Assembly (NCBI RefSeq): GCF_003024805.1 | Contig: NZ_PUEC01000030.1 | Span: forward strand, 1-38,123 | Direction of reading: 5' to 3' | DNA length: 38,123 nt | Origin: Duncaniella muris | GTDB taxonomy: Bacteria; Bacteroidota; Bacteroidia; Bacteroidales; Muribaculaceae | In this document: one piece after another, positions 1-38,123 of the stretch | Numbering within the stretch: the stretch's first letter is position 1 | Layout of the letters: every line of letters begins with the position of its first letter | Position numbers and translations under genes: made by a program | The notes under the pieces: generated by a model | What the model saw: the letters and a program-made list of their open reading frames with translations, nothing else | Told to the model about the DNA's origin: nothing | Databases searched by the model: none

Positions 1-232
1 TCTGCTGCTGTCCGCTCTTGGGGGCGGTTTAGGCCGCCCCCGCCGCTTGGGCATCCCCTCGCCAGAAGGAGAGAGGAGAATGACTAATGCCCATCTCAAA
101 GTTTTGCACTTCGATTTGGAATCTTCAGGGAATGAACCCACAAGTAAAAAAACGCTAAATTTTGTCATTGGCATCCGCATATTTTAACATTTTGCAGCAA
201 AATCGGGCCTTCTTATTTCCCGCCGGCACCTA

Positions 233-264
233 TTTTACAAATACGATTTTTTTGCTTAATTTTG
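233..264 (+). promoter_or_regulatory. Candidate hisF promoter
   Basis: A TAATTTTG box at 257-264 matches the Bacteroidales -7 consensus TAnnTTTG. A weak TTTT at 233-236 sits 20 bp upstream in place of the TTTG -33 box. Transcription would start near 270, giving a leader of about 55 nt. Confidence 0.4.
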
Positions 265-280
265 CCAAAGATTAACATGC

Positions 281-304
281 ACACATTTATTATATATAAT
301 GTGT
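281..304. repeat. Near-palindrome in hisF leader
   Basis: ACACAT (281-286) is the reverse complement of ATGTGT (299-304), and a perfect 12-bp palindrome ATTATATATAAT occupies 289-300. It lies between the candidate promoter and the hisF start, so it could be an RNA hairpin or an operator. AT-rich palindromes also arise by chance. Confidence 0.4.
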
Positions 305-324
305 TTAACTTTTAACAGCTACTT

Positions 325-1083
325 ATGCTCGCAAAACGCATTATCCCATGTCTTGACGTCAAAAACGGACGCACCGTAAAGGGCGTGAACTTCACCGGCC
401 TGACAGACGTAGGTGACCCAGTGGAACTCGGCGCCCGTTATGCAGCCGAAGGTGCTGACGAACTTGTCTATCTTGACATCAGCGCCACCCTTGAAGAACG
501 AAACACTTTTGCCCGACTCGTTGAGCGCATTTCCGACCGCCTGAACATACCCTTCACTGTTGGCGGAGGTATAGCCTCACTTGATGACGCATCGCGTCTT
601 CTTGATGCCGGCGCCGACAAAATCACAGTCAACTCAGCCGCCGTCCGCCGTCCTGAGCTCATCAGCGAGATAGCTGCCCGCTATGGCAGCCAGTTTATAG
701 TCGTAGCCATTGATGCCAGAATGACTGATGACCGCATTTGGCACGTAACCACCCACGGAGGAACACGCCTTTCTGATCGAGAACTTTTCACTTGGGCTGC
801 AGAAGCCGAAAAACGCGGAGCCGGAGAGATCATGTTCACATCCATGAACCACGACGGCACTCGCAGGGGCTACCCCTGCGACACTTTCAGCCAGCTCGCC
901 GCCACCCTCAGCATACCGATTATAGCCTCAGGAGGTGCGGGCAGTGTCAGCGACATTGCCGACGTGCTCACTCTCGGCAAAGCCGATGCCGCTCTTGCCG
1001 CTTCAATATTCCACTACGGTGAAATCTCCGTTGAAGACCTCAAACGAGAACTCGCCACACGCAACATTCCAGTCAGATTATGA
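325..1083 (+). CDS. hisF: Imidazole glycerol phosphate synthase subunit HisF
   Basis: HisF is the cyclase half of IGP synthase. It takes ammonia from the glutaminase HisH and converts PRFAR to imidazole glycerol phosphate and AICAR, the fifth step of histidine synthesis, in the cytosol. The 252-residue product has the family's usual length. It starts with the typical MLAKRIIPCLDVKNG segment and carries the two catalytic aspartates at D11 and D130, plus the phosphate-binding glycines near 80-82 (TVGGGIAS) and in IIASGGAGS. Its TGA stop overlaps the hisIE start by 4 nt, so the two are translationally coupled. No hisH or hisA is visible in the window; they may lie upstream. Confidence 0.97.
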   Translation: MLAKRIIPCLDVKNGRTVKGVNFTGLTDVGDPVELGARYAAEGADELVYLDISATLEERNTFARLVERISDRLNIPFTVGGGIASLDDASRLLDAGADKITVNSAAVRRPELISEIAARYGSQFIVVAIDARMTDDRIWHVTTHGGTRLSDRELFTWAAEAEKRGAGEIMFTSMNHDGTRRGYPCDTFSQLAATLSIPIIASGGAGSVSDIADVLTLGKADAALAASIFHYGEISVEDLKRELATRNIPVRL

Positions 1084-1679
1084 ATTTCAACGATTTCAAT
1101 CTCGAAAAATGCGCCGACGGCCTTCTCCCTGTCATAATTCAGGATGCCGTCACGCTCCGCGTACTCATGCTTGGCTATATGAACCGCGAAGCCTTTGACC
1201 TAACATGCTCAAGCGGACATGTGACATTTTACAGCCGCACCCGTTCCTGCCTGTGGACCAAAGGAGAGACAAGCGGTCACTTCCTTGAAGTAGTTGACAT
1301 GTACAGCGACTGCGACAATGACACCTTATTAATAAAAGCAAATCCAATCGGCCCCACATGCCATCGCGGAACCACATCGTGCTTTGACACTCCTGCCGAG
1401 GAAGGTTTCATCCGCTCACTCGCTGCGCTCATCAGCCGACGCCACGCGGAAATGCCAGAAGACAGCTACACCACACGACTATTCATAAAAGGAGTCAAGA
1501 AAATCGCCCAGAAAGTAGGCGAAGAAGCTGTAGAATCAACCATTGAAGCTGTCGACGGAAACCGCGACCGGTTTTCATACGAAGCCTGCGATCTGATCTA
1601 CCATCTTCTCGTACTTATCGAACAGATGGGGCTCTCGCTTCCTGACATGGAGCGCGAACTGCTGCGCCGCCACAGTTAG
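1080..1679 (+). CDS. hisIE: Bifunctional phosphoribosyl-AMP cyclohydrolase / phosphoribosyl-ATP pyrophosphatase HisIE
   Basis: This fused enzyme carries out steps two and three of histidine synthesis. The N-terminal HisI domain (about 1-105) shows GYMNREAF, WTKGETSGH, the metal-binding DCDND (D77, D79, D81) and zinc-type cysteines C94 and C101. The C-terminal HisE domain (about 110-199) shows the KVGEEAVE helix (E148, E149, E152) and EACDLIYH with D171, as in MazG-like pyrophosphohydrolases. The 199-residue length is normal for HisIE. It ends in TAG at a normal family length, which shows that TAG is a working stop codon in this genome. A perfect hairpin follows. Confidence 0.97.
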   Translation: MNFNDFNLEKCADGLLPVIIQDAVTLRVLMLGYMNREAFDLTCSSGHVTFYSRTRSCLWTKGETSGHFLEVVDMYSDCDNDTLLIKANPIGPTCHRGTTSCFDTPAEEGFIRSLAALISRRHAEMPEDSYTTRLFIKGVKKIAQKVGEEAVESTIEAVDGNRDRFSYEACDLIYHLLVLIEQMGLSLPDMERELLRRHS

Positions 1680-1706
1680 AGAAAGTATTGAACACAAGTC
1701 AGACAT

Positions 1707-1754
1707 AATTTCAGAGCCGGGACAACAATCTAAAGTTATCCCGGCTCTGAAATT
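1707..1754. terminator. Bidirectional terminator between hisIE and DUF4136 gene
   Basis: A perfect 16-bp stem is formed by 1707-1722 and 1739-1754 around a 16-nt loop. The GC-rich core (AGAGCCGGGA) is flanked by AATTT/AAATT, giving a short U-run in both directions. It lies between two convergent genes and abuts the stop of the minus-strand gene, so it can serve both. Confidence 0.85.
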
Positions 1755-1755
1755 A

Positions 1756-2367
1756 TTATCGATACTGTGGCAGGAGTGGCACAGGGAATTTTGAAAACAA
1801 AGTCTGTACAGCCTCTGCTATGCCTTGCAGGTTACGGAACTGAGTGTCACCATTGTCAAGAATTGTACCCACTGAGGCCGAGAACAAAGGAACCTTCTGA
1901 GCGATATTGACCATATCCATAGTGAGCACCCCCTCGCGATACACACCTGTTATAACTTGAGCATTGGCATAATACCCCGGCCAATAATAGCCTCTCGGAT
2001 ACATAAACCACGGAGCATAACCGTGATACGGTCCCCAATAATACGGATAGCCTCCCGGAGGAATGGCCGGTTCAGTAGCGATCTGCTGCTTGATGGTAAG
2101 ACCTATATTGATCAGCAATGGAGAAGCCGGATCCTCTCTGAAACCACGGTCGACCATCTGCTCCCTGATAGCAGCCGCTATATTATAATATGTAACCATT
2201 GCCATTCCAGGAGGAAGTTTACCCTCGTCGGGGGTGACGATGCGGAAAGTCGAGTAATTGCTCAGATCCGCGTCATTATACGTGGTACTCGTCACCAGAT
2301 TATACGGGCTACACGAACTCAGTATCACCATCACGGCAAGCACCATGAAACCAAACCATTTTTTCAT
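1756..2367 (-). CDS. DUF4136-type lipoprotein
   Basis: The 203-residue product begins MKKW, followed by a hydrophobic stretch and the lipobox LSSC with C19 as the lipidated cysteine. It is therefore exported and anchored in the outer or inner membrane. The segment after it (TYNDADLSNYSTFRIV), the helix AAAIREQMVDRGF and the closing GIAEAVQTLFSKFP match what I recall of DUF4136 lipoproteins. The middle (about 104-135) is rich in Tyr, Trp, Pro and Gly. Function is unknown. It is monocistronic and convergent with hisIE; no good promoter was found upstream. The family assignment is from memory of the pattern, not a search. Confidence 0.85.
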   Translation of the reverse strand: MKKWFGFMVLAVMVILSSCSPYNLVTSTTYNDADLSNYSTFRIVTPDEGKLPPGMAMVTYYNIAAAIREQMVDRGFREDPASPLLINIGLTIKQQIATEPAIPPGGYPYYWGPYHGYAPWFMYPRGYYWPGYYANAQVITGVYREGVLTMDMVNIAQKVPLFSASVGTILDNGDTQFRNLQGIAEAVQTLFSKFPVPLLPQYR

Positions 2368-2496
2368 ATCATATACATTTTGATAACCTATCTTTTATAA
2401 AACCGACAAGCGACTCTGAAAATTCATTATCACTTATATAATAAGAAACGCGGATAATGCTTTTTAGTTCTCTGAGCAAAAGACGTTTTCTTTTTA

Positions 2497-2676
2497 ACAC
2501 GGCTCTTTCATTTAACTTTGATGCTATAATGCGCCACTGTTAATCAGGTAGTTATATGTAGCAGTTACGCAATGGCTGTATTAATCTCATTTTGGATAAA
2601 AGGGTTAATGGCTTTTAACTAACTATCAGTCATACACTTTGAGAATTCCAAGCATTTTTAAATGAAAGAGCCGTGT
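2497..2676. mobile_element. MITE-like non-autonomous element with target duplication
   Basis: A perfect 19-bp inverted repeat bounds this 180-bp segment: the left arm at 2497-2515 starts ACACGGCTCTTTC, and the right arm at 2658-2676 is its exact reverse complement. Immediately outside, CTTTTTA occurs as a direct repeat at 2490-2496 and 2677-2683. It can be read as 8 bp (CTTTTTAA), because the next base is also shared. Terminal inverted repeats plus a flanking duplication are the hallmark of transposition. No transposase frame fits inside, so it would need a transposase in trans. The GGCTCTTT core recalls ISL3-family ends, but I could not verify this. Confidence 0.75.
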
Positions 2677-2702
2677 CTTTTTAAGCTTTTTATAATTTAA
2701 AA

Positions 2703-2734
2703 TTTGCTAATGTCACAACTAAGCGCTAATTTTG
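2703..2734 (+). promoter_or_regulatory. Promoter of the polyamine operon
   Basis: TTTG at 2703-2706, a 20-bp spacer and TAATTTTG at 2727-2734 match the Bacteroidales -33/-7 consensus exactly. The leader to the first start codon would be about 85 nt. The MITE-like element ends 26 bp before the -33 box. Confidence 0.75.
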
Positions 2735-2824
2735 AACATTATTGACTCCGTAGCGTTAAATTGTTTATACAAGTAATAACAAACGTCAAGCGATCTTTTT
2801 TCTTACCCTAAACCTAATAATACA

Positions 2825-3061
2825 ATGGACGATATTACTGGCATCTTCGATGACATGCTCAAACACTACGGGAGCACTGATATCGCTGACGCCGAATTAA
2901 AAAAAATGATCCACGAAGATCCGGAACTTCGAGCAAGTTACCGCCAGTGGTGTGACGAAGTAGGCAGCTCCGAAAAGAGAGGCTTCCTTGACTATTGCGA
3001 GGAGTATTTCGAATCTCAGGATTCTATTTGGGATAACCTCAAAGATGAATATGACGAATAA
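2825..3061 (+). CDS. Small acidic protein of unknown function
   Basis: This 78-residue protein is strongly acidic and predicted helical, with no signal peptide or membrane segment and two cysteines (RQWCDE and DYCEE). I do not recognise a domain. It is likely real: it follows a consensus promoter, uses an ATG, and its 3' end overlaps the start of agmatine deiminase by 11 to 17 nt, which implies coupled translation. It may be a regulator or partner of the downstream enzyme, but nothing in the sequence shows this. Confidence 0.75.
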   Translation: MDDITGIFDDMLKHYGSTDIADAELKKMIHEDPELRASYRQWCDEVGSSEKRGFLDYCEEYFESQDSIWDNLKDEYDE

Positions 3062-4133
3062 TCCATCCGTGGCTACGACCACGGCCTCACGCCGACTCCC
3101 GGCTGAATGGGAGAACCAGGACTGCGTAATCTTAGCGTGGCCTCATGAAAATACTGACTGGGCATATATTCTGCCCGAAGCCCGCAGATGCATTGCGGAG
3201 ATAGTGCGCGCAATCGCTGATGCCGGCGAGTGTGTGGCACTTGCCGGTCCGGCGGAATTCTGTCTCGACTCCATCCGCGAACAGAATTTCGACTCTTCAC
3301 GTGTCAGATTTTTTGACCTACCGACAAATGACACCTGGGCTCGCGACTTCGGCCCGATCACAGTCGAATCTGACGGATCAAAGCTACTGCTTGATTTCAA
3401 ATTCAATGGCTGGGGGCTGAAATTTGCCGCTGACAAAGACAACCTGATCACCTCCAGGCTAAACGCACTCGGTCTGTTTGCCCATAAGGTTGAAAATCGG
3501 CTGAATTTCGTGCTTGAAGGCGGTTCGATCGAATCTGACGGCAAAGACACGCTGCTGACCACCGCAGAATGCCTGCTGTCACCTAACCGCAACGGCCAGT
3601 GTAGTCGTGAAGAAATATCCGAATACCTCCGCAAAGCATTCGGACTAAACCACATTCTCTATCTCAATCACGGAGCCCTAATCGGAGATGACACTGACAG
3701 CCACATCGACACCCTCGCACGACTTGCTCCAAATGACACCATAATCTACTGCGGCCCCGGCGATGCCGGCAATCCGAACCATCAGGAACTGGCAAAAATG
3801 AAAGAGGAACTTTCAACTCTGCGCACCCCGTCAGGCCAGCCATACAACCTGATAGAGCTACCGCTGCCCGATGTCATAGAAATTGACGGCGAGATTCTTC
3901 CGGCGACCTATGCGAACTTCCTCATAACACCGACGCGGATACTGATGCCGACCTACGGACAGGCACAAAAAGATATGCTCACCGCACAGGTGCTAAAAAT
4001 AGCATTCCCTGAGCATGACATCTGCGGAATCGACTGCATTCCTCTGATCCGTCAGCACGGTTCGCTCCACTGCGTGACCATGCAGATACCCGCCGGAACA
4101 GTCAATGGCATCAGCGACAACCGCTGGATCTGA
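3051..4133 (+). CDS. aguA: Agmatine deiminase
   Basis: The enzyme hydrolyses agmatine to N-carbamoylputrescine and ammonia in the cytosol. It belongs to the Porphyromonas-type peptidylarginine deiminase fold. Motifs in order are LPAEWENQDCVILAWP near the N-terminus, the substrate segment TNDTWARDFGPI, LEGGSIESDG, the acidic and histidine motif GDDTDSHIDTLAR, and the catalytic cysteine in HGSLHCVTMQIP (C341). The 360-residue length is normal. I place the start at ATG 3051, with ATG 3045 equally possible; a frame extending back to 2988 would lie wholly inside the upstream gene. aguB follows 71 nt later. Confidence 0.93.
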   Translation: MTNNPSVATTTASRRLPAEWENQDCVILAWPHENTDWAYILPEARRCIAEIVRAIADAGECVALAGPAEFCLDSIREQNFDSSRVRFFDLPTNDTWARDFGPITVESDGSKLLLDFKFNGWGLKFAADKDNLITSRLNALGLFAHKVENRLNFVLEGGSIESDGKDTLLTTAECLLSPNRNGQCSREEISEYLRKAFGLNHILYLNHGALIGDDTDSHIDTLARLAPNDTIIYCGPGDAGNPNHQELAKMKEELSTLRTPSGQPYNLIELPLPDVIEIDGEILPATYANFLITPTRILMPTYGQAQKDMLTAQVLKIAFPEHDICGIDCIPLIRQHGSLHCVTMQIPAGTVNGISDNRWI

Positions 4134-4204
4134 CACACACTCTCTCTTTTTAACTGAGACCCGAATCCAATAATCATCAATCCCAATAAGATATACACAG
4201 CATT

Positions 4205-5086
4205 ATGCTCGTAGGCCTTATACAACAGCACAACACCCCCGACATCGATTCCAACCGCCTGCGCCTTGCAGAAAAGGTCAGACAGCTTGCCTCTCAGGGA
4301 GCACAGCTTGTGGTCCTTCAGGAACTCCATGACTCTCTCTACTTCTGTCAGGTAGAGACTGTCGACAATTTTGATCTCGCGGTCAGCATTGATCTTGAAT
4401 CACCGGTAGCCAGTTTCTATTCCTCAGTAGCTCGTGAAGCCGGAGTGGTACTTGTCACCTCTCTGTTCGAACGCCGTGCCTCCGGGCTCTATCACAACAC
4501 CTCTCTTGTGTTTGACAGCGACGGATCTCTTGCCGGCAAATACCGCAAAATGCACATCCCCGATGATCCCGCATATTATGAGAAGTTCTATTTTACTCCC
4601 GGCGACATAGGTTTCAAACCGATCACAACCTCAGTGGGTCGTCTTGGAGTTCTTGTCTGCTGGGACCAATGGTATCCTGAAGCCGCACGCCTGATGGCCA
4701 TGAACGGAGCCGAAATGCTGATCTACCCAACTGCGATAGGATGGGAAAGCAGCGACACGCCTGACGAAAAAAAACGCCAGCGAGATGCCTGGATGACAGT
4801 GCAGCGCGGCCATGCGGTGGCCAATGGACTGCCGGTTGTAACAGTCAATCGTGTGGGCCACGAGCCTGATCCGTCAGGAGCCACAAACGGAATATCTTTC
4901 TGGGGTTCAAGTTTTGTGGCCGGTCCTCAGGGCGAACTTCTCTATCTCGCACCTGACAATGCTGAGGCTGAGACCGTGGTAGAAATTGACATGAAACGTT
5001 CGGAGCAGGTGCGCCGCTGGTGGCCATTCCTACGCGACCGCAGAATTGAAGCCTACGGAGATCTCACAAAACGTTTCATTGACTGA
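4205..5086 (+). CDS. aguB: N-carbamoylputrescine amidase
   Basis: This carbon-nitrogen hydrolase of the nitrilase superfamily splits N-carbamoylputrescine into putrescine, CO2 and ammonia, completing the agmatine route to putrescine. The Glu-Lys-Cys triad is visible: E40 in VVLQELHDS, K115 in KYRKMHIPDD and C152 in VLVCWDQWYPEAARL. Its 293 residues match the family. Substrate specificity is inferred from the adjacent agmatine deiminase and from the FYFTPGD and LIYPTAIGWE segments typical of AguB. It is probably cotranscribed with aguA and with the membrane protein starting 35 nt downstream. Confidence 0.94.
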   Translation: MLVGLIQQHNTPDIDSNRLRLAEKVRQLASQGAQLVVLQELHDSLYFCQVETVDNFDLAVSIDLESPVASFYSSVAREAGVVLVTSLFERRASGLYHNTSLVFDSDGSLAGKYRKMHIPDDPAYYEKFYFTPGDIGFKPITTSVGRLGVLVCWDQWYPEAARLMAMNGAEMLIYPTAIGWESSDTPDEKKRQRDAWMTVQRGHAVANGLPVVTVNRVGHEPDPSGATNGISFWGSSFVAGPQGELLYLAPDNAEAETVVEIDMKRSEQVRRWWPFLRDRRIEAYGDLTKRFID

Positions 5087-5121
5087 CGGTGCTACGCGGT
5101 TCAAAACTCAACATCTAGAAA

Positions 5122-5679
5122 GTGACCACAACACAACCATTCACAACCTCGTCCGGTGACTACCTGTCGGTATTGCTCAGCCTGTGGATTCCTCGTTACG
5201 GCTGGACAATCATACTTCCCATAGCCATCTGTGCCGCAGCAGGCTTTGTCTACGACCCGCGCTTCCTGCTCATAGCCCTGATGTTGCTTTTCATTGTGGT
5301 GCCGATGCTCATGTCATTTCTCTATACCTACTACATGCTCACACCTGAAGCACGACGGGCTGTCATCAGAAAGCAGGTAGAGATTGACGAAAATAATTTC
5401 ATCCGCCTCATCTATCTGTCGGATGGAAAAAAAGAAAATGCAGAATCCGGAAAATCAGTCGCTCAACGCACCCTCCTGCCCATAGCATCTGAAGAAGAAC
5501 GTGCACCTCTTCCGCCTCTGCCCGTTCCGGATCCGGAAACAATCCAATGGTCTGAGATACTGTCTGTCAGATCCACATCCAGGTTCAGAGTCTACATACT
5601 GAAAGGGAGCAGACTCACATTCCTTCTCATCCCTTGGGATGCGTTACGGCCTGCGAGCGCCACTTCATGTTCCGACTGA
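5122..5679 (+). CDS. Two-helix membrane protein, YcxB-like
   Basis: The 185-residue product has two hydrophobic helices (about 28-45 and 49-72). A soluble C-terminal part follows, whose end WSEILSVRSTSRFRVYIL...FLLIPWDA resembles YcxB-like domains, in which a W-x-x-I segment is followed by a strand and an I-P motif. The start is a GTG 35 nt after aguB; the residues up to the first helix are Thr/Ser-rich. The last residues (LRPASATSCSD) do not look like the family's usual charged helix; a +1 shift near 5645 would give such a helix, so a late frameshift is possible. Function is unknown. Confidence 0.7.
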   Translation: MTTTQPFTTSSGDYLSVLLSLWIPRYGWTIILPIAICAAAGFVYDPRFLLIALMLLFIVVPMLMSFLYTYYMLTPEARRAVIRKQVEIDENNFIRLIYLSDGKKENAESGKSVAQRTLLPIASEEERAPLPPLPVPDPETIQWSEILSVRSTSRFRVYILKGSRLTFLLIPWDALRPASATSCSD

Positions 5680-5737
5680 CATCCAGCAGAAAAAATAAAT
5701 CCATTTGATATATCCACCCGCATAATACCATAATAAT

Positions 5738-6496
5738 ATGTCACTGCCACGCCACAGAGTCTATGGCCTTATAGGCTTTCCCCTCACCCACTCCTTCTCA
5801 ATGAACTATTTCAACAACATGTTCGAGTCAGAAAATATCGACGCCGAATATGTCAATTTTGAAATACCGGAAATTGGCGATCTCATGGAGGTAATTTCTG
5901 AAAATCCGAATCTTTCAGGCCTCAACGTGACCATCCCTTACAAAGAGCAGGTCATCCCCTATATGAGCGAGATGGACACGGAAGCCGCTCATATAGGGGC
6001 TGTGAATGTCATAAAGATCATACGCGACAAAAACGGAGACATCCGGCTCAAAGGCTATAACAGCGATGCCATGGGATTCCAGAATTCTATCGCACCTCTT
6101 ATCAACCCCAAACGTAACCGGGCTTTGATACTTGGCACCGGGGGCGCATCAAAGGCTATCAACCGCGCCCTGATAAACCTCGGTGTCGAACCTGTCTTCG
6201 TGTCACGTACACCTGCAGAGGGTCAGCTTTCTTATGCTCAACTCACACCGGAAGTAATGGAAAGCCACAGGATCATAGTAAACTGCACCCCGCTGGGGAT
6301 GTATCCAAATGTTGACCGCTGCCCAGACATTCCTTATGATCTACTGACACCGGACCATCTTTGTTACGATCTGATCTATAACCCTGATGTCACTACATTC
6401 ATGAAAAAATCGCGCGCCTACGGAGCCGAAGTCAAAAACGGCCTTGAGATGCTCCTTCTCCAGGCATTCGAGTCATGGAACATCTGGAACATGTAA
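5738..6496 (+). CDS. aroE: Shikimate dehydrogenase
   Basis: AroE reduces 3-dehydroshikimate to shikimate with NADPH in aromatic amino acid and chorismate synthesis. The N-terminal substrate domain shows PLTHSFS (H18, S19, S21), NVTIPYKE with catalytic K69, GAVN with N90 and GYNSDA with D110. The nucleotide domain shows the glycine-rich LGTGGASKA (about 132-140), NCTPLGMYP and the closing NGLEMLLLQAFESW. The length of 252 is slightly short but complete, as is usual in Bacteroidetes. It sits 58 nt after the YcxB-like gene without an obvious promoter, so it is probably part of the same unit. Chorismate also feeds the pabABC genes further on. Confidence 0.95.
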   Translation: MSLPRHRVYGLIGFPLTHSFSMNYFNNMFESENIDAEYVNFEIPEIGDLMEVISENPNLSGLNVTIPYKEQVIPYMSEMDTEAAHIGAVNVIKIIRDKNGDIRLKGYNSDAMGFQNSIAPLINPKRNRALILGTGGASKAINRALINLGVEPVFVSRTPAEGQLSYAQLTPEVMESHRIIVNCTPLGMYPNVDRCPDIPYDLLTPDHLCYDLIYNPDVTTFMKKSRAYGAEVKNGLEMLLLQAFESWNIWNM

Positions 6497-6524
6497 ACAG
6501 TACACCTTCTCACTCTCCACGGTT

Positions 6525-8588
6525 TTGCCTCTCCCGCTCATTCCTCTTCTGCCATTTACCGTTGCGTTTATAACCGGTATCCTTCTGCAGGGGTGTGGTA
6601 TGGGCGGATTTTTTATGTTCCTACTTACAGCCGGAGCCTTCGCTGCGGCTGTTCTGCGCCGTTACAGCATCTCGATACTCCTGATCGCGATGACTCTTGG
6701 CTGCTTGGACAGCGAACTTCATGCTCCGCCGCAATTGCCTACGGAGTTCAGCCAACATTCATACTGCTTTTCAGGTGTCACCACTGAAGTACGCCGTTTC
6801 GAGCCCACACAGACTCTGATTGTCAAGATCGACTCCTGCAACGGCCACGCAATCCGGCCTTTCAGAGTCAAAGTCTCGGTGCCGTCATCAGTACCTACTG
6901 TCGATGAACGATGGCGCATACATTTTCCGGCAAAACTTGACAACATTGAATATGACCCAGATCTCCCAGATGAAATCGACTACAATTCATCTCTACGGCG
7001 CAGCGGAGTCATAGGCCAAGCATTGATTTCGCCTGACAGCCTCAGAATCATTCAGCCGGAGCCGGGACTTTTAAACACCATCCGCAGACAGCACGAAAAA
7101 ATCACACTCCTTATAGCTGCCTCAGCGCTGACTGACAAGACTCAGGGATTTCTGAACGCCGCTCTCACAGGAGACCGCTCAATGCTGACAGCAGAGACTC
7201 GCGAGATCTTTTCCATAACCGGGCTCTCTCACATACTGGCTCTCAGCGGGCTGCACGTAGGCATAATCGCACTTATAATTTCACTTGTACTTCTGCCTCT
7301 CCGACTTACCGGACTGAACAATCTACGCACAATACTCACAATAATCCTCCTGTGGATGTTCGCAATAATGACGGGACTGAGCCCGTCTGTGGTACGCGCT
7401 GTGATAATGGCATCGGTCCTTCTGATCTCCGCTATGCTCCAGCGGGTTCGCGCACCGTTCAACTCGCTATGCCTTGCAGCACTGCTGATATTACTTTTTA
7501 CTCCTCAGGCCATCTATTCGATCGGCTTCCAGCTATCTTTTCTTGCCGTTATATCCATATTGCTGTTTGCTGAGAAGATCAACCCGTTCAGCCGCCGCAA
7601 CGCCATAGCATACACTTTCGCCACATATCCGGCAGTAACTCTAGCCGCCCTGCTCGGAACCGGGATAGTCAGCGCTTACTATTTCAACATTATACCTGTC
7701 TATGCACTTCCTGTCAATTTCATCAGCGCGTTGCTGCTGCCGCTAATTCTTGGCGGTGGTATCGTACTTCTTTCAGCCAATGCCGCCGGCCTTCAATGGC
7801 TCTGGCTTGCAGACTGCGTTGACTCGCTTTACAGTATAATCCTCTCGGCCTCAACCTTTGCAAGCACCCTTCCCGGAGCTGTTGCCGACGGCATCCTACT
7901 CCACCCTTTCACTATAGCCGCATGGTTTGTCACTCTTGCAGCATTTGCCATCTGGCTCTACAGGCGCAGACCGGCCGGGCTCGCTGCAACAATTATGCTC
8001 TCAGTCTTCACCGTCTTCATCACGGCCTCATTCCGATGCAATGCCGGCCATGGCGCAGAACTCTACATTCCACGTACAGGCCGACAGACGTCAGTCATTA
8101 TACGCCATGACAATACTCTGGTCTTCGCCACAACAACCCGAAACCATGAATCCGGGGATATTATTGACAGTTATACACAAAAATACAGACTTTTCATGCT
8201 CAAACGTGGCATTGACTCAATACGCCAGCTCCCGGCTCATTGCCACTCCGGGCTGTTCTCCAGACACGACAACCTACTTACATTCCGGACTCATTCCGGC
8301 AGATCTACTTCCAGTTCCGCCGACAGCCTCTTGACAATTCTAATGGTTTACGACAAATCACATGTCTCTGACTGTGACCGACACATCAGCTATGCACTTG
8401 TGTGCAACGGTTTCCGCGGCGACATCAGAGATCTCGCCGCGGAGATCAGACCTGATACAATACTCCTTAGCGCCGATCTGAACCGCAGGCGACATGACCG
8501 CTACCGTCAGGAACTGACCGAAGCCGACATACCACACAGATCACTGCGCAACACTCCATTTTCAATAATCCTTAAGCCAATCCACTGA
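6525..8588 (+). CDS. comEC: ComEC/Rec2-family DNA uptake channel protein
   Basis: ComEC forms the inner-membrane channel for single-stranded DNA in natural transformation. The hallmark block GLSHILALSGLHVGIIALI is present, preceded by an OB-like extracytoplasmic region (about 65-200) and followed by many hydrophobic helices to about residue 520. The C-terminal 160 residues lie where a metallo-beta-lactamase domain occurs in some ComEC proteins, but no HxHxDH motif is visible. I chose TTG 6525, 28 nt after the aroE stop, because it leads straight into the first helix (687 residues). The ATG at 6444 lies within aroE. The start is uncertain. Confidence 0.85.
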   Translation: MPLPLIPLLPFTVAFITGILLQGCGMGGFFMFLLTAGAFAAAVLRRYSISILLIAMTLGCLDSELHAPPQLPTEFSQHSYCFSGVTTEVRRFEPTQTLIVKIDSCNGHAIRPFRVKVSVPSSVPTVDERWRIHFPAKLDNIEYDPDLPDEIDYNSSLRRSGVIGQALISPDSLRIIQPEPGLLNTIRRQHEKITLLIAASALTDKTQGFLNAALTGDRSMLTAETREIFSITGLSHILALSGLHVGIIALIISLVLLPLRLTGLNNLRTILTIILLWMFAIMTGLSPSVVRAVIMASVLLISAMLQRVRAPFNSLCLAALLILLFTPQAIYSIGFQLSFLAVISILLFAEKINPFSRRNAIAYTFATYPAVTLAALLGTGIVSAYYFNIIPVYALPVNFISALLLPLILGGGIVLLSANAAGLQWLWLADCVDSLYSIILSASTFASTLPGAVADGILLHPFTIAAWFVTLAAFAIWLYRRRPAGLAATIMLSVFTVFITASFRCNAGHGAELYIPRTGRQTSVIIRHDNTLVFATTTRNHESGDIIDSYTQKYRLFMLKRGIDSIRQLPAHCHSGLFSRHDNLLTFRTHSGRSTSSSADSLLTILMVYDKSHVSDCDRHISYALVCNGFRGDIRDLAAEIRPDTILLSADLNRRRHDRYRQELTEADIPHRSLRNTPFSIILKPIH

Positions 8589-8907
8589 CCATTAGACTCC
8601 GACAGCGGTCTGTAACCGGCTTCCTTCATCAGTTCATCCCAATTTTCAGGGAGCTCGATCTTTAAGTGGAATATCCTCCGGCGCAGACTTGTCACCGAAC
8701 TCACAGCTGAGATTACACAAATTGGGGAATGGGGCCCTACCGGCTTCTGTCATAGACATTGCGACGATTGTGCCACACATTTTTTGATCAGTATTTTTGT
8801 TTTTCATCTCGTTTTTAATAATTTTGCATTTATAAGTCTGTCATGCTGTTATATGCCATCCAGACATAGAAAACACTATTCTCAGCCAATAAATCACATT
8901 TGAATTT
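8589..8907. other. Intergenic region before the creD pair
   Basis: No supported plus-strand gene lies in these 319 bp. On the minus strand, 8507-8704 holds a 65-codon open frame overlapping the end of comEC. Part of it reads like protein (LKIELPENWDELMKEAGYRPL), but it begins with GTG, has no promoter and I recognise no family. The right third holds a good Bacteroidales promoter. Confidence 0.5.
8796..8826 (+). promoter_or_regulatory. Promoter of the creD pair
   Basis: TTTG at 8796-8799, a 19-bp spacer and TAATTTTG at 8819-8826 fit the Bacteroidales consensus. The first start codon follows about 80 nt downstream. Confidence 0.7.
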
Positions 8908-9558
8908 ATGGAATCACAAACCACTCAGAACATGAACCCGCAAATGGCCCAGGCGCCGAAGCTTCCAACCATCCCGGAACCAAAATATACCATGCGCTGG
9001 CTTGGACTACAGACCCTTTTTGTGCTCGGAATCTCGATCATATTCACCATGATCGCATCCGGGATAGACAGTCTCGCGGAATCACGCGCCGAACTGACCC
9101 TTCTGAGTGAAGCGGCAAGCACACTGGTCTGCAACTCGACAGGCTACTGCTTTGCCATAACGGCAATCTCGCTGCTGTCACTGACACTTATTGAAATCAG
9201 ATACCGCAAGACTGTCAACTATCTGCAATATGGACTGACAGGCTGCGCGCTCTGCCTGTTCTTCCTCCTGTTGCTCGCTATGGCCGAAAAAATGCCGTTC
9301 TACATCGCTTACGCAATTGTGACAGCCATGACAGTAGGCCTTATAGGCACATTTGTCAAAGGAATTATGGCCTATACTAAAGCAGTTGTCCTGACTGCGG
9401 GCATTCTGATTGTGGAATACGGCATCATACTCCTTCTTCTCTACATGGGCTCGATGGCCCTGCTGATTGGCAGTCTGTCACTGTTCGTGATTCTGGCCAT
9501 AGCCATGTATTTTACACTCAAACTAAAAGTGATAAACCGGGAACTAACAATACAGTGA
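8908..9558 (+). CDS. CreD-like membrane protein lacking the periplasmic domain
   Basis: The 216-residue product has a short Pro-rich cytoplasmic tail, a first helix (about 33-52), a short linker ending SLAESRAELTLLSEA, and then five or six helices (about 78-210). The latter align by eye with the C-terminal membrane half of CreD, including ETL/RP-like IEIRYRKTVNYLQYGLTGCALCLFFLLLLAMAE and the closing LIGSLSLFVILAIAMYFTLKLK. The large domain normally found between helix 1 and helix 2 is absent. It is followed after 7 nt by a full-length CreD, so the two are cotranscribed. A duplication with internal deletion is my inference. Function is unknown. Confidence 0.75.
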   Translation: MESQTTQNMNPQMAQAPKLPTIPEPKYTMRWLGLQTLFVLGISIIFTMIASGIDSLAESRAELTLLSEAASTLVCNSTGYCFAITAISLLSLTLIEIRYRKTVNYLQYGLTGCALCLFFLLLLAMAEKMPFYIAYAIVTAMTVGLIGTFVKGIMAYTKAVVLTAGILIVEYGIILLLLYMGSMALLIGSLSLFVILAIAMYFTLKLKVINRELTIQ

Positions 9559-9565
9559 CAAAGCA

Positions 9566-10828
9566 ATGAGCAATCTGCCACCACGCATTACACCTCCGCC
9601 ATTGCCGGTATTCACGCCTCAGCCCCCTTCAGCCAAACCAAACCGACCTTCCGGACCAGACATGTCAGTCGGACTGAAGATAGTCCTGATGGGGCTGCTC
9701 TGCTGTGTGCTCATGATCGGCGCTATTGCAATATGGCTGATGGCCTATGACCGCAATACAACCAGTGCGGATGTCTCACAGGATATTGTCGGGCAATGGG
9801 GCGAAAAGACATATATTGACGGCCCCTTTCTTGCAATCGAGCCGGACACCGACAGTCTTAGACCTGCCGGTATTGTCCCGGTAGCGCTTAACGTGAACGC
9901 CAACGTAGAAACCATGTCGCTTCACCGCGGCATCTATGAAGCGGAAGTATTCACAGCTGCCATCAGCATGAAAGGTCACTTCAGATCGTCAGATTTCAAA
10001 CGTTTTGAGTCCGATTCAATAACAGTCAAAATCGACATTGATCCGCACAACGTAACCGAAACAAGCCCGCTGAAGATCGGTGACACCACATATGCCTGGA
10101 GCCGTTCGGATTCGAGCCTTCATGCATGTATCCCTATAGCCGATCTTGATAAAATCGAAGATGTCCCGTTCAGCACCTCGATAAAAGCGCGCGGATCAGG
10201 CGGATTTTTCATCATGCCGTCTGCTGACACAAACACTATAACCATCATCGGAAATGCCACCAATCCTTCATTCAGCAGAGAGCAATTGCCGGTCAGCCGC
10301 AAGGTAGGCAAAGACGGCTTCTCAGCCAGATGGGAGATACGGCATACTGTCGGCGGCTACAACGTGTGTGAATACGTCGGTGCCGATTTTCTCCTCGGTG
10401 TCGACCGCTATCAGAAAGTATGCCGTGCCATAAAATATGCATTCATAATCATCATTCTGACTTTTTTCAGCGTATTTTTCACGGAGACCACCATGCACCG
10501 CCCAATACCGATGTTCAATTACTTCCTCATCGGTGTGGCTCTGATCCTGTTCTACTCTCTGCTGCTGGGACTGTCAGAACACATGTCATTCGGAGCAAGC
10601 TATCTGATAGCCGCAGTCATGACCATAACCCTGATCACATGCTACATGTGGAAGATGCTCGGCTCAAAAGCTGTCGGCCTTGCCATCTGCGGTGTGCTCT
10701 CTATAATGTATGGTTTCTGCTATGTGATGCTATGCATCTCGACCTACGCACTTCTGTTCGGAAGCCTGCTGCTGTTCGTGGCACTTGCCGCAACCATGTA
10801 TGGATCACTGAAAATTCAATATCGGTAA
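9566..10828 (+). CDS. creD: Inner membrane protein CreD
   Basis: CreD is an inner-membrane protein linked in enterobacteria to the CreBC regulon and envelope stress; its molecular activity is not established. The 420-residue product has a Pro-rich cytoplasmic tail, one helix (about 35-60), a periplasmic domain (about 62-285) with NPSFSREQLPVSRKVGKDGFSARWEI, and a C-terminal bundle of about six helices. The bundle carries the family segments FTETTMHRPIPMFNYFLIGVAL, FYSLLLGLSEH and YALLFGSLLLFVALAATM. The length is close to E. coli CreD. It is second in a two-gene unit behind the shortened paralogue and ends at a strong terminator. No CreBC-like regulators are present here. Confidence 0.9.
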   Translation: MSNLPPRITPPPLPVFTPQPPSAKPNRPSGPDMSVGLKIVLMGLLCCVLMIGAIAIWLMAYDRNTTSADVSQDIVGQWGEKTYIDGPFLAIEPDTDSLRPAGIVPVALNVNANVETMSLHRGIYEAEVFTAAISMKGHFRSSDFKRFESDSITVKIDIDPHNVTETSPLKIGDTTYAWSRSDSSLHACIPIADLDKIEDVPFSTSIKARGSGGFFIMPSADTNTITIIGNATNPSFSREQLPVSRKVGKDGFSARWEIRHTVGGYNVCEYVGADFLLGVDRYQKVCRAIKYAFIIIILTFFSVFFTETTMHRPIPMFNYFLIGVALILFYSLLLGLSEHMSFGASYLIAAVMTITLITCYMWKMLGSKAVGLAICGVLSIMYGFCYVMLCISTYALLFGSLLLFVALAATMYGSLKIQYR

Positions 10829-10854
10829 AAACGCTCACAATCAACAAAAAAACC

Positions 10855-10896
10855 ACAGCGGCCACCGGTTATATGCCGGCGACCGCTGTATTTTTT
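10855..10896 (+). terminator. Terminator after creD
   Basis: ACAGCGG (10855-10861) pairs with CCGCTGT (10883-10889), and inside this CCGG pairs with CCGG across a 3x3 mismatch and a 7-nt loop. The stem is followed by A and six Ts (10891-10896). It can also act on folK transcripts from the other strand, though the upstream A-run there is shorter. Confidence 0.8.
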
Positions 10897-10940
10897 ATAT
10901 CTGGGTGCATTTCCGGAATATCCGGTCCGCAAAGTTCATA

Positions 10941-11345
10941 TCATAATGTCTCATATGCCCCTTTGGCAAGAAGCTCACGATATCCGCAATTGAAATAGTG
11001 CCGCTCAAAATCCTTGGGCCTCAGAATATGCTCGTTCCAGATCACAAGATCGAGATCTATTTTGATCATGCCTTTCAATGTATCCTCCATTGTGCGTCCA
11101 CACTCGGCTTCCCACTCTTTCAGATATTTCACTATAGTCTCACGGTCATGAGAAGTGTAACCATGTACAACAGCATTGAAATACGGTTCATCCTTGCCGT
11201 TGAAAGCCTCAGATTCATAGACCGATGAAGCCGAAGCGTTTTCTAAATAGCCGAGCAGATGCTCGATGGCCTGCCCGATCTGACAGCTGCGGTCTGCGGT
11301 ATTGCTTCCGAGTCCGACCGTACAGGAATTAAGGTTCTCGATCAT
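10941..11345 (-). CDS. folK: HPPK-like pyrophosphokinase (FolK)
   Basis: FolK transfers pyrophosphate from ATP to 6-hydroxymethyl-dihydropterin in folate synthesis. The 134-residue protein shows VGLGSNTADR near the N-terminus, SSVYESEAFN, PYFNAVV and the magnesium-binding region CGRTMEDTLKGMIKIDLDLVIWN, where D-x-D is kept. It is shorter than E. coli FolK (about 160) and lacks the usual gpR-T-I-D-L-D wording, so it is divergent. Its ATG overlaps the tex stop by 4 nt. Other folate genes in the window (pabABC, folA, thyA) support the role, though some Bacteroidetes have more than one HPPK-like protein. Confidence 0.8.
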   Translation of the reverse strand: MIENLNSCTVGLGSNTADRSCQIGQAIEHLLGYLENASASSVYESEAFNGKDEPYFNAVVHGYTSHDRETIVKYLKEWEAECGRTMEDTLKGMIKIDLDLVIWNEHILRPKDFERHYFNCGYRELLAKGAYETL

Positions 11346-13480
11346 TGTGCGACTCCTTTCATGGTCAGAGCTATGCGGCCACGTGATGTATCTATGTCCA
11401 TCACTCTCACTCTGACGTTCTGCCCGATGCTGACTACTTCAGAAGGAGAGGAAATGAAACGCTCGCTGAGTTGAGAAATATGTATCAGGCCGTTTTCCTT
11501 CATGCCGAGATCAACAAACACACCGAAGGCAGTTATATTGTTGACCTTTCCGGTAAGCTCCTGGCCTATATGTAGGTCATCTATCGTTCTGACAGAATCA
11601 TCATAAGGCGTCTCTTCTACTGTCTCACGCGGATCCCGGCCAGGCTTCTCAAGTTCCAGAATGATATCAGTGAGCGTCGGAAGACCGACTTCTTTTGTCA
11701 CATAACGGTCAAGCTCAATACTGTGGAGCAGATTGCGGTCACGGGCAAGACGAGCCACATCGGCCTTGGCATCAAAGGCTATCTGTTCTACCAGTTCATA
11801 GCGTTCAGGGTGAACACCCGTGTTGTCAAGCGGATTAGGCGCTCCAGGAATGCGCAGGAAGCCTGCACACTGCTGAAAAGCCTTCTCTCCCATACGTGGC
11901 ACCTGAAGCAATTGGTCACGAGAAGTAAAATCGCCATTTTCAGCACGATATTTCACTATGTTGGCAGCCAGCGACGGGCCAATGCCTGAGACATAAGACA
12001 GCAACTGCCTGGATGCGGTGTTGACATTCACACCGACTGTATTCACACAGCTTTCAACCACATAGTCCAGCGAATCCTTGAGCTTAGTCTGGTTGACAGC
12101 ATGCTGATACTGCCCTACACCGATCGACTTCGGATCAATCTTCACAAGTTCGGCCAGTGGGTCGATCAGGCGGCGACCGATCGATACAGCTCCACGCACA
12201 GTGACATCTTCATTCGGGAATTCCTCGCGAGCGACTTCAGAGGCCGAATAGACCGATGCCCCGTTTTCATTCACCATAAACAACTGCACCTTGCGAGGCA
12301 ACATCACATCACGGATAAAGCGTTCCGTCTCTCGTCCGGCAGTGCCGTTCCCGATAGCTATGGCGTCAATCCGATAGCGATCCACATAAAAACAAAGGGC
12401 ATCGGCAGCTCCGACAAAGTCATTGGCCGGAGGCGTGGGATAGATGACATCATGCTGAAGCAGATTGCCCTGCTCGTCAAGCACCACAAGTTTGCAGCCT
12501 GTGCGGAAACCGGGATCTATAGCAAGCACGCGCTTGCGACCGAGCGGAGCCGCCATCAGGAGCTGGCGCACATTGTCGGCAAACATCTGTATGGCCGCAT
12601 CATCGCTCTTTTCTTTGGTGGCAGCAGCCACTTCATTTTCTATCGATGGCCTCATCAGACGACGGTAACCGTCCTTTACAGCACCGCGCACTAGAGACGC
12701 ACACTCTTCCGATGCGCCCGAACGGACAAACATACGAGAAAGACGGTCAATCATTTCATCGTCATCAATCGTAATCGACACCTTGAGAATTTCTTCCTCT
12801 TCTCCACGGCGCATGGCGAGATAACGGTGAGAATTGCAGGTCCTCAATGGCTCGGAGAAGTTGAAATAGTTCTGATAATTCTTCCCCTCATCTTCCTTAC
12901 CGGCAATCACTTTGGAATTGATGACAGCCGAACGCTGATAACGTGATCTGACAAGATTCCTTGCTTTCTCGCTCTCGCTTACCCATTCGGCAATTATATC
13001 GGATGCTCCGGCCAGAGCCGCGCTTATGCTTCCGGCTTCCTTTGCAAATTTTTTGGCCTGCTTCTCAACATCAGTCGAGTTCTGAGCCATGATTATTTTA
13101 GCCAAAGGCTCAAGCCCAAGAGCTCGCGCAGCTTGCGCACGGGTGTTGCGTTTAGGTTTATACGGAAGATATATATCCTCCAGAGCCACCGGATCAAGTG
13201 TCTCGTTTATACGCTCTTCAAGTTCAGCCGTCAGCGCGCCGCGCTCGCGGATCACGTCAAGGATATATTCCTTACGCTTGTCAAGTTCGGAAAGTTCCTG
13301 ATGGCGCTTCTGAACGGCATGGACTGTCACTTCGTCCATCCCTCCGGTTGCTTCTTTTCGATAACGGGCAATGAAAGGAATAGTAGCTCCTTCATCCAGC
13401 AGGCGAAGACATGCCGCCACATGCTTACGCAGATGGGTGCCGAGTTCGGCAGTAATTACATTGGCGTGTACGTTGGCCAT
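11342..13480 (-). CDS. tex: Tex-family S1 RNA-binding protein
   Basis: Tex is a conserved nucleic-acid-binding protein related to eukaryotic Spt6, implicated in transcription and RNA turnover. The 712-residue protein has the helical N-terminus with TIPFIARYRKEATGGMDE, and DIYLPYKPKRNTRAQAARALGLEPLA. A YqgF/RuvC-like domain follows (ATPGxR-type block AIDPGFRTGCKLVVLD, then AIGNGTAGRETE), then the helix-hairpin-helix region (VNVNTASRQLLSYVSGIGPSLAANIV). A C-terminal S1 domain (about 640-708, GKVNNITAFGVFVDLGMKENGLIHISQL) ends the protein. Its start overlaps the upstream phosphoesterase stop as TAATG, and its stop overlaps folK, so the three are coupled. Confidence 0.95.
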   Translation of the reverse strand: MANVHANVITAELGTHLRKHVAACLRLLDEGATIPFIARYRKEATGGMDEVTVHAVQKRHQELSELDKRKEYILDVIRERGALTAELEERINETLDPVALEDIYLPYKPKRNTRAQAARALGLEPLAKIIMAQNSTDVEKQAKKFAKEAGSISAALAGASDIIAEWVSESEKARNLVRSRYQRSAVINSKVIAGKEDEGKNYQNYFNFSEPLRTCNSHRYLAMRRGEEEEILKVSITIDDDEMIDRLSRMFVRSGASEECASLVRGAVKDGYRRLMRPSIENEVAAATKEKSDDAAIQMFADNVRQLLMAAPLGRKRVLAIDPGFRTGCKLVVLDEQGNLLQHDVIYPTPPANDFVGAADALCFYVDRYRIDAIAIGNGTAGRETERFIRDVMLPRKVQLFMVNENGASVYSASEVAREEFPNEDVTVRGAVSIGRRLIDPLAELVKIDPKSIGVGQYQHAVNQTKLKDSLDYVVESCVNTVGVNVNTASRQLLSYVSGIGPSLAANIVKYRAENGDFTSRDQLLQVPRMGEKAFQQCAGFLRIPGAPNPLDNTGVHPERYELVEQIAFDAKADVARLARDRNLLHSIELDRYVTKEVGLPTLTDIILELEKPGRDPRETVEETPYDDSVRTIDDLHIGQELTGKVNNITAFGVFVDLGMKENGLIHISQLSERFISSPSEVVSIGQNVRVRVMDIDTSRGRIALTMKGVAQ

Positions 13481-14676
13481 TAATGTAGGTTTTTTGCTTT
13501 TTTAAGTGTGAATAGAGTAATCTCAGGTGTGGCTCCGACACGCGCCGGAAATCCGACGGTGCCTGTTCCTATATTGACATATAACTGGTGGCTGCCGTTG
13601 TCATCGGCATAGAGTCCGCCCCATGTCGGATAGCGGTATTTTGCCGGCGACCAGCCGAATATTTCAATCTGCATCGCATGAGTGTGGCCGGAGAGAGAAA
13701 GCGGTATATTTATATCCGGTCTGGATGCGATCGAGTCGACCCAATGAGCAGGATTGTGGGTCAGCAATATCTTGACAACACTGTCTGAGTACTGTGGATA
13801 GGCATCTGAGAGCGATCCATAGACCGGGAAAGGCGGATCTCCTATATTTTCGACTCCGATAACAGCTATTGAATCACCTCCACGGTGCAGCATAACACAT
13901 TCATTAAGCAGAAGACGCCAGCCCATATCCTTCTGCAGCGACTTCATAAGATCCATATTACCCTGCTTCGCTGCCTTATCCGGCCAGGAAGCATAGTCAC
14001 CATAGTCATGATTTCCAAGTATCGACAATACTCCGTCAGGCGCCGAAAGTCTTGAAAGAGGAGCGGCATGAGGAATCAGCTCCGTGCTGCGCGAATTGAC
14101 TATATCGCCTGTAAACACAATCATATCCGCATCCAGAGCGTTGACTCTGTCAGCAAGAGTGGAAACGAAAGATGTGTCCGAGCCAAATGTCCCAACGTGC
14201 AGATCCGAGATCTGGGCAATACGATAGCCGTCAAATCCGTCCGGCAACCCGTCAATACCTATCTCGACTTCATTTACATCAATATGGAACCTATTGATCA
14301 TAGAAGCCCACAGCATCACACCGAGCACACCGACACCGGTCACCGAAGCGATTGCCGAAAGCCATCTGAGCCGTTTGCGTCTGAGCAACTGCGGAATTCT
14401 GGCTGCCAGATCTATGATAACAAAAGCGTATTTTGCGAAATAGACAGATATATATATGTAGATCATCCACATCACAGCCAGCAGAGCGCTCTCTGACGAT
14501 GTGCGTGGCATCAGCAATGCCACAACAATCAATATAAACAGCGCCACCGCGCTCCACAGATGGACCTGTGCCGGAATCCGGCTCCTGAACCGATGCGTCA
14601 GAGCCTTGTAGATATATGTATCAACAAGGAGGTTGACAATAATGGCTATAAGAAGCGGGAACAGTGGAAGACGCAT
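13480..14676 (-). CDS. Membrane-anchored calcineurin-like metallophosphoesterase
   Basis: The 398-residue product has four or five N-terminal transmembrane helices (about 1-130) and a C-terminal metallophosphoesterase domain. The dimetal motifs are clear: QISDLHVG, FTGDIVNS, LGNHDYG, a later LLTHNP and SGHTHAMQ. The C-terminal NIGTGTVGFPARVG is typical of the YkuE-like branch. The substrate is unknown; a phospholipid or nucleotide is possible but nothing shows which. The gene lies between an acyltransferase 54 nt upstream and tex, with which it overlaps by one base, which fits one operon. Confidence 0.9.
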   Translation of the reverse strand: MRLPLFPLLIAIIVNLLVDTYIYKALTHRFRSRIPAQVHLWSAVALFILIVVALLMPRTSSESALLAVMWMIYIYISVYFAKYAFVIIDLAARIPQLLRRKRLRWLSAIASVTGVGVLGVMLWASMINRFHIDVNEVEIGIDGLPDGFDGYRIAQISDLHVGTFGSDTSFVSTLADRVNALDADMIVFTGDIVNSRSTELIPHAAPLSRLSAPDGVLSILGNHDYGDYASWPDKAAKQGNMDLMKSLQKDMGWRLLLNECVMLHRGGDSIAVIGVENIGDPPFPVYGSLSDAYPQYSDSVVKILLTHNPAHWVDSIASRPDINIPLSLSGHTHAMQIEIFGWSPAKYRYPTWGGLYADDNGSHQLYVNIGTGTVGFPARVGATPEITLFTLKKAKNLH

Positions 14677-14730
14677 GGATTAAATTCTACTCTTTTTGAT
14701 TGACTGTTGAATATATCTCTGTATTATCTA

Positions 14731-15900
14731 TCAACAGCTACCGGAGGCAAGAAGTTTGTTGCGTAGCGGATTTGCATACATCATATACATATATGTCCGC
14801 ATGAAATTCCGTTCCTGAGGGGTCACATCAGTGATATCAACCTTGTCAAGCTGCCCTTCGACATATTCGGTGACTTTTGCAATATCTTCTTCCGTATAGC
14901 GGTCACGATACATATCTGAATCAAACGCATGATCATAAGCCACATAGTTGATTGGATAGATTCTATAGCCGCTGTGTATCGAACTGTCTATCTGATGGCA
15001 GATACGGCTCAGAGACTCCTGCTTGTCAGCATCCGCAGGAATAGCTTCAATCATCGGCGAAATGCAGTTTGCAAAAGATATGTGGACACGGCCTTTGTAT
15101 TGCATCAGACCTGTTTCCATCGAGAAAAGATCGTCACGCTTGCTTTTCTTGAATTCCGGATCGCGATGACGGAGCAGGTATTCGCGGGCTTTCAGATAGT
15201 CATTCGGATCATATTCATATGATATGGCTGCCGGACAAATGTTGATTTCGGCCAGATTTTCAGTCAGCGTGCCTCCGCCTGAAAGTCCGAGCATTTTAAG
15301 CACACTTTCCTGAGTGTGGTCGCTCGAATCCTTTGCCCTGCCCTGCCTCTGTGCGATCCAGACGCTTTCATGCTTTTGGGTTATAGCATAATGTATATAG
15401 GATGAAAGCTGGCGCGCCGCATCAAGAGCCTGACGGGTCGGGAGGTTACGTTTGACAATGAAACTTCCGTTGAGCTTCACGAGATGTGTGATCCATTCGT
15501 AAATAAGCAGGTTGTCGCCAATCGCCACTTCTGATGTGGGCATATCACGACGCAGGAAGATCAGATTGATAAACGAGGCATCAAGAACAATATCTCTGTG
15601 ATTTGTTATGAATGTATAACGTTTTGAGGGATCAATTTTTTCCACGCCTGAGGCCGTAACACCGGCTGTGGTTTTCCGTTCAAGTTCATCAAGGAAATCA
15701 GCCATTATCCGTGACTGGAATTCCTGCTTGTTATTGCAGGCAGTCAGCAGGCCTATGAATTGATCATAATCAATGTCAGGAAGAACCCAGCGGATAGCAT
15801 GTTCAAATCCCGGCTCAGATACCATCTTGGCGATAGCTGTCCGAAACTGCTTTTCATCATAAGGGGCTATCTCTGAGAAATCGAAATTATTTGCGTCCAT
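14731..15900 (-). CDS. PlsC/PlsB-like acyltransferase
   Basis: The 389-residue protein carries acyltransferase blocks in order: FITNHRDIVLDASF (the catalytic His-Asp block), GSFIVKRNLPTRQ (the substrate block) and SVWIAQRQGRAKD (third block). It probably acylates a glycerolipid at the membrane. The first block has five residues between His and the second Asp, not the classic four. I start at ATG 15900 (MDANNFDFSE); an in-frame ATG at 15939 would place the start only about 20 nt after the predicted transcription start. A consensus promoter precedes it. It is probably first in an operon with the phosphoesterase, tex and folK. Confidence 0.85.
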   Translation of the reverse strand: MDANNFDFSEIAPYDEKQFRTAIAKMVSEPGFEHAIRWVLPDIDYDQFIGLLTACNNKQEFQSRIMADFLDELERKTTAGVTASGVEKIDPSKRYTFITNHRDIVLDASFINLIFLRRDMPTSEVAIGDNLLIYEWITHLVKLNGSFIVKRNLPTRQALDAARQLSSYIHYAITQKHESVWIAQRQGRAKDSSDHTQESVLKMLGLSGGGTLTENLAEINICPAAISYEYDPNDYLKAREYLLRHRDPEFKKSKRDDLFSMETGLMQYKGRVHISFANCISPMIEAIPADADKQESLSRICHQIDSSIHSGYRIYPINYVAYDHAFDSDMYRDRYTEEDIAKVTEYVEGQLDKVDITDVTPQERNFMRTYMYMMYANPLRNKLLASGSC

Positions 15901-15964
15901 TGCGCTATAGATGGGGTTTATTTTAAGTTTATAAACCAAAAAATAGATGAAACAATACTTGGCT

Positions 15965-15996
15965 CAAAGGTAGATGATTTTAGTGTCACATGCAAA
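15965..15996 (-). promoter_or_regulatory. Promoter of the acyltransferase operon
   Basis: On the minus strand TTTG (complement of 15993-15996), a 20-bp spacer and TACCTTTG (complement of 15965-15972) match the Bacteroidales consensus. The leader to the ATG at 15900 would be about 60 nt. Confidence 0.7.
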
Positions 15997-16190
15997 CGAT
16001 TTTAAAATTTATTGATTAAGACAGCGCCTTATTAAGATTTTTTTAGCTTCCACCGGGCTAAACCTTACTACTTACATATAACAACCATGATCTCAGCGAT
16101 TTAATCATTCAGCCCACACAGCCGCGGGCAGCTTACCCGTTTAGAAATTTGCTATTTTAAGACCTATACAAAAGGAAATTTGTCAATATA

Positions 16191-16222
16191 TTTGCTAATC
16201 TACAAACAAAGTGTTACTTTTG
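16191..16222 (+). promoter_or_regulatory. Promoter of amtB-gltBD
   Basis: TTTG at 16191-16194, a 20-bp spacer and TACTTTTG at 16215-16222 match the Bacteroidales consensus. The leader to amtB would be about 58 nt and is T-rich. Confidence 0.75.
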
Positions 16223-16286
16223 CAACATCTCGAAAGATTTTTTAAGATTGTTTTTTTGTTCAGATTCATAGTAAATAACTGAAGAT

Positions 16287-17705
16287 ATGATTTTAAATGG
16301 TAAAAAGGTCAGCTCAGGCTGGCTATTTGTTATGACTGCATTGATCGCAGCAAGCATCATCGGAGTAAAATCAGAATTTTCTGAAGAACTCTTCACTCTA
16401 CCCGGAGACCACCTTTGGGCCAACATAGCATGGATGATAACCGCCACCATATTCGTGCTCATGATGACTCCGGGGCTGTCATTTTTCTACGGCGGTATGG
16501 TCAGGCCGAAAAATGTGATCTCCACGATGCTACAGAGCTTCATTGTCATGGGCTTTGTAAGTGTAATCTGGGTCGTGTTCGGCTTCGGTCTCGCTTTCGG
16601 TGACGATGTCTGGCATGTCATTGGAAACCCTGCCGACTTCTTCATGATGAAAAATGTAGGTGTAGGCAATATTACTGATGTAAAAACAGATCTGTCGCAG
16701 ATCGGAATAGCCACTACCACAATACCCCTTGCCCTGTTTGCACTTTTCCAGATGAAATTCGCCATAATTACCCCCTCGCTTATCACCGGGGCCTTTGCGG
16801 AACGTGTCCATTTCTCAGGCTATCTGTTGTTTATGGTACTCTGGACTATCATAGTATATTGCCCGTTGGCACACTGCACATGGCATCCGGAAGGTCTGTT
16901 CGGCATGATGCATGTACATGACTATGCAGGGGGTATAGTGGTCCACGCAGCTTCCGGAATCGCGGCTCTGGCAGGTGCGATGTTTCTCGGACGCCGCCAT
17001 CAGGAAGCAGGCGAAAGCATCAAGCCGGCCAATGTTCCGTTTGTCCTGCTCGGCGCGGCTTTGCTATGGCTCGGTTGGTTCGGATTCAACGGCGGAAGCT
17101 CACTTGCCGCTGACGGGATTGCCGTAGCTGCGTTTCTCAACACAAACACAGCAGCTGCAGTCGCAATGGTCGGCTGGATCACACTTGACGCTATCCGCGG
17201 GCACAAGCCTTCGGCTATGGGCGCTGCCATCGGAGCAGTGGTCGGTCTGGTTGCCATCACACCCTGCGCCGGTTGGGTAACGCTCGGCCAAAGCATATTC
17301 ATAGCGCTGTTCATAACCATATGCTGCAATATGGCGGTTGCCTGGAAAGGCTACAGCAATCTTCTTGATGATGCACTTGACGTGTTTCCCACTCATGGCC
17401 TCGGCGGCATCATCGGCACAATCCTCACCGGCGTTTTCGCTTATGACTTCTTTGCTCAGGGTAATCCCGACATGATTTCCCGCAGTGAATTCTTCCGGAA
17501 CCATATTATTGTACTCGCACTGGTATTTATCTACACATTCATAATGAGCTACGGCCTCTACTGGCTTACAGATAAAATCATCCCAATGAGAGTTTCCGGC
17601 TGGAACGAACACCTCGGACTCGATGCCTCACAGCATGGCGAGGAATATGCGGCCGAGACACTCCCGTCAGACAACGACTGGATGAAAAGTGTGGAAGAAA
17701 ACTGA
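16287..17705 (+). CDS. amtB: Ammonium transporter Amt
   Basis: Amt proteins move ammonium across the inner membrane through a trimeric channel. The 472-residue product starts with a signal-like hydrophobic segment (about 11-27), then the first core helix with TPGLSFFYGGMVRPKN. The pore twin histidines are H220 (HDYAGGIVVHAASG, with D212 for ammonium recruitment) and H370 (DVFPTHGLGGIIG). GFNGGSSLAADGIAVAAFLNTN is also typical. The C-terminal tail is cytosolic. gltB follows 41 nt later without a promoter, so uptake and assimilation are coexpressed. No GlnK-type PII gene, the usual Amt partner, is adjacent. Confidence 0.97.
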   Translation: MILNGKKVSSGWLFVMTALIAASIIGVKSEFSEELFTLPGDHLWANIAWMITATIFVLMMTPGLSFFYGGMVRPKNVISTMLQSFIVMGFVSVIWVVFGFGLAFGDDVWHVIGNPADFFMMKNVGVGNITDVKTDLSQIGIATTTIPLALFALFQMKFAIITPSLITGAFAERVHFSGYLLFMVLWTIIVYCPLAHCTWHPEGLFGMMHVHDYAGGIVVHAASGIAALAGAMFLGRRHQEAGESIKPANVPFVLLGAALLWLGWFGFNGGSSLAADGIAVAAFLNTNTAAAVAMVGWITLDAIRGHKPSAMGAAIGAVVGLVAITPCAGWVTLGQSIFIALFITICCNMAVAWKGYSNLLDDALDVFPTHGLGGIIGTILTGVFAYDFFAQGNPDMISRSEFFRNHIIVLALVFIYTFIMSYGLYWLTDKIIPMRVSGWNEHLGLDASQHGEEYAAETLPSDNDWMKSVEEN

Positions 17706-17746
17706 TCTGAATCCTATATATAATACGTCTGACTCTAATAATACAA

Positions 17747-20700
17747 ATGTATATGCAGAAAACTATCAGGAATGCCGAAGGGCTCTATGACCCACGGTTC
17801 GAACATGACGCCTGTGGTGTCGGGCTGCTGGTCAACGTGCGTGGAATCAAGTCACACCAGCTTGTCGAGAAAGGTCTCCAGGTTCTGGAACATATGGTCC
17901 ACCGCGGGGCGGAAGGTGCTGACCCCAAAACCGGCGACGGAGCTGGAATCATGGTCCAGATTCCACATGAATTCATTCTCCTGCAAGGAATTCCTGTGCC
18001 TGAAAAAGGACGTTATGGAGCCGGACTGGTATTCATGCCTCATGACGAAGACTCTCGCCAGATAATGCTCGGCATAATCGAACGCGAAGCCATTGACTTA
18101 GGGCTGAAACTGATCGCCGTCCGCGATGTACCGACAAACAACGAGCAGCTTGGATCTGTGGCACGCGCCGCCGAACCATGCATCAAACAGATTTTCGTTG
18201 CTGATGAAGAAAGCGACAAACCGGTGGAGCTACGCCTTTACCTGCTGCGCAAAGCCGTTGAGAACAAGGTGCGATCACTCTCGCTTGAGGGAAAAGATAA
18301 TTTCTACATTGTCTCACTGTCATCACGCATCATTGTCTATAAAGGTATGCTGTCGAGCCTTCAGCTGCGCTATTATTTTCCTGACCTTATGAACCCGCGT
18401 TTCACCACAGCGATGGCGCTTGTTCATTCCCGCTTCAGCACCAATACCTTTCCCACCTGGTCTCTGGCCCAGCCTTTCAGAATGCTCGGTCATAACGGTG
18501 AGATAAACACCATCCAGGGAAACAGGCTGTGGATGAAAGCCCGTGAGTGTATGCTGAAACCGGCAGTCTTCGGCGAACGAAACATGGCTCCGGTCATTCA
18601 GCCCGGCATGAGCGATTCTGCATCACTTGACAATGTGCTTGAATTTTTCGTCATGTCAGGCATGAGTCTGCCTCGCGCACTGGCCATGCTCATACCGGAG
18701 TCATTCAACGACAAGAATCCTATTTCCCCGGAGCTTAAAGCATTCTACGAATACAACTCGATCCTCATGGAAGCCTGGGACGGCCCGGCAGCTCTATTGT
18801 TCAGCGATGGCCGTTATGCCGGAGGTATGCTTGACCGCAACGGCCTGCGCCCGGCCCGCTACCTCATCACAAATAATGACACTATAGTACTTGCATCGGA
18901 AATGGGCGTGCTTCCATTCGAGGCTTCGGAAGTCAAAGAAAAAGGCAGACTGCGTCCCGGCAAAATGCTCATGGTCGACATGGAAGAGGGAAAGATTTAT
19001 CACGATGCAGAACTCAAAGAGGCTCTTGCTTCCGAATTCCCTTATCGCGACTGGCTTTCGCGCAACAGGATCAACCTTGACAATATCAGCTCAGGCCGTA
19101 AGGTTGAGAACACCGTAACGGATTTCCGCCGCAAGCTTCACGCATTCCTCTATAACCGCGAAGAGGTCGAGAAGATAATCACCCCTATGCTGACAGACGG
19201 GAAGGAGCCTGTCAACTCGATGGGCAAAGACACCCCTCTTGCAGTTCTATCGGAAGAACCACAGTTACTCTTCAACTATTTCCGTCAGCATTTCGCTCAG
19301 GTCACCAACCCAGCCATAGATCCGCTGCGTGAAGAGCTTGTCATGAGTCTTGACAGCTATATCGGAGCCGTGAAACTTAATTTGCTTGATCCGTCGCCTG
19401 AGTTATGCAAGATGGTTCTGCTCAAGAGGCCTATCATCACTAACCGCGAACTCGACTTGCTCTGCAATCTGCGCTACAAGGGCTTCAATACCCGCAAATT
19501 GTCTATGACCTTCCCTGCGGCTGAAGGACATGAAGGTCTTGTAAAGGCAATAGAGCGCCTCTGCCGCGAAGCCGAAGAGGCTGTGGATGAAGGCTGCAAC
19601 TACGTTATTCTGTCAGACCGTGGGGTTGACAGTGAGAACGCACCCGTACCGTCACTTTTGGCAACCTCTGCGGTCCATCACCATCTCATCGACTGCAAAA
19701 AACGCGTACAGACAGCTCTGATCATCGAGACCGCCGATGCCCGCGAGGTAATGCACTTCGCATTGCTCAGCGGTTATGGGGCAAGTGCCGTCAATCCGTA
19801 TCTTGCCTTTGCCGTGATTGACGATATTGTAAAGCGCCACGACATACAGCTTGACTTCGACACCGCCTCAAAAAACTATATCAAGGCCGTTGACAAAGGA
19901 TTGCTGAAAGTTATGTCGAAAATGGGAATATCGACAATCACAAGCTACAAAGGCGCGCAACTCTTTGAAGCCGTCGGACTGTCCGAGGGCATGTGTCGTG
20001 AATATTTCGGCAACACGGTCAGCAAAATAGGCGGCGTAGACATAGGACTGCTGTCACGCGACATAACCGCCGCACATAAAGAAGCTTTTTCAGAAGACTT
20101 CAACACCGAAAGTCCGCTGCCGTTCATAGGCCAGTATGCATTCCGCAAAGACGGCGAAAGCCATGCCTGGAATCCTGAGACAATCGCCACGCTGCAACTT
20201 GCCACCCGCCTCGGTAGCTATAAAAAGTTCAAAGAGTTCACATCGCTGGTCGACAATAAGCCCAAGCCCATATTCATCCGCGATTTTCTTGATTTCAAAA
20301 AAGGGACGCCCATATCGCTTGATGAAGTAGAGTCAGAAGAAGATATCATGAAGCGCTTTGTCACCGGCGCAATGAGCTTCGGGTCAATCAGCCGTGAGGC
20401 TCATGAAGCGCTCGGCATAGCCATGAATGCTATTGGTGCGCGCAGCAATACAGGCGAGGGAGGTGAAGACCCCGAACGCTTTGCCCAGCGTCCTGACGGT
20501 TCATCTGCCCGTTCTGCCATCAAACAGGTGGCATCAGGCCGCTTCGGCGTGACAACCGAATATCTTGTCAACGCCGATGAAATACAGATCAAGGTAGCGC
20601 AGGGGGCCAAACCGGGTGAGGGAGGCCAGCTTCCGGGATTCAAGGTCGACAAGATCATAGCCCGGACACGCCACTCGATTCCGGGCATTTCGCTCATCTC

Positions 20701-22261
20701 TCCCCCGCCCCACCATGACATATATTCCATCGAAGATCTCGCGCAACTCATTTTTGACCTCAAAAATGTCAACCCTGCGGCTAAAGTAAGCGTAAAACTT
20801 GTATCGGAGAGCGGAGTAGGAACAATTGCAGCCGGAGTAGCCAAAGCAAAAAGCGATCTCATAACAATCAGTGGCAGCGATGGTGGCACGGGAGCCTCTC
20901 CGGCAAGTTCGATCCGCTATGCCGGCGTACCGGTAGAGATCGGACTGGCCGAGACGCAGCAGACCCTTGTCATCAACAATCTGCGCGGACAAGTGAAACT
21001 CCAGGCCGACGGACAGCTCAAAAGCGCACGCGATGTGATCATCATGGCGATGCTCGGAGCGGAAGAATACGGCTTTGCCACGAGCGCACTTATTGTGCTC
21101 GGCTGCGTCATGATGCGCAAATGTCACAAAAACACCTGTCCGGTGGGCGTAGCGACCCAGAATGAGGAACTGCGTAAACGTTTTGCCGGACGCTCGGAAT
21201 ATGTTGTCAACTTTTTCCGTTTCCTTGCCCGTGAAATCAGAGAGACTTTAGCCGAGACTGGCGTGAGGAAACTCGATGAAATCATAGGCCGTACCGATAT
21301 GCTCTTTGTCAAAGCCGGTATGGAAAATGGGAAAACCGCCGGACTCGACTTCAGCAGGCTGCTTCATATGCCGGAAGAGACACAGACAAACGCCATAATA
21401 AATGTAATAACACAAAAGCATGACATCGACCGTGTGCTTGACCGCGAGATCATAAGCCGTTGCTATCCTGCCATCGAATCAGGAATGCCGGTAGAACTTG
21501 AATTCCCGATCTGCAACACAGACCGATCTGTCGGAGCCATGCTGTCAGGTGTGATAGCTAAAAAATTCGGCAATAACGGACTTCCTGACAACACCATCAA
21601 CTGCACTTTCAAAGGAGCGGCCGGACAGAGTTTCGGAGCATTCCTCGCCCACGGAATTTCATTCCGCCTGGAGGGAGACGCCAATGACTACGTAGGCAAG
21701 GGCCTATCCGGAGGCAAGATCTTAATCGTGCCCCCTCAGGGATCCTCATTCAAGCCTCAGGAAAACATCATTGCAGGAAACACCATATTATATGGTGCCA
21801 CATCAGGCGAAATCTATATCAACGGCCGTGTGGGCGAACGTTTCTGCGTCAGAAACTCCGGAGCAACCGCAGTGGTTGAAGGTGTCGGAGACCACTGCTG
21901 CGAGTACATGACCGGCGGCCGCACCGTAGTTCTTGGCTCTACCGGGCGTAACTTCGCAGCCGGCATGAGCGGAGGCATCGCTTATGTCTGGAATCCTGAC
22001 GGCGATTTTGACTACTTCTGCAACATGGAAATGGTGGAACTCTCTCTGATCGAGGAGATGGCTGACAACCGTGAGCTATACAAACTCATCAGCAACCACT
22101 ACCGCCATACCCACAGTCCGCTCGCCGGAGCCATGCTTGATGACTGGGACAACTATGTGGGTCAGTTCATAAAAGTGATTCCTATCGAATACAAGAAGGT
22201 GCTTCACGATGAAAAAGTGGCAAATCTTGAGCGTCGAATAGCCTCCATGCAGATGGACTGA
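17747..22261 (+). CDS. gltB: Glutamate synthase large subunit
   Basis: GltB converts glutamine and 2-oxoglutarate to two glutamates with electrons from GltD. The 1504 residues carry all four regions. The class II glutaminase domain has the nucleophile C23 in HDACGVG (about 23-440). A central domain follows (about 480-770). The FMN/synthase domain (about 830-1200) contains FGSISREAHEALGIAMN, NTGEGGEDP, GSDGGTGASP and the 3Fe-4S cysteines C1120, C1126 and C1131. The C-terminal GXGXG helix region (about 1270-1470) ends with GGRTVVLGSTGRNFAAGMSGG. The nucleophile follows a short propeptide that would be removed. ATG 17753 is an alternative start. Confidence 0.97.
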   Translation: MYMQKTIRNAEGLYDPRFEHDACGVGLLVNVRGIKSHQLVEKGLQVLEHMVHRGAEGADPKTGDGAGIMVQIPHEFILLQGIPVPEKGRYGAGLVFMPHDEDSRQIMLGIIEREAIDLGLKLIAVRDVPTNNEQLGSVARAAEPCIKQIFVADEESDKPVELRLYLLRKAVENKVRSLSLEGKDNFYIVSLSSRIIVYKGMLSSLQLRYYFPDLMNPRFTTAMALVHSRFSTNTFPTWSLAQPFRMLGHNGEINTIQGNRLWMKARECMLKPAVFGERNMAPVIQPGMSDSASLDNVLEFFVMSGMSLPRALAMLIPESFNDKNPISPELKAFYEYNSILMEAWDGPAALLFSDGRYAGGMLDRNGLRPARYLITNNDTIVLASEMGVLPFEASEVKEKGRLRPGKMLMVDMEEGKIYHDAELKEALASEFPYRDWLSRNRINLDNISSGRKVENTVTDFRRKLHAFLYNREEVEKIITPMLTDGKEPVNSMGKDTPLAVLSEEPQLLFNYFRQHFAQVTNPAIDPLREELVMSLDSYIGAVKLNLLDPSPELCKMVLLKRPIITNRELDLLCNLRYKGFNTRKLSMTFPAAEGHEGLVKAIERLCREAEEAVDEGCNYVILSDRGVDSENAPVPSLLATSAVHHHLIDCKKRVQTALIIETADAREVMHFALLSGYGASAVNPYLAFAVIDDIVKRHDIQLDFDTASKNYIKAVDKGLLKVMSKMGISTITSYKGAQLFEAVGLSEGMCREYFGNTVSKIGGVDIGLLSRDITAAHKEAFSEDFNTESPLPFIGQYAFRKDGESHAWNPETIATLQLATRLGSYKKFKEFTSLVDNKPKPIFIRDFLDFKKGTPISLDEVESEEDIMKRFVTGAMSFGSISREAHEALGIAMNAIGARSNTGEGGEDPERFAQRPDGSSARSAIKQVASGRFGVTTEYLVNADEIQIKVAQGAKPGEGGQLPGFKVDKIIARTRHSIPGISLISPPPHHDIYSIEDLAQLIFDLKNVNPAAKVSVKLVSESGVGTIAAGVAKAKSDLITISGSDGGTGASPASSIRYAGVPVEIGLAETQQTLVINNLRGQVKLQADGQLKSARDVIIMAMLGAEEYGFATSALIVLGCVMMRKCHKNTCPVGVATQNEELRKRFAGRSEYVVNFFRFLAREIRETLAETGVRKLDEIIGRTDMLFVKAGMENGKTAGLDFSRLLHMPEETQTNAIINVITQKHDIDRVLDREIISRCYPAIESGMPVELEFPICNTDRSVGAMLSGVIAKKFGNNGLPDNTINCTFKGAAGQSFGAFLAHGISFRLEGDANDYVGKGLSGGKILIVPPQGSSFKPQENIIAGNTILYGATSGEIYINGRVGERFCVRNSGATAVVEGVGDHCCEYMTGGRTVVLGSTGRNFAAGMSGGIAYVWNPDGDFDYFCNMEMVELSLIEEMADNRELYKLISNHYRHTHSPLAGAMLDDWDNYVGQFIKVIPIEYKKVLHDEKVANLERRIASMQMD

Positions 22262-22321
22262 TCACCGGAAGGCTCTCAAAAATCCGTTATTACACCACCA
22301 CACTCTAACGCAATCAAAAAA

Positions 22322-23758
22322 ATGGGAAATCCTACTGCATTTCTTAATATACCGCGCAAGGAAGCCGGCTATCGCCCGGTGCACGATCGCGTCAATGACT
22401 ATGGAGAAGTCGAGCAGACTCTCAACACTGAAGACCGCCGCCTGCAAGCATCACGCTGCATGGAATGCGGAGTGCCATTCTGCCACTGGAGCTGTCCGCT
22501 TGGCAACAGGCAGCCTGAATGGCAGGACCGCCTGTATAAAAACGATATCAAAGGTGCATATGAACTGCTGACAATGACCGATGACTTCCCGGAATTCACC
22601 GGGCGCGTCTGTCCGGCTCTCTGTGAGAAAGGCTGTGTGCTCAACAAGCAGCACGAGGCCGTCACTATCCGTGAGAATGAGGCAGCCATAGTGGAGCGAG
22701 CCTTCGCCGAAGGCTATGTGACATCCCGCCCACCAAAAAAACGTAGCGGCCGGCGCGTAGCGGTGATAGGATCAGGGCCTGCCGGACTTGCCTGTGCCAA
22801 CCAACTCAACCAGAAAGGCCACAGTGTGACTGTCTTTGAAAAAAACGAAGCTCCCGGAGGTTTGCTCCGCTTTGGCATACCTGATTTCAAGCTGAACAAA
22901 AGCATTATCGACCGCCGTCTGAATCTGCTGAAAGAAGAAGGCATAGAGTTTCGATGCGGAGTCAAGGCAGGAACAGACATCTCAATCGAAGATCTATTGA
23001 AAGACTTCGATGCTGTCTGCCTGGCAATGGGTGCGGAAGTGGCCCGTGATCTCAATGTGGAAGGACGAGATCTGAAAGGAGTTCATTTCGCTCTTGAACT
23101 TCTTCAGCAGCAGAACAGAGTAAATGCCGGAGTAGAGATCAGCCGTGAAAACCGAATTTCAGCCAAAGGGAAAAACGTGCTTGTGATCGGCGGCGGCGAC
23201 ACGGGGAGCGACTGTGTGGGCACAGCTCACAGGCAAGGCGCGCTTTCAGTCACTCAGATAGAGATCATGCCCAAGCCTCCAGTCGGTGACAATCCAGACA
23301 CTCCGTGGCCCTACTGGCCTGTAGTGCTCAAAACTTCGAGTTCACATCTTGAAGGATGTGATCGCAGATGGCTGCTTGACACCCGCAAGTTCATCGCCGA
23401 CAGGGAGGGTCGCGTCAAGGAAGTGGAAGTTGAAGAAGTCAGATGGGAAAAGGAGCCTGAAAGCGGACGCATGAAGCTGATACATACCGGTAATACCGAT
23501 GTGATCAAAGCAGAACTTGTACTGCTGGCTATGGGGTTCACCAATCCGGTTGCAGAAGGTATAATCGATGCTCTCAAAGTCGACAAGGACGCCCGTGGCA
23601 ATGTCTGCACCGACTCCTCAGGCCAGTCAAGCGTCAAGAAAGTGTTCGCAGCCGGCGATGTTGCCACCGGAGCATCACTTGTAGTCCGCTGCATCGCTTC
23701 CGGACGGAATGCCGCCAAGGGAATTCACGCCTACCTCTCAAGCCTCAACCAAGACTGA
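22322..23758 (+). CDS. gltD: Glutamate synthase small subunit
   Basis: GltD takes electrons from NADPH via FAD and iron-sulfur clusters and passes them to GltB. The 478-residue protein has the N-terminal cysteine clusters (SRCMECGVPFCHWSCPLGN, then VCPALCEKGCVLN), an FAD-binding VIGSGPAGLACANQL (about 147-162), the GGLLRFGIPDFKLNK segment, and a second nucleotide site VIGGGDTGSDCVGTA for NADPH. It ends AAGDVATGASLVVRCIASGRNAAKGI. It lies 60 nt after gltB. Its last 14 bp overlap the 3' end of the convergent pabA gene. Confidence 0.97.
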   Translation: MGNPTAFLNIPRKEAGYRPVHDRVNDYGEVEQTLNTEDRRLQASRCMECGVPFCHWSCPLGNRQPEWQDRLYKNDIKGAYELLTMTDDFPEFTGRVCPALCEKGCVLNKQHEAVTIRENEAAIVERAFAEGYVTSRPPKKRSGRRVAVIGSGPAGLACANQLNQKGHSVTVFEKNEAPGGLLRFGIPDFKLNKSIIDRRLNLLKEEGIEFRCGVKAGTDISIEDLLKDFDAVCLAMGAEVARDLNVEGRDLKGVHFALELLQQQNRVNAGVEISRENRISAKGKNVLVIGGGDTGSDCVGTAHRQGALSVTQIEIMPKPPVGDNPDTPWPYWPVVLKTSSSHLEGCDRRWLLDTRKFIADREGRVKEVEVEEVRWEKEPESGRMKLIHTGNTDVIKAELVLLAMGFTNPVAEGIIDALKVDKDARGNVCTDSSGQSSVKKVFAAGDVATGASLVVRCIASGRNAAKGIHAYLSSLNQD

Positions 23759-24368
23759 CGGCGCGGCTAGTCTGTGATCGGACTATTGAAAGAAATCCAC
23801 CTATTATATCGGCGCCACAGTTGCTTATAATGCTTTCCGGATGAAACTGAAGGCCAAAAACCGGCAATTCAGTATGGCGTACAGACATTATGTTGCCGTC
23901 TTCGTCTTGCGAACTTACTGCAAGCGATGGCGGCAGCGTTTCTTTTGCCACAATCCATGAATGGTAACGCCCTACAGTAATTGCCTCACACTCTATACAT
24001 CCGAGCAACGGATCAGAAGAATCGACATTTTTCAATCTCGACAGATGACCGTGAGCAGGATGGTCAAGATGCGTGAGCGATGCGCCGAAATACTCAGCTA
24101 TCGCCTGACATCCGAGACAGATTCCCAGAATCGGTTTGGTATGCGAACACAAATCAATAGCTTTCATCAGACCTGACGCTTCTGCCGGCAAACCCGGTCC
24201 GGGGGAGATTATAAGCGCATCATAATTATCAATACTGTCAAATGGAATTTCATCGTTTTTGACCACATTCCACGAAAACTGGAACGGCATCCTGCTGACA
24301 CAGTCTCTCAATAGCCCTATTATGTTATGGACAAATGAATCGTGGTTGTCAATAATAAGCAGCCGCAT
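23745..24368 (-). CDS. pabA: Aminodeoxychorismate synthase glutaminase PabA
   Basis: PabA releases ammonia from glutamine for PabB, which converts chorismate to 4-amino-4-deoxychorismate on the way to folate. The 207-residue class I amidotransferase shows LIIDNHDSFVHNI, ISPGPGLP, the nucleophile C84 in GICLGCQAI, and the histidine and glutamate of the triad in FHPES (H176, E178). TrpG-like anthranilate function cannot be excluded from sequence alone, but the divergent pabB-pabC pair favours folate. It is transcribed away from pabB from interleaved promoters, and its 3' end overlaps gltD by 14 bp. Confidence 0.92.
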   Translation of the reverse strand: MRLLIIDNHDSFVHNIIGLLRDCVSRMPFQFSWNVVKNDEIPFDSIDNYDALIISPGPGLPAEASGLMKAIDLCSHTKPILGICLGCQAIAEYFGASLTHLDHPAHGHLSRLKNVDSSDPLLGCIECEAITVGRYHSWIVAKETLPPSLAVSSQDEDGNIMSVRHTELPVFGLQFHPESIISNCGADIIGGFLSIVRSQTSRAVSLG

Positions 24369-24427
24369 ATGCGTTGATGTGATTCTGTCGGTCTTTATGG
24401 TCTGATTAATGCCGAACTTCGGGGCTG

Positions 24428-24459
24428 CAAAATTACATTTTATTTAATATCCATCCAAT
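24428..24459 (-). promoter_or_regulatory. pabA promoter
   Basis: On the minus strand TAATTTTG (complement of 24428-24435) is the -7 box, and ATTG (complement of 24456-24459) sits 20 bp upstream as a near-consensus -33 box. It overlaps the pabB promoter on the other strand. Confidence 0.6.
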
Positions 24460-24475
24460 TATTTTCATAATTTTG
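24443..24475 (+). promoter_or_regulatory. pabB-pabC promoter
   Basis: TAATTTTG at 24468-24475 is a full -7 box, and TTTA at 24443-24446 is a weak -33 candidate with a 21-bp spacer. The leader to ATG 24503 would be about 20 nt. The -33 zones of this and the pabA promoter interleave. Confidence 0.55.
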
Positions 24476-24502
24476 TGGTCTGTAACCATCAGACACCGAC
24501 CA

Positions 24503-25489
24503 ATGCCTTACCCGACTATTTCTCGTGAAGAACTGCGCAGACAGATGAACGATCTGGGGCGCAAGCGTATCCCTTTCATATGGGGAGTTGATTTTGATGC
24601 CAGCAATGGGTTTGTCAGAGATGATATCCGGGAGTGCCGCGAAATTCTGTGGTCTGTCAACGGTGTAGGTAATATCGATGCAGAAGACCAATGCCAGCCA
24701 CAGCCATCACTCAGAATTGTCGAAGTAACTGACATTCGTGACTATCGGTCTATGTTTGACACTGTAACGAATGGGCTGATGCGCGGCGACTCGTTCCTGA
24801 CAAACCTTACTGTACGCACAAAGGTGACATGCAGTTGCTCGCTCAAAGAACTGTTCTGCCATGTCAAGGCTCCTTACAAAATACTGATTGGCGACGAGTT
24901 TGTGTGTTTCTCCCCAGAACCGTTTGTAAGAATATCCGAAGGCCGTATATCCACCTACCCTATGAAAGGTACGATCGACGCCTCGATTCCGCATGCCGAA
25001 GAAACTCTGATGACAGACTATAAGGAATTGTGCGAACATTACACCATAGTCGACCTTATGCGCAATGATCTGAATTCAGTTGCTGAGAATGTAAGAGTAG
25101 ACCGGTTCCGATATGTTGAAAAGATATTTGCCACAAACAAGACCATCCTCCAGACCAGTTCTGAAATATCAGGCAGCCTTCCGGCTGGAAAAGAATTTGA
25201 TTTTGGCGATCTGATTCTGCCTCTGTTACCTGCAGGAAGCATCACGGGGGCACCCAAAGAGGCCACTGTCCGCCTTATCAAAAGCGCCGAAGACGCACCG
25301 CGCGGATGGTACACCGGTGTATTCGGGTTCTTCGACGGGAAGATTATGGACTCCGCTGTGATGATCCGCTGTGTGCAACGCGATAACGATGGTTCGCTCT
25401 ACTTCCACAGCGGAGGTGGAATTACGATAAACAGCCAATGCGACAACGAGTACCAGGAGGTACTGACAAAAGTATATCTGCCACAATGA
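24503..25489 (+). CDS. pabB: Aminodeoxychorismate synthase component I PabB
   Basis: PabB is the chorismate-converting subunit that works with PabA. The 328-residue protein holds the chorismate-binding domain with YPMKGTIDA (K155 at the position of the PIKGT lysine that distinguishes ADC synthases), EHYTIVDLMRNDL, LPAGSITGAPKEATVRLI and GWYTGVFGFFDG. It closes with FHSGGGITINSQCDNEYQEV. It lacks the long N-terminal domain of E. coli PabB, as is common in Bacteroidetes. ATG 24503 is chosen because an upstream TTG at 24473 lies inside the -7 promoter box. Its stop overlaps pabC by 4 nt. Confidence 0.93.
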   Translation: MPYPTISREELRRQMNDLGRKRIPFIWGVDFDASNGFVRDDIRECREILWSVNGVGNIDAEDQCQPQPSLRIVEVTDIRDYRSMFDTVTNGLMRGDSFLTNLTVRTKVTCSCSLKELFCHVKAPYKILIGDEFVCFSPEPFVRISEGRISTYPMKGTIDASIPHAEETLMTDYKELCEHYTIVDLMRNDLNSVAENVRVDRFRYVEKIFATNKTILQTSSEISGSLPAGKEFDFGDLILPLLPAGSITGAPKEATVRLIKSAEDAPRGWYTGVFGFFDGKIMDSAVMIRCVQRDNDGSLYFHSGGGITINSQCDNEYQEVLTKVYLPQ

Positions 25490-26115
25490 CCCAGAATAAC
25501 CCGCTATTCATTGAAACCATACGCTGGAGCGATGGAAAATTCCATTTGCTCGAACTGCATCGCAGACGCATGGAGAGAACACGTCTTGAAGTATTCGGCT
25601 CTGCTTGCGGAGTGCCTGACCTGACATGGCTTCCGCCTGTACCTGAAAATCTGAAAAACCAGACTGTGAAATGCAGGGTGATTTATGACATTGCAATACG
25701 CAGCGTAGAGTTTGAGCCGTATGCTCAACGGAAAGTCGGATCGCTGAAAATCGTTGATGGCGGGGGCATCGACTACCACCTCAAGTATCACGACAGGAGT
25801 GCGCTCTCAGGACTCGCAGGGATGCGAGGTGATGCCGATGAAGTGATAATAGTGAAAGACGGTTTCATCACCGACACATCCTACTCAAATCTGATTTTTG
25901 CAGCCGGTGACCGTCTGCTCACCTCTGACCGCCCGCTACTTCACGGAGTAATGCTGTCACATCTGCTCGAATCCGGAAAAGTATCGGCTGCCACTCTAAG
26001 ACCGGATGACATCCTGCCTGGCAACCGCTACGGGATAACAAGTGCATTCATGGTAAACGCTATGCTTCCGCTTGATACAGCAAAGCCCATTGATATCAGC
26101 AACATAATCAGATGA
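25486..26115 (+). CDS. pabC: Aminodeoxychorismate lyase PabC
   Basis: PabC is a PLP enzyme of aminotransferase class IV that releases pyruvate from aminodeoxychorismate to give 4-aminobenzoate. The 209-residue product begins PLFIETIRWSDGKFHLLELHRRRMERT. It carries the candidate PLP lysine in DYHLKYHDRS (K100) and the class IV block DEVIIVKDGFITDTSYSNLIF, followed by TSDRPLLHGVMLSHLLE. It is shorter than E. coli PabC (about 270), and an Asp replaces the usual Glu before T-S in the class IV block. The 4-nt overlap with pabB fixes the start and supports the role. It ends one base before the convergent folA. Confidence 0.9.
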   Translation: MTQNNPLFIETIRWSDGKFHLLELHRRRMERTRLEVFGSACGVPDLTWLPPVPENLKNQTVKCRVIYDIAIRSVEFEPYAQRKVGSLKIVDGGGIDYHLKYHDRSALSGLAGMRGDADEVIIVKDGFITDTSYSNLIFAAGDRLLTSDRPLLHGVMLSHLLESGKVSAATLRPDDILPGNRYGITSAFMVNAMLPLDTAKPIDISNIIR

Positions 26116-26116
26116 C

Positions 26117-26671
26117 CTACATCCGGGTTCTCACCAAGGTCAGAAAAGCGTAGCTTACGGATGTACGCGGGTCAGTATGTTCAAAAGTGATTGCATCCGG
26201 ATTAAAAGGCTGCAATCCGTGTTCTGTCCAGACTGACCATTCGGCCATTCCAAGTTTCGGAAAAAGAGTGTCAGCATCAGGTGCGACCGCGTCAATCAGA
26301 GTCAGTTCGATTCTGTCAGTCGTACTCAGAGCCTGACGATAGATCTCTCCACCACCTATAATATATGGCGCCGGGCTGTCAGGTCCACAAAGCGCAATCG
26401 CCTTCTCAAAAGAAGAGACTGCCTCGATGCCCGGAGCCTTATAAGCCTGATTGCGGGTCACTACAATATTGCGACGTCCTGGAAGAGCTCCTTTCGGAAA
26501 AGATTCGAATGTACGCCGCCCCATGATTATAGGATGTCCCATAGTGAGCGATTTGAATCTTTTCTGGTCTTCGCTTATATGATACAGCAGATCGCCGTCA
26601 CGCCCGATGGCGAAATCACGTGTGCATGCCACGATTATCGCAGGGGCTGAGATTGATGTCGGAACTGTCAT
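26117..26671 (-). CDS. folA: Dihydrofolate reductase
   Basis: FolA reduces dihydrofolate to tetrahydrofolate with NADPH, regenerating the cofactor used by ThyA. The 184-residue protein shows [29 protein letters not shown]. In this segment D35 aligns with the catalytic Asp27 of E. coli, and L29-Y30 replace the usual Pro-Trp of the Met20 loop. [27 protein letters not shown] and the NADPH-binding [12 protein letters not shown] follow. About 12 extra N-terminal residues precede the fold. The start overlaps the thyA stop by 4 nt, a classic thyA-folA arrangement. It is the last gene of the minus-strand unit. Confidence 0.95.
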
Positions 26672-27462
26672 ACGGCAACTGTAGCTTTGATGTGGGGCTG
26701 GGCTTCGTAATCTTCAAGCTGAAAGTCCTCATATTTGAAATCGAATATATCCTTCACTTCGGGATTGATGCGCATACGCGGCAGACGTCCGGGAGTACGC
26801 TGAAGCTGAGTGCGCACCTGCTCGAAATGATTGTGATATATATGAGTGTCACCGAGAGTGTGGATGAACTCTCCCGGTTGCAGGCCTGTTACCTGCGCCA
26901 CCATCATTAGCAGAAGTGCATATGATGCAATATTGAATGGCACACCGAGGAAGCAGTCGGCACTACGCTGATAGAGCATCAGTGACAGACGGCCGTCAGC
27001 CACATAGAACTGAAACAGCAGATGACATGGAGGAAGCGACATCTGAGGCAGAGCGGCTACATTCCACGCACTTACTATTATTCGGCGCGATTCGGGATTT
27101 TCGCGTATGGTGCGGATCACCTCCGAAATCTGGTCTATATGACCCCCGCTGTAATCAGGCCACGAACGCCACTGGGATCCATAGACCGGACCAAGCTCTC
27201 CATCGGCATCAGCCCACTCATTCCAGATACGCACTCCGTTTTCCTGCAGGTAATGTACATTTGTATCTCCTTTCAGAAACCAGAGAAGTTCATAGATTAT
27301 CGACTTCAGATGCAATTTCTTGGTTGTCAGCAACGGGAACCCCTCACTGAGATCAAATCGCATCTGGTGTCCGAAAATGCTGCGGGTTCCGGTCCCGGTT
27401 CTGTCACCGCGGTCAATGCCCTCGGTCATTATTTTGTCGAGCAGGTCGAGATATTGTTTCAT
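26668..27462 (-). CDS. thyA: Thymidylate synthase
   Basis: ThyA methylates dUMP to dTMP using methylene-tetrahydrofolate. The 264 residues match E. coli ThyA in length, with [32 protein letters not shown], the catalytic C146 in [30 protein letters not shown] and GDTHIYHNH. It lies 30 nt downstream of the polyferredoxin gene on the same strand and overlaps folA, so its dihydrofolate product is recycled by its operon neighbour. Confidence 0.98.
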
Positions 27463-27492
27463 GATTATTCAATTTTTATACTCTTTGGGATA

Positions 27493-29049
27493 TCAGGAGA
27501 TTCCGTTTACAACAATCGCTTTCGGTCGCGAGGGGCAGACATACTGACAAGCCCCGCAGCCTATGCAGCGGGAAGCATCCACAACCGGTAATGGCCCGTT
27601 ACAGCCGGAAGCCGGCGTCATGCTTATGGCATCGGCCGGACAGCGCCTTGAACATGCACCGCAGTTCACACCATCATTATAGGAAATACACAATGATCGG
27701 TCTACATCAGCAAGTCCTACCCGGCTACGGCGTTTCTCGGATATGGTCAACGGATGCAATGCCCCCGTGGGACACAGGTCGGCACATCGCGTGCAGTCAT
27801 AGATACACCATGACAGATCGTAGTCCTTTACGGGATGTAGTGCCCTGAGCAGACCATACTCCTCCAAAGATGCTTTAAGCACTCCCTGCGGGCAGTGACT
27901 GATGCAGAGTCCGCAAGAGGTGCATCGGTCAAGAAATTCCCGGCGGCTACGTACACCCGGCGGCGGCACTGCAAGCATACGGCGCCGTGGCGACACAAAT
28001 GCAAGCGCGTCAGCAGCCTTTGCCACCATAGGAGCCGCCGCGACAACAGCGCCCACAGTCAAAAATTTACGCCGGTCAAGTAGTTTCGGCTCTGTTACCG
28101 AAACTTCGCTCTTATCAGTTTTGTGACCGGAAACAGTCTCCAGATGCCCCCCCTGCATTCCGGCAGCCGATCCGGCAATCGGGTTGCGGACCTTCTGCAT
28201 CAGAGGGATTGACAGCTGATGACGGTTGAACGTATAACTTATCGCATCATTGGGACAATCAGAAAGACAATCAAAACAGACAACGCAGCGTGATGTATCG
28301 ACCACGTGACTGCTGAGATCAATACACGACGATTTACATCTATGCTCACACTTTCGACACTGAATACACTTGTCAGTATTGATATCGATATGAAAAATAG
28401 AATATTTTGAGACAAAACTCAGAGTTGTACCTACAGGGCATACAGAATTACACAGTGTACGTCCATGCAGAAATGCGATAAGGCCCACTATAAGCATAGT
28501 CACTACGGCAATCGAAATACCGAGACCGGAAGCCACGGCAACACGTAACTGCGGTTGCTTTTCAATTTCATACCAGGCATTCAGGATCTCACCCCAAATA
28601 GGCCTGACAACATTCAGGCCAAAGCGTCCGAAGACGCTATAAGGATCAAAAAATGATGTCACCGCTGAAATGCCAAGAAAGATCGAAAGTACCACAATAA
28701 ACAACGAAATGTGGCGCAATGAAGTGTGAGGCAAAGAATAATGATAGTGCCAGCGGGGCTTGACGCGCCTGCGCATACGGGGTAAACGGGAACAAAGATC
28801 CTGATATATACCAAGCGGACAGAATGTCGAGCAGTAAATTCGGCCAAAAAGCAGCGTCACGATAAGCCATATCACAAATGTAGCCAATGAGAATGCCATT
28901 GCCGCAGGAAATATCTGGACTTTGGCAAGCCATGAAGCCACAGCCGGTACTGTCTGCCCGTAATCGGCAAACAGGCCTACGAGCAGCGAAAAGACAACTA
29001 TCGCAACCAGAGTGCGCCCCAGGCGGAGACTATTGACAGACTTCTTCAT
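27493..29049 (-). CDS. NapH/NapG-like membrane polyferredoxin fusion
   Basis: The 518-residue protein joins two units. The first (about 1-300) resembles NapH: several helices with two C-x3-C-P motifs (CSTFCPLG, CNSVCPVG), then two ferredoxin clusters (CIQCRKCEHRCKSSC and CVVCFDCLSDCP). The second starts at an internal twin-arginine motif (DRRKFLTVGAVVAAAPMV, RR near 327), followed by four cysteine clusters (CTSCGLCISHCP, CIYDCTRCADLCP, CGACSRRCP, CIGCGACQYVCP), as in NapG. No NapA, NapB or other terminal reductase is nearby. It overlaps the Tat ferredoxin gene upstream by 4 nt. It probably moves electrons from the quinol pool to a periplasmic acceptor, which is not identified. Confidence 0.85.
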   Translation of the reverse strand: MKKSVNSLRLGRTLVAIVVFSLLVGLFADYGQTVPAVASWLAKVQIFPAAMAFSLATFVIWLIVTLLFGRIYCSTFCPLGIYQDLCSRLPRMRRRVKPRWHYHYSLPHTSLRHISLFIVVLSIFLGISAVTSFFDPYSVFGRFGLNVVRPIWGEILNAWYEIEKQPQLRVAVASGLGISIAVVTMLIVGLIAFLHGRTLCNSVCPVGTTLSFVSKYSIFHIDINTDKCIQCRKCEHRCKSSCIDLSSHVVDTSRCVVCFDCLSDCPNDAISYTFNRHQLSIPLMQKVRNPIAGSAAGMQGGHLETVSGHKTDKSEVSVTEPKLLDRRKFLTVGAVVAAAPMVAKAADALAFVSPRRRMLAVPPPGVRSRREFLDRCTSCGLCISHCPQGVLKASLEEYGLLRALHPVKDYDLSWCIYDCTRCADLCPTGALHPLTISEKRRSRVGLADVDRSLCISYNDGVNCGACSRRCPADAISMTPASGCNGPLPVVDASRCIGCGACQYVCPSRPKAIVVNGIS

Positions 29050-29510
29050 TTTTCAAGACAACGAAGATTACGTACCAGATCGGTCAAGGCTGTGATCTGC
29101 GCCATGCGACGCGGTATGTCGATGTGGTCGGGACACATCGGCAGACACTGGCCACAGTTTATGCAGTGCTGGGCCTGCTGAGGATCGGGGATACTGTTAC
29201 AGAAACGGTCAAAGAAAATATCAGCCTTGGATTTGAAATCCTGATCGTCAAGCTCACCGGGAAGATAGCCGCGATACCGGGCCTGATCTACAAAAATAAG
29301 ATTGTCAGGGATGTTGATGCCATACGGACAAGGCATACAGTTGTCACAGGCCACACAGTCAATCTGGCTGATAGGTTCATAAGCATCAGCCACACGCGGC
29401 GAAACGTTCTCTACCTCGGCAAGAGCTTCCGGACGCGTCCCACACGAAGTGAAGGCCATCGAGCCAAAAGCGATTCCGCCTACACGGCCAAGCCATTGCC
29501 GGCGGTTCAT
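29046..29510 (-). CDS. Tat-type ferredoxin lipoprotein, aldo/keto-reductase C-terminal type
   Basis: The 154-residue product starts with NRRQWLG and a hydrophobic stretch ending in the lipobox-like FTSC (C23), so it is probably exported by Tat as a lipoprotein. The rest carries two cysteine sets, [17 protein letters not shown] and [18 protein letters not shown]. These match by eye the iron-sulfur tail found behind the barrel of COG1453 aldo/keto reductases; the barrel itself is missing. The start ATG 29510 overlaps the ispF stop by 4 nt, and the stop overlaps the polyferredoxin start by 4 nt. Function is unknown; an electron carrier for its neighbour is my inference. Confidence 0.8.
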
Positions 29511-30001
29511 TCTCTGCATGATCCGGAGTCTGATAGGGTTGCTACAGCTAAAGCCGAAATTCCCTCGCCACGGCCTTCGAACCCAAGACGTTCGGTAGTG
29601 GTGGCCTTGACAGAGACGCAACGAGAGGGGATATCCAGATCTGAAGCGACATTTTCAATCATCTGAGGAATGAATGTCAGAAGTTTCGGGCGCTGGGCCA
29701 CAATTGTCACATCTACGTTGTTGATAGAAAAACCCTCTCCGACAATCAGCTCGACCACACGTCGCAGAAGCACACGCGAGTCTGCTCCGGCATAAGTCTG
29801 GTCTGTGTCAGGAAAATGATAGCCTATATCACGCATGGCTGCTGCTCCAAGAAGAGCGTCAGCCAAAGCATGAAGGGCTACATCGGCATCACTATGACCG
29901 AGAAGCCCTTTTTCATAAGGTATTTTTACACCGCAGAGTATAAGATCGCGATTGTCTGTCAGACGATGAACGTCATAACCCATTCCGGTACGTATCATCA
30001 T
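29507..30001 (-). CDS. ispF: 2-C-methyl-D-erythritol 2,4-cyclodiphosphate synthase
   Basis: IspF forms the cyclic diphosphate intermediate of the MEP isoprenoid pathway. From ATG 30001 it is 164 residues long, the family norm, with metal ligands D10, H12 (GYDVHRL) and H44 ([14 protein letters not shown]), [22 protein letters not shown] and the final [26 protein letters not shown] 29998 is an equal alternative; an ATG at 30025 would add eight residues and overlap porV. It sits between a type IX secretion porin and iron-sulfur genes, an arrangement with no obvious pathway logic beyond shared transcription. Confidence 0.96.
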
Positions 30002-30011
30002 GATTCTAATT

Positions 30012-31214
30012 TTATTTTCGTCCAAAAATTTCCTTTATACCGTCCATGTCGAAAGTGAGCGTGAAACGGAGAGTCTGGTCGAGAGGTGAGGTCTGGGCTG
30101 TGGCAAGCATATAGCTGGCATCAAGACGTAGCACATTCAGAGCGAAACCGGCTCCGAGACCGAAATACTGAAGATTGCCCTTGGTGGGGTTCTGGTAATA
30201 ATATCCGGCCCGCAGGAAAAACTGCTGGTTATAATTGTATTCCGCGCCAAGCGACCAAGAAATCTCACGAAGTTCCTCTTTCAATCCGCCAGGAGCATCG
30301 GTGAACGATTTGAAAATTCCGGTGATCGGCGACATATTGCGCCAGTCATCCTCCGCTATCACCCACTCTTTTTCACCTTCAATATCATCCGGGTAGTCCG
30401 AACGGCGAGGTTTGGTAGGCACAAGAAGCTTATTGAGGTCAAGATTGAAAGCTATATTGTGATAATCGGCAAGAGGATAAGTGAATGATGTCCCGATTTT
30501 CAGATTGGTCGGAAGGAATGCCGGGTTGTCACCATTCTGATATTCGACCTTCGACCCTATATTTGAAATGTTCCATCCCCATGACCACTGGCATTCATTG
30601 CGGCCTATGATCGGGTATGAAGTGAAATAACCTGCAATATCAGCGGCAAAAGCCGATGCCCCCGTAGACTGGCTCGCGTCACTGTCATAGCCGAATCCAA
30701 GGTCACTGTATATGTAGCGGAAAACTATACCCATAGAGAACTTCTCGGAGAGTTTACGCGAGTAACCGACATCAATCGACATTTCATACGGGTTCAGAGT
30801 CTGTCCGGCAGAGCCTCCGGTTGGATCTGTTGTCACCTCACCGAGTGAGAAATAGCGCAATGAGGCCGATACAGCCTGATTGTCTTCCGAGCCGACCTTC
30901 CAATAGCCTGAAAGATTTGCAAGAAAAATATCATTGACAAGTTTACGCAGCCAGGGAGTATAGCTGAGCGACACAGCGGCCTGTGAATAGGCAAAGGCAT
31001 ATTTTGACGGATTCCAGAACTGACTGTTGGCATCCGGTTCAGTCGCTGCTCCAAGATCGCCCATCGAAGCGCCTCGCGCATCCGGAGCGATGTTCAGCGA
31101 GTTGACACCGGTCTCAACCGGATTGAAGTCATTTTTGTCCTGAGCGACAGCCGAAAAAGGCGTCCCGGCAAAGACACATATTGTCAGTAATATTATTAGG
31201 CGGAATAGACGCAT
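30012..31214 (-). CDS. porV: Type IX secretion system outer membrane protein PorV
   Basis: PorV is an outer-membrane beta-barrel that delivers type IX cargo proteins to the PorU sortase complex. The 400-residue product has a signal peptide (about 1-24, cleavage after AVA). The family-typical [35 protein letters not shown] follows, then alternating aromatic barrel strands, ending in [18 protein letters not shown]. Length is close to Porphyromonas PorV. PorV and PorQ are related, but the N-terminal wording favours PorV. No porU is adjacent; ispF follows directly. It is the likely first gene of the minus-strand unit running to folA. Confidence 0.92.
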
Positions 31215-31236
31215 GATGCAAAAACAAATATTTATA

Positions 31237-31244
31237 CAAATTTA
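31237..31244 (-). promoter_or_regulatory. Candidate porV -7 box
   Basis: On the minus strand TAAATTTG (complement of 31237-31244) fits TAnnTTTG and lies 22 bp before the porV start. No TTTG is visible at the -33 distance, so the call is tentative. Confidence 0.35.
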
Positions 31245-31331
31245 TAACTGAATTTCCGGCTTTTTATTGTCCGGTGGCCGTAGAAATCCATATCACTATT
31301 TTTAGGTATTTCCTATTATATAAATAATTAT

Positions 31332-31339
31332 TAAGTTTG
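31332..31339 (+). promoter_or_regulatory. Candidate feoAB -7 box
   Basis: TAAGTTTG at 31332-31339 fits the -7 consensus and lies 55 bp before the feoAB start. The -33 position holds only T-rich sequence (TATT at 31307-31310). I see no recognisable Fur-type operator. Confidence 0.45.
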
Positions 31340-31394
31340 CATCCCCGTTTTGCAGCCATATCTGCGAAACTGCATTATTATAACGTTTTTATCC

Positions 31395-33803
31395 ATGCGA
31401 CTATCCGATCTTAAACCGGGCGAAACCGGAATAGTAGTGAAAATACTTGGCCACGGAGCCTTCCGCAAGCGAATGCTGGAAATGGGCTTCGTCAGAGGCC
31501 GTGAAGTCAAAGTGTTGCTTGACGCTCCTCTTCACGATCCTGTGAAATATCAGATAATGGACTATGAGGTTTCTCTCCGCCGGTCTGAAGCCGAACTGGT
31601 CGAAATAATTGCTGATAATGAAAAAAGTGATACCGCAGGAACCGCGGTGATCAACCACACCGAGACCATCAGTGAGAAAGCCATGCCTGTTCAGGCTCAT
31701 GAAAAAGGGCTGCGAACCATAAATGTAGCCCTCATTGGCAATCCCAACTGCGGCAAAACCACGCTGTTCAATATTGCCTCAGGAGCTCGCGAGCATGTAG
31801 GCAATTACAGTGGTGTCACTGTCGATGCCAAATCAGGCACATTCAAATACAAAGGATTCCGTTTCAATATTGTCGACCTGCCAGGCACCTACTCTCTGGC
31901 GTCATACTCTCCGGAGGAACTATATGTCAGACGATATCTGAAGGAAAAGACTCCTGACGTGATCATTAATGTGGTTGATGCCTCCAATCTTGAACGCAAC
32001 CTATATCTGACCACCGAGCTGATCGACATGGACCGGAGTATGGTCATAGCTCTCAATATGGCTGACGAACTTGAACGCTCAGGGCGGAAACTCGACTTCA
32101 AAACCCTTGGCGAGATGATCGGTGTGCCAATAGTCCCCACTTCAGCCCGCAACGGATCCGGCATAAATGAACTTTTCGACACCGTGATAAGCGTGTTTGA
32201 AGGAACCGATCCAGCCGTCAGACACATACACGTGAATCTCGGCAACGATATCGAACAGGCTCTTTCAGAACTCAAAGACACGCTGAAAGAAAACCCGCAT
32301 ATCGGACGACATTTCTCTCCCCGCTACCTCGCTATCAAACTTCTTGAATCAGACTCCGAGGTAGAAGAGATGGTCAGATCTCTTCCTGACGGCAAAGAGA
32401 TACTTGGGCTTCGCGACAAAAAACTGCAAAAGCTTTCAGAAATTCAAAAAGATGCAGACGTAAACATGTCAATAGCCAATGCCAAATACGGCTTCATAGC
32501 CGGCGCTTTGGCCGAGACTCTTGAATCGTCAAAAAAAGAAGAGATCAATTCGACACACATAATCGACACCATAGTCACCAACCGCCTGTTCGGCTTTCCT
32601 ATATTTATAGGTATAATGGCTTTCATCTTCTGGGCCACATTCGAATTAGGCTCCTACCCGATGGAATGGATCGAAAGTGCTGTCGGATGGCTGGGAGAGA
32701 TGGTCAGGGAATATATGCCTGACGGCATGATCAAGGATCTGATAGCCGACGGTATCATAGGCGGTGTAGGCGGTGTGATTGTCTTCCTCCCCAACATCCT
32801 GATTCTGTATCTATGCATTTCGTTCATGGAAGATTCAGGCTATATGGCCCGTGCGGCGTTTATTATGGACAAGGTGATGCACAGGCTGGGGCTCCACGGC
32901 AAATCGTTCATTCCGCTGGTCATGGGCTTCGGCTGTACTGTCCCCTCAATCATGGCCTGCCGGTCTATCGAAAGCCGCTCAAGCCGGCTGATCACCATAC
33001 TCATAAATCCTTTCATCAGCTGCTCGGCCCGTCTGCCCATCTATGTACTGCTCATAGGGACATTCTTCCCTGACCATACCACTCTGGTGTTCATGTGTCT
33101 ATACTTCACCGGAATCATAGTGGCCGGATTCACAGCCCGCATGTTGCGCCGCTTCCATTTCGGGCAGGATGTGACGCCGTTCGTCATGGAACTCCCACCA
33201 TACCGTGTACCGACGCTCAAAGCCACACTGCGCCACATGTGGGGCAAAGGCGAACAGTATCTGCGCAAAATGGGCGGCGTGATCCTTGTAGCAAGTATTA
33301 TTGTCTGGGCCCTCAACTATTTTCCTCTTCATGACGGACAAAACGCTCAGAATGTGTCAGCCGAAACCGTGACAGACGATTCGGCCATAGACCCATCACG
33401 TGACAGCTATCTCGAAATGGCCGGCAAAGCCATAAACCCGCTGCTCGAACCGCTTGGATTCCACTGGCGCGCATCTGTAGCGGCTCTTGCCGGAGTACCG
33501 GCCAAAGAGATTGTGGTCTCCACCCTCGGCGTGCTCTATACCGGCGATGAAGAGGCAAGCGAGCAGACCCTTTCAGCCCGCTTGACATCGCCAAACGAAG
33601 CCACCGACAAGCCGGATTTCACAGCTGCCGCCGCACTCAGCTTCATGATATTCGTCCTGCTCTATTGCCCCTGCATCGCCACTATAACAGCCATCGTAAA
33701 GGAGACCGGCAATCCGCGCTACGGACTATTCTCAGTGCTTTACAACACAGCCATAGCCTGGGTTGTAGCGTTTATCGTATATCGCATAGCGCTCCTTATC
33801 TGA
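31395..33803 (+). CDS. feoB: Ferrous iron transporter, FeoA-FeoB fusion
   Basis: FeoB imports ferrous iron across the inner membrane and FeoA is its small SH3-like partner; here they are one 802-residue chain. FeoA is residues 1-75 (MRLSDLKPGETGIV, GHGAFRKRMLEMGFV). A linker leads to the G domain with P-loop GNPNCGKTTLF (115-126), GVTVDAKSG, DLPGTYSLASYSPEE and NVVDASNLERNLYL. The membrane part follows with two Gate regions, MGFGCTVPSIMACRS with its conserved cysteine, and AGVPAKEIVVSTLGVLY near the end. ATG 31395 is chosen because FeoA begins there; a frame open to 31350 adds residues that overlap the leader. Such fusions are usual in Bacteroidetes. Confidence 0.96.
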   Translation: MRLSDLKPGETGIVVKILGHGAFRKRMLEMGFVRGREVKVLLDAPLHDPVKYQIMDYEVSLRRSEAELVEIIADNEKSDTAGTAVINHTETISEKAMPVQAHEKGLRTINVALIGNPNCGKTTLFNIASGAREHVGNYSGVTVDAKSGTFKYKGFRFNIVDLPGTYSLASYSPEELYVRRYLKEKTPDVIINVVDASNLERNLYLTTELIDMDRSMVIALNMADELERSGRKLDFKTLGEMIGVPIVPTSARNGSGINELFDTVISVFEGTDPAVRHIHVNLGNDIEQALSELKDTLKENPHIGRHFSPRYLAIKLLESDSEVEEMVRSLPDGKEILGLRDKKLQKLSEIQKDADVNMSIANAKYGFIAGALAETLESSKKEEINSTHIIDTIVTNRLFGFPIFIGIMAFIFWATFELGSYPMEWIESAVGWLGEMVREYMPDGMIKDLIADGIIGGVGGVIVFLPNILILYLCISFMEDSGYMARAAFIMDKVMHRLGLHGKSFIPLVMGFGCTVPSIMACRSIESRSSRLITILINPFISCSARLPIYVLLIGTFFPDHTTLVFMCLYFTGIIVAGFTARMLRRFHFGQDVTPFVMELPPYRVPTLKATLRHMWGKGEQYLRKMGGVILVASIIVWALNYFPLHDGQNAQNVSAETVTDDSAIDPSRDSYLEMAGKAINPLLEPLGFHWRASVAALAGVPAKEIVVSTLGVLYTGDEEASEQTLSARLTSPNEATDKPDFTAAAALSFMIFVLLYCPCIATITAIVKETGNPRYGLFSVLYNTAIAWVVAFIVYRIALLI

Positions 33804-33831
33804 GGCCTGCATAGCAAATTTTAGAAGTCCG

Positions 33832-33865
33832 TTTGGGCAAAACTCACGGAATTTATTTAATTTTG
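33832..33865 (+). promoter_or_regulatory. Promoter of the LolC/E-type gene
   Basis: TTTG at 33832-33835, a 22-bp spacer and TAATTTTG at 33858-33865 resemble the consensus. The ATG follows only 8 bases after the -7 box, so transcription would begin at or just before the start codon. Confidence 0.55.
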
Positions 33866-33873
33866 TCGCCGAC

Positions 33874-35121
33874 ATGACTCTTGCCTTGTTCATAGCACGT
33901 CGGCTCAGCCTGCGCACCGCATCAGGAAGAACGCAGTCTGGAATAGCCATCGCGGTCACCGGAATAGCACTTTCCGTGATCGTGATGTTGCTGTCGATTG
34001 CCGTCATGATGGGATTCAAAAACGAAATCCGCCACAAAATCATGGGCTTCGACTCCCAGATCACGATTTCGCTTCACGGACCATCTGACGGGCGCGACGG
34101 ATCTCTGATCAATATCGACGATCTTGACAGAGCATTGAAGACTCTGCCTCAGAAAGCATCCGCGACACTGACAATCAGGCAGCCTGTCATCCTGAAAACG
34201 CCTGACAACTTCACCGGCGCAGTAGTGAAAGGCATGGGCAGGGATCACGACTGGAAATTCGTGAGCGAGAATCTGACAGCGGGAACCATCCCCGACTACA
34301 ATGCAGATTCAACTCTATATCACACCGTAATCTCACATAACATCGCACAGAAACTGAATGTGGGCTGCGGCGACAAAATCGATGCATATTTTCTGGGAGG
34401 TGACACATACCGCACACGACGTTTGAAAATAGCCGGAATTTATGACACGCATTTCAGCGAATATGACAACGCATATATCTTCGCCACATTGCCTATGCTC
34501 AGCGCCCTGGCCGGCATTGACGAACGGCTTGGTACCGTGGTGGAGATCAACGGACTTGACAGCGACACAGAAATCTCCGAGACCGCAGGCAAACTGTCAG
34601 CCACCCTGATGGACGACATCTACACCGGACGTTCCGACAAATTCTATTCCGTCACCGACGTCCATTCAAGCGCAGCCCTCTACTTCAACTGGCTGGCACT
34701 GTTAGACACAAATGTGATTGTCATTCTCACAATCATGTCTCTGCTGACATGCCTGACACTTGTGTCATCGCTTTTCATACTTATTCTTCGCAGGGTCAAC
34801 ATGATCGGCATCCTCAAAGCCCTCGGCGCATCAGATTCACTGATCCGCAGAGCTTTCGTATGGCTGACCATGCGCCTGCTCATCCTGGGACTTCTCATAG
34901 GCAATGCGATTGCCATCGGCATAATACTCCTTCAGACCACTACCGGCTTCATACCGCTTGACCCCGAAGCCTATTATCTGGACCATGTCCCCATGGAATT
35001 CAATCTGGCCGCACTGCTAATACTGAACGCAGGAATCATCCTCGTTTCGGCGCTTGTGCTGATCCTTCCATCAGCCATAATCACAACCATTCCACCCTCA
35101 CGTGTAATCAATTACAACTGA
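33874..35121 (+). CDS. FtsX-family ABC permease, LolC/LolE-like
   Basis: The 415-residue product has the lipoprotein-release permease layout: IARRLSLRTA at the N-terminus, a first helix (about 22-48), a large periplasmic domain (about 50-265), then three helices (about 270-300, 320-350, 370-400). GIAIAVTGIALSVIVMLLSIAVMMGFKNEIRHKIMGF and the later VSSLFILILRRVNMIGILKALGASDSLIRRAFVW are typical of LolC/E. It would extract lipoproteins from the inner membrane with a LolD ATPase, which is not in the window. The start fits the family exactly, although it lies almost at the predicted transcription start. Confidence 0.88.
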   Translation: MTLALFIARRLSLRTASGRTQSGIAIAVTGIALSVIVMLLSIAVMMGFKNEIRHKIMGFDSQITISLHGPSDGRDGSLINIDDLDRALKTLPQKASATLTIRQPVILKTPDNFTGAVVKGMGRDHDWKFVSENLTAGTIPDYNADSTLYHTVISHNIAQKLNVGCGDKIDAYFLGGDTYRTRRLKIAGIYDTHFSEYDNAYIFATLPMLSALAGIDERLGTVVEINGLDSDTEISETAGKLSATLMDDIYTGRSDKFYSVTDVHSSAALYFNWLALLDTNVIVILTIMSLLTCLTLVSSLFILILRRVNMIGILKALGASDSLIRRAFVWLTMRLLILGLLIGNAIAIGIILLQTTTGFIPLDPEAYYLDHVPMEFNLAALLILNAGIILVSALVLILPSAIITTIPPSRVINYN

Positions 35122-35201
35122 CCCACCCCCCTTCACCGCAACTCTACACCTAACATCAGCAATATAAACATACGTAATTTTCTCAAAAGAACCACAAAAA
35201 C

Positions 35202-35233
35202 ATTGCTTTGAGCCAAAAAAAACATTATCTTTG
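35202..35233 (+). promoter_or_regulatory. Candidate ppdK promoter
   Basis: TATCTTTG at 35226-35233 is a full -7 box. ATTG at 35202-35205 gives a 20-bp spacer; TTTG at 35207-35210 is closer to consensus but leaves only 15 bp. The leader to the ATG at 35304 would be about 65 nt and is A-rich. Confidence 0.55.
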
Positions 35234-35303
35234 CATTAGTGTTAACCTCAAAGCTATAATACACAGAAAAAAACAACAACATTATCAATATCTAATTAAC
35301 AGA

Positions 35304-36650
35304 ATGAAAAGAGTTTATACATTTGGAGACGGCAAAGCAGAAGGCAATGCCTCCATGCGCAATCTCCTCGGCGGCAAAGGCGCGAACCTCGCCGAAATGA
35401 ACCTTCTCGGCATGCCGGTGCCTCCCGGCTTCACTATCACAACCGAAGTCTGCACCGAGTACACCCAGTATGGCCGTGACAAAGTTGTCAAAGATCTTAC
35501 TGCAGAAGTTCAGGCCGCAATTGCTCACGTCGAGCAGCTCACCGGCAAAAAATTCAACGATCCTGAGAACCCGCTTCTCGTGTCAGTACGCTCAGGTGCC
35601 CGCGCATCAATGCCCGGCATGATGGACACCGTCCTCAACCTCGGCATGAACGACGCTACAGTTGAATCTCTCGCCAAAAAGAGCGGCAACGCCCGTTTCG
35701 CATGGGACAGCTACCGTCGTTTCGTACAGATGTATGGCGATGTTGTGCTCGGCATGAAGCCCAAAAGCAAAGCTGACATAGATCCCTTCGAAGAAATCAT
35801 GGACAAGGTCAAGGAAGAAAAAGGCGTCAAACTTGACACCGAACTTACCGTGGAAGACCTCCAGAACCTTGTGAAACTCTTCAAAGCCGCTGTAAAGGAA
35901 TACACAGGCAAAGACTTCCCCAATGACGCCTGGGAACAGCTTTGGGGCGGCATCTGCGCCGTGTTTGACAGCTGGATGAACGAACGTGCAATTCTCTACC
36001 GTCGCATGAACCAGATCCCCGAAGAATGGGGCACAGCCGTCAACGTACAGGCAATGGTCTATGGCAACATGGGCGACAACTCAGCCACAGGCGTGGCATT
36101 CAGCCGTGACGCAGCAACCGGCGAAAATATCTTCAACGGCGAATACCTCATCAACGCCCAGGGCGAAGACGTGGTCGCCGGTATCCGCACCCCCCAGCAG
36201 ATCACAGTAGAAGGCTCACGCCGCTGGGCCGCCCTCCAGGGCATCAGCGAAGAAGTGCGCGCTGAAAAATATCCTTCACTCGAAGAATCAATGCCCGTCT
36301 GCGCCGCCGAGCTCATCGCAATAGCAGGCCGTCTTGAAAACTACTACAAAGACATGCAGGATATGGAATTCACCATCCAGGACGGCAAACTCTGGATGCT
36401 CCAGACCCGCAACGGCAAACGCACAGGCGCTGCAATGGTAAAGATCGCTATGGACCTTCTCCGCGCAGGCGAAATCGATGAAAAAACCGTGCTCAAGCGC
36501 ATGGAACCGCAGAAACTCGATGAACTCCTCCACCCCGTGTTCGACAAAGCAGCACTCAAGCGCGCAGAAGTCGTGGCAAAGGGTCTTCCCGCATCTCCCG
36601 GCGCAGCCGCCGGCCAGATCGTATTCTCGGCTGAAGAAGCAGAAGCCTAG
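35304..36650 (+). CDS. ppdK: Pyruvate phosphate dikinase, N-terminal part up to an in-frame TAG
   Basis: This is the ATP-grasp half of PPDK, which interconverts pyruvate, ATP and phosphate with PEP, AMP and diphosphate. The 448 residues begin [15 protein letters not shown] and contain [82 protein letters not shown] and [18 protein letters not shown]. The frame stops at TAG 36648-36650 in the linker before the phosphohistidine domain, and the same frame continues to 38018. The ATG 35304 is the family start; a TTG at 35208 lies in the promoter. Alone this piece lacks the catalytic histidine and could not complete the reaction. Confidence 0.9.
36648..36650 (+). other. In-frame TAG inside ppdK
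   Basis: The codons read GAA GCC TAG AGT GAA, between AEEAEA and [19 protein letters not shown]. Coding quality and codon use are the same on both sides. From memory, Bacteroidales homologues often have Trp here; TGG to TAG is one transition. Sequencing error, recent mutation and readthrough all remain possible. Confidence 0.9.
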
Positions 36651-38018
36651 AGTGAAAAGAAACGCAAAGTCGTGCTCGTCCGCATCGAGACATCTCCTGA
36701 AGACCTCCGAGGTATGGCCGTAGCACAAGGTATCCTCACAATGCGCGGCGGTATGACATCTCACGCAGCCGTAGTAGCCCGCGGTATGGGCAAATGCTGT
36801 GTGTCAGGTGCAGGCGAAATCCGTGTCGACTACAAAGAAAAAACAGTTGAGATGGGCGGCAAAGTCTACAAAGAAGGTGACTGGATCTCACTCAACGGCT
36901 CGACTGGAGAAGTTTACAACGGCCAGGTTCCCACAACCGAACCCGAACTCGGCGGCGACTTCGGCGCAATCATGAATCTTGCGTCCAAATACACCAAGAC
37001 ACTCGTCCGCACTAACGCAGACTCACCCCGCGACGCAAAACAGGCCCGCCACTTCGGCGCACAGGGCATCGGTCTCTGCCGCACAGAACACATGTTCTTC
37101 GAAGGCGACCGCATCAAAGCTGTACGCGAAATGATCCTCGCATCTGACGAAGAAGGCCGTCGAGTAGCCCTCGCCAAACTCCTTCCGATGCAGCGTGGCG
37201 ACTTCGAAGGCATCTTCGAAGCTATGGACGGCTACGGAGTGACCATCCGCCTCCTCGATCCCCCCTTGCACGAATTCGTACCCCACCAGACCGCCACTCA
37301 GAAGGTAATGGCCGAAGAAATGGGCATCACCCTCGAAGAAGTAAAGGCCAAGGTTGACTCACTTGAAGAATTCAACCCGATGCTCGGCCACCGTGGCTGT
37401 CGTCTCGGCATCACCTACCCCGAAATCACCGAGATGCAGACCCGCGCCATCATCGAAGCCGCCCTCGCAGTCAAAGCCCGCGGAATCGACGTGCACCCCG
37501 AAATCATGATTCCTCTCGTAGGCTCACTCAAGGAAATCCAGAACCAGGCCGACGTGATCAACATCACAGCAGCCAAGGTATTCGAAGAAACCGGCCAGAG
37601 CGTACCCTACAAAGTAGGAACAATGATCGAAGTGCCCCGTGCAGCCCTCGTTGCCAACCAGATCGCTGAAGTTGCCGACTTCTTCTCATTCGGCACAAAT
37701 GACCTCACCCAGATGACCTTCGGCTTCTCTCGCGATGACGCACCCAAGTTCCTCAAATTCTACAAGGAACACGGCATCATCAAGACCGATCCCTTTGAAG
37801 TACTCGACCAGGAAGGCGTAGGCCAGCTCGTCAGAATGGGCGTTGAAAAAGGACGTGCCACCAAACCCGAACTCAAAGTAGGTATCTGCGGCGAGCATGG
37901 CGGCGAACCTTCATCAGTCAAATTCTGCGCCAAACTCGGCATGAACTACGTCAGCTGCTCACCCTACCGTGTGCCCATCGCCCGCGTAGCCGCTGCTCAG
38001 GCTGCCATCGAAGAGTAA
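36651..38018 (+). CDS. ppdK: Pyruvate phosphate dikinase, C-terminal part after the TAG
   Basis: This half holds the swivelling phosphohistidine domain, with the catalytic His in [24 protein letters not shown], and the PEP/pyruvate barrel. The barrel shows [66 protein letters not shown] and [10 protein letters not shown] with its catalytic cysteine. It ends in [22 protein letters not shown] and TAA. With the first half and one residue for TAG the chain would be 904 residues, about the length of Bacteroides PPDK. If translated separately, GTG 36672 is the nearest candidate start, without a clear ribosome site. Confidence 0.88.
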
Positions 38019-38043
38019 GACATAACGTAACATAATCCGATAG

Positions 38044-38084
38044 TTAGGCTGTAACGCTTTGAGAAATCAGGCGTTACAGCCTAA
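38044..38084 (+). terminator. Terminator after ppdK
   Basis: A perfect 14-bp stem, TTAGGCTGTAACGC (38044-38057) with its reverse complement at 38071-38084, encloses a 13-nt loop. Only a mixed T-rich stretch (GTTATTCTT) follows. It starts 25 nt after the ppdK stop. Confidence 0.7.
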
Positions 38085-38123
38085 GTTATTCTTAGGAGGT
38101 TTGTGCATTTGGCGTCACTTTGT

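Follow-up and report, generated by a model that had tools for sequence, protein, structure and literature searches.

The closest described counterpart of the gene analysed here is the PPDK of C. symbiosum (PDB 1kbl). The central domain of PPDK is represented alone by PDB 2FM4 and acts via a phosphohistidine intermediate (PMC5371819), and the enzyme is reversible, its working direction varying among bacteria (PMC8100219). According to PMC12167813, the ATP-grasp domain of HpeHI is one protein while the swivel and substrate domains are the other, and CreHI and the phenylphosphate synthase PpsAB require two components as well. Additionally, the 3' end of ppdK is a known integration site, in which PvCTn-like conjugative transposons use a 20-bp sequence as attB and the stop codon is restored (PMC11005914). 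The deamination hotspots at the 5-methylcytosines of Dcm/EcoRII also form a known system (PMC3527292, PMC8350357).

The ppdK gene reported here shares its three-domain order and catalytic motif with the C. symbiosum enzyme, and differs from it by a TAG at codon 449, where the aligned C. symbiosum residue is Ala. As written, it resembles HpeHI, CreHI and PpsAB in having related ATP-grasp/swivel machinery spread over two polypeptides; unlike HpeHI, whose split falls between the ATP-grasp and swivel domains, it is broken at residue 449, within the domain formed by residues 416-542. The TAG looks like a very recent, ordinary mutation or an error in the sequence, and not like a new mode of decoding the gene or of dividing it.

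Structure of ppdK and position of the TAG codon

The window, i.e., the whole stretch of DNA analysed (38,123 bases), is an entire contig (C24) of a draft genome of 79 contigs and 3.27 Mb. In this record ppdK occupies positions 35304..38018 of the + strand, from an ATG start at 35304 to a TAA ending at 38018, and consists of 904 codons plus the terminal TAA. Its translation reads TAG at codon 449 (36648-36650). The frame is otherwise free of stops between 35304 and 38018, as the original prediction had stated in calling this codon the lone defect. The assignment of both halves to PPDK was equally sound, with PF01326 in the first and PF00391 and PF02896 in the second; when the TAG is read over, ppdK as one frame scores 1350.8 bits against the TIGR01828 cut-off of 843.45. 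The features of the gene are as follows.

35304..36647, + strand: ppdK codons 1-448; ATP-grasp (nucleotide-binding) domain, linker and first ~33 residues of the swivel domain; PF01326 at residues 20-387
36549..36929, + strand: phosphohistidine swivel domain, interrupted by the TAG; residues 416-542, as delimited by the phmmer match to PDB 2fm4 (128 aa)
36648..36650, + strand: in-frame TAG, codon 449, within the predicted swivel-domain helix 443-451
36651..38015, + strand: ppdK codons 450-904; remaining swivel domain and PEP/pyruvate-binding domain; PF00391, PF02896
36672..36674, + strand: GTG, first start-type codon 3' of the TAG; possible reinitiation point, its use unsupported by evidence
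36714, 36741, 36753 and 36786, + strand: later in-frame ATGs 3' of the TAG; possible reinitiation points, likewise of unsupported use
36762..36764, + strand: codon of His487, presumably the catalytic His, 3' of the TAG; placed by translation and alignment to C. symbiosum PPDK 1kbl

The intact PPDK of the sister genome (G025) aligned nearly end to end with 1kbl, in two stretches. His487, which we take to be the catalytic His of PPDK, is invariant in the PPDK alignment and sits within a 14-residue motif. In the sister protein, PDB 2fm4 aligned to residues 416-542, and the AlphaFold model of this protein (mean pLDDT 81.9, 27 sequences) places residue 449 in a helix (443-451) that is flanked by strands 434-440 and 456-460. 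In this model the TAG would cut the first long helix of the swivel domain, upstream of His487. Its earlier placement in the linker between the ATP-grasp and phosphohistidine domains must therefore be corrected, since residue 449 lies inside the 2fm4-matched domain; that the Pfam core PF00391 begins only at residue 454 may explain it. A product ending at the TAG would consequently lack the catalytic His, and one made downstream of it would be missing the opening strands of the carrier domain along with the greater part of its first long helix. As written, no single chain holds the ATP-grasp, complete phosphohistidine and PEP-binding domains together, because the TAG divides them.

A PF00391 profile search of the genome matched only ppdK, which answers in the negative the question of a second copy. 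The only other PF01326 match, on contig C45, was rejected as a backup ppdK given that PF00391 had no second match in the genome. This match (PPDK_N, ATP-grasp) is a 981-aa ORF on the minus strand (L178, 1538-4483) that has no PF00391 match and whose N terminus resembles, by eye, a response regulator. The plasmid search returned short matches only, in 7 records, none covering more than 10% of the query (80-90% identity). In the literature, we found no report of a nonsense mutation in Bacteroides PPDK nor of one in Muribaculaceae ppdK.

Codon 449 in relatives and constraint on both halves

The search of the genus covered 27 genomes, including this one, of which 19 matched with its own copy counted. 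Trp in the column of codon 449, together with a single open frame, was found in 18/18 of the other same-genus copies examined, so that the alignment of related PPDK called for by the original prediction gave a sense codon and open genes. Two further genomes of the genus (G010 and G022) had weaker ppdK matches in the family search and their codon was left out of the 18-copy count. The species itself was sampled by one genome. Another same-genus genome, 99% complete (G019), yielded no ppdK match in either the protein or the family search, which may be a true loss or an assembly gap.

At the level of the family, the TIGR01828 search matched 335 of 397 genomes and 211 of the 222 of good quality; absence from the other 11 good-quality genomes may also be caused by assembly gaps. 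Among the matches listed (150 places, counted by hand), the ppdK of the window was the only one with a stop. The residue at codon 449 varied in 80 wider loci: Trp in 33, Ala in 14, Phe in 7, Leu in 5, Tyr and Gln in 4 each, and Met, His, Arg, Glu, Lys or Ile in the remainder, with indels just after the position. This variety indicates that the position itself is tolerant.

The two halves of the gene have been constrained alike. Compared with the sister, the N half showed 1.0 non-synonymous and 52 synonymous differences and the C half 1.0 and 57, respectively, with a dS of about 0.20; over the 455 aligned residues of the second half the identity was 99.78% (100% when rounded). One of the two non-synonymous differences is the last residue of the protein, beside the junction of the element described below. 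On an unconstrained own branch about 211 non-synonymous changes are predicted, against 2 observed, and therefore a stop that released ppdK from selection could be no older than ~3% of the branch. The absence of decay since the lesion fits equally a very recent stop, a stop absent from the organism, or harmless readthrough. A single lesion, intact relatives and no decay after the lesion are the traits of a recent nonsense allele.

Sequence context of the stop and the 3' end of ppdK

The tetranucleotide CTAG is about 44-fold under-represented in this genome (14 found versus 613 expected in 398 kb), and the TAG at codon 449 creates one, at 36647. This rarity is as expected if the CTAG of ppdK is new. 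The sister had 0 CTAG in 26 kb and 17 other loci of the genus had 2 versus 76 expected. In a 109.6-kb alignment there were 6 CTAG in this genome and 1 in the sister; 2 of the 6, that of ppdK included, read CCTGGA in the latter. CTAG was denser in the window (5 in 38 kb, at 5115, 7641, 12691, 23767 and 36647) than elsewhere (9 in 360 kb), with a Poisson p of 0.003 obtained post hoc; this local density weighs against a recent nonsense allele.

The sister sequence across codon 449 is CCTGG, a CCWGG motif. In this regard, the genome encodes a C5-cytosine methyltransferase that shares 49% identity with E. coli Dcm over 374 aa, and next to it on contig C7 lies an endonuclease with both EcoRII domains (EcoRII-N, PF09019, E 1.7e-62; EcoRII-C, PF09217, E 2.3e-27), i.e., the gene pair of an EcoRII-type restriction-modification system.

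L177 (C7:61000-76000), 5755-6945 and 6929-8218, minus strand: EcoRII-like restriction-modification pair

From these genes, the genome probably methylates CCWGG. The methyltransferase had no match in the 95%-complete sister, matches in other genomes of the genus were at most 52% identical, and Vsr had no match in this genome. The changed base pairs with the second C of CCWGG on the opposite strand, the one predicted to be methylated, and deamination of this minus-strand C would yield exactly this TAG. The amber hotspots of lacI are the classic case of 5-methylcytosine deamination, and CCWGG is the specificity of EcoRII. The locus resembles those hotspots in that the changed site lies in CCWGG, an EcoRII-like pair is encoded and Vsr was undetected. 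It differs from them in that changes at CCWGG were not in significant excess and in that methylation is predicted here from genes. The comparison with the sister, made over 20 kb and then over 109.6 kb of alignment, gave 5-methylcytosine-type changes toward this genome at 7/123 CCWGG sites versus 4/115 in the reverse direction (Fisher p 0.54) and versus 4/188 at the CCSGG control (p 0.12, no significant excess), while the GC[AT]GC control, with 22/340 sites changed, was as high as CCWGG. Few events would be expected if the EcoRII system was acquired recently, and CCWGG was barely depleted in the genome sequence. About 7 of 51 possible stop-creating transitions in ppdK fall at CCWGG sites (the 7 counted in the sister gene, the 51 in this one), which makes the coincidence a weak one. 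Deamination at a site methylated by the organism's own EcoRII-like enzyme is a possible but unproved origin of the TAG.

At the other end of the gene, the contig finishes 105 bases past the ppdK stop codon (38018 to 38123) and a putative attachment site was located just before that stop codon.

37992..38011, + strand: 20-bp copy of the PvCTn-like ppdK attachment site, likely attL; 1 mismatch to the published motif

A second copy, with 0 mismatches, was found near the end of contig C45 (L196, C45:110001-125384, reverse strand from about 126); behind it comes what looks like a native ppdK tail. C45 is the next syntenic contig, adjacent in the sister genome, and the two copies stand at facing contig ends; the sister has a single copy in the corresponding stretch. 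The site is thus duplicated, once in the window and once on C45, as for a PvCTn-like element. The simplest reading of these sequences is that an integrative element sits at the 3' end of ppdK, starts at attL and runs off the contig. It is probably PvCTn-like, is recognised here by its att sites, and likely causes the contig break. The locus agrees with PvCTn elements in the imperfect 20-bp duplicate and in the ppdK stop codon right after the site; by comparison with PvCTn, its integrase and transfer genes would be located beyond the stretches covered here. This duplication would extend the known integration site to a family unnamed in the main text of PMC11005914. The element is ~1.3 kb from the TAG and leaves it unexplained.

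Explanations for the TAG and their consequences

With slightly better than even confidence, we regard the gene as an ordinary PPDK gene with a very recent nonsense substitution, acquired by the strain or its immediate ancestors. This reading is favoured by the Trp of all 18 genus copies and by the stop being the sole one among the family matches listed. The principal rival, less probable but of real weight, is that a base-call, assembly or binning-consensus error placed the TAG in the record only, the organism carrying an intact ppdK. All codons except one are as in an intact gene and the halves are equally constrained, both of which would follow from such an error. Moreover, nanopore basecallers miscall methylated CCWGG, which this genome probably contains; in a K. 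pneumoniae nanopore benchmark with default models, ~70% of consensus errors lay in Dcm motifs (PMC6591954). However, the data do not resemble uncorrected nanopore sequence. Between 17721 and 38020 (20.3 kb) none of the 13 gene frames tested against the sister had an indel, so the assembly is not visibly error-rich, and ppdK alone among the 13 was interrupted by a stop in this genome. The sister itself had one internal stop in an ORF at 29046-29621, as delimited by hand. A scan for split genes over 398 kb of the 3.27 Mb (a lone stop flanked by two coding-like segments, each no shorter than 80 codons, with score filters) printed 9 sites, and only in ppdK does the protein plainly continue past the stop. 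The other 8 were rejected by eye as neighbouring genes; the one at L151:7610 was judged to be where the next gene begins, a gene that reads like Ffh, presumably with a non-ATG start. The lone stop, the missing indels and the CCWGG counts given above leave systematic nanopore miscalls unsupported. The 79 contigs and a contig end at a probable mobile element have the look of short reads, for which consensus substitution errors would be rare.

The remaining explanations suppose that the TAG is real and that PPDK is nevertheless made. Tolerated or programmed readthrough, decoding the TAG at some rate into full-length PPDK and perhaps tuning its amount, is unlikely. In its favour, many inserted amino acids could work at a position so tolerant in the wider loci, constraint 3' of the TAG is undiminished, and the TAG is followed by A, a permissive readthrough context in E. 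coli. Against it, the stop is conserved in 0/18 of the other genus copies, occurs in 1 of the 150 family places listed (that of the window), and forms part of a CTAG, a tetranucleotide that is strongly avoided here. The prfA gene (RF1) is open (456.7 bits) and a CUA anticodon was found in 0 of the 47 tRNA genes detected, all read with ARAGORN, a set that is probably incomplete, none being labelled tRNA-Ile; amber suppression, as offered by the original prediction, thus lacks its carrier. A particular form of this idea, in which the TAG is real and, through the recent acquisition of an EcoRII methyltransferase, a core metabolic enzyme of this lineage has come to be made at low dose under the control of leaky decoding, is more doubtful still. 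Very improbable, too, is an enzyme of two assembling chains, the second reinitiated at the GTG at 36672 or at a later ATG. Both halves are under constraint, the GTG begins 21 bases after the TAG and two-subunit dikinase relatives exist (HpeHI, CreHI, PpsAB; PMC12167813). Nevertheless, the HpeHI split keeps the swivel domain whole, while here the cut is within a helix and not at a natural domain boundary, and all the relatives seen are unsplit. Genome-wide reassignment of TAG to an amino acid can practically be dismissed: only the single codon itself speaks for it, and RF1, the tRNA set and the lack of any second TAG-interrupted gene in the 398-kb sample are joined by TAG ending 15 of the 169 mechanical ORFs of at least 300 aa in that sample (first half of ppdK included). 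A minus-strand ORF at 26117-26671, probably the one that the original prediction called hisIE, does end in TAG here and in the sister. The doubt of the original prediction about wholesale reassignment holds; of its four options, the very recent null allele and the base-call or assembly error remain, while amber suppression and the two-chain enzyme found no support.

Under a very recent nonsense allele, a single substitution would have arisen in ppdK and the ribosome would halt at codon 449, freeing a fragment that carries the ATP-grasp domain and a truncated part of the swivel domain. This fragment would have neither the catalytic His nor the PEP-binding domain, and PPDK activity would be lost or reduced to trace readthrough. 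Meanwhile, the cell could rely on pyruvate kinase and PEP carboxykinase at the PEP node. The pckA gene, whose presence the original prediction had proposed to check, and pyk are both present as open frames free of stops, and together with the reversibility of PPDK this makes the loss plausibly non-lethal. Loss of ppdK seems survivable, with 11 of the 222 good-quality family genomes having no match. We infer in this manner the presence of the TAG in the organism, the loss of activity and its tolerance by the cell.

If the TAG is an error, the case is a caution against concluding from a single codon that a gene is lost. The EcoRII pair, for its part, offers a testable route of mutation. If the stop is real, this strain would be without an enzyme matched in 211/222 good-quality genomes of its family, and it would constitute a natural test of the dispensability of PPDK beside pyruvate kinase and PEP carboxykinase.
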